Notes under the pieces: model-generated
What the model was told of the DNA's origin: nothing
The model's database searches: none
What the model saw: only the letters and a program-made list of their open reading frames with translations
Shown: piece after piece, positions 1 through 64,000 of the stretch
How the letters are laid out: each line of letters opens with the position of its first letter
How positions within the stretch are numbered: position 1 is the stretch's first letter
Made by a program: the position numbers and the translations under genes
Source of the DNA: Vreelandella olivaria
GTDB taxonomy: Bacteria; Pseudomonadota; Gammaproteobacteria; Pseudomonadales; Halomonadaceae
Length of the DNA: 64,000 bases
Assembly: GCF_023507745.1 (NCBI RefSeq)
Contig: NZ_JALPZO010000155.1
Coordinates: forward strand, 1-64,000
Direction of reading: 5' to 3'

Positions 1-358
1 TGGCTTGCTTGCCAAGCAACACGAGGCCGGGCTGCTCTTCGCCAACCACCTTGGCCAGCAGTTTGGCGACCGCCAGGGATTCGGCGCGCTCGTCGGTTTC
101 AATATGGAGGGCGCGGTCCGCGCCCAGGGCCAGGGCGGTGCGCAGTTGTTCCTGGGCAGCCTTGGGGCCTACCGTGACGGCGACCACTTCCGTGGCTACG
201 CCCTGCTCTTTCAGGCGTACCGCTTCTTCCACGGCAATTTCGCAGAAAGGGTTCATGGCCATTTTGACGTTGGTAAGGTCAACGTCGGAGTGGTCCGCCT
301 TGACGCGGATTTTGACGTTGTAGTCGATGACGCGTTTCACCGCGACGAGTACTTTCAT
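1..358 (-). CDS. etfB: Electron transfer flavoprotein beta subunit, N-terminal 119 residues
   Basis: Small subunit of the soluble ETF heterodimer, which takes electrons from acyl-CoA and related dehydrogenases and passes them to ETF-ubiquinone oxidoreductase. The reading frame begins [20 protein letters not shown], typical of EtfB, and continues through the AMP-binding fold ([24 protein letters not shown]). An AGGAA sits just upstream of the ATG at 358. The 3' part of the gene lies beyond the window start, so about half of a roughly 250-residue protein is seen. The codons here are visibly more GC-rich than in the genes that follow, as expected for a well expressed gene. The partner etfD is divergent at 779. 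Identification is firm. Confidence 0.95.
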
Positions 359-434
359 AGGTTCCTCGCTTGGCTTGTGATTGAAGCCGTTAATCTAACC
401 CAGCACCGTCTAAACAAATGCCGTTGAAGAGAGT

Positions 435-467
435 AGCGGTGCTGGCTGAAGAAGAAATAGCACCGCT
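435..467. repeat. Perfect 9-bp inverted repeat in the etfB/etfD intergenic region
   Basis: AGCGGTGCT (435-443) and AGCACCGCT (459-467) are exact reverse complements around a 15-base loop. The element lies about 75 bases upstream of the etfB start, so it could be a hairpin in the etfB leader or a protein-binding palindrome. No T-run follows on either strand, so a classical terminator is unlikely. The rest of the 420-base gap (359-778) holds no convincing gene; the operator-like site at 695-708 is listed separately. Confidence 0.4.
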
Positions 468-694
468 TAAAATTCAGTCAAGCGTTTGATAGGCCAGTAA
501 ATGAAAAACCCTATCAATTTGCCACAGCCTACCTGCATGCGACAACACTCATTCACTACGGCCTTGGTCGAAGCATTCACCGCAAAATGCGAAAATAGTG
601 CCCCTGCACCACGCTCAGTCATTAAATACTGCTTTTGCCATCGTAGGGGTGACCTGACACAGGTATTATGCCTATCATGAGACATAACCAGAAG

Positions 695-732
695 CAAACG
701 ACCGTTTTAAATTAAGGCCATATTTTTATAAG
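695..732 (+). promoter_or_regulatory. Candidate PsrA operator overlapping an etfD promoter
   Basis: CAAAC-GACC-GTTTT at 695-708 fits the PsrA palindrome (G/C)AAAC-N4-GTTT(G/C) at all positions but the last. PsrA is a fatty-acid-responsive TetR-type repressor of beta-oxidation and etf genes in gamma-proteobacteria (established for Pseudomonas). A possible -10 TATAAG at 727-732 lies 17 bases downstream of GTTTTA (704-709), which would put the right half-site on the -35 element, a layout suited to repression. The leader to the GTG start at 779 would then be about 40 bases. The promoter part is weak because the -35 is poor; the palindrome is the stronger signal. Confidence 0.45.
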
Positions 733-778
733 CTAGTTCTGATTGAATATGGCACTTATGAAAATAAGGAGAAACCGG

Positions 779-2443
779 GTGGAAAACGTTGAACGCGATG
801 TCATGGACTTCGATGTAGTGATTGTTGGGGCTGGCCCCTCCGGTCTGGCAGCTGCTTGCCGCTTAATGCAGCAGGCTAACGAGTCAGCGCAGGAACTCAC
901 TGTCTGCGTCGTTGAAAAAGGCTCAGAGGTTGGCGCACATATTCTCTCTGGGGCTGTTTTTGAGCCCCGTGCGTTAGCGGAACTCTTTCCTGACTGGAAA
1001 GAGCGTGGCGCCCCTCTCAACACACCCGCTCTTCGTGATGATGTCTACTTATTAAAAGACGCTGAAAAAGCGCAAAAACTGCCTAATGCCCTGGTACCGA
1101 AAAGCATGCACAACACTGAAGGGGAGTCCACCTGCTACGTGATCAGCGCCGGCAATTTATGCCGCTGGCTGGCGGAACAGGCAGAGGAGTTAGGCGTTGA
1201 GATTTTCCCTGGCTTCGCGGCCCAGGAAGTCATTGTCGAAGACGGCGCAGTGCGTGGGATCTTAATTGGAGATATGGGGATTGGCGCTGACGGCACCCCA
1301 AAAGATGGCCATATGCCCGGTATGGAGCTGCGCGCCAAGTACACTCTGTTTGCTGAAGGCGCACGTGGGCATCTGGGTAAGCGCTTAATTAAAGAGTTTT
1401 CACTGGATGCAGGGCGTGATCCCCAGCACTACGGAATTGGTCTGAAAGAGCTGTGGGATGTGCCTGCCGACAAGCATGAACCGGGGCTTGTACTACATGG
1501 CTCTGGCTGGCCACTGGGCAAAAACGTCCACGGCGGCTGGTTCCTTTACCATGCAGAAAACCAGCAGGTTGTGGTCGGGCTGATCATGGATCTTAGCTAT
1601 CAGAATCCCTGGCTCTCCCCTTTTGATGAGTTCCAACGGATGAAACACCACCCGACCCTTAGCCAATACCTTGAGGGTGGCAAACGCGTGGCGTACGGAG
1701 CGAGGGCCATCACCAAAGGCGGTTTCAACAGCCTGCCTAAAATGACATTCCCAGGTGGTTTACTGATTGGCTGCGATGCGGGCACACTCAACTTTGCCAA
1801 GATCAAAGGCTTGCATACGGCGATGAAGTCTGGACTCGTCGCGGCAGAAAGCGTATTTGCGGCCATCAAGGGCGGCGATGAAGGCGCTCAGGAATTGAGC
1901 AGTTTTACCACACAATGGGAAGCCAGCTGGGCCTACCAGGAACTCAAAGAGAGTGCGAGTTTCGGCCCCGCCATGCATAAATATGGCACAGTAGGCGGAG
2001 GAGCCTACAACTTTATTAACCAGTTGCTGGGCAGTAAATTACCCAATGTCCACGATACCGTCACGGACCATGGTGCATTAAAGCCGGCGACGGAATTCGA
2101 GAAGATCAACTACCCAAAACCCGATGGCAAGCTCTCCTTCGACAAACTCTCGTCGGTGTTCCTGTCCAACACCAACCATGAAGAAGATCAGCCCTGCCAC
2201 CTCCGCCTGGCTGACCCAGAGCTGCCGATCCGGGAAAACCTGCCTAAATACGCCGAACCCGCTCAGCGCTACTGCCCTGCGGGGGTTTACGAAGTGGTGG
2301 AAGATGCGCAGGGTAACCCGTGCTTTCAGATCAACTTCCAGAACTGTGTTCACTGTAAAACCTGCGATATCAAGGACCCTGCCCAGAACATAACCTGGGT
2401 GGCACCAGAGGGCGGCGGCGGCCCTAACTACCCGAATATGTAA
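779..2443 (+). CDS. etfD: Electron transfer flavoprotein-ubiquinone oxidoreductase (ETF-QO)
   Basis: Membrane-associated flavoprotein of 554 residues that oxidises reduced ETF and reduces ubiquinone, linking fatty-acid and amino-acid dehydrogenation to respiration. An FAD-binding DVVIVGAGPSGLAAA motif lies near the N-terminus. The C-terminus carries the 4Fe-4S ligands (RYCPAGVY, then FQNCVHCKTCDIKDPAQNI). Length fits the family. I chose GTG at 779 because AAGGAG ends 7 bases before it; a longer frame from TTG at 743 and an ATG at 749 lack such a site. It is divergent from etfB and faces a helicase gene tail to tail. Identification is firm; the start is probable. Confidence 0.96.
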   Translation: MENVERDVMDFDVVIVGAGPSGLAAACRLMQQANESAQELTVCVVEKGSEVGAHILSGAVFEPRALAELFPDWKERGAPLNTPALRDDVYLLKDAEKAQKLPNALVPKSMHNTEGESTCYVISAGNLCRWLAEQAEELGVEIFPGFAAQEVIVEDGAVRGILIGDMGIGADGTPKDGHMPGMELRAKYTLFAEGARGHLGKRLIKEFSLDAGRDPQHYGIGLKELWDVPADKHEPGLVLHGSGWPLGKNVHGGWFLYHAENQQVVVGLIMDLSYQNPWLSPFDEFQRMKHHPTLSQYLEGGKRVAYGARAITKGGFNSLPKMTFPGGLLIGCDAGTLNFAKIKGLHTAMKSGLVAAESVFAAIKGGDEGAQELSSFTTQWEASWAYQELKESASFGPAMHKYGTVGGGAYNFINQLLGSKLPNVHDTVTDHGALKPATEFEKINYPKPDGKLSFDKLSSVFLSNTNHEEDQPCHLRLADPELPIRENLPKYAEPAQRYCPAGVYEVVEDAQGNPCFQINFQNCVHCKTCDIKDPAQNITWVAPEGGGGPNYPNM

Positions 2444-2459
2444 GGTAGCACTCACCCAT

Positions 2460-2489
2460 ACCGGCATGACACTGACAGGTTATGCCGGT
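2460..2489. terminator. Hairpin between convergent etfD and helicase genes
   Basis: ACCGGCAT (2460-2467) and ATGCCGGT (2482-2489) form a perfect 8-bp stem around a 14-base loop. The element starts 16 bases after the etfD stop and its other arm covers the stop codon of the minus-strand helicase. No T-run follows on either strand, so it may be a weak bidirectional terminator or a 3'-end stabilising structure. Confidence 0.45.
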
Positions 2490-4687
2490 TGGGCGGGAGG
2501 CTCCAGGCACTCGATGGGAGCACGCTTTGCTATCAAGCGCCTGCGGCCCGCTTGTGCGAAACGTACATCGATGACAGGGTCCAGCGGATTGCCCTCCACT
2601 GCGGCCACCTCGCCTTCGCCAAATACCGCGTGCAGCAGGCGCTGACCAGGGTAGAAGTGGCTAAGTCCCTGGTATCCAGCGGCAGTTTCCTGTACCTGAG
2701 ACACCGCCAGCTCTATATCATCCCTGCCCAAACGGTTGAGATACCGCTTTACCAGCGTGGGTGAACTAACCTGCAACGCAGTTTCAGGAGGACAGGAACT
2801 GGCGAGGCAGTTGGCGATCCGCATACTATCCTGCCAGGCACTCTCTGCTATAAACCGGCTGGGGCGGTGAACACCACCATCATGGAGCACCAGCAACTGC
2901 TCCTGAGCACGGGTAATCGCCACGTAAAAGAGCCGCCGCTCCTCTTCAAGGCGCTCATCACTTAGTGGATTGTCACGGCTGTAATGGGGAAAATCCTCCT
3001 CATTCACAGCAGCTACCGCCACCAGCGGCCACTCGAGCCCCTTGGCCCCATGCACTGTCGTAATCAGCACACCACCCGCCTGATTCTCAACAGGACGCTC
3101 TAGCAGCTCAATAAAGGCATCAGGGTCTTGCACGCTTTCTGCCTGTTCAATCAGCACATCAAGCAGGCGGACATCTTCTTCCCCCTTATCGCGACGTGCC
3201 GCGGCACGCTTTAAGGTTTTTTCCGCATCAATGGTTTCCACAACGTAACTAAGCAGCTTGGCAGGAGGCCAGGAGCTTAGCTTGGGCAACTCGCACAGTA
3301 ATGCCCAGCGTTTTTTCAGCGTCCGCCGTTGCAAAGGCTTTAAGGCAGTCAGTACCGGTTCGTGGCGCTCAGGCCAGCACTGGGTACTGGCCAGCTGATA
3401 CGCCAAATGCTGCAGTCGCTCATGAGCTACAAACGGCGTGGGTTGCGACAGCAGCAGCAGCAATTGCTCAGGATCATGAAGCAGCTCAGGCCGGCGGGAC
3501 AATTTCAAATAGCCGGCCAGCGCCTGTACCAGAGGTAATCTGAAAACAAAACGGTCTTCCCGCAGCAGACGAAAAGGAATACCGGCCTGTAATAATGCCA
3601 GTTGAAAAGGCACTGACAACGCCCAGCTGCGTACCAACAGGCAGGCATCGCTTAAAGGGCGCCCTTGTGCCTGCCAATCCATTAGCGCATCCAACAACAG
3701 CCGGCTGCCCTGCCCAACCGATATGTGCGTTTCGGGATTGTTGGCATCCGCGAGACAGAGCTGATCAGGGCGACGTTGATTTGCCATGACGGCATGATTG
3801 GCCGTTAGCGCCAGTGCATGACCGTGCCGAAAGGTGGTAGAAAGCGGGTAATCGGTTGCCTTGCCGAACGTACGGGTGAAATTTTCAAGCATGGTATCGG
3901 GGCGAGCGCCCCGCCACTCATAAATGCACTGGTTAGCATCACCCACCGCCATAACATCGGCACTTTGACCCGCCAGTACCGCTAACAGCCGCTGCTGGGC
4001 GGTATTAATGTCTTGATACTCATCAATGATGACATGATCAAGAAAGCCCTCCACCCGCTGCCGCAGGGCGCTCTCAGCCTCAAGCACCTGAAGTGGTCGA
4101 TAGAGCAGATCGGCGTAGGTCATTAGCCCCTCCGATGCCAATATGCGCTCAGCCTCTTCAAATACAGCGGGAAAATAGTCAGTATCAGGCTCGTAACCAA
4201 GGCGCTCATAGAGCTCTTTTGCAGGCAACATTTCCGCTTTGACTAACCCGCAAAAGTGCGCCAGCGCCTCCAGGCGGTCTCCCTCTAATGCAGCATCACG
4301 GCGCTCTACCGCATCACCCAGCACGTTGAGGCTTGCCTGACGAAGCAGGCGCTCCAACTGCCATTCAGCTGAGAGCAGGCGCCTGGGGGGCAGGACTCCC
4401 CAGCGACAGAGACTTTGGGTAAGCCGATGGCCCAGCGAGTGAAATGTTCTCACGTCGGGTAGCGGCTGCCCGACAGGCGCCATACTCACCAGACGGCGCT
4501 GAAAGTCATCTCGCGCGGCACGGTTGAACATTAATACCAGAATACGCTTTGCGGGCACATCATTGGCCAGCAGATGCAGCACTCGTGCCGCCATGGTAGT
4601 GGTTTTGCCAGCTCCGGCAACAGCGGCCACCCTGGCATGCCCCGCATGGTGATGGACCACCGCTTGCTGTTCAGCCGTTAACTTCAC
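2480..4687 (-). CDS. UvrD/Rep-family superfamily 1 DNA helicase
   Basis: A 735-residue ATP-dependent 3'-5' helicase of the UvrD/Rep/PcrA type. Visible motifs in order: Walker A GAGKTT at residues 25-30; motif II DEYQDIN near 220; motif III VGDANQCIYEWRGA; motif V TTVHGAKGLEW; motif VI RRLFYVAITRA. The C-terminal 150 residues are less conserved. It is somewhat longer than Rep and not obviously UvrD or Rep itself, so I give no symbol. The start is a GTG that overlaps the stop of the DUF1285 gene as GTGA, so the two are probably translationally coupled. A role in repair or restart of replication is inferred from family only. Confidence 0.9.
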   Translation of the reverse strand: MKLTAEQQAVVHHHAGHARVAAVAGAGKTTTMAARVLHLLANDVPAKRILVLMFNRAARDDFQRRLVSMAPVGQPLPDVRTFHSLGHRLTQSLCRWGVLPPRRLLSAEWQLERLLRQASLNVLGDAVERRDAALEGDRLEALAHFCGLVKAEMLPAKELYERLGYEPDTDYFPAVFEEAERILASEGLMTYADLLYRPLQVLEAESALRQRVEGFLDHVIIDEYQDINTAQQRLLAVLAGQSADVMAVGDANQCIYEWRGARPDTMLENFTRTFGKATDYPLSTTFRHGHALALTANHAVMANQRRPDQLCLADANNPETHISVGQGSRLLLDALMDWQAQGRPLSDACLLVRSWALSVPFQLALLQAGIPFRLLREDRFVFRLPLVQALAGYLKLSRRPELLHDPEQLLLLLSQPTPFVAHERLQHLAYQLASTQCWPERHEPVLTALKPLQRRTLKKRWALLCELPKLSSWPPAKLLSYVVETIDAEKTLKRAAARRDKGEEDVRLLDVLIEQAESVQDPDAFIELLERPVENQAGGVLITTVHGAKGLEWPLVAVAAVNEEDFPHYSRDNPLSDERLEEERRLFYVAITRAQEQLLVLHDGGVHRPSRFIAESAWQDSMRIANCLASSCPPETALQVSSPTLVKRYLNRLGRDDIELAVSQVQETAAGYQGLSHFYPGQRLLHAVFGEGEVAAVEGNPLDPVIDVRFAQAGRRRLIAKRAPIECLEPPAQPA

Positions 4688-5247
4688 AGCGCCTCACTGG
4701 GCATATCATCAGCATATAACTCTCCCAACGGATACCAGTTACCAGCACTGAAAATCCGCAGTTGATATCCGCCATCCTCTGTGTGGCGAGGTGTCGCCTG
4801 ATCAACCAAACGATAAAAAACATTACGGTGCAAACGGGCACCCAGCCCAAAGCGAACCGCAATTTCAGGTACCCTCTCCCCTTCAGGAGTCCTACTTAGC
4901 GATAAAGGGTGCTGAGCATCTAAACGCACAACATCATCAAACTGCGTGGTAAACCACCAGGCATCATCGTGAAAATCCGCCTCTACTGCCATCAACGGCC
5001 GATCCTCTACCTGTAACCGCCACTTCTCCACAGGGGTGACCAGGCAATAACCGTCATCGTCATGGCGTAGCAGACTTGCCAATACACGTAAAATGGCGGG
5101 CCGGGCAAACGGCTGCCCCTCATGCAGCCAGCTACCATCCGCCTGAATGATAATATCGATATCGCCAGAGAGGGCCGGTTGCCATTCGTTAACGGGTGGA
5201 ATGGCTGCTGAGCCTTGCTGGTGCTGCAGCAGGCGATCAATATTCAT
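4684..5247 (-). CDS. DUF1285 family protein
   Basis: A 187-residue cytoplasmic protein without signal peptide or membrane segment. It matches the DUF1285 family by features such as GSWLHEGQPFARP, DDGYCLVTPVEKWRLQVED, VRFGLGARLHRNVFYRLV and the terminal GNWYPLGEL. The function of this family is not established. ATG at 5247 is preferred because GGAGG lies 8 bases upstream. Its last bases overlap the helicase start (GTGA). It lies 29 bases downstream of the tatD-like gene, so it sits at the tail of the tmk-holB-pilZ-tatD string. Confidence 0.85.
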   Translation of the reverse strand: MNIDRLLQHQQGSAAIPPVNEWQPALSGDIDIIIQADGSWLHEGQPFARPAILRVLASLLRHDDDGYCLVTPVEKWRLQVEDRPLMAVEADFHDDAWWFTTQFDDVVRLDAQHPLSLSRTPEGERVPEIAVRFGLGARLHRNVFYRLVDQATPRHTEDGGYQLRIFSAGNWYPLGELYADDMPSEAL

Positions 5248-5276
5248 TGTCCGCACCTCCACGTGAACGTTAAGTG

Positions 5277-6110
5277 CTATACCAGCAGCCCGGACTGCAC
5301 CAATGCCTGTTTGACATGCTCGGGCGCATCAGGCGCTGCATTGCGGAACAAGTGATAAAAATTAGCCGTTGTCTGCATTGCCACTTCATCAACGCTGATA
5401 TTACGTGCTTTCGCAATGCACTCTGCGACTTCAACAACCCAAGCCGGCTCATTGGGTTTGCCACGATAGGGAACCGGTGCCAAATAGGGGCTGTCAGTCT
5501 CAATCAGCAGGCGATCCAATGGGAGCTGGCACGCCAGCTCCCGAAGTGATGCCGCATTACGAAAAGTGATAATTCCCGATAGCGAGATATAAAAGCCTAA
5601 GCGTACGGCTTCCCGCGCCATATCCAGATCTTCAGTGAAACAGTGTAATACACCTCCCACCTGGGGGTTACTGTACTCACGAAGCAGAGACAGGGTTTCC
5701 TGCTTTGCTTCGCGTGTGTGCACGATAACCGGCAGTTCAAGCTCACTGGCAGCCATTAAGTGGCGCTTGAAACGCTTATGCTGCACCTCAACCGATACAC
5801 TGTCCCGGTAATGATAATCCAGCCCTGTTTCACCAATCGCGACTGCACCGTACTGCTCAGCAACCTCTACGATATCCTCAACACTCGGCTCTTTAGACGC
5901 CGTATGCAGGGGATGCAGGCCTGCTGAGATAGCCACATCATGATGCTCCCGGGCAATCGCTGCCAATTTGGGCATATCATCCAGGGTGACCGCAATGGCA
6001 AGAAACTGGCTAACATTGGCCGCACGGGCTGCCGCAAGCGTTGCCGCAATATCGCCACCATGGGTATGCTCAGACAGGCGGTCCAGATGGCAGTGTGAGT
6101 CAACAAACAT
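5277..6110 (-). CDS. TatD-family metal-dependent DNase/hydrolase
   Basis: A 277-residue TIM-barrel hydrolase of the TatD/YcfH family; members show Mg-dependent 3'-5' exonuclease activity on DNA. Metal ligands are visible in order: DSHCHLD at the N-terminus, the Glu in AIGETGLDYHY, His in VIVHTREA, His in VLHCFTED and Asp in IETDSPYLAP. Length is normal. It lies 44 bases downstream of the PilZ gene, as in Pseudomonas, where a tatD-like gene follows pilZ. The family is sure; the exact paralogue (tatD, ycfH or yjjV type) is not, though the neighbourhood favours ycfH. Confidence 0.93.
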   Translation of the reverse strand: MFVDSHCHLDRLSEHTHGGDIAATLAAARAANVSQFLAIAVTLDDMPKLAAIAREHHDVAISAGLHPLHTASKEPSVEDIVEVAEQYGAVAIGETGLDYHYRDSVSVEVQHKRFKRHLMAASELELPVIVHTREAKQETLSLLREYSNPQVGGVLHCFTEDLDMAREAVRLGFYISLSGIITFRNAASLRELACQLPLDRLLIETDSPYLAPVPYRGKPNEPAWVVEVAECIAKARNISVDEVAMQTTANFYHLFRNAAPDAPEHVKQALVQSGLLV

Positions 6111-6154
6111 GCAGATCTCGTTTATCAGTAAAATAAGTAGTGCTTTGGTAACAC

Positions 6155-6490
6155 TTAAAGCGTAAATGAAGGAGGGGCTTTATCCAGCTGGCCCGCCAGA
6201 AGCGTTTCAATTCGGTCACGTACAGGGTAATCCTGCTGGCTGAAGTGAACACCGATACCAGGCATCCTACGCCCGCTAACCCCCTCAGGAGAAACCCAGA
6301 TAACACTTCCCGTTACAGATAAACGTTCACTCTCCCCCGGCAACGTAAGCAATAAAAACACCTGCTGACCAAGGGTATAGGGCGTTGTGGTCGGCACAAA
6401 AATGCCACCTCTATCGAGAAAAGGCATATAGGCCGACAGCAGCGTCGGCACATCCGGTATTGTTAATGAGAGCGCTTTTTGGGCAGCCAT
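6155..6490 (-). CDS. pilZ: PilZ domain protein, type IV pilus PilZ-like
   Basis: A 111-residue single-domain PilZ protein. The beta-barrel core is recognisable (GGIFVPTTTPYTLGQQVF, VTGSVIWVSPEG, GIGVHF). The canonical cyclic-di-GMP motifs RxxxR and (D/N)xSxxG are absent: where the second is expected the protein reads DRGGIFV. This is the situation of Pseudomonas PilZ, which supports type IV pilus assembly without binding cyclic-di-GMP and which also follows holB. ATG at 6490 follows GAGG by 5 bases; two in-frame GTGs lie just upstream. It probably belongs to the tmk-holB-pilZ transcription unit. Confidence 0.88.
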   Translation of the reverse strand: MAAQKALSLTIPDVPTLLSAYMPFLDRGGIFVPTTTPYTLGQQVFLLLTLPGESERLSVTGSVIWVSPEGVSGRRMPGIGVHFSQQDYPVRDRIETLLAGQLDKAPPSFTL

Positions 6491-6516
6491 CACCACCTCG
6501 CTAGAGGGCTAATTGA

Positions 6517-8153
<1,637 letters not shown>

Positions 8154-8198
8154 TTACTGAATAGATACACCATAAAATTGCCCAACCTGCATACAACA

Positions 8199-9206
8199 CT
8201 ATCGATTACGGATATAGCGGTTGACGGCATTGTTATGTTCCCGCAGCGTGCGTGAAAAATGGTGCGTACCATCACCACGGGAGACAAAATAAAGTGTTTC
8301 CCCAGGCAATGGATTAACTGCGGCTTCCAAAGAAGCACGCCCAGGCATCGCAATCGGAGTGGGAGGCATGCCATCAATAACATAGGTGTTATAGGGTGTT
8401 GCCTCCCGTAAATCCGCCCGGGTTATGCGCCCCTCATAACGCTCTCCCATGCCGTAAATCACGGTTGGATCCGTCTGCAATCGCATCCCCTGCTCCATGC
8501 GGCGTTTGAAGACACCGGCAATCTCACGACGCTCTTCGGGAGCACCTGTTTCACGTTCAATCAGCGATGCCATAATCAGCGCTTCATAAGGAGTACTTAT
8601 GGTGAGATCGTCGTCGCGCTCCTGCCAGACCTCCTCCAGGATACGCTCCATACGATTTAGTGCCTGGCGTAATATGTCAACATCGCTCATACCCAAGTGG
8701 TAGCGGTAGGTGTCGGGGAAAAACCATCCTTCAGGAAACGTCTCCTCACGTTCCAGAAGTGCCATTATTTCGCCATCACTCATATCCGCCGTACGATTCT
8801 CAAGCTTGGGCGCCACATTCAGCAACTGACGGATCTGGCGAAACGTCCAGCCCTCGGGTATCGTCAGCGGGTACGTGACAACGTTATTGCTGCCTAATAA
8901 CGCGATCATTTCCAACCCGCTCATACCTGGGGTCAACTGGTACTCCCCTACACGCAAACGCGGCACACGCTCAGGATAGACTCTCGCCATTAATTGAAAG
9001 GCCCAGGCATCTGCGATGATGCCTTGATCTTCCAACTGACTAACCACCTGGTTAAAACCAGCCCCTGCCGGCACTTGATAAAGTGTGGGCTCATTAAGCG
9101 TTAATGACGCCTCTAAGCGGCTTTGCCAATAGTAGTAACCACCTGCTGCGACAGCAGCGCCAAGCACCACCAAAATCCCTATTACGGCCAATAACCGTTT
9201 CAGCAT
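8199..9206 (-). CDS. mltG: Endolytic murein transglycosylase MltG
   Basis: A 335-residue inner-membrane lytic transglycosylase that cuts nascent glycan strands and is thought to set their length. One N-terminal membrane segment (LLAVIGILVVLGAAVAAGGY) is followed by a LysM-like part and the YceG catalytic core. The catalytic Glu lies in SLIERETGAPEER, with the conserved MRLQTDPTVIYGMGERY after it. I prefer ATG at 9206 (MLKRLLAVIG); the open frame extends further upstream into pabC, but that extension would put non-membrane sequence before the anchor. It follows pabC by 28 bases, the common pabC-mltG-tmk-holB order. Confidence 0.94.
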   Translation of the reverse strand: MLKRLLAVIGILVVLGAAVAAGGYYYWQSRLEASLTLNEPTLYQVPAGAGFNQVVSQLEDQGIIADAWAFQLMARVYPERVPRLRVGEYQLTPGMSGLEMIALLGSNNVVTYPLTIPEGWTFRQIRQLLNVAPKLENRTADMSDGEIMALLEREETFPEGWFFPDTYRYHLGMSDVDILRQALNRMERILEEVWQERDDDLTISTPYEALIMASLIERETGAPEERREIAGVFKRRMEQGMRLQTDPTVIYGMGERYEGRITRADLREATPYNTYVIDGMPPTPIAMPGRASLEAAVNPLPGETLYFVSRGDGTHHFSRTLREHNNAVNRYIRNR

Positions 9207-9234
9207 AACTACAATCACTCTCTTCAGACCCTGA

Positions 9235-10038
9235 CTAACAGGGAGATGGCGAATAGCCAAGTATGCGATGCCCACAGGTTTGTAATCTATCCCGCCCCTC
9301 CTGGGGCCAGGATCGCAGCACATCGCCCGTGTCACTTAGCAGTTCGTTCACTGGCCAAACACCTTGTACGGAATTAGCCACCCACAAGCGTTCAACATCT
9401 GGCAACGCCTTTAACGCGATGGCCGCCTCCCGCACCATTCCCAGGTCTAACAGGGCAGCTCGCAAAGTCCCAGCGACACCACAACGCTCCAGGGGGGGAG
9501 TAAAAATCTGTCCCGCCTGCTGCCAAAAAACATTCATACTGGTAGCTTCAATCAGGTTGCCGTCCACATCTCCCAGCAAACCTTCTGCAATTGTATGATC
9601 CTGCCACTCCTGGCGTGCCAGTACGTTTTCTAAACGGTTCAGGTGCTTTATACCGGCTAACAAAGGCTGGTGGCTAAGGCGCAACTTACAGATACGTACG
9701 CTAACCCCCTGCCATCGTTCGGTATTTGACATAAACGGCATCCGGTGGCTTACCAGCCTCGGCACCATAGTGCCAGGTGGTTGATAGCCGCGACCACCGC
9801 TCCCGCGTGTGAGAATCAGCTTTAGCACTTCAAGGCCGGTTTCAGGCTTATGTGACCAGGTCGCCTGCAGTCGCTCAGGTGATGGCAACGGAATATTCAA
9901 GCGCTGGCAGCCCAGGACCAAACGCGCATGGTGGTAGCGCCAAAGTACCGGCTGACCTGCACGCAACAGTACTGTTTCAAATATCCCGTCGCCATATGCC
10001 AGCCCGCGGTCATCGAATGGCACCAGGGGCATAGACAT
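9235..10038 (-). CDS. pabC: Aminodeoxychorismate lyase (4-amino-4-deoxychorismate lyase)
   Basis: A 267-residue fold-type IV PLP enzyme that releases pyruvate from 4-amino-4-deoxychorismate to give p-aminobenzoate for folate. The N-terminal FDDRGLAYGDGIFET is diagnostic, and the PLP lysine is in LLAGIKHLNRLENVLAR. The C-terminal LWVANSVQGVWPV is also typical. AAAGGTG lies upstream of the ATG at 10038, only 6 bases after the fabF stop, so the gene is probably cotranscribed with fabF. Other class IV aminotransferases are possible in principle, but context settles it. Confidence 0.93.
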   Translation of the reverse strand: MSMPLVPFDDRGLAYGDGIFETVLLRAGQPVLWRYHHARLVLGCQRLNIPLPSPERLQATWSHKPETGLEVLKLILTRGSGGRGYQPPGTMVPRLVSHRMPFMSNTERWQGVSVRICKLRLSHQPLLAGIKHLNRLENVLARQEWQDHTIAEGLLGDVDGNLIEATSMNVFWQQAGQIFTPPLERCGVAGTLRAALLDLGMVREAAIALKALPDVERLWVANSVQGVWPVNELLSDTGDVLRSWPQEGRDRLQTCGHRILGYSPSPC

Positions 10039-10044
10039 TGTGTG

Positions 10045-11283
10045 TTACACCTTTGTGAACAGCAGCGAACCGTTAGTACCGCCAAAACCAAAGGAATTGG
10101 ACAGTGCTACATCAATACGCATTTCACGGGCAGTGTGGGGCACGTAATCAAGGTTGCACCCTTCCTGAGGATTATCCAGATTGATGGTGGGCGGGGCGAT
10201 CTGGTCCCGAATGGCCAGAATACTAAACACCGCTTCAACCGCCCCGGCAGCCCCCAGCAAGTGCCCAATCATGGACTTGGTAGAACTCACTGCCACTTGT
10301 TGAGCAGCACTGCCCAATATGCGCTCAATGGCGCGGCTTTCTGCTAAATCGCCTGCTGCCGTTGAAGTGCCATGCGCATTAATATAGTGCACCTTTTCAG
10401 GGTCCAATCTGGCATCTTTGATGGCGTTGCTCATTGATAAGGCTGCGCCACGGCCATCCTCGGGTGGAGCGGTCATGTGGTAGGCGTCATCACTCATGCC
10501 GAAACCAGACAGCTCGGCATAAATATTGGCACCACGAGCCTTGGCGTGCTCGTACTCTTCAAGTACAAGCACGCCCGCACCGTCTGACAGCACAAACCCA
10601 TCACGATCGGCATCCCATGGGCGACTGGCAGCTTCCGGGTTATCGTTGCGCGTTGACAATGCCCGTGCCGCTGAAAACCCACCCAGACCCAAAGGAGTCG
10701 TGGCCATTTCCGCACCACCACAAATCATTACGTCGGCATCACCATAGGCAATCGTGCGTGCGCTATAGCCGATGTTATGGGTACCCGTGGTACATGCAGT
10801 GGTAATGGCAATATTAGGCCCTTTAAAACCATGCTGAATCGCCATGTTGCCCGAAATCATATTAATGATGGAGCCAGGCACAAAAAAAGGTGAAACGCGG
10901 CGTGCCCCCCCCTTGTTAAGCGCATTGTGGTTATGCTCAATCATCGGCAGCCCGCCGATTCCTGAGCCAATAGCCACCCCAATGCGTTCAGCATTCTCCT
11001 CACTGCACTCAATACCTGAATCCCGAACCGCCTGAGCGCCAGCAGCCATGCCGTACTGAATAAACAGATCCATCTTGCGGGCATCTTTGGGGTTTAGGTA
11101 GGGGCTAATATCAAAATTTTTAACCGAACCGCCAAACCGTGTATTGAAACCACTGGTATCAAAATGCTCAATAGGTGCTATGCCGCTTTTGCCCGCGACA
11201 ATATTTGCCCATGACTCATTCACGCTATTACCCACTGGGGTCACCAGGCCTAACCCAGTTACCACTACCCTTCTACGCGCCAT
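10045..11283 (-). CDS. fabF: Beta-ketoacyl-ACP synthase II
   Basis: A 412-residue condensing enzyme that elongates acyl-ACP with malonyl-ACP. It starts [19 protein letters not shown]. The catalytic Cys is in [13 protein letters not shown], the two His in INAHGTST and [11 protein letters not shown], and the terminal [13 protein letters not shown] is intact. ATG at 11283 is preferred over an upstream in-frame start because GGAGG stands 7 bases before it. Between it and acpP lies a hairpin with a T-run (11396-11430), so fabF probably receives only part of the acpP transcription. A -10-like TATACT downstream of that hairpin has no good -35. Confidence 0.96.
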
Positions 11284-11395
11284 CAGCTTTCCTCCAGGCA
11301 TCCATGGTGACACGACCCATCCGGGTCATTCGCTGCAGAAATTTGGTGACTAGTATAACGGAGATTGAACGTTATAATCATTGTGACCGCAAAGC

Positions 11396-11430
11396 AAAAA
11401 AGCCGCCCCTTGTTCAGGACGGCTTTTTTT
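11396..11430 (-). terminator. Intrinsic terminator between acpP and fabF
   Basis: On the minus strand, AAAAAA-GCCGTCC, a 9-base loop, then GGGCGGC-TTTTTT forms a GC stem with one G-U pair flanked by A- and T-runs, so it can act in both directions. It lies 49 bases after the acpP stop and well before the fabF start. Partial termination here would keep acpP mRNA in excess over fabF, in line with the high cellular level of acyl carrier protein. Confidence 0.75.
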
Positions 11431-11478
11431 AATCCGGGTGGTAGCACCCCACCCTGGTTCGCTGCATCAACTCAGCCC

Positions 11479-11712
11479 TTACTGGTGGGCGTTAACGTAG
11501 TCGATAGCCTCTTGAACCGTGGTAATTTTTTCAGCTTCTTCATCAGGAATTTCAGTATCAAACTCCTCTTCCAAAGCCATTACCAGCTCAACGGTATCAA
11601 GTGAGTCAGCACCTAAGTCTTCAGTAAAAGAAGAGCTATTCTGGATATCTTCTTCTTTTACGTTCAGGCGCTCTGCCACAACTTTCTTCACGCGCTCTTC
11701 AATAGTACTCAT
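11479..11712 (-). CDS. acpP: Acyl carrier protein
   Basis: A 77-residue acidic carrier of acyl chains in fatty acid, lipid A and lipoate synthesis. The phosphopantetheine attachment Ser is residue 37 in [11 protein letters not shown]. Helix I ([18 protein letters not shown]) and the acidic helix II are standard. GGAG lies 7 bases before ATG 11712; the longer open frame is excluded by length and by this site. It follows fabG by 124 bases, a spacer that may hold its own promoter, and is followed by a strong hairpin. Identification is certain. Confidence 0.98.
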
Positions 11713-11791
11713 CAACGTACTCCAGTCGTTCACATTAGCCGTTATTGATAACCAGCTATTTGGAAACCGCAAGCCAAAAGCTGCGGGGTAG

Positions 11792-11818
11792 TTTATAGAC
11801 GCCCTTGGGTCGACGCAA
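11792..11818 (-). promoter_or_regulatory. Possible acpP promoter
   Basis: In the 124-base fabG-acpP gap, TTGCGT (11813-11818) and TATAAA (11792-11797) are spaced by 15 bases on the minus strand, shorter than ideal. It would start transcription about 75 bases before acpP. An internal acpP promoter exists in E. coli, which makes this plausible but not shown. Confidence 0.3.
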
Positions 11819-11836
11819 CCGCCAAACCCAAGGCCA

Positions 11837-12580
11837 TCAACGCATATTCATGCCACCGTTCACGTGCAGCGTTTCGCCGGTAATATAACCTGCCGCATCG
11901 CTTGTCAAAAAACCAACAGCAGCGGCAATCTCTTCAGGCCCGCCCAGGCGAGCAAGGGGAATTTGCTTTAACAACATCTCATGCTGGGCCTCTGGCAGCG
12001 CCTCAGTCATGTCGGTAGCGATAAAACCAGGAGCAACAGCGTTAACCGTAATCGCCCGTGAAGCCACTTCTCTGGCCAGCGCCCGGCTAAAACCTTCCAT
12101 CCCGGCTTTGGCCGCAGCATAGTTAGCCTGGCCCAGGTTGCCCATGGTTGCCACTACAGAGCTAATCGACACGATACGCCCAAAACGTGCTTTTGTCATA
12201 CCACGCAGACAGGCTTTACTCACTCGATAAACAGATTTGAGGTTGGTATCAATCACGCAGTCCCACTCCTCCTCTTTCATTCTCATGAGCAGGTTATCGC
12301 GAGTGATGCCAGCATTGTTAACCAGAATCGTGGGGGCACCAAAACGCTCAGTAATCGCTTTTAGCACTAGGTCAATGCTTGCCTGATCAGTGACATTAAG
12401 GCACATACCCGCACCTTCAATGCCGTTCTCCTTCAGATCCACATCGATTTTTTCAGCACCCGATTCACTGGTAGCGGTGCCTACCACAATGCGCCCCTGG
12501 CGCCCAAGCTCATGGGCAATAGCACGCCCAATGCCTCGGCTAGCGCCAGTCACCAGCGCCACTCTACGTTCTTGCGTCAT
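11837..12580 (-). CDS. fabG: 3-oxoacyl-ACP reductase
   Basis: A 247-residue short-chain dehydrogenase that reduces 3-oxoacyl-ACP with NADPH in each elongation cycle. The Rossmann motif is [13 protein letters not shown], the NNAG motif is present ([13 protein letters not shown]), and the catalytic Ser-Tyr-Lys triad lies in [20 protein letters not shown]. The C-terminal [14 protein letters not shown] is typical of FabG. It lies between fabD and acpP, which distinguishes it from the many SDR paralogues. Confidence 0.97.
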
Positions 12581-12635
12581 AACGTTCTGCCTTTAACCAT
12601 ATAAGTAAGCAAGGGTAGCGGAAAATGGTGACTTA

Positions 12636-13595
12636 TCACGCACCATCTGCCAACGCTTCACGGGCCAAATCCAGAGCAGCATCCAAACTATCAGGATCGT
12701 TGACTGCCAAGCCTTTGGCACTACGCACAATGCGCTTATTTAGCCCGGTCAGCACCTTGCCTGGACCACATTCAATAAATACATTAGCACCCTGCTCTAC
12801 CATTGCTTCAACGCAAGATGACCAGCGCACAGGTTGGTAAAGCTGCTCAATCAACCGGGTACGTAATGTATTGATGTCAGCGTGAGGCTGTGCATCCACA
12901 TTCTGAATGACAGTATAGCGAGGTGCACGCAATTCAATTTCCTGCATAGCCTGAGCCAGGCGCTCAGCAGCAGGCCGCATCAACGCACAATGAGAAGGAA
13001 CCGAGACTGGAAGCACCATCGCACGCTTGGCGCCCGCTTCCTGGCACGCCAGAATGGCGCGTTCAACGGCACCTTTATCACCCGCAATCACCACTTGCCC
13101 CGGCGAGTTGTAGTTGACCGCCGAGACCACCTCACCTTGTGCAGCCTTCGAACAGGCGGCCTCTACAGCGCTATCATCAAGACCGAGAATAGCCGCCATG
13201 CCTCCCTTACCGACAGGCACGGCCTCCTGCATGGCCTCACCACGCAGGCGCACCAGCTGTACACCTTCAGCAAAGCCCATAACGCCCGCGCACACCATAG
13301 CGCTATATTCACCCAGGCTATGGCCTGCCATCACCCCAGGGCGGGGACCTTCAAGCTCTTGCCAAACACGCCAAATGGCAACGCTTGACGCAAGCAGGGC
13401 AGGCTGAGTGCACGCCGTGGCATTTAACGCTTCCTCTGGGCCTTCCTGGACGATTTTCCACAAATCGTAGCCCAGAGCATCTGACGCTTCCTCAAATGTC
13501 GTTCCCACCACACTGTAGCGCTCGGCCAGCTCCCGCAGCATTCCAAGCTGCTGAGAGCCTTGCCCGGGGAAAATGAGGGCAAGGGGTTGAGACAT
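12636..13595 (-). CDS. fabD: Malonyl-CoA:ACP transacylase
   Basis: A 319-residue enzyme that loads malonate from CoA onto ACP. It starts MSQPLALIFPGQGSQQLGM; the nucleophile Ser is in AGHSLGEYSA and the catalytic His in VSVPSHCALM. ATG 13595 follows AAAGGTG by 6 bases; a longer open frame upstream has no such support. The 156-base gap to plsX is where fabH stands in enterobacteria, and no fabH is present here. Confidence 0.96.
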   Translation of the reverse strand: MSQPLALIFPGQGSQQLGMLRELAERYSVVGTTFEEASDALGYDLWKIVQEGPEEALNATACTQPALLASSVAIWRVWQELEGPRPGVMAGHSLGEYSAMVCAGVMGFAEGVQLVRLRGEAMQEAVPVGKGGMAAILGLDDSAVEAACSKAAQGEVVSAVNYNSPGQVVIAGDKGAVERAILACQEAGAKRAMVLPVSVPSHCALMRPAAERLAQAMQEIELRAPRYTVIQNVDAQPHADINTLRTRLIEQLYQPVRWSSCVEAMVEQGANVFIECGPGKVLTGLNKRIVRSAKGLAVNDPDSLDAALDLAREALADGA

Positions 13596-13751
13596 GTCGT
13601 TCACCTTTGCTCTTGTAGGCATTTGCTCATCTGAGCGATAGACGCAGTTATTGGTCCCGTTGCCAGAACGGTTGTTGGCATATTCTGCTGCCACCGATAA
13701 CCCGCAAAAAAATAGTTATCTAACGTTTTATTCTCATACCTGCGTTAGTGA

Positions 13752-14771
13752 CTAAGAACGCAGCCAGCGCCCTGCAATTCGGGCAGGCAAATTATGCTCA
13801 ACTTCCTGCAACGCTCGCTGAATAGCATAGTAGAAACCATCTGCACGGGTGCTGCCGTGACTCTTGACCACAATACCCTGCAACCCTAACAAGCTGGCCC
13901 CATTATAACGCACAGGATCCAGCTCCTGTTTTAGGCGCTTCAGTACAGGTTTGGCCAGTAGGCTTGCCAAACGCCCGCTTAGACGTGCTTCGAACGCCAT
14001 CTGCACACGTTCTACCAACATACGGGTCAAACCTTCACTTGCTTTCAATGTGACATTACCCACAAAACCGTCACACACCACCACATCAAGCTTGCCCTGA
14101 AAAATATCGCCGCCTTCAGCATATCCCTGATAGATAAACCCCAGGTCGCTTACGCACTCTCTCAGCAATCGATCCGCCTCACGTACATTAACATTGCCTT
14201 TCGTTGCCTCCGCCCCAACATTAAGCAGTGCCACTCTTGGTCGCTCAATACCATCAATGCACTGCGCCATGGCAGCTCCCATGATGGCAAAATCAAACAA
14301 CCGGTGTGCCGGGGAATCCACATTCGCCCCCAAATCAAGCAAATAGCAGCGACGCCCTCCCCGGGCAGGGATTGCGGTACTAATCGCAGGACGCGAAATC
14401 CCCTCCAGCATACCCAGTTCCCGCCTGGCCAGCGCAACCAATGCTCCCGTATTACCAGCACTCACACCAGCTGCCGCCTCGCCTAATGAAAGGCAATGGA
14501 GCATGCAGGCCATGCTGGTCGCCCCCCCTCGGCGTAGTGCCCAGGCAGCGGTTGCCTCCTGCGAGACAGTTTCCGGCGCATCGCCAACCATTAAACGTGA
14601 CGTTGCCGCAGCCAGAGGCTGCGGCAAGCGCGAAAGCTCAGCATCAATCTGCTGACGCGGGCCGAACAGGGTAAGCTCTAGATCAGGACGCTCAACGACC
14701 GCCCTTGCGGAGCCTTCGATAATGGCACGGGGGCCTTGGTCACCCCCCATCACATCAATCGCCAGGCGCAC
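13752..14771 (-). CDS. plsX: Phosphate acyltransferase PlsX
   Basis: A 339-residue peripheral membrane enzyme that makes acyl-phosphate from acyl-ACP for PlsY, the first step of phosphatidate synthesis. The N-terminus RLAIDVMGGDQGP is diagnostic, with ALLNVGAEATKGN and DGFVGNVTLKASEG further on. The start is a GTG at 14771, with a GGGTGG upstream. It follows rpmF by 42 bases in the conserved yceD-rpmF-plsX-fabD order, which ties ribosome and membrane synthesis together. Confidence 0.96.
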   Translation of the reverse strand: MRLAIDVMGGDQGPRAIIEGSARAVVERPDLELTLFGPRQQIDAELSRLPQPLAAATSRLMVGDAPETVSQEATAAWALRRGGATSMACMLHCLSLGEAAAGVSAGNTGALVALARRELGMLEGISRPAISTAIPARGGRRCYLLDLGANVDSPAHRLFDFAIMGAAMAQCIDGIERPRVALLNVGAEATKGNVNVREADRLLRECVSDLGFIYQGYAEGGDIFQGKLDVVVCDGFVGNVTLKASEGLTRMLVERVQMAFEARLSGRLASLLAKPVLKRLKQELDPVRYNGASLLGLQGIVVKSHGSTRADGFYYAIQRALQEVEHNLPARIAGRWLRS

Positions 14772-14813
14772 GTGGCACCCACCCTGTTTCGCCGCTCATA
14801 AAAGCGTTAAGGC

Positions 14814-14984
14814 TTAAACCTCAACAACCTTACGACCACGATAGAAGCCGTCAGGTGAAACATGGTGGCGCAGGTGAGTGGTACCCGTTTCTTTGTCCTG
14901 GGACAGAGTAGGTGCGCTCAGCGCATCGTGGCTACGACGCATGCCGCGCTTGGAACGAGTTTTACGGTTCTGTTGAACTGCCAT
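14814..14984 (-). CDS. rpmF: Ribosomal protein bL32
   Basis: A 56-residue basic protein of the large ribosomal subunit. It begins [20 protein letters not shown] and ends [16 protein letters not shown]. The frame has an ATG, a GGAG upstream in the 36-base gap from yceD, and a TAA stop. The Cys pairs found in some zinc-binding L32 proteins are absent, so this is the zinc-free type. Position between yceD and plsX confirms the call. Confidence 0.97.
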
Positions 14985-15020
14985 GGGTGTTTACTCCAAG
15001 GTATGTAGGGTAAGTGGTGC

Positions 15021-15569
15021 TTATTTCTTGCCTTTCAAAGCGCCTTTGCCTTTTAAGGCATTAAGCACCGCGAAAGGGTTCGTTGCTGGTGCGGACTCTT
15101 CAGCCGCGCCTTCGCTCTTGCTGACCAGCTGCTTCGCCGAGACATGGCATTCGGTCTCATCGTGATAGACCACCTGCGGTAAGCTGAGGATAAGCTCATC
15201 CTCTACCACCGTCAGCAAGTCCAGCTGTTCATGTTCCACCAGCACCGGCTCATGACTGGCAGGCAGCTCGGCAGCCAGGGCTTCGTCAGTGATCATTCCA
15301 AGCAGGAATTCACTCGACACGCTCTGGCTTAGCGGCACCAGGCAACGACGACAAGGCAGTGCCAGGGTCGCTTGCAAATGGCCACGAATTTCACGACGAC
15401 CTTGGGCATCAACACCAAACTCAAGCACGACATGGCAGTCGCCGGTTTGATCACCTGCTTCTTCAGCAAGACGTGGCAGCTTATCAAGCGCCACTATGCC
15501 TTCGAGTCGTTCGCGGCGGGCTGCAAGCTTATAAGGCTCAACCCGGCTGGGGAGTTGTGAGGTCAACAT
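15021..15569 (-). CDS. yceD: YceD/DUF177 protein, 23S rRNA accumulation factor
   Basis: A 182-residue protein of the DUF177 family, needed for normal 23S rRNA accumulation in E. coli and plants. The conserved ALPCRRCLVPL and the later DETECHVSAKQL Cys segment are visible; the C-terminus ends in lysine-rich ALKGKGALKGKK. The start is uncertain: ATG 15569 matches the length of homologues but has no good ribosome site, whereas GTG 15593 directly abuts a GGGAG. It is cotranscribed with rpmF (36-base gap). Confidence 0.9.
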   Translation of the reverse strand: MLTSQLPSRVEPYKLAARRERLEGIVALDKLPRLAEEAGDQTGDCHVVLEFGVDAQGRREIRGHLQATLALPCRRCLVPLSQSVSSEFLLGMITDEALAAELPASHEPVLVEHEQLDLLTVVEDELILSLPQVVYHDETECHVSAKQLVSKSEGAAEESAPATNPFAVLNALKGKGALKGKK

Positions 15570-15728
15570 AGGCGCGCAATGATAGGCACTCACCTCCCTG
15601 GTGTCAAAGCTGTCGGTGCAATTCTTGACAGATTATCACTTAAAAAGGCCTAAATAGGCATGTCCATTCGGTTTCGTTACACTCACGTTGACTGTAACAC
15701 TGCGACCAATCGCCCCGAGGAGAGTGTA

Positions 15729-16331
15729 GTGCCTGAAACAAACACCGCCCCGCTGGTCCTGGCATCCAGCTCACGTTTCCGCAAAACCCTGCTGGATCGA
15801 CTACAGCTACCTTACCAATGTTACTCACCGGACATTGATGAAACCCCACTACCAGGGGAGTCGCCCAACGCGCTGGTACACCGCCTTGCCCTTAGCAAAG
15901 CCAATGCAGTGGCAACACGCTTCCCTAATCACTGCATTATTGGCTCAGATCAAATCGCCCTGTTTGAAGGTGACATTCTGGGTAAGCCCCATACCGTCGA
16001 GCGCGCCCGCGCCAATCTGGCCCGCTTCTCCGGCCGCCAGGTTACTTTCCTCACCGGTCTGGCACTGGTCGACACCCGCCACCAGCGCCATCAGGTACAT
16101 ATCGAGACCTTTGATGTGCTTTTTCGCACGCTGACTGAACGAGAAATTGAGCGCTATGTCGCCCTGGAACAACCATTAGATAGCGCGGGCAGTTTTCGCA
16201 TGGAGGGGCTGGGTATCGCACTATTTGAAAAACTGGAAGGACGCGACCCCAACGCTCTGATCGGCCTGCCGCTAATCGCCCTTTGCGATATGCTTCGCCA
16301 AGTGGGCATGAACCCACTTGGCGAAGGGTAA
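15729..16331 (+). CDS. Maf-family nucleotide pyrophosphatase (YceF type)
   Basis: A 200-residue house-cleaning pyrophosphatase. E. coli YceF, the Maf paralogue at this locus, hydrolyses 7-methyl-GTP; that assignment here rests on context. Motifs: LVLASSSRFRKTLLDRL at the N-terminus, IIGSDQIALFEG (substrate region), and LDSAGSFRMEGLGIALFEKLEG. GTG 15729 is preferred because GAGGAGA precedes it; a longer frame from ATG 15660 exceeds family length. The last codons form one arm of a perfect 13-bp hairpin. It is divergent from yceD-rpmF. Confidence 0.92.
   Translation: MPETNTAPLVLASSSRFRKTLLDRLQLPYQCYSPDIDETPLPGESPNALVHRLALSKANAVATRFPNHCIIGSDQIALFEGDILGKPHTVERARANLARFSGRQVTFLTGLALVDTRHQRHQVHIETFDVLFRTLTEREIERYVALEQPLDSAGSFRMEGLGIALFEKLEGRDPNALIGLPLIALCDMLRQVGMNPLGEG
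16294..16325. terminator. Perfect 13-bp hairpin at the maf 3' end
   Basis: TTCGCCAAGTGGG (16294-16306), loop CATGAA, then CCCACTTGGCGAA (16313-16325). The whole structure lies in the last codons of maf and ends 6 bases before its stop region; the convergent sppA stop is at 16344. No T-run follows, so it is either a Rho-assisted or bidirectional stop, or a 3'-end protector. Confidence 0.55.
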
Positions 16332-16343
16332 TGGCAATCCTGG

Positions 16344-17471
16344 CTAAGGGACCCTAAAGCGCAGCGGTGAGCTGGAAGACTGAATACCCAACACCTCGGC
16401 TGCTGTCTGCGTAAAACGTCGTGTCAAACGCTCAAAAGGATCAAGACGCGGCGTGTAGTCCTCCCAATTAGCTTCCCCCACTTGCGCGCGTGCCACCTGC
16501 TCAAGGCTTGCCAGCTCATCGATTAACCCAAGCCCAAGCGCCTGCTCACCACTCCAGACAAGCCCGGAAAAAATCTCTGGATTTTCACTTAACCGATCGC
16601 CTCGACCGGCGCGAACGTCACTCATAAACTGCTCATGGGTGCGCGTCAACACGGTCTGCCAAAACTGTTCAACGTCCTCATCCAGCGGCTGAAAAGGGTC
16701 AAGAAACGCTTTATTTTCTCCTGCGGTCATTACCCGACGCTCAACCCCCAGTTGATTAATCGCCTCCTGAAAACCAAATCCCGCGTAAATAACTCCAATC
16801 GAACCCACCAAACTTGCCGGAGACGCCATAATCGTATCGGCAGCTGACGCAATATAGTAAGCACCGCTGGCACCCACATCTTCAATAACCGCAAAGATGG
16901 GCTTATCCCCCTGCTCCCGCAACCGCATAATTTCCGCGTAGATGCGCTGAGACTGGACAGGACTACCTCCTGGGCTATCAATATGCAGCACCACCGCCAC
17001 CGCACTATCGGATGACCATGCACGGTTTAAGCCCTGAATAATCCGCTCAGCATTGGCAGGGGCATCACTGGCAATCACTCCATTAACCTCTACCAGCCCC
17101 AAATGACGTTGCGTCGGCGCCGAAACAGAAGGCTCATCCCAAAAAACCCGATATGCCGTCGTGGTGATTGATACCAATACAATAGTAAGCAGCATCAAAC
17201 GAAAGAACAGTTTCCAGCGGCGTGTTCGCCGCTGCTCGGTGAGAACACCGCCAATCCACCGATCCATCATTTCCATCTGTGCCAGACGCTGGCGTTCGCG
17301 CAGTGTCTCCGCATCATCGCCAGCATCCCCCACTACTCCAGCATCCTGCTTAGCCCTTTGTGAGACGTCAGGCCCCTGGGTCCAGAGGTCGCTCTTCGCC
17401 TCGCCAGACGATTCGCCCACCTTGCCTGGCACCTGCTCACTATCGCTATTACGCCGTTGATCATCACTCAT
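16344..17471 (-). CDS. sppA: S49 family signal peptide peptidase SppA
   Basis: A 375-residue inner-membrane serine protease that degrades cleaved signal peptides. The N-terminal 90 residues are charged and cytoplasmic, followed by one membrane segment (LFFRLMLLTIVLVSITTTAY) and the S49 domain. The catalytic Ser is in VGASGAYYIASAAD; HIDSPGGSP is also conserved. This is the short single-domain form, not the 600-residue E. coli type. It lies downstream of a HAD phosphatase and rluC on the same strand, as in Pseudomonas. Confidence 0.92.
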   Translation of the reverse strand: MSDDQRRNSDSEQVPGKVGESSGEAKSDLWTQGPDVSQRAKQDAGVVGDAGDDAETLRERQRLAQMEMMDRWIGGVLTEQRRTRRWKLFFRLMLLTIVLVSITTTAYRVFWDEPSVSAPTQRHLGLVEVNGVIASDAPANAERIIQGLNRAWSSDSAVAVVLHIDSPGGSPVQSQRIYAEIMRLREQGDKPIFAVIEDVGASGAYYIASAADTIMASPASLVGSIGVIYAGFGFQEAINQLGVERRVMTAGENKAFLDPFQPLDEDVEQFWQTVLTRTHEQFMSDVRAGRGDRLSENPEIFSGLVWSGEQALGLGLIDELASLEQVARAQVGEANWEDYTPRLDPFERLTRRFTQTAAEVLGIQSSSSPLRFRVP

Positions 17472-17571
17472 AACTGTCCCTAACTGTGGCGGTGTAGCCT
17501 GTCTTCGTAACCTATGCCAGCAATCTGCCTCATCATACTGGTTTTAGCTCTGAATGGTCAGTTACTACGGA

Positions 17572-18222
17572 CTAGCCGTACAACCAATCGAAGAGATCAT
17601 TAACATTGTGGGCCACCCAACTGGGCTGGCTGGCTGCCAGTCGGGCGGGGGTATGAACACCGTAAGTTACCCCTACCCGGTCCATACCAATCGCTTTGGC
17701 CATTTCCAGATCATACTCGGTATCCCCCACCATGACGGCCCGATCAACCGGCACAGCCAACTCTTCGAGGAGTTCGTTGAGCATTTGAGGGTGAGGCTTG
17801 GAGCGGGTCTCATCGGCTGTTCGACTCGAGTGAAACCACCCACCACTGCCGGTTTCTGCAAATATACGGTCAAGTCCACGCCTGCTTTTTCCCGTGGCGA
17901 CTGCTAATCGCTGCTGATCACGCTCACGCAAACGTGCCACTTGAGCCTCAACGCCCGCAAAAAACCTCATCGGCGTAGTGTTTTCATGTACAAAGTGATG
18001 GGAGTAGCGCTGACGCAGCCGCTCGGCTTGAGCAGGTCCGATTCCTGGACACAGCCTGGCGATTGCCTCGGGCAGCCCCAAACCGATGATATCTTCGATA
18101 GCGCCAACTTCAAGCTCCCCCCATTCCGCTTCTCTGGCAGCCGCCTGCATACAGGCAACAATTTTTGGTACCGAGTCCATTAAGGTGCCATCCCAATCGA
18201 AAATAATTAATTCATAGCGCAT
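17572..18222 (-). CDS. HAD-superfamily phosphatase, phosphoglycolate phosphatase-like
   Basis: A 216-residue cytoplasmic hydrolase. Motif I is IIFDWDGTLMDSVPK (nucleophile Asp), motif II lies in LAVATGKSRRGLD, and motif III in SKPHPQMLNELLEELAV with VMVGDTEYDLEMAKAIGM. Substrate cannot be read from sequence; Gph-like proteins act on 2-phosphoglycolate, but family members vary. AAGGA stands 7 bases before the ATG. It follows rluC by only 9 bases, so the two are cotranscribed. Confidence 0.9.
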   Translation of the reverse strand: MRYELIIFDWDGTLMDSVPKIVACMQAAAREAEWGELEVGAIEDIIGLGLPEAIARLCPGIGPAQAERLRQRYSHHFVHENTTPMRFFAGVEAQVARLRERDQQRLAVATGKSRRGLDRIFAETGSGGWFHSSRTADETRSKPHPQMLNELLEELAVPVDRAVMVGDTEYDLEMAKAIGMDRVGVTYGVHTPARLAASQPSWVAHNVNDLFDWLYG

Positions 18223-18231
18223 TGAGGTTCC

Positions 18232-19173
18232 TTATTTCCGGGCACGCTGTAGTGCATCTTCCAACCCTTGCGGCAGCGGGGCTTTCACTGTTACCGGACG
18301 CCCATTACCGGGCTCAGGAAACGTTAATGAGCGGGCATGTAAAAAGAGCCGATCCACTTTCAACTGCTGGGTCATATGGGCACTTTCGCGAGTGGAGTAT
18401 TTATCATCCCCGAGTAGCGCATGGCCCGCATGGGCAGCATGCACGCGAATCTGGTGGGTACGCCCCGTCACAGGCTCCGCTTCGACAAGTGTGGCTTTTT
18501 CAAATGTCTCCACGACGGCAAAGTGAGTGCGGGATACCTTACCATTCGGGTCCACACGCACCCGTCGCTCACCGTTACCTGCATCAAAACGATCCAGTCG
18601 TGCACTGACATACGTTTTACGTGCAGGCCAGCGCCCACTGACCAATGCCAGATAACGCTTATCCATCGCATGCTTTTTAAGCGCTTCATTGAGGGTAACC
18701 AATGCATCGCGGGACTTGGCCAATAACAGACACCCTGATGTGTCACGATCCAACCGGTGTACCAGCTCTAAAAACGTAAGGTCATCCCGAACCTGACGCA
18801 GCGCTTCAATCAAGCCGATTTTAACGCCACTACCACCATGCACTGCCAGACCGGAAGGCTTATTGATCACCATCCAGTCAGGACCTTCCATGATCACACT
18901 ACCCACCAGCAGGTCGCGTAAATTATCACTCACCTCTTTCACTGCCTCCCTTGGAGCCAGACGCAGGGGCGGTACACGAACCAGATCACCTGCCTGCAGG
19001 CGATAGTCCACTTTGACCCGCTTCTTATTAACCCTCACCTCTCCCTTTCTGACGATACGATAGATCAACGCACGAGGAGCCCCTTTTAATCGCGTCATCA
19101 AAAAATTATCAATTCGCTGACCCGCCTGTTCCGGGGCGATATCCACCCACTGCACTTCGCGCCCTTCGGCCAT
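18232..19173 (-). CDS. rluC: 23S rRNA pseudouridine synthase RluC
   Basis: A 313-residue enzyme that converts uridines 955, 2504 and 2580 (E. coli numbering) of 23S rRNA to pseudouridine. An N-terminal S4 RNA-binding domain (QRIDNFLMTRLKG, RVNKKRVKVDYRLQ) precedes the synthase domain with catalytic Asp in HRLDRDTSGCLLLAK and the RTHQIRVH motif. Position divergent from rne identifies RluC among the RluA family. AGGAG lies 9 bases before the ATG. The 728-base gap to rne is described under the rne leader. Confidence 0.94.
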   Translation of the reverse strand: MAEGREVQWVDIAPEQAGQRIDNFLMTRLKGAPRALIYRIVRKGEVRVNKKRVKVDYRLQAGDLVRVPPLRLAPREAVKEVSDNLRDLLVGSVIMEGPDWMVINKPSGLAVHGGSGVKIGLIEALRQVRDDLTFLELVHRLDRDTSGCLLLAKSRDALVTLNEALKKHAMDKRYLALVSGRWPARKTYVSARLDRFDAGNGERRVRVDPNGKVSRTHFAVVETFEKATLVEAEPVTGRTHQIRVHAAHAGHALLGDDKYSTRESAHMTQQLKVDRLFLHARSLTFPEPGNGRPVTVKAPLPQGLEDALQRARK

Positions 19174-19302
19174 TGCCGCGTACTCCTGGTATGATCTCGT
19201 AACATCAGGCTAGAGCCTGCTGGCGTTTCAGAGTGACCTTGAATGAAACGTCAACAAGCCTTAAAACCGCATTCTAACGTAGACCCATGGGCATTGCGTC
19301 AA

Positions 19303-19331
19303 TTGCTGGTAGTTGTCTTTACTGTTATATT
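19303..19331 (+). promoter_or_regulatory. Predicted rne promoter
   Basis: TTGCTG (19303-19308), a 17-base spacer and TATATT (19326-19331) make a good sigma-70 promoter reading towards rne. Start of transcription would be near 19338, giving an untranslated leader of about 560 bases. E. coli rne also has a long leader, so the placement is reasonable. Confidence 0.55.
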
Positions 19332-19337
19332 CCAAAG

Positions 19338-19901
19338 CGCTCACTGGCCTGGCATGGTCAACTTGTAGTTAACCGTATTATTGCAAGCGGATTGCCATGT
19401 TTTGCCCAAGCACCTGCCCGACAAACACGCAGGTCAGAGCATAGGTTGAATGGATTAGTGTACGCATGGTCCACCTCCTGAACGTATTGAAATGCAGTTA
19501 CTCTGCCGCATGTAACTTTGGCGGCAGATACACTTAAACCTCGCCCGCAATGGCAGGTAATTGCTTAAACAAACGTAACGCTCCAAGCAGTTGCTCCTTT
19601 TCGTCACAAGGTGCCACCTGACTTGGTGCGCAAAGATCAACGCTGTGCTGATGGCCGGCGTTGACGAATCGATGAATGCCAGGTGTTGGCGGTGTCAGCA
19701 GGGCCGGATGGACGTGACAGCCACCGAAACATGTTCTGCCTCCGCCACGTACTCAACGCCCTTTCGGCCGGGTCGGCAACGATGCCTTCCCGGTTTAATG
19801 CGTCAGCATAGCTATGCGCCGAGCACAAGCACGCAGCACCCAGCGATTCGTCTACGCCACGCCTAGACGGTTCGTCGGCACGCAACGCTATGCGAGACAA
19901 T
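19338..19901 (+). promoter_or_regulatory. Long structured rne leader (probable autoregulatory 5' UTR)
   Basis: About 560 bases between the predicted promoter and the rne ATG hold no convincing gene. Near the start codon the sequence folds readily: GCATAGCTATGC at 19806-19817 is a perfect palindrome, and CGTCTA (19849-19854) pairs with TAGACG (19864-19869). In E. coli, RNase E cleaves hairpins in its own 361-base leader to control its level; I infer the same here, but I cannot show homology to the E. coli hairpins. Short open frames on both strands here lack ribosome sites. Confidence 0.45.
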
Positions 19902-22900
19902 ATGAAACGGATGCTTATTAACGCGACCCAGCCAGAAGAGCTGCGGGTCGCGCTGGTAGATGGACAACGCCTTTACGACCTGGATATCGAATCAGGCGCC
20001 AGGGAACAGAAAAAAGCCAACATTTATCGTGGTAAAATCACCCGTGTTGAACCCTCTCTTGAAGCTGCTTTCGTCGATTTTGGTGCCGAACGCCACGGTT
20101 TTTTACCGCTGAAAGAGATCTCCCGCGAATACTTTATAAAAGATGTCTCCGGTCGCCCCAGCATTAAAGAGGTGCTGAAAGAGGGTCAGGAGGTCATCGT
20201 CCAGGTTGATAAAGAGGAGCGCGGTAACAAAGGCGCCGCCCTCACAACATTTATCAGTCTGGCGGGACGCTTTTTAGTGCTAATGCCCAATAACCCACGT
20301 GCAGGCGGTATTTCACGCCGCATTGAGGGGGATGACCGCAGTCAGCTTAAAGACGCTATGGGACAGCTGACTGTACCGGATAAAATGGGCCTGATCGTAC
20401 GTACCGCAGGCATTGGCCGCAGCTCAGAAGAGTTACAGTGGGACCTGGATTATCTGGTACAGGTGTGGGAATCGATCACCACCGAGGCTGGCAAACGCTC
20501 AGCGCCCTTCCTGATTTACCGTGAGTCCAATGTCATCATCCGTGCCATGCGCGATTACTTACGCCAGGATATTGGCGAAGTATTGATCGACAGCCCTGAG
20601 ATCCACGCAGAGGCTTTGGGCTTTATTCGTCAGGTAATGCCGTCCTATCAGCAGAAAATCAAACTTTATGCTGATGAAGTACCGCTGTTTTCCCGTTTTC
20701 AGATTGAGTCACAAATCGAAACCGCCTATCAGCGCGAAGTTAAGCTCCCCTCTGGTGGCTCCATTGTTATCGACCACACCGAAGCACTGGTGTCCATTGA
20801 TATCAACTCGGCCCGCGCCACCCGTGGCAGCGATATCGAAGAGACCGCTCTACAGACAAACTCAGAGGCAGCTGACGAAATCGCACGTCAACTGCGTTTG
20901 CGGGATATCGGCGGCCTGGTGGTGATCGACTTTATTGATATGGGGCCAGCCCGCAATCAGCGTGAAGTTGAAAATCGCATGCGGGACGCCCTCAAGCTGG
21001 ACCGCGCTCGCGTACAGATTGGTCGTATTTCGCGCTTCGGCCTGATGGAGATGTCGCGTCAACGTCTGCGCCCCTCACTGGGTGAAACCAGTGGCGTGGT
21101 GTGCCCGCGCTGTAATGGTCAAGGCACGATCCGGGATGTACGCTCCTTGTCGCTTTCAATTATGCGCCTGATTGAAGAAGAGGCGATGAAAGAGCGCAGC
21201 GCACAAATTCGTGCCATCCTGCCGGTACCTGTCGCCACTTATCTACTGAACGAAAAGCGTAGTGTTTTAGCGGATATCGAATCCCGTCAGGGCGTTCGCG
21301 TGGTACTCCTGCCAAACCCGGATATGGATACCCCCCATTACGATGTCCAGCGTCTGCGAGACGATCATTTAGATGAAGATGACAGCCAGACCCTGTCCAG
21401 CTTCGAAATTTCCACAGATACGGAAGTAGGCAAAGAACCAGCCCCCAGCTTTGCACCACCAGCGCAACGCGCGGAGGCGGCCGTGAAGAGCGTAGTGCAT
21501 AACGCACCAGCGCCTGCCTCCCTGCAAACAGAAGAGGCGCCCGCTAAAGCCACGGCGCCGGCGCCCTCAGCATCAGAGCAGCCCAGTGCGATTGGCCGCT
21601 TTATTCGTGGTTTTGCCAAACTGCTTGGCGGCGATGAGAGCAAGGCCCCACAGCCGGAAACTGAAGCACCTGCAAAGCGCGAGCAACCCAAGCGCTCAAG
21701 CACTCAGGGCAGCCGCAACAGCGATAAAAAGCCTTCCCGCGAACGCAACGAAACCACCAGCAAAAGCGAGCAGCGCAGCAATAACCAGCTGCGCAATGCC
21801 AGCAGTGGTGATGATGCCGGAGATAAACGCAGCGGCCCCAGCCGTACCCGCAATCGCCGCCGCCACCCCCAGGAAGAGAGCAAACTGCAGGAAGGCAGCA
21901 ATAAAGGTGGCCGTCAGAAAGAATCGTCCAGCAACACGGCGAAGGAGGCCCAAAACGACACCACCAAGCAGGCCCAGACTGAGAGCCGCCGTGATGCGAA
22001 TCGTGACAAGCAGCGGGATAATAAGCCCAAAAGTGATGAGCCACGCAGCACGAATGCTACACCTGAGACCAAACCAGAGAGTGGCAAACAGGACGGTGCT
22101 CCGCAGGATGACGGTAAGCCAAAGCGGACACGCAATAACCCCCGCAACCGCTCGCGTAAACAGGCGATTAACCCCCAGGCCGAAGCGGAGCAACTGAAAC
22201 TTCAGGCTGACGCTGCCGATACAGCTACCAGCGAAGGTGGGCGAGTTACGCCAATCGAAGCACCCAAAGTGGACGACAGTGCTCCCATCGCGCAACTGGC
22301 TCCTCAGCCCAGCAGCGCTGATGCCTCTTCTGAGGAACAGCAACCGACTGCTGAGCGTGATGATGGCACAACAACAGCACAGCCTGCGGAGAAGGCAGAT
22401 AAAGCGCGCAAAGCAACCCATCAGCGCCGCCAGCCCAAAGCCGCACAGCCCGAGCCGGAAACGGAAGACACCACGGAAACACCTGCCCAGTCTCAGGCGG
22501 CATCTGCTCAGGCCTCCACGGCAGGCGAAGAGTTGCGTGCACCCCTGGCCGTTGATGAACCCGTCGAGGTTTCACCGGAAGCAACCGCTGCCAGGGCTGA
22601 AGCCAAACCAGCTGACACTGACGCAGCGCCACCGCAATCCGATGCAACAGCTGGCGATACAGCCTCAACGGCAACGGAAGAAGAGCTGTCTCCTGCACCG
22701 ACCACAGCTCAAGTGGAGCAAGCCCAGCCGGAGCGCCTGGCAGATGCCCCAGAAACTGTTGAAGCCCCGGTGACAAACAGCGGACCTGAAGCAAAAGTGA
22801 CGCCCAACGAACCCACCGCCGCGAGCGAGCCGGTAACGTCACAACTGTCTGAGGCGACGGCCCCTACTGTTGAGGAAGCGGCCAAAGCGCCAGAGAGTAC

Positions 22901-23126
22901 AGCGACAGAAACTGCGGTATCAGCACCGTCTGAAGAAGCCAAGGCGAGTGAAGAAACCGAGATAGCTGATGAGGCCACCTCATCCGGTGAGGTATCACCA
23001 CCCGCCAAGACGCTAGAAACGGCATCACCCCAGGAAGATGCCCCCAAACCAAGACGCCGTCGCCGCGCTCACAATGATCCACGTGAACTGCGTAAGCAGC
23101 AGACTCAGGATATTGGCAAAGAGTAA
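19902..23126 (+). CDS. rne: Ribonuclease E
   Basis: A 1074-residue endoribonuclease and degradosome scaffold. It starts [20 protein letters not shown], then S1 domain, 5'-sensor and the DNase I-like core with metal-binding Asp in [14 protein letters not shown] and [14 protein letters not shown], and the Zn-link CPRCNGQG. From about residue 500 the chain is low-complexity, rich in Ala, Pro, Glu, Lys and Arg, as in other RNase E tails. It includes basic stretches ([10 protein letters not shown]) and near the C-terminus [10 protein letters not shown], similar to the NDPR element reported to contact PNPase in Pseudomonas. A membrane-binding amphipathic helix may be [15 protein letters not shown] strong terminator follows. 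Confidence 0.97.
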
Positions 23127-23140
23127 GATGCTGGCAACTA

Positions 23141-23166
23141 AAACCCCGCTACGGCGGGGTTTTTTT
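23141..23166 (+). terminator. Intrinsic terminator of rne
   Basis: AAACCCCGC, loop TACG, GCGGGGTTT followed by a run of seven T. It starts 14 bases after the rne stop and ends before the convergent murB stop at 23185. The A-run on the other side lets it work for murB too. Confidence 0.9.
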
Positions 23167-23184
23167 CGGGCTATCGCTGTCTAT

Positions 23185-24195
23185 TTATGCCTGTATCAGC
23201 CGAGGCTCAGGCTCAAGTTCAATGTTAAAGCGATCCAATACCACCTGGATAATACGCCCGGCAAATTGCAATAATTCACGACGATCACCACCGCCAAAAT
23301 GCACAATCACAAGCGCCTGGCGCTCATGAACGCCAAATGCTCCCTCACGCCCCCCCTTTAGCCCGCACTGGTCAATCAACCAGCCTGCCGCCAGCTTGGT
23401 CAACCCTTCCGGTTGGGGGAAATGTGGCATATCAGGGTATGTCTGAAGCAAACGAGCTGCCTGGGCATTGCTAACCAGTGGATTTTTAAAGAAGCTACCG
23501 GCATTGGCAAGCTGCTGCGGATCAGGCAGCTTCTCCTGTCGAATAGTGCAAACCGCGTTGGCGACTGCCAAGGGATTTGGCGATGCAGGCACTCTTGAAG
23601 CAAGGTCCCCATAATGGAGCCTGGGAGCAGGCTGCCTGGATAAACGCAGTGCAAGCTGGGTAATGACGACTTTATCAGCCAACTGATGCTTAAAAATACT
23701 ATCACGATAGCCGAATTGACATGAGACTCTATCCATCCAGCGCAGATTGCCCGACTTGAGGCCAACGACCTGAACCCCTAACAGAACATCCTTGAGCTCC
23801 ACGCCGTAGGCCCCGATATTCTGAATCGGTGCGGCGCCACAGTTGCCGGGAATAAGCGCCAGGTTTTCGAGTCCCCATAGGCCACGCTCAGCCAGCCTCA
23901 TCACCAGGGAGTGCCAGTTCACCCCCGCCCCCACGTAGGCCACCACATCATTGCCACAGCTTTCCAGCCACCAATGCTGAAATGACGGGCGAATGGCAAT
24001 TCCATGTAGTTGAGGAGGCAGCAGCACATTACTTCCCCCACCCAACAGGGTAACAGGCCACCGCCTGTTGGCAGCTTCGTGCATCACTGCCTGCAAGCCA
24101 CTCAGGGTTTGAGGAGCGGCGTACCAATCCACATGACAAGGTAACCGCAATGTATTAGAGCGTGTGAGATCGACGCTCTGCTGGAGGGTGGTCAT
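23185..24195 (-). CDS. murB: UDP-N-acetylenolpyruvoylglucosamine reductase
   Basis: A 336-residue FAD enzyme that reduces UDP-GlcNAc-enolpyruvate to UDP-MurNAc with NADPH. Visible are NTLRLPCHVDWYA at the N-terminus, the FAD-binding LLGGGSNVLLPP, ALIPGNCGAAPIQNIGAYG, and the proton-donor Ser in ANAGSFFKNP. The C-terminal end is of the E. coli type I form. ATG 24195 starts one base after the stop of the phosphatase gene; an ATG at 24210 is an alternative and neither has a clear ribosome site. It ends the kdsB-phosphatase-murB string. Confidence 0.94.
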   Translation of the reverse strand: MTTLQQSVDLTRSNTLRLPCHVDWYAAPQTLSGLQAVMHEAANRRWPVTLLGGGSNVLLPPQLHGIAIRPSFQHWWLESCGNDVVAYVGAGVNWHSLVMRLAERGLWGLENLALIPGNCGAAPIQNIGAYGVELKDVLLGVQVVGLKSGNLRWMDRVSCQFGYRDSIFKHQLADKVVITQLALRLSRQPAPRLHYGDLASRVPASPNPLAVANAVCTIRQEKLPDPQQLANAGSFFKNPLVSNAQAARLLQTYPDMPHFPQPEGLTKLAAGWLIDQCGLKGGREGAFGVHERQALVIVHFGGGDRRELLQFAGRIIQVVLDRFNIELEPEPRLIQA

Positions 24196-24196
24196 A

Positions 24197-24670
24197 CTAC
24201 TGGCGCCCATTTATCAACTCGGCAATGAGCCCTTCTGAAGCTTTCTGAATCATATCCAAAACCGCTTCAAATCCTTCTTCTCCCCCGTAGTAGGGATCAG
24301 GTACTTCGGCATCCGGCATACCGGCAAAAGCTAAAAAGAGTCCCACGCGCGCTTGGCTTTCCGGGGGCTGAAGTGCTCGCATTGCGCTCAGGTTATCGCG
24401 GTCCATCGCCAGTACATAATCAAACACCAGAAAGTCATTGGCACTGAGTTGTCGGGCACGCAAGCAACTGATATCAATACCACGACGCTTGGCTGCCAGC
24501 TGCGCACGCTCATCCGGTGCCTTACCAACATGCCAATGCCCGACACCACATGAATCAACCCTGATGAAATCACTCAACCCAGCGTCGTCCACTGCACGCT
24601 GAAAAACACCTTCTGCGGTTGGGGAGCGACAAATATTGCCTAAACATACAAATAGTATGCGCTTCTTCAT
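24197..24670 (-). CDS. Low-molecular-weight protein-tyrosine phosphatase
   Basis: A 157-residue cytoplasmic phosphatase. The active-site loop C-X5-R is [14 protein letters not shown] near the N-terminus, and the general-acid Asp is in [13 protein letters not shown]. Its start overlaps the kdsB stop as ATGA. Wzb/Etp relatives act on tyrosine kinases of capsule export, but no kinase or capsule gene is nearby; in Pseudomonas the gene sits in the same place (annotated ptpA). The substrate is unknown. Confidence 0.92.
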
Positions 24671-25455
24671 TCAGCCCCCTTCCCTGCCTTCGTCAAAATC
24701 GCTCTGACACGCTCAAGGTCTTCAGCGGTATCTACCCCGGGCGGGTTGACGGTACTGGCAAGCGCCACTTGGATGGCATAACCATGCTGCAAGGCGCGCA
24801 ACTGCTCCAATTGCTCAAGCTGCTCCAGGCTGGAGGGTGCAAGTGTGCGGTAAGCTGACAAAAAGCCAGCCCGATAAGCATAAATACCGATATGACGCAG
24901 CCAAGCATCCGTTTCAAGCAGCGCAGGCTGGGCCTTGAAATGCTCCCGATCCCATGGAATCGGGGCACGGGAAAAATAGAGCGCCCGCCCCTGCAGAGAA
25001 CGCACCACCTTAACGACGTTGGCGTTAAAGAGCGTTTCCACGTCGCTAATCGGCTCCGCAAGCGTGGCAATGGCTGCCTCAGGATCATCCGCCAAACGAA
25101 GCGCGACCTGATCAATCAGCACGGGCGGAATTAACGGCTCATCCCCCTGCACATTCACCACCAGTTGCTCATCGCCAAGAGCCAATTGCTCGGCCACTTC
25201 TGCCAGACGATCTGTCCCCGAGAGGTGATCACTACGGGTCATTACCACCTCGGCACCATAAGGCAGCATGACATCTCTAATCCGTTCGTCATCCGTAGCC
25301 ACCACAACCTGACGAGCCTGACTTTGACATGCACGGCGCCACACGTGGGCAACCATTGGCTCACCCGCTATATCCAGCAACGGTTTACCAGGAAGCCGGC
25401 TAGAGCCATAGCGGGCGGGAACAACAGCAATGAAACCTGGCTCCGCAATGGCCAT
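24667..25455 (-). CDS. kdsB: 3-deoxy-manno-octulosonate cytidylyltransferase
   Basis: A 262-residue enzyme that activates Kdo with CTP for lipid A core synthesis. It starts with [19 protein letters not shown], followed by [20 protein letters not shown] and the [13 protein letters not shown] substrate region. Near residue 205 it carries a tandem [10 protein letters not shown], longer than usual by one repeat. AGGAG lies 7 bases before the ATG, which overlaps the stop of the Trm112-like gene (TAATG). Its place after lpxK puts two lipid A steps in one unit. Confidence 0.96.
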
Positions 25456-25664
25456 TACGCTTCTCCTGTTCGGCCTGGAGAGGTGGGTAATTTTTCATCG
25501 GCATCCATTTCCCGCGCCTCCTCAGGAAGCATCACCGGAATGCCATCCTGAATGGGGTAAGCAAGACCATCGTAATAACAAAGCAATTCCGGTGCCTCGC
25601 GATCGTATTTGAGCTTGCCATTACAAAGCGGGCAAACCAGCATCGCCAGCAATTCCTTATCCAT
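25455..25664 (-). CDS. ycaR: Trm112-family protein (YcaR)
   Basis: A 69-residue zinc-ribbon-like protein. It reads [20 protein letters not shown], then [20 protein letters not shown]. Only the first Cys pair is complete; of the second pair one Cys remains. Trm112 proteins activate methyltransferases in eukaryotes and archaea; the role of the bacterial YcaR form is not known. It overlaps the end of lpxK by 8 bases and the start of kdsB, as in many gamma-proteobacteria. Confidence 0.92.
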
Positions 25665-26673
25665 GAGTGCATCCCCTTTCGGAAAGCGCTGACAGCTTAA
25701 CTGCCAACCAGTGTTCAAACTCTGGCGGAAGCACCGCTTCCACCTCTAAAACCCAGCTATCCGCTGGTGCAATATCTCGGCATTTCACTGCATCTTTAGC
25801 CGTCATCACCACAGGCCGCTGTTCATCAAAGCGGAATACCTCTGCATCAAAGCGCTGGTGGTCCGCAAGTGGACGCATATCGCCTTCAATACCCAATCCA
25901 CGCAACGTATTAAAAAAACGTTCCGGGTGACCAATGCCCGCCACCGCATTCACGGGCAATGTAAAAGGGAGCGGAGTGAGTTCCCTGGCGTGGTTATCCT
26001 CCAGGCAACGCCAGCGCTGTGGACAGAGTTGCATAGGCGTTGTAGGTACCGGTAGCGGCTTGGACAGGTCTCCATTCACAATAACAGCGTCTACACGGCT
26101 CAAACGATCAGAAGCTTCCCGCAGAGGGCCTGCGGGCAGACAGCGCTCATTGCCCAGACCGCGCGCGCCATCCACGACAACGAGTTCAATATCTCGACCT
26201 AACGCCAAATGCTGCAAGCCATCATCGCTGATAATAATATTGCAGCCACGCCCGACCAGTTCTCTGGCGCCCCGCACTCGCTGGGGATCCGCCACCACGC
26301 AAAGCCCTGTCTGCTGAGCCAGCATAACAGGCTCATCGCCGCTGATAGCAGGGTCGGTAGACGCAGTTACCAATAGGGGGTAGTGCGCCCCCTTACCGCC
26401 ATATCCACGCGTGACGATACCAGGACGCCACCCTTGGCTCACCAGCCAATGCGACAGCCATGCCACCAGTGGCGACTTTCCGGTTCCCCCTAAGGTGATA
26501 TTGCCCACCACAATAACGGGCACCGGCGCTTGCCAAACGGTTTTTCCCCCATGGAGGTAAGCTCTTTCGCGCCGCGACATAAGATAACGGTATAAAATAC
26601 CAAGCGGATAGAGGGGAACCAGCCACCGGCTGCCGCTGTAAGCTGCCGTCAACCAGTGCTGCGCCCGGTTCAT
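25657..26673 (-). CDS. lpxK: Tetraacyldisaccharide 4'-kinase
   Basis: A 338-residue inner-membrane-associated kinase that adds the 4'-phosphate to the lipid A precursor, forming lipid IVA. One N-terminal hydrophobic anchor (WLVPLYPLGILYRYL) precedes the Walker A VGNITLGGTGKSPLV. Further on are TRGYGGKG, GDEPVML and the DDGLQHLALGRD region. The start overlaps the msbA stop (ATGA), with AGGAG upstream. The msbA-lpxK pair is a classical arrangement. Confidence 0.96.
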   Translation of the reverse strand: MNRAQHWLTAAYSGSRWLVPLYPLGILYRYLMSRRERAYLHGGKTVWQAPVPVIVVGNITLGGTGKSPLVAWLSHWLVSQGWRPGIVTRGYGGKGAHYPLLVTASTDPAISGDEPVMLAQQTGLCVVADPQRVRGARELVGRGCNIIISDDGLQHLALGRDIELVVVDGARGLGNERCLPAGPLREASDRLSRVDAVIVNGDLSKPLPVPTTPMQLCPQRWRCLEDNHARELTPLPFTLPVNAVAGIGHPERFFNTLRGLGIEGDMRPLADHQRFDAEVFRFDEQRPVVMTAKDAVKCRDIAPADSWVLEVEAVLPPEFEHWLAVKLSALSERGCTHG

Positions 26674-28406
26674 TCACTCTCCTGAAACTGTAGCTGATGC
26701 AGGGCTGCATAGGCACCTCCCGCCTCTAATAACGTCTGATGAGTCCCCTCCTCAATCACACGCCCCTGATCCATCACCAGAATGCGATCAGCGCGCTCAA
26801 TCGTTGAGAGTCGATGGGCAATTACCAAAGTAGTACGACCTTCACAGACACGCTCAAGGGCTTTTTGAATATAACGCTCTGACTCGGTATCCAGTGCCGA
26901 AGTTGCTTCATCCAGGATCAGAATGGGGGCATCCTTGAAAATGGCCCTGGCAATTGCCAGTCGCTGCCGCTGGCCACCTGACAACATCACACCATTCTCT
27001 CCAACAACCGTGGCATAGCCGTTGGGCAGTTTTTCAATAAACTCACTGGCATAGGCTGCTTGCGCTGCGGCCTCAACCGCCGCAGGGTCAGGGTTTACCA
27101 CTCCGTAAGCGATATTGTCGGCAATGGTCGAATTAAATAGAGTGACCTGCTGGGATACCAGGGCGATATGCTGCCGCAACGGTCCCAGGGCATAATCGTT
27201 AGCATTGACCCCATCGATCAAAATTCGGCCTTCGCTTGGACTGTAAAAACGTGGTAACAGACTGACCAGGGTTGATTTCCCACTTCCTGAGCGACCGACG
27301 ATCGCCACTAGCTCACCAGGCGCAACTCGTAGATTGATACTATGCAGAACGTTGGGCTGGTCATCAGCGTAGCGAAAACTCACATTATCAATAACCACAT
27401 CCCCAGTTAACTGATGGGGGATTTCCCCGCCTTCATCCTGCTCAGGCGTTAAGTCCAGCAGCCCAAACAGCTCCGAGGCGGCCGCAATCCCCTTTTGTAT
27501 CTCGCCGTTTACTTCGGTTAGCTGACGAACAGGTTTGATCATAAGGGCAGCAGCGGTAATAAACGCCACAAACTCGCCCGGGGTCATATCGGCCATTAGC
27601 GCAGGCGACATCGCCAGCCATACCAGCAGTGCCATGGAGATAGCCACCAGCATAAGCACTACTGGCGAACTGACAGCGCGGGTCATGGCTTCTTTCATGC
27701 TCTGGCGGCGGTTCTCTTCGCTGACACGATCAAAGCGCTGCTTTTCATACTCTTCTGCGCCATGCGTGCGCACTACACGATAGCCCGATAGCGCTTCAGA
27801 GGCCACATGAGTAACATCCCCCATGGAGTGCTGAATACGCTTGGAAATACGCCTGAAACGCTTGCTAACATAACTGACAACTGCCGCAATCAGCGGTGTT
27901 ACGCCCAAGAACAGTAGCGTCAGCATCCAGTTCGTCCAGAACAGGTAACCTATCAGCCCGATAACGAACAAACCTTCTCGCAGAATAATAGTGACCGCGT
28001 TAGTCGCCGCACCCGCCACTTGCTCAACATGGTAAGTAACCCGTGAAACCAGGTGTCCACTTGAGTGATGATCAAAAAAGCGGCCAGGCAAATGCAGCAG
28101 ATGAGCAAATACATTACAACGCAGCGTGTGAATCACATAACGCCCGACGTAGGCCATATAGTAAGTGCTTAAAAAGGTTCCCAAGCCACGTGATGCAAAC
28201 ATCAGCACCACGAATAACGGTAAGAAGAGCCTAAAGGCGGCATCAGGATTCTGAATGCCATCAATCAACCGTTTCATCATTTCTGCCAGCGCCGTGCTGG
28301 AAGCGGCATAAATCAAAAAGCCAGTTACCGCTAACGCAAACGCACGCCAGTGGGGTTTAACATAGCCCAACAACCGTTTATAAAGAATCCAACCTGAGTC
28401 AGTCAC
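26670..28406 (-). CDS. msbA: Lipid A flippase MsbA
   Basis: A 578-residue half-size ABC exporter that flips core-lipid A to the outer leaflet of the inner membrane, working as a homodimer. Six membrane segments span residues 20-310, followed by the ATPase with Walker A VGRSGSGKSTLVSLL, signature LSGGQRQRLAIARA and Walker B ILILDEATSALD. GTG 28406 is preferred (AGGAG 5 bases upstream); ATG 28421 would add five residues. It starts the msbA-lpxK-ycaR-kdsB unit. Confidence 0.95.
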   Translation of the reverse strand: MTDSGWILYKRLLGYVKPHWRAFALAVTGFLIYAASSTALAEMMKRLIDGIQNPDAAFRLFLPLFVVLMFASRGLGTFLSTYYMAYVGRYVIHTLRCNVFAHLLHLPGRFFDHHSSGHLVSRVTYHVEQVAGAATNAVTIILREGLFVIGLIGYLFWTNWMLTLLFLGVTPLIAAVVSYVSKRFRRISKRIQHSMGDVTHVASEALSGYRVVRTHGAEEYEKQRFDRVSEENRRQSMKEAMTRAVSSPVVLMLVAISMALLVWLAMSPALMADMTPGEFVAFITAAALMIKPVRQLTEVNGEIQKGIAAASELFGLLDLTPEQDEGGEIPHQLTGDVVIDNVSFRYADDQPNVLHSINLRVAPGELVAIVGRSGSGKSTLVSLLPRFYSPSEGRILIDGVNANDYALGPLRQHIALVSQQVTLFNSTIADNIAYGVVNPDPAAVEAAAQAAYASEFIEKLPNGYATVVGENGVMLSGGQRQRLAIARAIFKDAPILILDEATSALDTESERYIQKALERVCEGRTTLVIAHRLSTIERADRILVMDQGRVIEEGTHQTLLEAGGAYAALHQLQFQESE

Positions 28407-28462
28407 ACGCGCTCCTGGCATTAGTGTGCAGTGCGCAGAATTCTACCTTAAGGCGAGGCGCA

Positions 28463-30730
28463 TCAACACCGCTTGCGAATACCCTGAAATTTTCTTAAGG
28501 GTACGACCTTCACCGGTTGATCCGCCTGAAGACTAAACGCCAGAGCACCATCATGGGCTGTACTCCATAAACAGCTCTGCTGCTGACGAAACCGACGCAC
28601 GACTTCATCCACCGGGTGGTTGAACGGATTACCACGCCCAGCACTGAATATGACATGTTCTGGGCGACTGATCTGAACAAACTGCACACCTGAGCTTGTA
28701 CGACTACCATGATGTCCTGCCACCAGCGCACTTACAGGAGCCTCCACGTCTGCCACAAAACGCCGCTCGATATCGCGCCCCACATCCCCTGTGATTAGCA
28801 GACGCTGCTCACCTGCGCTGACTTCCAGCACACATGAGCGATCATTGGACGATAGCGAATTTTTGCCTGCAGGCGGCCATAACACCCGGTAACGAATACC
28901 ATCCCTCATCCACTGCTGACCATACTCACAGGCCATACTGGGCACCGGCAACGCTTCACCATAAGGTGCAAGCCATTGGCCTACATGGTGGTCACTGAGC
29001 AGACCGCCAACACCTCCTGCGTGATCCGTATCCGCATGGCTAACCATGACCTGATCAAACCGCTGCCCTGGAGGCCATAACGTCTGAAGTGGCATAAAGC
29101 CACTGCGAAAACGCGGTCCCGTGTCATACAGCATACGATGATTGGCGCTACGCAGTTCAATCAGTTGCCCCTGACCAACATCATAAACAATGACCCGCAG
29201 CACACCTTCGGGTAAGGCGTCCTCATGCAACCAGACAGGTAAGCAGACCGTAAGTAGCGTGGCGCCAATACGCAACCACACTGAAACAACCGGCAACCCC
29301 CAACATAACGATAGTAATAACAAGCTGCCCGCAAGGGGATAAACAAGTCGAGGCGATGGCTCCCAAAGCGGAACATACTGCACAGTGAGCACCAATAAAT
29401 GATGAAAAACACTTAATGCCTGCTCAAAGCACCACCACATGACCAGCCCTACGCCAGGCAGTGGTGAAAGTAACCAGCCTAACAGGGCGCCAGGCACCAT
29501 CACAGAACTTACCCAGGGGACAGCAACCAGATTTATCAACGGTGCCGCGGGAGCAATACGCCCAAAGGCCAGCAACACCGCCGCTGCCATTAAGGGAGCT
29601 AATAGCAGTTGCGAACGTACCAAGGCCCAGCACCACCCTCTGAACCCTTTTGGCCGTGTCCTCCCTTGCCAAATAATGATTAACCACCCTACCGCGATAA
29701 ATGATAGCCACAAACCAGGGCGCCAGAACGATAACGGATCAGCCACCAGTACCAATGCGAGCGCAAGCCACCATGCTTGCCAGGGGCCTGGAGAGTGACG
29801 CCCACTCAGCACCCAGAGCCCTAGCACCGTCATCACCATGGCGCGCATGGCAGGGGGCGCAAGCCCCGCCAGTATGGCATAGCCTACTGCAGCCCCGGCG
29901 GCCACCCACCAGGGCCATGGGCGTAACCGCCAATTGGTAGGAGAGATAACCCGCGCCACTAAGCGTGCCAACAGCAGCGTAAAAGATGCCACAAGACCTA
30001 CATGCAGGCCGGAAATCACCACGAGATGAGTCGTACCCGTCGCATTAAGCAGCGCCCAGTCATCTTGTGTCAGCTGCTCACTATCACCTAACGACAGCGC
30101 GGCCAACCAGCGCTGGGTTCGTGCTTCAAGGGGCTGACTCGACAACAGACCAAGCGCCATTTGGCGCAGAGTAGGTGTTGCCAAAGCCAGGCGCTGGGGA
30201 GTGGGCTCGGGACGTACATAACCAGTGGCATGGATACCTTCTCGCCATAACCACTGTTCAAAATCAAACGTATCAGGGTTGACGAAACCACCAGGGGGGC
30301 GCAGGCGTAATGTCATCTGCCAACGCTCACCCACCCGATAGACTGCCTCACCATAAGCACTCACCCGCACAGTACCAAGAGCATGGCAATTGGGAAGGTG
30401 ATCAGGTGCCTGACAGGCTTCAATGGTTAACCGCAATCGCGAGGAGCCCTCTTCCTGCTGCACGTTAGTGACTAGCGCTTGTACAGTGACATCCTCTCCG
30501 CTGAGACCAACCGGCAAACGACGCCCCCACTCGTGCTGCACACTGATAAATACCACACCAGCAATCAACAACCATATCAATAGTTTGTATCTAAACTGAA
30601 GCAACCAGAGTGCAACCAGCAACACCCCGCTTAGTAGCGGGGTAAAACTTCCTTCAGCACTACTCCACCATGCCAGCAGCACGCCACCGAGTGCGGCTAA
30701 AGCAGCGGGAACTGCAACACCTAACTGCAT
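28463..30730 (-). CDS. comEC: DNA internalisation competence protein ComEC/Rec2
   Basis: A 755-residue polytopic membrane protein, the putative channel for single-stranded DNA in natural transformation. N-terminal membrane helices and a DUF4131 region come first, then the Competence domain (HLVVISGLHVGLVAS, GLAPPAMRAMVM) and a C-terminal metallo-beta-lactamase domain with DVGQGQLIELRS and VSHADTDHAGGVGGLL. All three parts are intact, so the gene is not a relic. GGGAG stands before the ATG. Presence of this one gene does not show that the organism is competent. Confidence 0.93.
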   Translation of the reverse strand: MQLGVAVPAALAALGGVLLAWWSSAEGSFTPLLSGVLLVALWLLQFRYKLLIWLLIAGVVFISVQHEWGRRLPVGLSGEDVTVQALVTNVQQEEGSSRLRLTIEACQAPDHLPNCHALGTVRVSAYGEAVYRVGERWQMTLRLRPPGGFVNPDTFDFEQWLWREGIHATGYVRPEPTPQRLALATPTLRQMALGLLSSQPLEARTQRWLAALSLGDSEQLTQDDWALLNATGTTHLVVISGLHVGLVASFTLLLARLVARVISPTNWRLRPWPWWVAAGAAVGYAILAGLAPPAMRAMVMTVLGLWVLSGRHSPGPWQAWWLALALVLVADPLSFWRPGLWLSFIAVGWLIIIWQGRTRPKGFRGWCWALVRSQLLLAPLMAAAVLLAFGRIAPAAPLINLVAVPWVSSVMVPGALLGWLLSPLPGVGLVMWWCFEQALSVFHHLLVLTVQYVPLWEPSPRLVYPLAGSLLLLSLCWGLPVVSVWLRIGATLLTVCLPVWLHEDALPEGVLRVIVYDVGQGQLIELRSANHRMLYDTGPRFRSGFMPLQTLWPPGQRFDQVMVSHADTDHAGGVGGLLSDHHVGQWLAPYGEALPVPSMACEYGQQWMRDGIRYRVLWPPAGKNSLSSNDRSCVLEVSAGEQRLLITGDVGRDIERRFVADVEAPVSALVAGHHGSRTSSGVQFVQISRPEHVIFSAGRGNPFNHPVDEVVRRFRQQQSCLWSTAHDGALAFSLQADQPVKVVPLRKFQGIRKRC

Positions 30731-30827
30731 CCCCTCTCCCTGGTGTCAGATCATTAAACGCCCGCGGCATAGCCGAAGCACTACGCTATATGGATAATAG
30801 GGCGCATCAACAGCAAGAGTATATGAC

Positions 30828-31379
30828 ATGCCGCGCCGTTTCCTGCAGCGCTATATGCCTAAACCGGATACGTTAAGACGCCAGCGCTCACTGCGCTTCA
30901 TGGCGCCTCTGATAGCGGATCCTGGGTTATGGCTGTTAACTCGCCGAAGCGTTGCAAACGCGTTTAGTGTTGGGATATTTTGCGCCATGCTGCCAATTCC
31001 ATTCCAGATGGTAGTGGCTGCTTTTGGTGCACGCGTTAGCCGTTGCAATCTGGCGCTTTCGGTGGGTCTGGTATGGATCACGAACCCACTCACAATGCCG
31101 GTCATTTTTTACTTTAATTATCGAATAGGCACCTTTCTGTTAGGTACGCCTGTTCGGGAAGCGCCATCACGTATCTCAACGCGTTGGATTGCCGAACAAA
31201 TGCACGACATCATGCCTCCTTTAATTGCAGGATCACTACTCACTGCGGTGGTACTGGCAATCGTTGCCAATATTGGCATTCGCTTGATTTGGCGCTGGCA
31301 TGTTTCCCACAATTGGAAACGCCGCCGCCTGAAAAGGCGGCGGCGTCGGGCTTGTATCGAGTCTGAATTTGATGATTAG
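30828..31379 (+). CDS. DUF2062 membrane protein
   Basis: A 183-residue protein with three likely membrane segments (about residues 45-65, 75-100 and 130-152) and a very basic C-terminus (KRRRLKRRRRRA). The pattern FSVGIFCAMLPIPFQMVVAA and ITNPLTMPVIFYFNYRIG fits DUF2062, whose role is unknown. The CGC and CGG codons of the basic tail form a perfect 12-bp hairpin with GAAA loop. It is divergent from comEC and convergent with lolD; in Pseudomonas a similar gene lies between comEC and lolC. Confidence 0.85.
   Translation: MPRRFLQRYMPKPDTLRRQRSLRFMAPLIADPGLWLLTRRSVANAFSVGIFCAMLPIPFQMVVAAFGARVSRCNLALSVGLVWITNPLTMPVIFYFNYRIGTFLLGTPVREAPSRISTRWIAEQMHDIMPPLIAGSLLTAVVLAIVANIGIRLIWRWHVSHNWKRRRLKRRRRRACIESEFDD
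31319..31346 (+). repeat. Perfect 12-bp GC hairpin inside the DUF2062 coding end
   Basis: ACGCCGCCGCCT (31319-31330), GAAA tetraloop (31331-31334), AGGCGGCGGCGT (31335-31346). The same bases encode the Arg-rich C-terminus. No T-run follows. It is the most stable-looking hairpin of the window. Confidence 0.7.
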
Positions 31380-31388
31380 CGATACAAG
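31351..31388. terminator. Inverted repeat at the DUF2062/lolD junction
   Basis: CTTGTATCG (31351-31359) and CGATACAAG (31380-31388) pair over 9 bp around a 20-base loop that contains the DUF2062 stop; the second arm ends 2 bases before the lolD stop. Without a T-run it is only a possible bidirectional stop. Confidence 0.4.
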
Positions 31389-31390
31389 CG

Positions 31391-32107
31391 TTAAACGGTT
31401 GTGATCTTTTGCTCAACCAGTTGGCCACTGTCAAGTTTCAATACCCGATCCTGATGGGCCGCAAGGCCTACATCATGGGTCACAATCACGAAGGCACAGG
31501 CGCTCTCTTTAGCAAGCTCATCCATTAGCGCAAGAATGGTGCTGGCAGTGGTTTGATCCAGATTACCCGTCGGCTCATCCATCAGCACCAGGCTGGGATC
31601 AGTAACCAGCGCTCTGGCAATTGCCACCCGCTGCCGCTCACCACCCGACAGTTCCCCTGGCTTATGATCAGCACGTGCCTGCATACCAACCCGCTCCAGT
31701 ATCTGCATGGCACGCTGCTCCGCCACTTTTTTTGACTGACCGCGAATAATCAGCGGTAACGCTGCGTTTTCAACGGCGGTGAACTCCGCCAATAAGTGGT
31801 GGAACTGGTAAACAAAGCCAATATAACGGTTACGAAACCGTCCGAGTGCAGCTTCATTCAGCCCCGAAAGTGGCTCACCCGCGATGACAATGCTGCCTTC
31901 ACTGGGGCGGTCCAGCCCGCCCAGCAGGTTTAGCAGTGTCGTCTTGCCTGACCCCGAGCTACCAACGATGGCCACACGCTCCCCGGCGTGGACCTGGAGC
32001 TCAAGCTGGTCAAGTACCTTCAGATCCTGAGGCCCTTCACTATAGACCCGCGATAGGCCTTGGCATTCCAGCATAATCATCCCGGGCTGCGGTGCCATTG
32101 AAGTCAT
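31391..32107 (-). CDS. lolD: Lipoprotein-releasing ABC transporter ATPase LolD
   Basis: A 238-residue ATPase that powers release of outer-membrane lipoproteins from the inner membrane to LolA. Walker A is IVGSSGSGKTTLLNLLGGLD, signature LSGGERQRVAIARAL and Walker B LVLMDEPTGNLD. ATG 32107 is chosen because AAGGA lies 7 bases upstream; longer frames run into lolC. It follows the lolC stop by 10 bases, so both are one unit. Confidence 0.95.
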   Translation of the reverse strand: MTSMAPQPGMIMLECQGLSRVYSEGPQDLKVLDQLELQVHAGERVAIVGSSGSGKTTLLNLLGGLDRPSEGSIVIAGEPLSGLNEAALGRFRNRYIGFVYQFHHLLAEFTAVENAALPLIIRGQSKKVAEQRAMQILERVGMQARADHKPGELSGGERQRVAIARALVTDPSLVLMDEPTGNLDQTTASTILALMDELAKESACAFVIVTHDVGLAAHQDRVLKLDSGQLVEQKITTV

Positions 32108-32117
32108 TAAATCATCC

Positions 32118-33359
32118 TTATTCATAGCGCAGTACATCCGCAGGCTGCACACGGGCGGCCCGCCAGGCAGGATAGAGCGTTGAGAGGAACGTAAGCCCAA
32201 AGGCAGCGATAACAATATCGCGTACATCGGCCCACTGGAGCCGCGATGGCAAATTACTAATGAAATAAACACCAGAATCCAGGAATTGGATGCCAAACGC
32301 ACTTTCAAACCAGCCAATCAGATCCGAGATGGTCAAGGCCAGCAAAATGCCAACAGCAACGCCCACGGCAATACCTATCAATCCAATGGCCAACCCCTGG
32401 ACAATAAATATCCCCATGATTGAGCGTGGCGTCGCCCCTATGGTGCGTAGGATTGCGATATCCGCGCGCTTATCGGTCACTACCATAACGAGAGTGGAAA
32501 CGATATTAAAGGCGGCAACAGCGATAATGACCGTGAGCAGTAGCGCAATCATGCGCTTTTCCATCTGGATCGCCTGGAACAGGTTGCCATGAGAGAACGT
32601 CCAGTCAGTCCCGCGGTACCCGGACTCTAATTCAGTTAATATTGCCTGTGTCTCGCTGCTGGCTAAAAACAGATCATCAAGTTCAAGGCGTAGCCCACCA
32701 ATGGCATCACCCAATCTCGCCAACGTCTGCATATCTTCAATATTGGCATAGGCCAGATTAGCGTCCAGATCAGCCCCCACGCTGAAAATACCGCTCACAG
32801 TGAAGCGCTTTAAGCGCGGAAAGACCCCAGCAGGGGTAATGGAAGCTTCAGGCACCAGCAGGGTCACTCGGTCACCAACGCCTACCCCTAGACGCCGTGC
32901 CAGCATAGAGCCCAACACCACATTCCATTCACCGGGCACCAGGTCAGCCAGCGCCCCCTGACGCATATGCTCACCAATAATTGATACCTGATCTTCCCAA
33001 TCAGGGTGGATGCCGTTCACCATAGCCCCTTGGTTACGGCCACCGGCAGAGAACATTCCCTGTTGCTCAACAAAAGGCGCCACACCAATGACATGCTCGC
33101 GCTGGATTAACCTGTCGGCAAGCGCTTCCCACTCCACCATCCCTTCTGGAGACTCAATTTTTGTATGGGGCACCATGCCAAGAATGCGTGTCCTCAACTC
33201 GTGATCGAAACCATTCATTACGGATAGAACAAGAATAAGCACCGCTACACCTAGCATCAGGCCCAGCATTGAGGTCAGGGATATAAACGAAATAAAGTGG
33301 TTCCGGCGTTTAGCGCGCACGTAGCGCAGCCCCACCAGAAAAGGCAAACGATCAAGCAT
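32118..33359 (-). CDS. lolC: Lipoprotein-releasing permease LolC/LolE family
   Basis: A 413-residue inner-membrane protein with four membrane segments: one near residues 25-48, then three after residue 265, separated by a large periplasmic domain. The segment ITPAGVFPRLKRFTV at residues 174-188 matches the LolC hook loop that binds LolA. AAGGA lies 8 bases before ATG 33359. The operon has lolC and lolD only, with no second permease gene, so this protein may act as a homodimer (LolF type), or lolE may lie elsewhere. Confidence 0.9.
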   Translation of the reverse strand: MLDRLPFLVGLRYVRAKRRNHFISFISLTSMLGLMLGVAVLILVLSVMNGFDHELRTRILGMVPHTKIESPEGMVEWEALADRLIQREHVIGVAPFVEQQGMFSAGGRNQGAMVNGIHPDWEDQVSIIGEHMRQGALADLVPGEWNVVLGSMLARRLGVGVGDRVTLLVPEASITPAGVFPRLKRFTVSGIFSVGADLDANLAYANIEDMQTLARLGDAIGGLRLELDDLFLASSETQAILTELESGYRGTDWTFSHGNLFQAIQMEKRMIALLLTVIIAVAAFNIVSTLVMVVTDKRADIAILRTIGATPRSIMGIFIVQGLAIGLIGIAVGVAVGILLALTISDLIGWFESAFGIQFLDSGVYFISNLPSRLQWADVRDIVIAAFGLTFLSTLYPAWRAARVQPADVLRYE

Positions 33360-33560
33360 GGCATCATTCCTTAGTAATAAGCGCCCATGGTACGGTTTTT
33401 TGCGCATGGGTGCATGTGCAAACGAAGTGTTAGATAGGCATCATGACAAGCCGTTCCCCGTGGTAACGTAACGCTTGCATGTTTCTGGACAAGCCCCTAC
33501 ATTGCGCCGGTTCCTCTTACCCCTGGGGTAAGTCTTTTTTACTTCTAACCAAGAGCATCT

Positions 33561-34631
33561 GTGACGTTGGCTACCAAGACACATCGCCTGTTGCCGGAAT
33601 GGCACCCCCAAGATGGCCTTCAGCTTACCTGGCCTCGCCCAGATGGTGATTGGGCTCCCCTCTTGTCGCGTATTGAAGCAACGCTTGAGCGCATTGTGAT
33701 TGCCGTATCCCGCTATCAGCGCGTGCTGATTAGCGTACCTGACGAGGCAACACGCGATCGCCTGGCAGACACCTGGAGAGCCTGCGGTGTTCCGGAATAT
33801 CAACTGCTTCTCATTGTCGCACCCACAGACGACACCTGGGCAAGGGATCATGGGCCAATTACCGTCGTCGATAAAGATAACCGGCCACTGCTGCTGGACT
33901 ACACCTTTACCGGCTGGGGTGGCAAATTCCCCGCAGAACGTGACAATCAGCTGACACAATGGCTGGCAGATGCAGGGGTATGGGCCTGCCCTGTTGTATC
34001 GCGGAATTTGATCCTGGAAGGTGGGGGGATTGAAACAGATGGTGAAGGCACACTATTAACAACAGAAGCCTGCCTGCTTAATCCCAACCGTAACCCGTCA
34101 CTTTCCCAAGCAGATATTGAAGCCATGCTGGCAGAGGACTTGGGTGTTGACCGCGTACTGTGGTTAACCCATGGTCATCTGGAAGGCGACGATACCGATA
34201 GTCACATTGATACACTGGCGCGCTTTTGCAATCCAACAACCATTGCTTACATCAGGTGCGATGACCCTACTGATCCGCACTACCCAGCACTCACAGCCAT
34301 GGAAGATGAGCTGAAAGCGTTTCGCCAGCGCAACGGTGAACCTTATCGGCTTATCCCCTTACCCTGGCCCCAGGCATGCTTCGATCCTGATGATGGCCAT
34401 CGCCTGCCGGCAACTTATGCCAACTTTCTGATTATCAATGACGCGGTGTTAGTTCCCACCTATGGCGACCCAGCCGATGTTATCGCCCTACAGGCGCTGG
34501 CGCTGGCGTTTCCTGAACACACCTTGATTCCTATTGAGTGCACCAGCGTTATTCGCCAGCATGGCAGCCTGCACTGTTTAACCATGCAATTGCCAAAAGG
34601 CACCCTTGCCCCGGCCTGCATTAATTCGTAA
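33561..34631 (+). CDS. aguA: Agmatine deiminase
   Basis: A 356-residue guanidino-group-modifying enzyme that turns agmatine into N-carbamoylputrescine. Conserved elements are TDDTWARDHGPI, LEGGGIETDGEGTLLTTE, THGHLEGDDTDSHIDTLA (catalytic Asp and His) and the nucleophile Cys in HGSLHCLTMQLP. The start is GTG at 33561 with AAGAG 5 bases upstream. The next gene, 9 bases on, is aguB, which makes this function likely rather than peptidyl-arginine deiminase. No aguR regulator is adjacent. The 201-base gap to lolC shows nothing further that I can name. Confidence 0.92.
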   Translation: MTLATKTHRLLPEWHPQDGLQLTWPRPDGDWAPLLSRIEATLERIVIAVSRYQRVLISVPDEATRDRLADTWRACGVPEYQLLLIVAPTDDTWARDHGPITVVDKDNRPLLLDYTFTGWGGKFPAERDNQLTQWLADAGVWACPVVSRNLILEGGGIETDGEGTLLTTEACLLNPNRNPSLSQADIEAMLAEDLGVDRVLWLTHGHLEGDDTDSHIDTLARFCNPTTIAYIRCDDPTDPHYPALTAMEDELKAFRQRNGEPYRLIPLPWPQACFDPDDGHRLPATYANFLIINDAVLVPTYGDPADVIALQALALAFPEHTLIPIECTSVIRQHGSLHCLTMQLPKGTLAPACINS

Positions 34632-34640
34632 GGAGCCATC

Positions 34641-35543
34641 ATGACACACACGCTCACTGTGGGGATTGTTCAACAGCCCGCCTGGCCCGATAAGGCACGC
34701 AGCCTGGCCACCAGCGAAGCAGGCATTCGCGATGCTGTTAAGCAAGGTGCTCAATTAGTGCTTCTTCAGGAGCTACACACCACGCACTATTTCTGCCAAT
34801 ACGAGGACCCTGCGCTATTTGATTTGGCCGAGCCTCTGGATGGCCCAAGCAGCCAGCATTTGGCAGCACTTGCCAAAGAGCTGGATATTGTTCTGGTTGG
34901 CTCTCTGTTCGAAAAACGGGCACCAGGGCTTTATCACAACACAGCCGTGGTATACGACCGCGCTAATGGCCGAGTGGGCCAATACCGCAAAATGCATATC
35001 CCGGACGATCCGGCGTTTTACGAGAAATTTTACTTCACACCGGGCGATTACGATGACGCCCGTGGAGAGGGATTCACCCCTATCGACACGTCCGTCGGCC
35101 GGCTGGGCATTCTGATATGTTGGGACCAATGGTATCCCGAAGCCGCCCGTTTGATGGCACTGGCGGGGGCGGATCTATTGCTCTACCCCACCGCTATTGG
35201 ATGGGACCCAAACGATGACAATGCTGAGAAAGCTCGCCAGAAAGATGCCTGGACCATCATCCAACGGGCACATGGTGTTGCGAATGGGCTACCGGTACTG
35301 GTAGCCAACCGGGTGGGTTATGAAGCCGACCATTCAGGTGTGGGTGACGGCATTCAGTTTTGGGGCGGTAGTTTTGTCTGCGGCCCGCAAGGCGAACTGC
35401 TGGCCCATGCGGGTGAAGAAACCCAGCAGTTGGTAGTCAGCCTTGATATGGCACGCAGCGAAAATACGCGCCGTATTTGGCCCTACCTGCGGGACCGGCG
35501 GATAGACGCCTACGGTGATTTAACCCGCCGCTATCGCGATTAA
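34641..35543 (+). CDS. aguB: N-carbamoylputrescine amidase
   Basis: A 300-residue nitrilase-family enzyme that hydrolyses N-carbamoylputrescine to putrescine, CO2 and ammonia. The Glu-Lys-Cys triad is visible in LLQELHTTHYFC, YRKMHIPDDP and ILICWDQWYPEAARLMAL. AAGGAG stands 5 bases before the ATG. Together with aguA it gives a two-step route from agmatine to putrescine. A strong hairpin terminator follows. Confidence 0.95.
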   Translation: MTHTLTVGIVQQPAWPDKARSLATSEAGIRDAVKQGAQLVLLQELHTTHYFCQYEDPALFDLAEPLDGPSSQHLAALAKELDIVLVGSLFEKRAPGLYHNTAVVYDRANGRVGQYRKMHIPDDPAFYEKFYFTPGDYDDARGEGFTPIDTSVGRLGILICWDQWYPEAARLMALAGADLLLYPTAIGWDPNDDNAEKARQKDAWTIIQRAHGVANGLPVLVANRVGYEADHSGVGDGIQFWGGSFVCGPQGELLAHAGEETQQLVVSLDMARSENTRRIWPYLRDRRIDAYGDLTRRYRD

Positions 35544-35560
35544 CGACATCACCCAGGCCA

Positions 35561-35602
35561 ACACAGCGCCCGCTCCGGTATAGGAGCGGGCGCTGTGTTT
35601 TA
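35561..35602. terminator. Strong terminator after aguB
   Basis: ACACAGCGCCCGCTCC (35561-35576), 6-base loop, GGAGCGGGCGCTGTGT (35583-35598), followed by TTT. The 16-bp stem is perfect. It sits between convergent aguB and the Nudix gene (stop at 35629). Confidence 0.85.
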
Positions 35603-35628
35603 CTGGCAGCTAACGGGGCAAAGCGAAC

Positions 35629-36585
35629 TTATTTCCAAAAATCGCGAATGGAGGCAATGCCCTGAGCGCCGACGGCACGGGCGTGATGAGCATCAAAGCG
35701 CGTCATGCCACCCAGCGCAAATACCGGCATGCCCGCCCGCTCTACCAATTGCTGGAAATCATGCCACCCCATAGGGGCCACCTCGGGATGCGAAGGAGTG
35801 GTTCTCAGCGGCGACAGGGTCACAAAATCACAGCCGAGCACAGCCGCTTGCGAGAGCTGCTCCTGGTTGTGCGTCGAGGCGGATAGCCATTTATTTTCAT
35901 CAATGGGCCGCCGATCAAGCTTCATCAACCGCTCACTGGTTAGATGAATCCCATCCGCTTCCACTTCATCCAACAGCTCCGGCTCGCCATTCAGCAGCAA
36001 GCTGGCTCCATGCTCGCGGCATAGGCGCAAGGCGCTTTTAGCACGCGTAATATACTCGTCTTGATTCAACTGCTTTGCCCTTAATTGAACCAAGCGAATA
36101 TTGTCTTCACGCAGAGCCCGCTCCAACAGCGCTTCGAAGTGTTCATCATCCGCCTCTTCACCGGTAATCAAATACTCCGTGGGCAGCATCACCGCACGCA
36201 GAATCGGCAGGTTCGCGGCTGGGAAAGGGTAATTAACCAGCTCATCCATCGGCACCCAGCGTACCGCCTGGCCCTCACGACCAAAAGGCTCGCCTGCAAA
36301 CTCATGTACCTGCCACACATCCAGCAAGATATGCTTATCGGGATACTCATGGTGAACACGGATCAGCGGTTGGGCACGTAAAATCTCAACCCCTAACTCT
36401 TCATGCAATTCACGCTTCAGCCCTTCAAGCCCTGTCTCATAAGGCGCCAGCTTACCACCTGGGAACTCCCACAGGCCGCCATGGTCGACGTTGGAAGGAC
36501 GACGCGCAATCAGCACGTGCTTTTGATCGGCGCTGATCATTGCAGCCGCCGCGACATGAACCCGTCGTTTTACCATTACACTCAT
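35629..36585 (-). CDS. Nudix hydrolase (MutT-like) fused to a ThiE/TenI-like domain
   Basis: A 318-residue fusion. The N-terminal half is a MutT-type Nudix domain with complete box GGKLAPYETGLEGLKRELHE followed by ELGV; MutT removes 8-oxo-dGTP. The C-terminal half (about 155-318) resembles thiamine-phosphate synthase (LVQLRAKQLNQDEY, GIHLTSERL, SASTHN, FALGGMTRFD), but the usual Asn-Asp of the phosphate/Mg site reads LNGEPEL, so synthase activity is doubtful. Such fusions are common near secA-argJ. The start is uncertain among 36600 (GTG), 36585 and 36576. Confidence 0.9.
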   Translation of the reverse strand: MSVMVKRRVHVAAAAMISADQKHVLIARRPSNVDHGGLWEFPGGKLAPYETGLEGLKRELHEELGVEILRAQPLIRVHHEYPDKHILLDVWQVHEFAGEPFGREGQAVRWVPMDELVNYPFPAANLPILRAVMLPTEYLITGEEADDEHFEALLERALREDNIRLVQLRAKQLNQDEYITRAKSALRLCREHGASLLLNGEPELLDEVEADGIHLTSERLMKLDRRPIDENKWLSASTHNQEQLSQAAVLGCDFVTLSPLRTTPSHPEVAPMGWHDFQQLVERAGMPVFALGGMTRFDAHHARAVGAQGIASIRDFWK

Positions 36586-36663
36586 TACGTCTTTATCCAC
36601 GTTGTGCGCGACGCTCTATCAAGGAGCGACGCTATCTCACTGCGTTAGCACCTTACCGAGCGG

Positions 36664-37893
36664 TCAGCTGCGGTAATCCGCGTTGATGGACACATAGTCA
36701 TGGGAGAGATCCGAGGTCCACACAGTGGCACGCTCTTCGCCACGCCCCAGGTTAATGCGAATAGTGATCTCTTCCTGTGCCATCACGGCACTACCGGCTG
36801 CTTCCGTGTAGCTGGTAGCCCTCCCCCCTTTCTCAACCAGGCGCACATCACCCAAATCAATGACGACGCGATTGACATCAAACGCCTCCACAGGGGCTCG
36901 TCCAACAGCCGCTAAAATACGCCCCCAGTTAGCATCCGAGGCATACAGCGCAGTTTTGACCAGTGGCGAATGTGCCACAGTAAATGCCACATCCAGCGCT
37001 TCTTGACGGGTAGCAGCCTCATTAACCAGGAGAGTGACAAATTTGGTAGCCCCTTCCCCATCGCGAATAATCGCCTGAGCCAGCTCACTCATCACTCGCT
37101 GTAAAGCATTGCGGAATAGCGCAATCTGCTCATCACTCTCAATCTGCGCACCGGTACCTGTAGCAGCCAACATGCAGGCATCATTGGTGGATGTGTCGCT
37201 ATCGACCGTAATACAGTTAAAAGAACGATCTACTGTTTCACGCAGTAAGCGCTGTAATAACGGTTGCTTGATAGCAGCATTGGTGACCACAAAGCCCAGC
37301 ATAGTAGCCATATTAGGCTTGATCATGCCAGAGCCTTTGGTAATGCCGTTGATGGTGACCTGCTGATCACCGATGACCACGGTTTCCGTAGCACCTTTGG
37401 CACGGGTATCAGTCGTCAAAATTCCTTCACCCGCCTGCTGCCAGGCTTGGCTCGCATCCGCAAGAGCGCTTACCGCAGCAGGCAACCCAGCCAACAGACG
37501 ATCCATCGGCATCGGTTCCCCAATCACACCTGTGGAAAACGGTAAGACCTGATACTCGGCTACCCCCACTTGTTCCGCTAACGCCGCACAGCTGGCATAA
37601 GCATCCCGCATCCCTGTTTCACCCGTACCAGCGTTTGCATTGCCGGTATTAATTAGCCAGTAGCGGGGCACCTGACCTTCACCCAAACAGCGCTCAATAT
37701 GCGCTTTGGCCACAATGACGGGAGCTGCACAGAACGCATTTCGGGTAAACACACCAGCGACCGAGGCTGTCTCGGGGAGTTCAAACACCACCATGTCACG
37801 GCGCCCCGGCTTTTTAATACCAGCCATTGTACTACCAAGACGCACCCCCTTAAGGGGGGGCAACGCTGGAAAAGGGATGTTTCCCACTGCCAT
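36664..37893 (-). CDS. argJ: Bifunctional glutamate N-acetyltransferase / N-acetylglutamate synthase
   Basis: A 409-residue arginine-pathway enzyme that moves the acetyl group from N-acetylornithine to glutamate. Precursors cut themselves between Ala and Thr in KGSGMIKPNMATMLGF, where Thr becomes the nucleophile and N-terminus of the beta chain. GGAG lies 6 bases before ATG 37893. It follows secA by 38 bases. Whether it also uses acetyl-CoA (bifunctional) cannot be read from sequence. Confidence 0.95.
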   Translation of the reverse strand: MAVGNIPFPALPPLKGVRLGSTMAGIKKPGRRDMVVFELPETASVAGVFTRNAFCAAPVIVAKAHIERCLGEGQVPRYWLINTGNANAGTGETGMRDAYASCAALAEQVGVAEYQVLPFSTGVIGEPMPMDRLLAGLPAAVSALADASQAWQQAGEGILTTDTRAKGATETVVIGDQQVTINGITKGSGMIKPNMATMLGFVVTNAAIKQPLLQRLLRETVDRSFNCITVDSDTSTNDACMLAATGTGAQIESDEQIALFRNALQRVMSELAQAIIRDGEGATKFVTLLVNEAATRQEALDVAFTVAHSPLVKTALYASDANWGRILAAVGRAPVEAFDVNRVVIDLGDVRLVEKGGRATSYTEAAGSAVMAQEEITIRINLGRGEERATVWTSDLSHDYVSINADYRS

Positions 37894-37931
37894 GTTCAAC
37901 TCCTTTACAGTCGCATTATCCGGGAGGCTGA

Positions 37932-40664
37932 TTAGTTCAACTTACCGCAGCACTGCTTATATTTTTTACCCGAGCCACAGGTGCAAGGGTCGTTACGGCC
38001 CACTTTAGGCCCTCCCCGACGCAGCGGGCGGCCATCTGTACCAGGTGCTTCCACGGCACGCTCGCTGTTCTGAGCGCTCGGATCATCATGGCGGCTTGCA
38101 GCCATCACTTTCTCACGCGCCAGCTCTTCGCGTCGCTTCTGCTCCAGAGCATCCACTTCTTCAGGCTGACGCACCTGAACGTGACTAAGAATACGCGTGA
38201 CATCTGCCTTAATGTTGGTCAGCAGATTCTGGAACAGCTCAAACGACTCGCGCTTGTACTCTTGCTTTGGGTTTTTCTGGGCGTAGCCACGCAGGTGAAT
38301 ACCACGACGCAAATGATCCATCGACTGAAGGTGCTCTTTCCAGCGGGTATCCAGTACCTGCAGCATCACCTGCTTTTCAAAACGATGGATCAGCGTAGCA
38401 CCGGCAGCCTCGATTTTGGCCTCATAGGCTTCACGATGCATTACCTGAAGGCGCTCACGCAGCTTCTCTTCGCTGAAACGCTCATCCTCAGCCGCCCACT
38501 GCACAACAGGTGCTTCCAGGTTGAATTCCGTTTTTAAATGCGACTCCAAGCCAGGTAAATCCCACTGCTCGACCAGGCTTTGGGGTGGTACAAAATCGCT
38601 GATGGCCTCCTCCATTACCTCTTCGCGGATACCCAGCACCGCTCCAGACACCTCTTCAGAAGCGAGAATTTCGTTACGCTGCTCATAGATAACGCGGCGC
38701 TGGTCGTTGGCCACATCATCGTACTCCAGCAGTTGCTTACGAATATCAAAGTTGCGGCCTTCAACTTTTTTCTGCGCCCGCTCCACAGCGTTGGAAACCA
38801 TTTTATGCTCTATCGCTTCGCCACGCTCCAGCCCCAGCGCCTGCATCAAGCGCTTCACCCGGTCTGAGCCAAACAGGCGCATCAAGCTATCTTCCAGGGA
38901 GAGGAAGAACCGGGTCGAACCCGGATCGCCCTGGCGGCCGGCACGTCCACGTAACTGGTTATCGATACGGCGGGACTCATGGCGCTCTGAGCCAATAACA
39001 TGCAAACCACCGGCTTCAAGCACACCATCGTGGCGCTTTTGCCACTCGGCTTTAAGGGCATCAATTTGCTCTTGGGTTGGGTTCTGTAACTTGGCTGCTT
39101 CAGCTTCCCAGTTACCACCCAGCATAATATCGGTACCACGACCAGCCATGTTGGTGGCAATCGTAATCGAACCGGGACGACCTGCCTGGGCAATGATTTC
39201 CGCTTCACTCTGGTGCTGCTTGGCATTCAGTACATTAAATTTCAGACCAGCGTCACGCATCAGTTGAGCAAGATACTCGGATGTTTCAATAGAGGCAGTA
39301 CCTACCAGCACAGGTCGGCCAGCTTCTGTCTCAGCTTTAACGTCTTTAATGATCGCTTCATACTTCTCTTCAGCGCTGAGATACACCAGATCGTTGAGGT
39401 CTTTACGGGCCAGTGGGCGGTTGGTGGGAATAACGATAACATCCAGGCCATAGATTTGACGAAACTCGTAAGCTTCGGTATCGGCGGTGCCTGTCATCCC
39501 CGCCAGTTTGTCATATAAGCGGAAGTAGTTCTGAAACGTCGTTGATGCCAATGTCTGGCTCTCGCGCTGAACCGTCACACCCTCTTTGGCTTCAACGGCC
39601 TGATGAAGCCCTTCAGACCAGCGGCGGCCAGGCATGGTGCGTCCGGTGTGTTCATCAACAATCACCACCTGCCCTTCAGCGACAATATAATCAACGTCCG
39701 GATGATAGAGGTGGCGGGCACGCAGTGCAGAGTGCATATGCTGCAACAGGTTAAGGTTTTGCGCAGCGTAAAGTGAGTCATCTTCGCCAAGCAGCCCCTC
39801 CGCACGCATCAGCTCTTCGACCTTATTGTGGCCTTGTTCGGTCAGTTCAACCTGCTTCTGCTTCTCATCCAGCAGGAAATCGCCCGTCACCGGCGTTTCT
39901 TCATCTTCCGATACTTCTCCCCTCTCCAACTGTTGAGCCAGTCGGTTGACCACATTATAGAGGTCGGTGTTTTCATCAACAGCACCAGAAATAATCAACG
40001 GTGTACGCGCTTCATCAATCAGGATCGAGTCAACTTCATCGACAATGGCGTAATACAGGCCGCGCTGAACCTTATCTTCCAGTGAAAACGCCATATTGTC
40101 GCGCAGGTAGTCAAAACCGAACTCGTTGTTGGTACCGTAGGTAATATCGCACTGGTAAGCATGGCGTTTCTCTTCACCGGTTTGACCGGCAAAAATCACC
40201 CCTATCGTCAGGCCCAAAAACTCATATAGTGGTCGCATCCACTCGGCATCACGACGCGCCAGGTAATCATTGACCGTCACCACATGGACGCCTTTGGCTG
40301 GCAGAGCATTCAGGTATACGGCCAGTGTCGCCACCAGTGTTTTACCTTCACCGGTTTTCATTTCGGCAATACGCCCCCGGTGCAGGGTCATGCCACCAAC
40401 CATCTGCACATCAAAGTGGCGCATTTCCATCACTCGTTTACTCGCCTCACGCACCACAGCAAATGCTTCGGGCAGCAAACTGTCGAGTGTTTCTCCGCTC
40501 TCCAGGCGTTGACGAAACAGTGCTGTTTTCCCCTGCAGCTCGGCATCGCTCAGACCTTCCAGTTCCGGCTCCAGCTTATTGACGCTAAGCACGCTTTTCT
40601 GCATGCGTTTTACTTCGCGGTCGTTCTTGGAACCAACAACTTTACGTAACAAATTATTAATCAT
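37932..40664 (-). CDS. secA: Preprotein translocase ATPase SecA
   Basis: A 910-residue motor that drives unfolded proteins through SecYEG. Walker A is [14 protein letters not shown], the DEAD-like motif [15 protein letters not shown], then the helicase-like [15 protein letters not shown] and [15 protein letters not shown]. The C-terminus has the zinc and SecB-binding tail [19 protein letters not shown]. Length is normal. The Shine-Dalgarno sequence is weak (GGA) and lies in the loop of a predicted hairpin that includes the start codon. The gene upstream, 68 bases away, encodes a small exported protein with a possible arrest motif (see 40733-41104). Confidence 0.98.
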
Positions 40665-40744
40665 GAATTTTCCAAATCATCATGAGCGCCCATACAGGTA
40701 CGCCCTTTTATATAAAGCAAATAAAGCAGTTCTTAGTGTATGAG
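40661..40744 (-). promoter_or_regulatory. Structured secA translation-initiation region
   Basis: In the mRNA, UCAUGA (40685-40680) pairs with UCAUGA (40666-40661), and inside it AUUU pairs with AAAU around a GGA loop. The pairing covers the secA AUG (40664-40662), and the GGA is its only Shine-Dalgarno candidate. Upstream, CUCAUACA (40744-40737, the last codons of the small ORF) can pair over 8 bp with UGUAUGGG (40696-40689). A ribosome halted near codon 116 of that ORF would have its front edge at about 40745, against this helix. The pairings are seen by eye, not computed; their stability is unknown and the first is AU-rich. Confidence 0.45.
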
Positions 40745-41104
40745 TTGCTGAACAGGCGGACCGCGCTGGGTAAGCACATCTTTCGCAGCAACCTGCCGAT
40801 GCATTACCTGCGGTAAAAAGCGAAGAAGGGAAGGTAAAGGCGTCAGCTGGCGTGTATTACGACGTGACCAATAACGTAATGCGCGGCGTTTTTTCGCTAT
40901 CCATTGGGACTGCGCGCGCAAGATTGCAGGCACCCAGAAACAGACGTTAACGCTACGCTCGCTACCGCGAAAGGCATCTGAAGGGTGTAGACTAGCAGGT
41001 AGCAAGCAACTTACCAGAAGGCCAGCAAGCCACCAGCGCGCTAAGCCATGACGGCGTTGGCGTCGTGGCGAAGCGGTCATAACATCTGGTGGCGGTGACG
41101 ACAT
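40733..41104 (-). CDS. Small exported protein upstream of secA; candidate SecM-type arrest peptide
   Basis: A 123-residue protein I do not recognise by sequence. The N-terminus has a basic region (RRQRRHGLAR), a hydrophobic core (WWLAGLLVSCLLPASL, residues 24-39) and a possible signal peptidase site after HPSDA. The middle is basic. The C-terminus reads DVLTQRGPPVQQLIH: R114-G115-P116-P117 stands six residues before the stop. SecM of E. coli has the same layout (signal peptide, gene directly upstream of secA, RAGP four residues before the end), and ApdA/ApdP arrest peptides use RAPG or RAPP. AGGAG lies 12 bases before the ATG, rather far. It is divergent from dciA. Function is inference; a plain hypothetical protein remains possible. 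Confidence 0.65.
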   Translation of the reverse strand: MSSPPPDVMTASPRRQRRHGLARWWLAGLLVSCLLPASLHPSDAFRGSERSVNVCFWVPAILRAQSQWIAKKRRALRYWSRRNTRQLTPLPSLLRFLPQVMHRQVAAKDVLTQRGPPVQQLIH

Positions 41105-41225
41105 GCTGTGGACTGGCTCCTGGGCGTGTTAGGCTCTTCTGGGTTGGCCCACCTCTAGGCTATAGCTGTTCACCTATTGGGGACCGCCACACTATGTTGA
41201 TTAAGGCACTTTGGAAATCAAGCGT

Positions 41226-41699
41226 ATGAGTATAAAGGTTAAGCGATCTCACGCACAGCCCATCACCCAACTGCTATCCAAGTCTGGTGATATTGGGTAC
41301 CTGATGCGCCAATCTCGCTTAATTGACCAGGCACAACGGCATTTGCGTGCCCACTTGCCTGAAGAAATGCGTGAACATATCTTCGTAGGCGGCTTCCGCG
41401 ATGGCCGGTTAACACTCATTAGCGGTCAAGCCAGCTGGTTAACCTGGCTGCGCTACGAACAGAGCCACTTACTCACCCTGCTTCACCAGTTGCCAGGGTT
41501 GGAAGGTGTCAGCGCGTTTACACTGAAGGTTCGTCCAGTTCGTCCTGTCGAAGCACCTAAGCGCTATACTCGAACGCTCTCCAATGATGCAGGCAAAACG
41601 TTAGCCGAGTGCGCCGCAGATACCGATAACCCGGCTCTTAAAGATGCGTTACAGCGCCTGGCCTCCCACGCCAGCAGCCACTCGGACCCCAAGGCATAA
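41226..41699 (+). CDS. dciA: DciA-family replicative helicase loader (DUF721)
   Basis: A 157-residue protein of the DUF721 family, whose members load DnaB in bacteria that lack DnaC. The N-terminal domain carries the typical LLSKSGDIGYLMRQSRLIDQ and LTLISGQASWLTWLRYEQ. The C-terminal 40 residues look disordered. ATG 41226 is preferred to an in-frame TTG at 41211. It lies between lpxC and secA, its usual place in Pseudomonas-type genomes. A hairpin follows. Confidence 0.87.
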   Translation: MSIKVKRSHAQPITQLLSKSGDIGYLMRQSRLIDQAQRHLRAHLPEEMREHIFVGGFRDGRLTLISGQASWLTWLRYEQSHLLTLLHQLPGLEGVSAFTLKVRPVRPVEAPKRYTRTLSNDAGKTLAECAADTDNPALKDALQRLASHASSHSDPKA

Positions 41700-41719
41700 C
41701 AAACATTTCCAAAAAGCAT

Positions 41720-41746
41720 AAAGCACCGCCATGGCGGTGCTTTATT
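41720..41746. terminator. Terminator between dciA and lpxC
   Basis: AAAGCACCGCC and GGCGGTGCTTT are perfect complements with AT between them, forming a 24-base palindrome at 41720-41743, followed by TTATTAAG. It lies 20 bases after the dciA stop and before the convergent lpxC stop at 41817, so it can serve both. Confidence 0.7.
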
Positions 41747-41816
41747 AAGTGGGGGAACAAAGTTGTTTTTCAACCGGCAGCGTCTTTTCCACCCCTTCAT
41801 TATGGCAAATTTTTAC

Positions 41817-42728
41817 CTATGCCATGGCGGGAGCGGCATAAGAAATCGGTGCAACCGCCTTTTCATCCTCGAAAGTAACGATTTCGTAAGCATCCGGCTG
41901 TGCCATCAGCTCACGGCAAAGCTGGTTGTTAAGGGCATGTCCCGATTTTACGCCGCAGAATTCACCAATCAGGCTATAACCCAATTGATAGAGATCCCCG
42001 ATCGCATCCAGTACCTTGTGCTTGACGAATTCATCGTCATAACGTAATCCGCCCTCATTCACGATTCGATAATCATCCACCACAATGGCGTTATCCAGGC
42101 TGCCACCGAGCGCCAGATTATTCGAGCGCAAAAACTCCAAATCGCGCATGAAGCCGAAAGTACGTGCCCGTGAGACTTCCTTAACAAATGAAGTCGTCGA
42201 AAAATCAATCAAGGCCGTTTGCTTCTGCTGCTCAAACACAGGGTGGTCAAAATCAATAGCGAACGAGACTTTAAACCCCTGGTGCGGCAGAAAAACGGCT
42301 TCTTTATCGCCATCAGTGACTGCCACGCGGCGCTTGATGCGGATAAATTTCTTGGCTGCGTTCTGCTCCAGGATGCCAGCCGATTGAATCAAAAATACAA
42401 ATGGGCTGGCACTACCATCCATAATAGGCACTTCAGGTGCACTAATATCGACGTAAGCATTATCAATACCCAGCCCCGCGAAGGCCGACATCAGATGCTC
42501 AACTGTTGCCACTTTCACTCCATCGCTGGAAAGCGCGGTGCACAGAGTTGTGTCTTCTACCAACTCGGCTCGAGCAGGAACATGTACCACAGGATCCAGA
42601 TCGGTTCTAACGAACACAATTCCGGTATTTGCCGGCGCCGGACGCAAAGCCATATGGACTTTTTTGCCGGAGTGCAGACCCACTCCAGTGGCGCGAATGA
42701 CGTTTTGTAGTGTGCGTTGTCTGATCAT
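41817..42728 (-). CDS. lpxC: UDP-3-O-acyl-N-acetylglucosamine deacetylase
   Basis: A 303-residue zinc enzyme for the first committed step of lipid A synthesis. It begins [20 protein letters not shown]. Zinc ligands are His in [11 protein letters not shown], and His and Asp in [15 protein letters not shown]; the catalytic His is in SGHALNNQL. The C-terminus ([18 protein letters not shown]) ends in small apolar residues, the form that in E. coli is recognised by FtsH. It follows ftsZ by 157 bases that contain an inverted repeat, so it may have its own promoter. Confidence 0.97.
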
Positions 42729-42820
42729 GGGCAGTGGTCGAACTCTAATGACGGCGGTGTCAGCATGATAACCGACAGGTACCGCAGGGAAAGAAAGTTA
42801 TCAAACAGTGTTCACTTTAA

Positions 42821-42861
42821 CAGCAAACGAGCGTCTTAACCAATAAAACTCTCGTTTGCTG
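42821..42861. repeat. Inverted repeat between ftsZ and lpxC
   Basis: CAGCAAACGAG (42821-42831) and CTCGTTTGCTG (42851-42861) pair perfectly over 11 bp around a 19-base loop, starting 24 bases after the ftsZ stop. Only TTAAAG follows on the minus strand, so it is at best a leaky terminator; it may instead tune lpxC expression relative to ftsZ. Confidence 0.5.
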
Positions 42862-42885
42862 CCTCAATGAGCCTGATAGTACAGA

Positions 42886-44064
42886 CTAATCCGCCTGACG
42901 GCGCAAAAACGCGGGAATATCCAGATAGTCGTCTGCTTCCGCCGCACGACGCTTTTCAGGACGTGGCTTGGCAGCCTGCTCTGGTGCTTCTGCACGTGCA
43001 GTCGCTTGCTGACGCATAACGGTTGGTTGCTGAAGCTTGCGATAATCCGAAGAAGAATCGGTGGCGGAGCGACGCACAGGTTCGCGTGAAGCCACCTTGG
43101 CTTTGCTGCCATCCAGGCCAGCAGCCACAACGGTTACACGCAACTCGTCGGACATCTCCATATCGATAGAGGTGCCAACAACGATAGTCGCTTCCTGAGA
43201 GGCGAACTCCTGCACGGTGGCACCTACATCGTTGAACTCTCCAATAGAGAGATCAGGGCCTGCTGTGATATTCACAAGGATACCGCGGGCGCCGTGCAGA
43301 TCGATATCTTCCAGCAAAGGACTGCGAATCGCCTTCTCAGCCGCTTCACGTGCCCGGTTTTCACCGGTAGCCCCACCCGTTCCCATCATCGCCATGCCCA
43401 TTTCAGACATAACCGTTCGCACGTCCGCAAAGTCGACGTTAATAATGCCCGGACTGGTAATCAGTTCAGCAATGCCCTGAACAGCGCCCAGCAAGACATC
43501 ATTCGCCGCACTAAAGGCAGTCAAAAGCGTTGCGTTTTTACCCAGAACGGAAAGCAGTTTCTCATTGGGAATGGTAATCAGCGAGTCAACATGCTCAGAG
43601 AGCTCTTTCATGCCCTCTTCAGCAGCGCGCATACGCTTGGGCCCTTCAAACGGGAAGGGGCGCGTAACGACAGCCACCGTCAGTATGCCAAGCTCTTTGG
43701 CTACCTGAGCGACCACCGGAGCACCGCCTGTGCCTGTGCCACCGCCCATGCCTGCGGTAATAAACACCATATCAGCGCCATTTAAAAGCTCAGCGATGCG
43801 CTCTCGGTCTTCCATGGCGGCCTGGCGCCCCACTTCTGGGTTAGCCCCGGCCCCCAGGCCTTTGGTGATTTCGCCGCCAAGCTGCAAAACCGTTTTCGCG
43901 GATACGCGCTTGAGCGCCTGGGCATCAGTGTTGGCGCAAATAAACTCTACGCCTTCGATGTTGCTCTCGACCATGTGGTTGACAGCGTTGCCGCCGCCGC
44001 CACCAACACCGACCACTTTGATGACCGCACTGCTCGAGGGTGCGTTATCTACCAATTCGAACAT
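42886..44064 (-). CDS. ftsZ: Cell division protein FtsZ
   Basis: A 392-residue tubulin-like GTPase that forms the Z ring. It has [13 protein letters not shown], the G-box [19 protein letters not shown] and the T7 loop [16 protein letters not shown] linker of about 60 residues leads to the conserved C-terminal peptide [15 protein letters not shown], which binds FtsA and ZipA. AGGAG stands 9 bases before the ATG. It is 35 bases downstream of ftsA. Confidence 0.98.
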
Positions 44065-44099
44065 AAGCCCCGTCTCCTGAACCGCGCTTGCGGCCCTAA

Positions 44100-45389
44100 T
44101 CAGAAATTTCCTTTGAACCAGCCTTTGATTCTCGCCAGCGCCGAATGACCTTCCTTGATATCACGCCGAGCAAGCTCATTGCGCCCTTTATGCGCAGCAA
44201 CGACTCCCCCGTGGCTTTCTAAACCTTGCCCATGACGCGCCTCTTGCAATGCATAATGCAGCAAGCCAACGCCTGTCGCATAAATAGGATTACGCACCAC
44301 ATCTGCCAAACCTCTGACATTTTGTGGGCAGGCAATACGAACCGGCATATGAAAAATTTCTTCTGCCAGCTCGCTGACACCTTCCATGCGTGAGGTACCT
44401 CCGGTGAGTACTACACCGGCCGCCACCATGTCTTCATAGCCACTACGACGTAATTCGTCTCTTACCAGCGTAAAGAGCTCTTCATAGCGCGGCTCTACCA
44501 CTTCGGCTAATGCCTGCCGTGATAAATCCCGTGCCGGACGATCCCCTACACTGGGAACTTTAATCATTTCATCGCTTGCGGCGAGTTGAGTCAGCGCACA
44601 AGCGTATTTCACTTTGATCTCTTCTGCATGCTGGGTAGGTGTACGCAATGCCATCGCGATATCATTGGTCACCTGATCACCGGCAATGGGAATCACTGCG
44701 GTATGACGAATTGCCCCTTCGGTAAATATCGCCATATCTGTCGTGCCACCGCCGATATCCACCATGCAAACACCCAGCTCGCGCTCGTCCTCTGTGAGTA
44801 CTGCCATGCTGGATGCCAGTTGTTCAAGGATGATGGCATCAACATCCAGACCACAGCGGCGTACACACTTTTCGATGTTCTGAACGGCATTTAATGCTGC
44901 AGTGACAAGATGCACCTGGGCTTCGAGCCGAACCCCCGACATGCCGAGCGGTTCACGGATCCCCCCTTGAGCATCAATTGAAAACTCCTGGGGCAACACA
45001 TGCAATACTCGCTGGCCTTCGGAAATAGCACGTGCCCGGGCAGAGTCAATAACGCGGTCAATGTCTGATGGGGTTACTTCCCGTTCTTTTATAGCCACCA
45101 CACCATCAGAGTTCATTGAGCTAATATGACTACCTGCAACACCAACATAAACAGAATGAATATCGCACCCAGCCATCAACTCGGCTTCTTCAACAGCCCG
45201 CTGAATAGACTGAACCGTTGATTCAATATTGATGACAACCCCGCGCTTCATGCCGCGAGATGGATGAGAGCCGATACCAGCAATTTCGATCCCGCCATCA
45301 TCGGTAGGTTGACCGACTATCGCGACGACCTTGGACGTTCCAATGTCCAGCCCGACAACCATATTGGATGCATTGGGTGAGCCTGCCAT
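44100..45389 (-). CDS. ftsA: Cell division protein FtsA
   Basis: A 429-residue actin-like ATPase that anchors FtsZ to the membrane. Phosphate-binding [16 protein letters not shown] and [15 protein letters not shown] are visible, as is the terminal amphipathic helix ([13 protein letters not shown]). AGGAG lies 12 bases upstream of the ATG at 45389, a rather long distance; a later in-frame ATG (MVVGLD) lacks any site. Unusually, 312 bases separate it from ftsQ, containing a hairpin and a likely promoter. Confidence 0.97.
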
Positions 45390-45425
45390 GAGCCGGGGAA
45401 TCTCCTTGTAGTCATTTTAAAAGGC

Positions 45426-45453
45426 GTTATATTTATGGATGACGCTAACTCAA
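45426..45453 (-). promoter_or_regulatory. Predicted ftsAZ promoter
   Basis: TTGAGT (45448-45453) and TATAAC (45426-45431), with a 16-base spacer, on the minus strand. Transcription would start near 45419, about 30 bases before the ftsA ATG, leaving room for its AGGAG. It lies downstream of the hairpin at 45501-45522. The rest of the 312-base gap is AT-rich, without a gene. Confidence 0.55.
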
Positions 45454-45500
45454 CCAAGAGTGTCAGGGGCGTCGCCCAAATCAAAATTAACGTTTATCGA

Positions 45501-45522
45501 TAAAACTCAGCTAACGGCTGAG
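45501..45522 (-). terminator. Possible terminator or attenuator between ftsQ and ftsA
   Basis: On the minus strand CTCAGC, loop CGTTA, GCTGAG, then TTTTA. The 6-bp stem and short T-run make it a weak intrinsic terminator, about 180 bases after ftsQ. It could reduce read-through from the upstream dcw genes into ftsAZ. Confidence 0.45.
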
Positions 45523-45701
45523 AGGATTAAATTAAAACCCACCAACTACCGATTGAGACATAGTATAGAAACAATAGCTGCAATACGACTAGTCCACACC
45601 CACGATAATAGGCTTAATAAGCAATTTAAACCCCATTAATGGCTTTTTCAGCGTTTGCGACCACTCACTTTACCTACTTTTTGCACATTGTAAGCCGCTG
45701 G

Positions 45702-46415
45702 TTACTCTTCACTATCATCAAAATCGCTTTCCCCATGCCACGCTACAGCAACGCCATTAGGGTAACGTAAGTCGATATAACGGATGTGATCGCCATGTTG
45801 TGACAGCTCGCGTTGCCAGGAAGCAGATAAACGCGCTAAGCGAACTTCATGTTGGTGTCTGCCTAACATTACCCAGGCTCCATTACTTAATTGTATACGC
45901 CAGGCACCCCGTGGTTCTAACCGCAACTGAGACAGGGATAGTGAAAGGCCCGCAAAATGAGGTGTTAGCCGATGATAGTAGGTCAGCACCTCTTCACTAC
46001 TGCCTGCCGGGCCGGCCAGGTCGGGCAATCCGGCAGGAACCTCCAAAGGAGCAAAGGCAAATGGCTCACCTTCTGGATTCAGCAGAAAATCGTCGTTCCA
46101 GCGGGCAACTGGCATCTGCTCAACCAGCTCAAACACCAATGCATTGGGCCACTCTCTCGAAATGCGAACTTCGTTTAACCAACCAATGTTCATCGCTCTA
46201 TTGCGTAGCTCACCCAAGTCCGCAGAAAGCCATGTCGCATCCTGCACAAGCGGGGCTAACTGTGTGCGCAGGTAATCAGCACTGACATAACTCCACTCCC
46301 CGCGAATCGAAACACGCTCGATAGGGCGGTCCAACCATAGCCACAGTGCACGGCTACCAGCGCCTAGCAGTAGCGCCAGTAAAAGAATCCCTAACCACGC
46401 ATTACGCCTTTTCAT
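45702..46415 (-). CDS. ftsQ: Cell division protein FtsQ
   Basis: A 237-residue bitopic membrane protein that bridges early and late divisome parts (FtsB/FtsL). A short cytoplasmic head (MKRRNAW), one membrane segment (LGILLLALLLGAGSRALWLW), a POTRA domain (ERVSIRGEWSYVSADYLR) and a beta domain follow. GAGAG lies just upstream of ATG 46415; the longer open frame overlaps ddlB. The gap to ddlB is 10 bases, in contrast to the 312 bases before ftsA. Confidence 0.94.
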   Translation of the reverse strand: MKRRNAWLGILLLALLLGAGSRALWLWLDRPIERVSIRGEWSYVSADYLRTQLAPLVQDATWLSADLGELRNRAMNIGWLNEVRISREWPNALVFELVEQMPVARWNDDFLLNPEGEPFAFAPLEVPAGLPDLAGPAGSSEEVLTYYHRLTPHFAGLSLSLSQLRLEPRGAWRIQLSNGAWVMLGRHQHEVRLARLSASWQRELSQHGDHIRYIDLRYPNGVAVAWHGESDFDDSEE

Positions 46416-46425
46416 AAGGCTCTCT

Positions 46426-47358
46426 TCATGATCTGCTCTGTCTGCCAGCAGTCTGCAGTATCTGCAGTACCAATTGATCAAAATCGATACCCGCATGGGC
46501 AGCTGCCTGTGGCACCAGGCTATGATCGGTCATCCCTGGGACGGTATTCACTTCAATCAGCCAGAACCTGCCCTCGACATCCCGCATGACATCAATGCGA
46601 CCCCACCCCTCTCCGCCAATAGCGGCAAATGCTTGCAGACAAAGCGCAGCCAGTGCCTCTTCATCCTGTGTGGATAAACCACAGGGAAGGTGGTACTGCG
46701 TTGTATTGGCGATGTACTTTGCCTCGTAGTCGTAAAAGCCACCGGGTACTTCAACACGTATCGCTGGCAGTACGCCATCACCAAGCAGAGCGACCGTGTA
46801 CTCATCCCCGACGATAAAACGCTCTGCCATTACCCTGGCATCGTAGGTGGCCGCTGCATGATAAGCCGCTTTCAGATCCGCCTGACTTTTAACAATGCTA
46901 ATGCCCAGTGTTGAACCTTCATGAACAGGTTTTACCATCATTGGCAACCCCAACTGAGCAACCACTGCTTCCCAGTTAGACTCGGCATTCAACATAATAC
47001 TTTCAGGTGTTGGTAATCCTACCGCCTGCCACACCTGCTTGGTGCGCTGCTTATCCATCCCCAGCGCAGAAGCCAGTACACCGCTACCGGTGTAGGGGAT
47101 ATTTAATAACTCCAAAGCGCCTTGTAGCGTACCATCTTCACCACCGCGGCCATGCAGGGCTACAAATACGGCACTGGGTGCTAATTTCTCCAGCCCGGCC
47201 AGCCCCTTGTCACGCGGGTCGTAACCACTTGCCTGGACTCCCTGGCGTTTCAAGGCGTCAAGAATGGCAGCGCCACTTTTCAGCGATACATCACGCTCAG
47301 CCGATGCCCCCCCGTATACAACCACCACTCGGGCCAAGCGATCCTCTTCAGTACTCAT
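46426..47358 (-). CDS. ddlB: D-alanine-D-alanine ligase B
   Basis: A 310-residue ATP-grasp enzyme that makes D-Ala-D-Ala for the pentapeptide. It shows [50 protein letters not shown] and the C-terminal [18 protein letters not shown]. The start overlaps the murC stop (ATGA), with GAGG 7 bases upstream. Residues for D-Ala rather than D-Lac specificity look standard. Confidence 0.97.
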
Positions 47359-48824
47359 AGCTCAACCTCATCCAACACTAATTTGGCCTGTGCCAGACGC
47401 AGTGATATTCCACCCACATCACCGGCACCCTGGGTAATTAAAATATCGTCTGGGCGCAGTACATTACCCAACAATGCCGGCAATTCCTGTTTGTGCTCCA
47501 CAAACAGTGGATCAACTTCACCACGCTGACGAATTGAGCCTGCTAATGTGCGCCCTTCCGCCCCCGGTATAACCGCCTCTCCAGCGCTATACACATCAAG
47601 TAAAATCAATGTATCCACTTGCGAGAGCACTCTGACAAAATCTTCATAAAGATCCCGGGTGCGACTATAGCGATGGGGCTGGTACAGCATGACCAGGCGC
47701 CGCTCGGGCCAGCCAGCACGTACGGCCTGGATGACCATATCCACTTCCCTGGGATGATGGCCATAGTCATCCACCAGCATGATAGCGCCGCTGGCCTTCG
47801 GTGCCGGGAAATGCCCATGAACCTGAAAGCGCCGCCCAACACCGGCAAATCCCGCTAACCCACGTAGGATGGCATCATCGCTGACACCCGCATCGGTCGC
47901 TACGACAATCGCGGCCATGGCATTCAAAGCGTTATGCCGCCCAGGCATAGACAGCTTTACGTTAAGCGGTGCCGCACCACCCGGCCGCAAGGCGGTAAAG
48001 GTGACTTCCCCCGCTTGCTGATTGAAATCAACGATGCGGTAATCCGCGTCTGCATCAAAGCCGTAGGTTACAAATTGACGCTTCACCTGTTCACATAAGC
48101 CACGCACATGAGCATCGTCAATGCACAACACAGCCAGACCATAGAACGGTAAATTGTGCAAAAATTCGATAAAGGTGTTTTTGAGACGCTCAAAATCCCC
48201 CCCATAAGTAGCCATGTGGTCCGCATCGATATTGGTGACAATCGATACCATGGGCTGTAGGTGAAGAAAGGATGCATCCGACTCATCTGCTTCGGCAACG
48301 AGATAGTCACCTTCGCCCAAACGAGCGTTGGCACCGGCACTGGTCAGTTTTCCGCCAATGACAAAGGTAGGATCCAGGCCGCCTTCAGCCAACAGTGTGG
48401 CAGTCAGACTCGTCGTGGTGGTTTTTCCATGGGTACCAGCAACGGCGATACCATGGCGAAAACGCATTAGCTCAGCCAGCATCTCAGCCCGCCTCACCAC
48501 GGGTACACGATGCTCATGCGCCCAACGTATCTCAGGATTGGACTCGTCTATCGCGCTGGAAACCACCACGACATCAGCGCCTTTTACGTTTTCTTCAGCA
48601 TGCCCGATGGCAACACACACGCCACATTGTCGCAGACGTTCGACAACAGCAGACGCCTTCATATCGCTACCACTGACGCGATAACCCTGGTTTGCCAACA
48701 CCTCCGCGATACCACACATGCCTGCGCCACCGATGCCCACGAAATGTATCCGCTTAATACGGCGCATGCCCGGGCCGCTTGGGCGAATACCCTGTGACGA
48801 CGTGTTGTTGACTATATCGGTCAC
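47355..48824 (-). CDS. murC: UDP-N-acetylmuramate-L-alanine ligase
   Basis: A 489-residue ligase that adds L-Ala to UDP-MurNAc. Its N-terminal nucleotide-sugar domain has [17 protein letters not shown], the ATP site [19 protein letters not shown] and the third domain [14 protein letters not shown] 48824 overlaps the murG stop (GTGA) and has AGGAG 7 bases upstream, so I prefer it to longer starts inside murG. About 27 residues precede the Rossmann domain. Confidence 0.96.
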
Positions 48825-49918
48825 GCAGTCTCTCCTTGTTTTATTAACGCCAGACATCCATTGGTCAAGCGCTCGGTCGCATCCAGATATGCCGCCTGCC
48901 GCGCCTTCGATGCCATATCCGCCAAAGTGTCTGGGGTTAATAATTCATTCAAATAGTGAGTTAAGCGCTCCGGCGTCAGCTCAGCTTGCACAACGCATAG
49001 CGCAGCTCCGGCTTTCACCAGCACCTCTGCATTTATCCGTTGGTGGTCATCAACAGCGAAGGGAAACGGCACCAACAGGGCAGGTTTGGCCGCCGCAGCA
49101 AGCTCCGCAACCGTCAGTGCACCCGAGCGGCAAACGACCAGATCCGCCCACTCATAGGCAGCTGCCATATCATCGATAAACGGGCTGACATCTGCCACAA
49201 TGCCATGCTGCGCGTACGTTTCTGCCGTTTGAATATCACGCTCTTTGCCCGCTTGATGGCGCACTTCCGGCCGATCCAGCGGAGCCAGCCCGGCTAGCGC
49301 AGGCGGTAAGCGTTCGTTTAAAGCGACAGCACCTAGCGAACCACCCACGACCAGTAATCGCAGGGGGCGAGTCCTTAACGTCTCTGCGCTTCGGGGATGC
49401 TCACCAAGAGCCGCGATGTCATCGCGCACCGGATTGCCAATCACCTCAGCGCGATGACCAAATGCATCGGCAAATGCCGCATAAGTGCGGGTAGCCAATC
49501 GGGAAAGAACACGATTCGTCAGGCCAGCCACGGCATTCTGTTCATGAATCACCAGCGGCACGCGGGATAACCATGCGGCAAGACCGCCCGGACCACTGGC
49601 AAAGCCCCCCAAACCAACCACCACATGGGGCTTAAACGTGCGAATAACCCGGCGGGCCTGCAAGACAGCACGCGTCAGATTAAGCGGTGCCTTAAGCCAG
49701 CCTATCGCACCTTTTCCACGTAGTCCTTCAATGGCAATGGTATGTAGCCGGATACCTGCCTCAGGTACCAACCGGTTTTCAATTCCGCGCGGGCTTCCCA
49801 GCCACTCAACATCGACGTTGTGCGCCATCAGGGCACGCGCCAAAGACAGCGCGGGGATAACATGGCCTCCTGTTCCCCCCGCCATCATTAAAATGCGTCG
49901 ACGTGCATTCGTCGTCAC
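48821..49918 (-). CDS. murG: UDP-GlcNAc:lipid I GlcNAc transferase
   Basis: A 365-residue peripheral glycosyltransferase that turns lipid I into lipid II. The glycine-rich loop [34 protein letters not shown] and the donor-site [25 protein letters not shown] are visible. It starts with GTG at 49918, 6 bases after AAGGAG, and lies 18 bases after ftsW. Confidence 0.97.
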
Positions 49919-49936
49919 AAACGGCTCCTTGAATAA

Positions 49937-51118
49937 TTACGATAATCTCGGCTCATGGCGCGGTTTGTATGGCGTGGGGTTGCGGCGTGGCCGGTGGCGT
50001 GTCTCCGCATCTGTACGTAATAACAGCCCTACCATCATGCCCGTCACCAGTAAACTTGAGCCACCATAGCTAATAAGCGGCAGCGTTAAGCCTTTGGTAG
50101 GTAATAGCCCTGCACTCACCGCCATATTGATAAATGCTTGAGCGGCAATAATAAAGCCGATGCCATAGCTGACATATGCGCCGAACAAATGTCCTGCCAA
50201 TTCAGCACGGCGACCGATCCACATGGTCCGGGCAATAAAGATCGTGAATAGCAGCACCACAATGATTGCCCCGATCATGCCCAGCTCTTCTGCCACCACT
50301 GCGAAAATAAAGTCGGTGTGAGCCTCGGGCAGGTAGTGCAGCTTTTGAACACTATTGCCAAGCCCAGTACCCGTTACATGTCCACGGCCAAAAGCAATGA
50401 GAGCCTGGGTCAGCTGATACCCTGTAGCGAATTGATCCGCCCAGGGGTCCAGAAAGCTTGTCCAACGCGCTAAACGATAAGGCTCCATAATCACCATCAT
50501 AACCGCGCCGGAAGCCAGCAAACCACCGCTGCCCAACAGTAATGTTAATGAAGCACCACTCATCATCAGCATGCCGATGACACAAATGGTATAGACCACC
50601 ATGCCACCAAAATCAGGTGCCAGGAAAAGCAGGCCAGCAGGTAACGCCAAGACAGCCAGAGGCCGCCACATACTAAAAGCGCGCCTGCGCAGATCGTACG
50701 TAAAGCGAGACATAAATGCGGCCATATAAAAAATCAGACCAATTTTGGCAAGTTCAGAAACCTGTAAACTGGGCAGAGGCCCCGGCAATGCAATCCAGCG
50801 CTTACTTCCATTCACTTCCTGACCAATAATAAGCACCAAAAAAAGCATAAAAATACTGACCAAGAGAATCAGCGCTGCGTTCTGACGCCACACTTCAAGC
50901 GGAACACACAGCATGAAAAGGCAGGCCATCACAGCGATGCATAAAAAAATGGCGTGCTGCCGCGAGTAGTGGTAACTGTTTTCCAATAACCCAATGGAAG
51001 CCGAACTGACCATTACCCAACCCAGCCCAGCCAGTGCCACAACAGATATAATCAGCCAGACATCACAAGATAAGTTGCGCGTTGTTAGTGCTTCTCTAAG
51101 GCGTAGCAACCGGCTCAT
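49937..51118 (-). CDS. ftsW: Septal peptidoglycan polymerase FtsW
   Basis: A 393-residue SEDS-family glycosyltransferase with ten membrane segments that polymerises lipid II at the septum together with FtsI. The catalytic Asp region is AEELGMIGAIIVV with preceding LPEAHTDFIFAV; KGLTLPLISYGGSSL is diagnostic. The start overlaps the murD stop (ATGA). The C-terminal tail is basic (RHRPRRNPTPYKPRHEPR). Confidence 0.96.
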   Translation of the reverse strand: MSRLLRLREALTTRNLSCDVWLIISVVALAGLGWVMVSSASIGLLENSYHYSRQHAIFLCIAVMACLFMLCVPLEVWRQNAALILLVSIFMLFLVLIIGQEVNGSKRWIALPGPLPSLQVSELAKIGLIFYMAAFMSRFTYDLRRRAFSMWRPLAVLALPAGLLFLAPDFGGMVVYTICVIGMLMMSGASLTLLLGSGGLLASGAVMMVIMEPYRLARWTSFLDPWADQFATGYQLTQALIAFGRGHVTGTGLGNSVQKLHYLPEAHTDFIFAVVAEELGMIGAIIVVLLFTIFIARTMWIGRRAELAGHLFGAYVSYGIGFIIAAQAFINMAVSAGLLPTKGLTLPLISYGGSSLLVTGMMVGLLLRTDAETRHRPRRNPTPYKPRHEPRLS

Positions 51119-52491
51119 ACATTAACCTCTTCCTGCTTATCCATTATCCAATGGCGAAAGGCCTCGCCTCTCACCAGATAGTTGGGAAATTGATCAAGAC
51201 TCGCACAAGCGGGAGAAAGAAGCACACAGTCGCCTGGCTCCGCCATTTCCCAGGCAGCCTCCATGGCCTGGTTTAAATCACTGACCAGAAGCACCGGCAA
51301 GGAGGGAGCAAGCGCATCTAACAAACGAGGGGCATCTACTCCAAATAGCAGCGCCCCCCTCCCACATTCGCGTAAGGGCTCAGCCAGAGGGGTAAAGTCA
51401 GCCCCTTTACCAACTCCTCCGGCTAATAAAATCAGTTTCCCCTTAAGCGTAGCGCTAATACCTTTGATAGCGGCAAGCGTTGCACCTACATTGGTTCCCT
51501 TTGAGTCGTTTACCCAGGTCACCCCATTGATTCTGCTCACCACTTCGCTGCGGTGAGGCAAGCCTTTAAAGGCTCGCAAAGCATCGCACATGGGCTCCCT
51601 GGCAAGGCCCAAGGCGTTTCCCATTGCCAGCGCAGCAAGGGCATTGACATAATTATGCTGGCCCGCAATGGCAAGCTCATCCACGTTTAGCCAGGGAACG
51701 TGCCCATGAGCCAGAAATACCTGCCCCTCATTAATCACCAGGCCCCAGTCGATATCTGAAGACGCCGAACCGAAACGCACCAATTCCGGCACCTCTTCTG
51801 TCGGCCAGGTTAGTGGATCATCCGCATTGACGATCACATGCTGTGCACCCAGGAAGATACGCTGCTTGGCCTGCTGATAGCCCTTGATATCGCCATGCCG
51901 GTCAAGGTGGTCTTCGCAAATATTGAGAAACGCAGCAGCAGCAGCACCTAAAAAAGGCGTCGTTTCCAGTTGAAAGCTGGAAAGCTCCAGAACATAGAGG
52001 TCGGCATCAGGGTGCTCAGCCAGCAGATCCAGGGCAGCTGTACCCAGGTTACCTCCAACCGCGACGGACAGACCGGCGGCTGCCGCCATATCACCCAACA
52101 GGGTGGTAACCGTTGATTTGGCGTTTGAGCCGGTAATCGCTGCTACAGGCGCCTTGGTAGCGCGGGTAAAAAGAGCCATCTCGCCTACTAATACTGGCTC
52201 ACCCGTAATGCTGTTTTGGCGCGCTGCCACCTCTTCAAGCCCTGGGGAACGAGGATCAACTCCAGGGCTGATGACCACCTCATGGGCATGGCTAAAGTCA
52301 ACAGAAGTCAAGGGGCCACAATGTACAAAGATACCAGGGTGGGCCGTGCAAAAGGCATCCAAATCTGGCGGTACATCACGCGTATCCACCACCATGAAAG
52401 GGGTATCATTACGTGCCAGATGGCGACAGATAGCCCGGCCCGACACGCCCAGGCCGACCACCACCGTCATTCCGCTAGGTACTTGCACCAT
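51115..52491 (-). CDS. murD: UDP-N-acetylmuramoylalanine-D-glutamate ligase
   Basis: A 458-residue ligase that adds D-Glu. It starts MVQVPSGMTVVVGLGVSGRA; the ATP site is AAITGSNAKSTVTTLLGDM, where Ala replaces the usual Gly of the P-loop, as I recall for Pseudomonas MurD too. ICEDHLDRHGDI and WVNDSKGTNVGAT are conserved. GGAG lies 8 bases before ATG 52491. It is 63 bases after mraY. Confidence 0.96.
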   Translation of the reverse strand: MVQVPSGMTVVVGLGVSGRAICRHLARNDTPFMVVDTRDVPPDLDAFCTAHPGIFVHCGPLTSVDFSHAHEVVISPGVDPRSPGLEEVAARQNSITGEPVLVGEMALFTRATKAPVAAITGSNAKSTVTTLLGDMAAAAGLSVAVGGNLGTAALDLLAEHPDADLYVLELSSFQLETTPFLGAAAAAFLNICEDHLDRHGDIKGYQQAKQRIFLGAQHVIVNADDPLTWPTEEVPELVRFGSASSDIDWGLVINEGQVFLAHGHVPWLNVDELAIAGQHNYVNALAALAMGNALGLAREPMCDALRAFKGLPHRSEVVSRINGVTWVNDSKGTNVGATLAAIKGISATLKGKLILLAGGVGKGADFTPLAEPLRECGRGALLFGVDAPRLLDALAPSLPVLLVSDLNQAMEAAWEMAEPGDCVLLSPACASLDQFPNYLVRGEAFRHWIMDKQEEVNV

Positions 52492-52554
52492 TGGTCTGGC
52501 TCCTTTACACGTCACACCAGTGGCGGCAACCACCAGCCACCAGCACCCGACTGA

Positions 52555-53637
52555 TCAACGAACTTTAAGCGTGGCCAGGCCCAGCAGTACAAGCACAACG
52601 GTAATAATCCAGAAGCGCACGATGACCCGCGGCTCAGGCCAGCCTTTAAGCTCATAGTGATGGTGCAGCGGGGCCATACGGAAAATACGCCGCCCCGTGA
52701 GCTTATATGAGCCAACCTGGAGAATAACCGATACAGTTTCCAGTACGAAGATGCCGCCCATAATAAACAGCACGATCTCCTGGCGAACAATCACCGCCAC
52801 AACACCTAACGCTGCGCCAAGAGCCAAAGCGCCAACATCCCCCATAAATACCTGGGCCGGGTAAGTGTTAAACCATAAAAACCCCAAGCCAGCACCGGCA
52901 ATGGTGGCACAAAAAATAGCCAGCTCACCGGTGCCATTAATGAACGGGATATGCAGATAACTGGCAAATACCGCGTTACCACTGGCATAAGCAAAGACAG
53001 CCAGCCCCATCGCCACCAGCACCGTCGGCATTATCGCAAGACCATCAAGCCCATCGGTCAGGTTAACGGCGTTTGAGCTGCCCACAATGACGAAATAAGT
53101 CAGCACGATATAAAACAGGCCAAGTGGCAGAGCAACATCTTTAAATAATGGTACAAGCAGGCTTGTCTCCACTGCCGTTGAGGCCGTCAGATACAACACA
53201 ACCGCAGCCCCCAGACCCACCACAGACTGCCAGAAATATTTCCAGCGGGCGGGCAAACCCCGTGGGTTTTTCTCCACGACCTTGCGGTAGTCATCGACCC
53301 AACCAATGGCACCAAAACCAAGCGTTACCGCCAGTACCACCCATACATAATGGTTCGTTAAATCCCCCCACAACAGGGTACTAATTGCAATGGCAAGTAA
53401 AATCATTGCACCGCCCATGGTCGGCGTACCGGCTTTGGAGAGGTGCGACTGGGGGCCGTCATCACGAACCGCCTGACCAATCTGGCCCTCCACTAATCGA
53501 CGGATCACCCATGGCCCCAGCCACAGGCATAGCATTAACGCGGTTAAGGCCGCTAAAATAACGCGCAACGTAAGGTAATTAAAAACCTGAAAAGCAGATT
53601 GATATTGGGCTAAAAAATTCGCCAGGTGAAGTAACAT
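52555..53637 (-). CDS. mraY: Phospho-N-acetylmuramoyl-pentapeptide transferase
   Basis: A 360-residue polytopic enzyme that moves phospho-MurNAc-pentapeptide to undecaprenyl phosphate, making lipid I. Ten membrane segments; conserved [14 protein letters not shown], the Asp pair [30 protein letters not shown] and [16 protein letters not shown]. Lies 9 bases after murF, so it is cotranscribed. Confidence 0.97.
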
Positions 53638-53646
53638 GAACGGCGC

Positions 53647-55002
53647 TTACCTTATTTCATCCGAACGCAACGCGGCAATGACATTTTCCATGCCTGTGCT
53701 ACGCGACCCTTTCACCAGTAACGTGGTGTCAGGCGGCAAAGTGTTAATGAGATGACGCACAAGCGTCTCGTGATCGTTGAAATGCAGCCCACGACCAAAG
53801 GCTTCACTGGCTGAACGAGCGGCATCGCCATAAGTCAGTAGTGCATCAATACCAAGCGAAGCCGCAAAACGGCCGATCTCAGCATGCAGTGTTTCTGATT
53901 GCCGCCCAAGCTCACCCATGGCGCCTAACGCACACCAGCGTGGCGCGGGAAAGCTTGATAGTGTTTCTAACGCAGCTTTTACCGCCCCCGGATTAGCGTT
54001 ATAGGTGTCATCCAGCAACGTGACATTGCGTATACCCGGTACGGTGCTTAAACGTCCAGGCAGACTACTCAGATGAGCCAACCCCGCTACCACTTGTTCA
54101 GGCGTCACCCCTACGGCTAACGCTGCTGCTGCTGCTGCCAGGGCATTGAGCGCATTGTGTTTGCCAATCAGCGGCAAGCGTACATTGCCTAGCGCCTGTC
54201 CGCGCTGAACAAGCGTGAAAGCATACCGCCCCTGGGAGTCACAGGAAAGGGCCGATGCATAGACATCTGCCTGACTATCCCACCCATAGCTGATCACTTG
54301 GCGCGGCGCGGCGCAAGCCGACCAAAAATCGAAATAACGGTCTTCCCGGTTAAGCACCGCCACCCCGTTGGCGCTCAGGCCTGATAATATCTCACTTTTT
54401 GCCTGCGCGATCTGCCCCATACCGCCAAACTCACCCACATGAGCACCGGTCACATTCGTAATGATGGCAACATCGGGAGAGGCTAATTGGCTTGTCCAGG
54501 CAATTTCCCCCAAATGATTGGCCCCAAGCTCAACCACCGCTGCCCGATGGTAATCCCTCAACCGCAACAGTGTCAGCGGCGCACCGAAGTCGTTATTCAA
54601 ATTACCCTGGGTGGCCAGTACATCCCCCAGTGGGGACAACAGCGCCGCCGTCATCTCTTTAACGGTGGTTTTACCGCTATTACCGGTTACTGCAATGAGG
54701 GGTAACGTATAGCGATGCCGCCACGCCCGTCCGAGCAGCCCCAACCCCAACCGGGTGTCAGCACACACCAACTGAGGTAAAGCGCTTCCTCCTGCCTGCT
54801 CTACCAAAGCAGCTACCGCACCTTGCTTATGTGCTTGCTCGATAAAGTCATGCCCATCAAAGCGTGGACCTTTGAGGGCTACAAACAGGCACCCAGGGAC
54901 TATCCGGCGTGTATCCGTCACTACACTACTTATCGGCAGGTCAGGCAGCCCATGGGGGGAAAGTTTAAGGGCGGAAGCAACACTCTGGAGTGACCAGCTC
55001 AT
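53647..55002 (-). CDS. murF: UDP-MurNAc-tripeptide:D-Ala-D-Ala ligase
   Basis: A 451-residue ligase that adds D-Ala-D-Ala. The ATP site is AVTGNSGKTTVKEMTAALL, with NNDFGAPLTLL and LLDDTYNANPGAVKAAL following. A run of six Ala (ALAAAAAALAVG) is coded by CTG/GCx repeats near 54124. The ATG overlaps the murE stop (ATGA). Confidence 0.97.
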   Translation of the reverse strand: MSWSLQSVASALKLSPHGLPDLPISSVVTDTRRIVPGCLFVALKGPRFDGHDFIEQAHKQGAVAALVEQAGGSALPQLVCADTRLGLGLLGRAWRHRYTLPLIAVTGNSGKTTVKEMTAALLSPLGDVLATQGNLNNDFGAPLTLLRLRDYHRAAVVELGANHLGEIAWTSQLASPDVAIITNVTGAHVGEFGGMGQIAQAKSEILSGLSANGVAVLNREDRYFDFWSACAAPRQVISYGWDSQADVYASALSCDSQGRYAFTLVQRGQALGNVRLPLIGKHNALNALAAAAAALAVGVTPEQVVAGLAHLSSLPGRLSTVPGIRNVTLLDDTYNANPGAVKAALETLSSFPAPRWCALGAMGELGRQSETLHAEIGRFAASLGIDALLTYGDAARSASEAFGRGLHFNDHETLVRHLINTLPPDTTLLVKGSRSTGMENVIAALRSDEIR

Positions 55003-56495
55003 GATGCTGTATCCCTGGAGGCAAGGGCTTTCAGGACATGCTCATCGTCACGATAAGCATGTCGAACGTCTTCTATTTCCTGATAGGCCTCATGCCCCTT
55101 ACCTGCCACCAGCACCACATCCCGCGGGGCTGCCTGCTGTATCGCACAAGCAATGGCTTGTCGGCGGTCACCTATTTCAGTGAACGCTGTGGAGGAAGGA
55201 AGTCCGGCAATGATCTGTTGACGTATCTGCTCAGGGGGCTCCTTGCGAGGGTTATCGTCAGTAATCACCACCTGGTCAGCCAGGCGCGCTGCAACCGCAG
55301 CCATTTCAACACGCTTACCTGTATCACGCTCCCCACCACAACCAAACAGGCACCACAATTTCCCTGCACTGCCTAAATGCGCCTTTAATGCCTCAAGCGC
55401 ATTGTGCAACGCATCCGGCGTATGGGCATAATCAACCACCACGCTTGGCGCGTTGGCCGCCCGGTATAGCGCCATGCGACCAGGGACAGGAGCCAACTGG
55501 GCAGCCTCGGTAAATAAGCGTTCAAGCGACTCCCCCAACCCATAGAGAACGGCAATGGCGAGGAGCACATTATCCAGGTTAAAGCGACCCATTAAATTAA
55601 GGTTAAGCACCTTTTCGCCATCAGGAGTGGCAATCAATGCCTGCTGCCCCTGCTCATGGGGATGCCAGTCAAGCACGCGCAGGGTAACGGCTTCACTGCT
55701 CCCGACTGCCAGCACCCGCACTTGGCTATCACAGCCAGCCAGCATTAGACGCGCCAAGGGGTCATCCGCATTGACAACAGCAAGCGATAACTCAGCGCGG
55801 CGAAACAGCTTGGCCTTAGCAGCCGCATAGGCTGCCATACTGCCGTGATAATCGAGGTGGTCGCGGGTTAAGTTGGTAAAAACGCCCGCCATGACATCAA
55901 CGGAATCCAGCCGCTGCTGGTCCAGCGCATGCGAAGAAGCTTCCAACGCAACACGCTGGACACCCTGGCGGGCCAAATCACCTAGCGTTTGCTGCATCGC
56001 TAATGGGCCTGGCGTGGTTAGTCCGCTGTCCAGCAACTTTCCAGGGCGACCAACCCCTAAGGTGCCGATCACGCCTGCTGGCGTGCCAAGCAACTCGCTC
56101 AACGCAGCAATATAGTGAGTAACAGAGCTTTTGCCGTTAGTCCCTGTTACAGCGATTACCTGAAGTCCCTTGGGCACATCGAATAACGCTCTGCCAAGCT
56201 CGCCAAGGCGTAAGGACAGATGCGGCAGATAGAGCACTTGCCCTTCCAACGAGACGCTGCGTTGCCTGGTGTGCGCCAATACCAGCGAAGCACCCATTTC
56301 CAGGGCACGATCTATAAAGGCTCTGCCATCAAGCTGGCTACCCGGCACCGCTACGAATACATCACCAGCTTTCACTTTACGGGAATCGGTTATCAGACAA
56401 AGTTTGTCGGGCAACGAAGGTAAAGCGTCAGGCAGCGCGGCATTTGGCCACACTTTATCTATAGCACTCCATAAACCGCTTGGGCACAACGTCAT
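54999..56495 (-). CDS. murE: UDP-MurNAc-L-Ala-D-Glu:meso-diaminopimelate ligase
   Basis: A 498-residue ligase that adds the third stem residue. ATP site VIAVTGTNGKSSVTHYIAAL; the DNPR motif in VITDDNPRKEPPEQI marks meso-diaminopimelate as substrate, as in Gram-negative peptidoglycan. GGAG lies 5 bases before ATG 56495; longer starts would overlap ftsI. The gap to ftsI is 16 bases. Confidence 0.97.
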   Translation of the reverse strand: MTLCPSGLWSAIDKVWPNAALPDALPSLPDKLCLITDSRKVKAGDVFVAVPGSQLDGRAFIDRALEMGASLVLAHTRQRSVSLEGQVLYLPHLSLRLGELGRALFDVPKGLQVIAVTGTNGKSSVTHYIAALSELLGTPAGVIGTLGVGRPGKLLDSGLTTPGPLAMQQTLGDLARQGVQRVALEASSHALDQQRLDSVDVMAGVFTNLTRDHLDYHGSMAAYAAAKAKLFRRAELSLAVVNADDPLARLMLAGCDSQVRVLAVGSSEAVTLRVLDWHPHEQGQQALIATPDGEKVLNLNLMGRFNLDNVLLAIAVLYGLGESLERLFTEAAQLAPVPGRMALYRAANAPSVVVDYAHTPDALHNALEALKAHLGSAGKLWCLFGCGGERDTGKRVEMAAVAARLADQVVITDDNPRKEPPEQIRQQIIAGLPSSTAFTEIGDRRQAIACAIQQAAPRDVVLVAGKGHEAYQEIEDVRHAYRDDEHVLKALASRDTAS

Positions 56496-56511
56496 GCAAT
56501 CTCCTTCAAAG

Positions 56512-58218
56512 CTATTCGACCCCATGGTCTGGCGGCACATCGAGAAGCCGTAACGCATTGCCAGTTACGCTTGAAAATACCGGCGCCGCAACCGCACCGC
56601 CATAAAACTGACCCGCTCTCGGATGATCGATCATGACAACGGTCACAATGCGCGGGTCAGAGATAGGTGCGATACCTGCAAACACACTGCGATAGGCATC
56701 CGTCGCATACCCCTGCAAGCCGGTTTTGCGCACAGTCCCCGTTTTGCCACCAACACGGTACCCTTCAACACGAGCACGACGCCCCCCGGAGTAGGCACCC
56801 ACAGAGGTTTCCAAGACATCCAAAAGGTCATCAGCAACGCTTGGAGAGATGGCAGGAATACCCTGGGGAGGCTCCGACAACCTCAACAGAGAAGGCGGCA
56901 AACGCTCCCCCCCGTTAGCCAATGCCGTATAGGCACTGGCCAGTTGCAGTGCCGAAACAGAAAGGCCATAACCATAGGATAATGCAGCCCGCTCACTACG
57001 CGACCAGCGAACCGGGGCCGGTAAGCTTCCGGTCGATTCACCGGGAAAACCGGTACCAGGGCTTTGCCCAAGCCCAAGCTGATTATATTTTTCCCAGATG
57101 GCAGTATCGCTAAGTTGAAGCGCCAGGCGTGACATGCCGATATTAGAGGACTTTTCCAGAATGCCAGCCAAATCAAGTTCACCATAGTTACGGATATCCC
57201 GAATAGTGAACTGATCAATTCGCATCCAGCCCGGCGAGGTATCCACCACCACATCACGGTCCACGATGCCACTTTCAAGAATGGCCGCCATCGCCAGCGG
57301 CTTCATGACAGAGCCTGGCTCAAACACATCAACCAGCGCTTGATTACGTAACCCCCGAGGGTCAAGCCCGGTGCGGTTATTGGGGTTATAGGAGGGCAAG
57401 TTAGCCATTGCCAGCACTTCACCTGTGCGGGCATCCAGCATCACCAGCACACCGCCGTCCGCCTCATGCTCGGCAACGGCAGCACGCAGCTCCCGATACG
57501 CCATATACTGGATGCGCTGGTCAATCGCCAGGGTCAATTCACCGCCAGGTTGCGCTTCACGGATTACCCCCAATTCGCGCACCAAACGGCCGCGACGGTC
57601 TTTAATCACCCGGCGCTGCCCAGGATGCCCCGCCAGAAACGGTTGGTAGGCAAGTTCCAGGCCCTCTTGCCCCACGTCATCAACGTTTGTCACGCCCAAA
57701 AGCTGAGCAGCCACCTCTCCTGCCGGGTAATAGCGTTTGTATTCACGCTGGGGATAAACGCCCGGCGTGCGCAGGTCCAGAATTCGCTGCGCAGCCTCTG
57801 GCGTCATTTGCCGCCGTAAGTACATGAATTCACGGCCACTAAAACGCTCCACACGGGAATCGAAATCATCCAGCGTCATCCCTAGTGCCTGTGCCAGCAT
57901 TACACGTTGGATGGCATCTTCCGGCAGCTCTTGAGGGTTCGCCCATAGGGTGACAACAGGCGTGGAAATAGCCAGAGGCTCACCATTGCGGTCGGTAATC
58001 ATTCCCCTATGGGCAGGGATAGCCTCGTGGCGTAGCGTGCGGGCATCGCCCTGACTTTGTAGAAACGGCCGGTCAATCACCTGAAGCAGGGTAATACGCC
58101 CAATCAGGATGCTTGAGGCCAGGGCAACTGCAATCAATATAAATAAAAAGCGGCCACCACCCAGTGGAGGCGCAATTGGTAGTTGCCGGGATACCCCACC
58201 CCGCCGCTCTCGATTCAT
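56512..58218 (-). CDS. ftsI: Septal transpeptidase FtsI (PBP3)
   Basis: A 568-residue class B penicillin-binding protein that cross-links septal peptidoglycan. One N-terminal membrane segment (FLFILIAVALASSILIGRI), a pedestal domain (HRGMITDRNGEPLAIS), then the transpeptidase domain with nucleophile Ser in EPGSVMKPLAMAA, SSN in LEKSSNIGMSRL and KTG in VGGKTGTVRKTG. The start overlaps the ftsL stop (ATGA). Confidence 0.97.
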   Translation of the reverse strand: MNRERRGGVSRQLPIAPPLGGGRFLFILIAVALASSILIGRITLLQVIDRPFLQSQGDARTLRHEAIPAHRGMITDRNGEPLAISTPVVTLWANPQELPEDAIQRVMLAQALGMTLDDFDSRVERFSGREFMYLRRQMTPEAAQRILDLRTPGVYPQREYKRYYPAGEVAAQLLGVTNVDDVGQEGLELAYQPFLAGHPGQRRVIKDRRGRLVRELGVIREAQPGGELTLAIDQRIQYMAYRELRAAVAEHEADGGVLVMLDARTGEVLAMANLPSYNPNNRTGLDPRGLRNQALVDVFEPGSVMKPLAMAAILESGIVDRDVVVDTSPGWMRIDQFTIRDIRNYGELDLAGILEKSSNIGMSRLALQLSDTAIWEKYNQLGLGQSPGTGFPGESTGSLPAPVRWSRSERAALSYGYGLSVSALQLASAYTALANGGERLPPSLLRLSEPPQGIPAISPSVADDLLDVLETSVGAYSGGRRARVEGYRVGGKTGTVRKTGLQGYATDAYRSVFAGIAPISDPRIVTVVMIDHPRAGQFYGGAVAAPVFSSVTGNALRLLDVPPDHGVE

Positions 58219-58550
58219 GGCCGAATGACCTCGACATCATTTACATCGGGAATGCGCATATCCAGCCGTTCCGTGGCGATTTGTTCAATGCGCGCAGGTG
58301 TAGACCACGCGCCCTCTTCAAGTAGCAGTTGCCCCCACTCCGTCTGGAGCTGGTTTTTCTCCTGCTCCAACTGCTGAAGCTGGGCAAACTGCATTCTGGT
58401 CATATGAGTGGTGGCAACAACAGCCAGACCGGTTGCCATACATGCAAAGAAAAGCAGGCTAATCACTACAGGCCACGTGCGCAAGCGCAACTTGAACGGC
58501 CATTCAGCGCGTAATGATGAGACCCAATGCTCAATCCGATCCATGCTCAT
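58215..58550 (-). CDS. ftsL: Cell division protein FtsL
   Basis: A 111-residue bitopic protein of the FtsQBL complex. One membrane segment (VVISLLFFACMATGLAVVAT, about residues 29-48) is followed by a short coiled coil (FAQLQQLEQEKNQLQTEWGQ). The exact start is open: ATGs at 58550 and 58544 and a GTG at 58556 overlapping the rsmH stop; none has a strong ribosome site, consistent with coupling to rsmH. Identified from position and architecture as well as sequence. Confidence 0.92.
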   Translation of the reverse strand: MSMDRIEHWVSSLRAEWPFKLRLRTWPVVISLLFFACMATGLAVVATTHMTRMQFAQLQQLEQEKNQLQTEWGQLLLEEGAWSTPARIEQIATERLDMRIPDVNDVEVIRP

Positions 58551-58552
58551 GG

Positions 58553-59509
58553 TCACACTCGTTTACGTGCGGCTCGCATCACTGCACTGCGTGCACGAGG
58601 GTTAATGTCCACCTCATCATCGCTTGGCCGCACTCCTTTACCCAGCGCCTCAAGACGACGACTTAACTGATCATCGCGGACAGGAACACCTCGGGGCAAG
58701 TGGGTATCCCCACGCACATGATGGCGTATGAATCGTTTAACGCGACGATCCTCCAATGAATGAAAGCTAATAACGACCAAATGCCCACCCGGCGCTAACG
58801 CCTCCAGCGCAGCATCCAAAGCGGCATCCAACTGATCCAGTTCGCCGTTTAAATAGATTCGCAACCCCTGAAATGCCTTGGTGGCAGGATGTTTACCCTT
58901 TTCCCAGGCAGGATGAGCTGCTTTTAACACCTCAGCCAGGTCAACTGTGTGGGTAAAAGGCGTCTCAGCCCGGCGTGTAACGACTGCCCGAGCCAGCCGT
59001 TTCGCATAGCGCTCTTCACCAAAGGTTTTAAACACATGGGCAATATCAGCTTCACTGGCACGTGCCAAAAACGCTGCAGCGCTCTCACCCCCGCTAGGGT
59101 CCATACGCATATCCAGCGGGCCATTGCGCATAAAACTAAACCCGCGCTCAGGATCATCCAGCTGTGGCGACGAGACACCTACATCTAATAGCACACCGGA
59201 AAGTTTCCCATACACCCCCTGCTCTTCGGCAAACTCGCCAAGGCGGGCAAAGTCTCGCTGGGTGATTTGGAAGCGGGGATCATCAATCCCTCCGGCAGCG
59301 GCAATTGCCTGAGGATCACGATCCATCGCCATCAGGCGCCCTTGCTCACTTAGCCGAGAAAGGATAACGCGTGAATGGCCTCCACGACCAAAGGTGCCGT
59401 CCAGATAAATGCCATTGGGGTCATGCACTAGCGCATCAACAGCCCCTTCGAGCAAAACGCTGGTATGGCGAAAGCGAGGAACGACCTGGTCAGCGTCAAG
59501 AGAAGGCAT
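58553..59509 (-). CDS. rsmH: 16S rRNA (cytosine-1402-N4)-methyltransferase
   Basis: A 318-residue SAM-dependent enzyme that methylates N4 of C1402 in 16S rRNA. It has [16 protein letters not shown], the SAM loop [24 protein letters not shown]-like [19 protein letters not shown] and [19 protein letters not shown] lies 4 bases before ATG 59509. It is the first gene of the dcw cluster here: the usual mraZ is missing, and rnpB ends about 50 bases upstream. Confidence 0.97.
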
Positions 59510-59530
59510 GTTACTCTCACACAATGTTTG

Positions 59531-59555
59531 AAAGGGCGTGCTCTACACACCCTTT
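59531..59555 (-). terminator. Hairpin between rnpB and rsmH
   Basis: On the minus strand AAAGGGTGTG, loop TAGAG, CACGCCCTTT: a 10-bp stem with one G-U pair, followed by CAAAC and not a T-run. It starts right after the mature 3' end of rnpB and ends 22 bases before the rsmH ATG. It may end rnpB partially and let some transcripts enter the dcw cluster. Confidence 0.5.
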
Positions 59556-59561
59556 ATGGAA

Positions 59562-59920
<359 letters not shown>

Positions 59921-59927
59921 GGCGGCA

Positions 59928-59956
59928 AGCATACCAGCGCCCCGCCGTCGCCTCAA
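59928..59956 (-). promoter_or_regulatory. Predicted rnpB promoter
   Basis: On the minus strand TTGAGG (59951-59956), 17-base spacer, then extended -10 TGGTATGCT with TATGCT at 59928-59933. The start point expected from this -10 (about 59921) coincides with the rnpB 5' end deduced from helix P1. The -35 overlaps the last codons of rsmI. Confidence 0.7.
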
Positions 59957-60810
59957 TGCTCACCTTTCATTGCCTGCAATCTGGCATACCACTCCTGCTT
60001 GCGTCCGCCGAGCATTCGCGCAGCAATCGCCGCCCCCTGCTTAACCCCAACCCCTTCGGCTAATAAGGTTTTCAGTAACTCATCAGCATGAACAGCCTGA
60101 TGATCACCTTGAGCAACCTTGGGTGCGCCAGCCACAATCACCACGAATTCGCCTCTGGCCTGATTAGGGTCACCCGCCAACAGATCGAGCAGCTCATCGG
60201 CAGAGCCCTGCAGAAAGGTCTCAAATGTCTTGGTTAACTCCCTCGCCAGTACAACGGTCCGCTCAGGCATCTGCTCGCGCAGCGCCTCCAGGGTATGCAC
60301 GATCCGGTGTGGTGACTCGTAGAAAACCAGAGTTTCCTCCCGAGCCAGCCACTGCTCCAATACTTGTCGGCGTGCACCGGGTTTCGCGGGCAGGAAACCA
60401 CCAAAGGTAAAGCGGTCGGTAGGTAACCCCGCCCCCGAAAGCGCCGTGATCAACGCACAAGGCCCTGGTAACGGCACGACCTTTCTCCCCCGTGCACGCA
60501 GTTCTCTCACCAACACAAAGCCAGGATCACTGATTAACGGGGTTCCTGCATCACTAATCAGCGCGATATCCTCCCCCGCCTCCAGGTAGGCATCCAAGAT
60601 ATCCACCCGCCGCGCCTCATTATGGTCATGCAGCGAAATCATCGGCTTGTTAACCCCCAGGTGGCCCAATAGACGGCCACTATGACGCGTATCCTCAGCG
60701 GCTATACGCGATACTTCCGCTAATACCCGGGCTGCACGTGGCGTTAAGTCTTCCAAATTCCCAATTGGCGTAGCAACCACGTACAATGTGCCCGGATTAT
60801 GGTGTGTCAT
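59953..60810 (-). CDS. rsmI: 16S rRNA (cytidine-1402-2'-O)-methyltransferase
   Basis: A 285-residue tetrapyrrole-methylase-fold enzyme that 2'-O-methylates C1402, the same nucleotide modified by RsmH. It reads LYVVATPIGNLEDLTPRA, AAEDTRHSGRLL, LISDAGTPLISDPGFVLV and PLPGPCALITALSGAGLP. GGGAG lies 5 bases before the ATG. It is divergent from lpoA, as in many gamma-proteobacteria, and its partner rsmH lies just beyond rnpB. Confidence 0.96.
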   Translation of the reverse strand: MTHHNPGTLYVVATPIGNLEDLTPRAARVLAEVSRIAAEDTRHSGRLLGHLGVNKPMISLHDHNEARRVDILDAYLEAGEDIALISDAGTPLISDPGFVLVRELRARGRKVVPLPGPCALITALSGAGLPTDRFTFGGFLPAKPGARRQVLEQWLAREETLVFYESPHRIVHTLEALREQMPERTVVLARELTKTFETFLQGSADELLDLLAGDPNQARGEFVVIVAGAPKVAQGDHQAVHADELLKTLLAEGVGVKQGAAIAARMLGGRKQEWYARLQAMKGEH

Positions 60811-60921
60811 CGTGACTCCCGATTTGTTAATGGCGTGCCTGACAGTGCGCTATGCTTGTGCAATGGTCTATCCACCTGCCCCTGAACGGCGACAGCGCAA
60901 ATGGAAACTAAGGAAGGATAC

Positions 60922-62413
60922 ATGAAACAGTCACTACGTGGTTTACTCGCCACTGCCTTCATGGCACTTCTCATCACGGGGTGTGCCATGCAGCCCCCTA
61001 GCGTGGTTGACCGCGCTCCTGATCAGGATGCCAACCGTTTGTTGAGCCAGGCTGAGCAACAAGCACCTGAACAAGCAGCAAAAACACGCTTGGAAGCAGC
61101 CAACATACTTGCTCAGCAGGGTCAGCGGGAAAATGCCTTTGAAGCCGCTGATTCAGTCGATGAAAGCGTACTTTCTGAAACCGACCGGGTACGCTGGGCC
61201 ATGCTTTACTCTGAACTTGCCAGGGCACTCGACAACCCTCGCGCTGTGTTACGTGCCACCCAGGTGCTTGATGACGAACTCCCCATGCAAGCCAATCAAC
61301 AGGAAACACTCTCCGAGCGGCAACAATGGGCAAGACAAGCCCTGGAGCCAGACCGGGAGCAGGTCACTCTCCCCGAGCTTGAGGGTGCCGATATTCGCCG
61401 CATTGTGGTCGCACTGCCTGAGTCCGGCCCGTTAAGCGGCGTTGCCAATGCTATCTCCTCTGCAATGCGTGATCACAACAATATCCGCAATGATGGTGTC
61501 GAGCTGAGCTTTTTAGACGCGTCCCAATATGCCATGGACGAGCTTTATAGCCGTGCAGAACAAATGAATGCACAGTTAATCATTGGCCCTCTGGATAAAG
61601 ACCAGGTAACCCAGCTAGAGCAGCGTGACAGCGTGCCACTGCCGACACTGGCGCTTAACTACGGCCATGGCGAGTATAACCAGGCAGCCCGGCTGTTCCA
61701 GTATGGCCTATCGGCTGAGGATGAAGCGCGCCAGGCCGCACGCCGCGCCTACCAGGACGGCCATCGTCAAATGTCAATTATGGTGCCTGACAACGACTGG
61801 GGCCGACGGGTAGGTGAAGCCTTCTGGAACGAGTATCAGCGCCAGGGCGGTGAAGTGACCAACGCGGTGCGCTACAACCCCAACAGCCCGGTTTCGAATG
61901 CCGTGCAAACGGCACTGAATGTTAGCGGAGAACGTGCGCGGCTGGGCAATATTGATGCCCTGTTCCTGCTAGCGCTCCCCGAATACGCCAGGCAAGTACC
62001 ACCCACCATGGACTACTACTACGCCCCGGATCTGCCCATCTATGCTACGTCGCATCTCCATGAAGGCCGCCAGCAGAGACGTTTGGACCAGGATCTGAAT
62101 GATGTCATGTTTATGGACATTCCCTGGCAGATTCCTGATGCAGCCGTGGGCGGCGAGGAAGTCCTGCCTTTCTATGACACCTATCAGCGCCTGCAAGAAG
62201 AGCCTGACGCCTCCATGTTCCGCCTGATGGCCATGGGTGTAGATGCCTATGAGATTGCCACTCACTTATCCGACCTTGCAGCACTGGAAGGAATGAGCGG
62301 CAGCACCGGCACGCTCTACCTTGCTGGTGATGGCCGGATATACCGCGAACTTCCATGGGCAAGATTTCAGAATGGTATCCCTTCACCCATTCTGATCCCA
62401 GGCCTGCTGGGCG

Positions 62414-62424
<11 letters not shown>
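60922..62424 (+). CDS. lpoA: Penicillin-binding protein activator LpoA (LppC family lipoprotein)
   Basis: A 500-residue outer-membrane lipoprotein; in E. coli LpoA activates the peptidoglycan synthase PBP1A. The signal peptide ends in LLITGC with the lipidated Cys at residue 21. An N-terminal helical TPR-like part (about 25-170) is followed by a periplasmic-binding-protein-like domain (VVALPESGPLSGVANAIS, LIIGPLDKDQV, MSIMVPDNDWGRRV). The N-terminal part is shorter than in E. coli. ATG 60922 follows GGAAGGA. The gene overlaps yraN by 11 bases. Confidence 0.92.
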
Positions 62425-63404
<980 letters not shown>

Positions 63405-63445
63405 GCACGCCGCTTATTTACTCACTATGAAAAGGAGTCATTGTT

Positions 63446-64000
63446 ATGACCCTGCGTATTTCTTCTCGCAAACTAATTTTAGCGGCTATATGTAGTGCTG
63501 TCTTACTCAGTGGCTGCGCCAATAATTCAGCTTCTAATCCCGATAATTATGGGCAGCGCAGCCAAGACGTGGAAGCAGTGGATAGCACCATCGAACGCGA
63601 AGCCGAACGCGCCCTCGCACGCGCAGATGCCCGCCTTGGCGACGCCCGCATCCGCGCGCATAGCTATAACGGCACATTACTGCTGGTAGGCCAGGTGCCA
63701 AGTGAAGAACTGCGCACCAAAGCAGGCGAAGTGGCCAGTTCATTGCGTGGTGTTAATGAAGTGCATAACGAACTCACTATTGCAGCACGCCTGCCAGCCA
63801 GCCAACGCCTGACTGATACATGGCTAACCACTAACGTCATTAGTCATCTGGCCACCAATGACCGCATTGATTCATCGAAATTGAAAATAACAACTGAAAA
63901 TGCCAGCGTTTATCTGATGGGCATGGTGACACGGGAAGAGGCTGACCGAATCGTGAACGCAGCGTCATCGGTGGGCGGTGTTCAGCGTATTGTCAAAGTG
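63446..64000 (+). CDS. dolP: BON-domain outer-membrane lipoprotein DolP (YraP), 3' end outside window
   Basis: The first 185 residues of a lipoprotein with signal peptide MTLRISSRKLILAAICSAVL and lipobox LLSGC. Two BON domains are seen: the first around ARIRAHSYNGTLLLVGQVP-type sequence (residues about 45-110), the second from about 120, incomplete at the window edge. In E. coli, DolP supports outer-membrane integrity and BAM activity. AAGGAG lies 9 bases upstream of the ATG. Only a few codons should be missing. Confidence 0.92.
   Translation, partial: MTLRISSRKLILAAICSAVLLSGCANNSASNPDNYGQRSQDVEAVDSTIEREAERALARADARLGDARIRAHSYNGTLLLVGQVPSEELRTKAGEVASSLRGVNEVHNELTIAARLPASQRLTDTWLTTNVISHLATNDRIDSSKLKITTENASVYLMGMVTREEADRIVNAASSVGGVQRIVKV

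Follow-up and report, generated by a model that had tools for sequence, protein, structure and literature searches.

A conserved small ORF upstream of secA in Halomonadaceae probably encodes an R-(A/G)-P-P arrest peptide that monitors Sec export

Arrest peptides encoded upstream of sec genes were surveyed by Fujiwara et al. (2024; PMC10987492), who screened 30,175 genomes and named the members found upstream of secA by GTDB order, such as uA_RQH_Pseudomonadales. An R109GPP member of this group is reported there to arrest both Escherichia coli and Bacillus subtilis ribosomes in vitro, with a fraction above 0.9, and in the RQH-family toeprints described in the same report the P site is occupied by the third motif residue. 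Structures of RAPP peptides are described as showing an A-site proline that is held unable to attack (PMC10951233). Across 10 major bacterial groups, RGPP is reported as the tetrapeptide with the strongest under-representation (PMC12992588), and a RAPP-like motif is described as insufficient for stalling by itself (PMC7897499, PMC10987492). Halomonas is absent by name from the main text of PMC10987492, and a search of the available literature found no paper joining Halomonas with an arrest peptide or with SecM arrest.

In this study, a small ORF directly upstream of secA was analysed in a 64,000-nucleotide stretch of Vreelandella olivaria DNA, hereafter the window. The original prediction described a 123-codon minus-strand ORF that ends in RGPP plus six residues and lies 68 bases before secA on the same strand. 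Its coordinates (40733-41104) and strand were confirmed base by base, and re-reading of the sequence placed the ATG start at 41104 and the TAA stop at 40733-40735. RGPP occupies residues 114-117 (40754-40765) and is followed by six residues and TAA, from which 68 nt were counted to the secA ATG at 40664. The codons also agreed with those given, namely CCG for P116 (40757-40759) and CCT for P117 (40754-40756). The divergent neighbour of the candidate arrest-peptide ORF (arrest ORF) is dciA (41211-41699, plus strand; Pfam). No sigma-70 promoter or terminator was found between the genes within 40600-41350, and Shine-Dalgarno-like sequences precede the chosen arrest-ORF start in most of the listed relatives. 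The features of the locus are as follows.

41117..41121, minus strand: AGGAG, 12 nt 5' of the arrest-ORF ATG, as its Shine-Dalgarno (sequence)
40733..41104, minus strand: candidate arrest-peptide ORF, 123 codons plus stop, intact in 57/59 genus loci
40970..41038, minus strand: residues 23-45, RWWLAGLLVSCLLPASLHPSDAF, comprising the core of the signal sequence with the invariant Cys33 and the probable cleavage region; conservation 0.87 in the genus
40880..40969, minus strand: residues 46-75, a conserved middle segment that is hydrophobic at first and basic further on; genus conservation 0.77
40793..40879, minus strand: variable Arg-rich spacer, residues 76-104; conservation 0.38
40754..40792, minus strand: putative arrest module, residues 105-117, VAAKDVLTQRGPP, with the predicted stall site; conservation 0.86
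40736..40753, minus strand: unconserved residues 118-123 after the motif; conservation 0.20
40665..40732, minus strand: leader between the arrest ORF and secA, holding GGGCGCTC (40684-40691) and a weak secA Shine-Dalgarno TTTGGA (40671-40676); no masking by the arrest codons predicted
37932..40664, minus strand: secA, the presumed regulated gene (Pfam and NCBIfam)

The window protein matched no Pfam or NCBIfam family above the cut-off, and a profile built from 42 diverse members matched no PDB sequence. Assignment to a known family was tried with these 42 members and rejected, given that only scattered single-member matches were obtained (best E-value 0.004). R[AG]PP was absent from all stop-to-stop frames of at least 150 residues in the window.

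The arrest ORF closely resembles the uA_RQH_Pseudomonadales peptides. Both are small ORFs (<300 aa) upstream of secA on the same strand, and both carry RGPP close to their C-terminal end (R109 in the published member, R114 here). Both also begin with an N-terminal localisation signal; judged here from sequence, it consists of a basic region followed by WWLAGLLVSCLLPASL, is conserved, and corresponds to the basic-hydrophobic signal sequence first proposed. The RAPP-like C-terminal motif that defines the RQH peptides is conserved among 129 distinct sequences, with RGPP in 126 and RAPP in 3, as had been predicted for RGPP. The spacer from the signal to the motif, which exceeds 30 residues in the RQH definition, measures 64-71 residues here from the estimated signal end. 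The hosts of the RQH group belong to the GTDB order Pseudomonadales, and the named relatives found here are Halomonadaceae. The predicted placement of P116 in the P site likewise agrees with the published toeprints of RQH-family arrest peptides (PMC10987492).

SecM shares with the arrest ORF the position before secA, a signal sequence, an Arg-containing stall motif near the stop and a presumed role. The claim that overall likeness to SecM is absent was upheld by an hhalign probability of 0.1% against one sequence, E. coli SecM; with this value, and with no Pfam or NCBIfam SecM match among the 42 members, homology to SecM was rejected. The SecM motif FxxxxWIxxxxGIRAGP is replaced here by DVLTQRGPP, which agrees with it only in the Arg, the small residue in the middle and a Pro, and the F, W, I and G positions fall on M101, A106, A107, T112 and Q113. 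By analogy, the arrest ORF is expected to work like SecM though it is no homologue. ApdA and ApdP share the C-terminal R-A/G-P-P, which takes the form RAPP in three family members here, and presumably block peptide-bond formation in the same way (PMC10951233); they differ in preceding secDF rather than secA and in belonging to other lineages.

Conservation was assessed in alignment A1 of the 42 diverse members, in which L30, C33, L34, P36, R114, P116 and P117 are invariant (M1 by construction) and W24-L29, L35, L39, P59, R63, D109 and G115 nearly so. Asp is found five residues before the motif Arg in 122/129 sequences, and the motif Arg lies at position 103-123 from the chosen start in the listed relatives. 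The middle of the peptide had been expected to vary, which was true for residues 76-104 but not for residues 46-75, whose mean conservation is 0.77. This middle segment was recognised by pattern in 125/129 sequences; in four members from g8 and g18 it was not recognisable, and the signal, motif and spacing are kept. At the predicted stall, the middle segment would lie approximately 41-70 residues from the P site, which is near or beyond the exit of the ribosomal tunnel. The distance from the motif to the stop was also expected to be conserved; instead, it ranges from 1 to 44 residues in the 129 sequences. Conservation drops directly after the motif from 0.86 to 0.20, which is what a stall at the motif predicts. 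Compared with the three close relatives L002-L004, dN is 0.145-0.152 and dS is 1.3-1.9. Synonymous diversity at conserved four- and six-fold codons is lower over the first 22 residues (0.49) than in the signal, middle and tail (0.63-0.64). The low dN relative to dS and the even synonymous diversity of signal, middle and tail thus indicate that selection acts mainly on the peptide. Cys33 (41006-41008) is invariant in A1 (42/42) and lies within a lipobox-like LV[SG]C. A lipoprotein signal was considered and rejected, because an Arg is located ten residues before the Cys, which we take to be too close for a lipobox pattern, and hydrophobic residues follow the Cys.

The spacer is distinguished by its length and charge. 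Cys33 is separated from the P-site residue by 77-84 residues (median 81) in the 129 sequences, whereas the spacers of the RQH secA and secDF peptides are reported to vary widely for the most part (PMC10987492). The part between the signal and the motif is basic, with a median net charge of +12 (range 2-17), compared with 0 in E. coli SecM. The gap from the arrest-ORF stop to secA has a median of 73 nt and ranges from -4 to 207 nt. The near-constant spacing suggests a possible length ruler. As a length control, dciA was compared in 128/129 sequences (L015 was dropped owing to a broken dciA frame), and the relative length variation |dL|/L of dciA versus the arrest ORF was 0.029 versus 0.025 at 35-50% identity, 0.026 versus 0.017 at 50-70% and 0.017 versus 0.002 at 70-99%. 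The sequence of dciA is the more conserved of the two, and its length is only slightly more variable at matched identity, thereby weakening the case for a strict ruler.

The arrest ORF is widespread in the family. A match was found in 59/61 genomes of the window's genus, and secA was not found either in the two genomes without one (G042 and G046). Among the 59 genus loci, 57 had an intact frame in which RGPP lies 1-13 residues short of the stop, and the frameshifted L040 is the departure from the intactness in relatives on which the original prediction depended. Homology search gave matches in 183/201 Halomonadaceae genomes and 20/24 genera, which is an undercount, as G090 and G104 (g8) were unmatched and an RGPP ORF precedes secA in both (L106 and L108). 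When loci were read directly, an ORF with a signal and R[AG]PP preceded secA in 191 of the 212 family loci with a SecA-like match; these 212 loci represent 201 or fewer distinct genomes, duplicates included. The 21 loci without the ORF comprise 16 from g3, g5, g22 and g24, together with L119 and L120 (distant SecA paralogues), L040, L175 and L071. The set of 129 sequences was obtained by removing duplicates over the last 100 residues, and the Cys pattern cost no sequence; seven loci without a parsed start (L024, L032, L035, L064, L068, L072 and L089) were left out of the start listing and the 92-sequence counts. A scan of named relatives, in which the signal-sequence pattern was required, kept the best 80 of 159 relatives. 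These best 80 belong only to Halomonas, Vreelandella, Billgrantia, Chromohalobacter, Litchfieldella, Onishia and Halovibrio, all Halomonadaceae, and RGPP stands in frame before secA in 79 of them, with L175 as the exception.

Outside the family, 105 of the 126 non-family genomes of the order with a secA match were read, and a signal-bearing ORF ending in R[AG]PP upstream of secA was found in none of the 105. R[AG]PP frames in two non-family loci of the same order (L254 and L264) have no hydrophobic segment. When 293 genomes of the order were searched with a profile, 12 family genomes matched, and four others did so weakly (E 5e-4 to 0.007). Halomonadaceae are placed in GTDB Pseudomonadales (PMC7498684), and no such ORF occurs in the 105 other genomes of the order that were read; the arrest ORFs of Halomonadaceae are therefore probably the published uA_RQH_Pseudomonadales group. 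The kind is thus already published, which makes it well supported yet no new principle. What is new is that the predicted unmasking of secA differs between genera and that the spacer is basic and of near-constant length.

The R[AG]PP ORF is absent before secA in the 16 loci of g3, g5, g22 and g24. A long ORF, presumably of M23-peptidase type as recognised from its sequence, precedes secA in 15 of these 16 loci (L094-L096, L101-L103, L105, L107, L110, L111, L113, L114 and L116-L118), the exception being L115. A replacement sensor in these genera was considered and rejected, with no R[AG]PP ORF there and the M23-like ORF instead. The M23-like ORF in the place of the arrest ORF suggests that the arrest ORF took that place elsewhere.

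Several loci are irregular. The arrest frame of L059 (genome G009) runs 44 residues beyond RGPP and shares 4 nt with the start of secA. The RGPP frame of L071 (genome G126) has no stop and continues in frame into SecA (RGPPAVFAPP...EHAMLNSMLRK), such that read-through beyond the stall would yield a signal-peptide-SecA fusion; L077 of the same genus has a stop seven residues after the motif. L040 is the same locus as L175 (Halomonas olivaria TYRC17, AP019416.1), in which the arrest ORF is frameshifted mid-way and RGPP is kept in another frame. The TYRC17 genome is listed at 86% completeness with 6% contamination, so this frameshift may reflect a sequencing error. RAPP replaces RGPP in L090, L093 and L097, which come from one genome of g19 and two of g7, and the g7 RAPP loci have long gaps to secA of 175 and 188 nt.

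A conserved frame, signal, spacing and arrest module are observed here, together with the position before secA. Judged on these sequence features, the ORF very probably codes for an arrest peptide of the R-(A/G)-P-P kind that monitors Sec export and is predicted to stall the ribosome. The ribosome would make the Sec signal sequence and the basic spacer first and then reach RGPP, where, in the predicted stall, P116 (40757-40759) occupies the P site and P117 (40754-40756) the A site. By analogy with RAPP peptides, the Arg-Gly-Pro chain end would block peptide-bond formation, and, as in SecM and its kin, pulling on the signal sequence by SecA/SecYEG would free the stall. A shortage of export capacity would let the stall persist, and expression of secA, which comes next on this strand, would rise. 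For the sister genera, the prediction is that a stalled ribosome exposes the ribosome-binding site of secA; such unmasking is mostly not predicted in the window's genus, where any effect on secA may take another route.

To evaluate this last step, the free-energy cost of opening the initiation region of secA (-20 to +9) was computed twice, once for the full mRNA and once for only the RNA that remains downstream of a stalled ribosome. The control, E. coli secM-secA, gave 14.3 versus 9.6 kcal/mol (full versus post-stall). For 30 loci from 19 other genera, the means were 10.2 versus 7.6 kcal/mol; the full mRNA was costlier to open in 26/30 loci, by more than 1 kcal/mol in 22/30, and exceeded the synonymous-codon controls in 23/30 (p 1.4e-4, which is optimistic given the related loci). 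The 64 loci of the window's genus gave means of 7.6 versus 6.8 kcal/mol, with the full mRNA costlier in 33/64, by more than 1 kcal/mol in 20/64, and no excess over synonymous controls (29/64; p 0.3, related loci). The window's own mRNA gave 7.5 versus 7.8 kcal/mol, with differences of -0.9 to +0.6 in six other contexts; the stall is thus not predicted to open the secA start region in the window. Release is predicted in L006, L012, L028, L036 and L056 of the same genus.

The Shine-Dalgarno alone was also evaluated over the 94 loci. The full state exceeded the post-stall state in 59/94, only 46/94 were above the synonymous controls (p 0.11, related loci), and the Shine-Dalgarno was more open than in leader shuffles in 71/94. 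Masking of the Shine-Dalgarno only, taken over all 94 loci, was rejected on these counts. Other genera exceeded the synonymous controls in 24/30 loci (p 8e-5, related loci) and the leader shuffles in only 18/30 (p 0.16, related loci). Within the window's genus, 22/64 loci were above the synonymous controls and 5/64 above the leader shuffles, and the secA Shine-Dalgarno was more open than in the shuffles in 59/64. According to these predictions, the arrest codons seem to be selected to mask the secA start in the sister genera, and the window's genus seems to keep its secA Shine-Dalgarno open. A shared RNA structure between the arrest codons and the secA leader in the window's genus was sought with RNAalifold on 30 sequences and rejected, with 10 pairs of which one had changes on both sides. 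Pair probabilities indicated pairing of the motif region with -46..-24 in L002, L006, L008, L012, L028 and L036, and such pairing was not seen in L001 or L004. The original reading is therefore supported in its RGPP motif, its frame, selection on the peptide and the lack of SecM likeness, but for the window mRNA no exposure of the secA ribosome-binding site by the stall is predicted.

The conservation of the signal (0.87) and of the middle segment (0.77), which has no obvious role in stalling, would also fit an ordinary small secreted or membrane peptide in which RGPP serves the mature product rather than translation. Such a peptide is very unlikely, given that RGPP is reported to be avoided in proteomes generally (PMC12992588), is kept here near the ORF end with unconserved residues after it, and belongs to an ORF that stays before secA in the loci read. 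Translational coupling, in which translation of the ORF opens the secA start without any stall, could draw on the median gap of 73 nt, the overlap with secA in L059 and the in-frame entry into SecA in L071; a nearly invariant R[AG]PP and signal sequence would nevertheless be needless for coupling, and the gap varies over the whole range given above, which renders this explanation extremely improbable.

A further possibility accepts the stall and concerns only its consequence, namely that the window's genus controls secA otherwise than by unmasking of the ribosome-binding site, the message being either protected or kept at the membrane so that SecA is made near the translocon. No release is predicted in the window and its nearest relatives, and the arrest module is still conserved in a genus whose Shine-Dalgarno is open relative to leader shuffles. 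This route is conceivable but rather doubtful, because secondary-structure prediction from one leader is uncertain and the five loci of the same genus named above show predicted release. Building on the arrest-peptide reading, we tentatively put forward an unlikely extension for the window's genus: the arrest peptide would be under selection though its stall no longer unmasks the secA ribosome-binding site, acting for example by message protection or membrane-localised synthesis, and the basic spacer of near-constant length (77-84 residues) would leave it a poor Sec substrate, one that is readily starved and signals a drop in capacity at an early stage.

The arrest-peptide reading implies that Halomonas and its relatives probably possess a built-in secretion-capacity gauge on secA. 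The 129 distinct sequences form a natural series for comparing the arrest module, spacer and leader RNA, and the split between genera whose leader is or is not predicted to unmask lets the route from the stall to SecA be tested.
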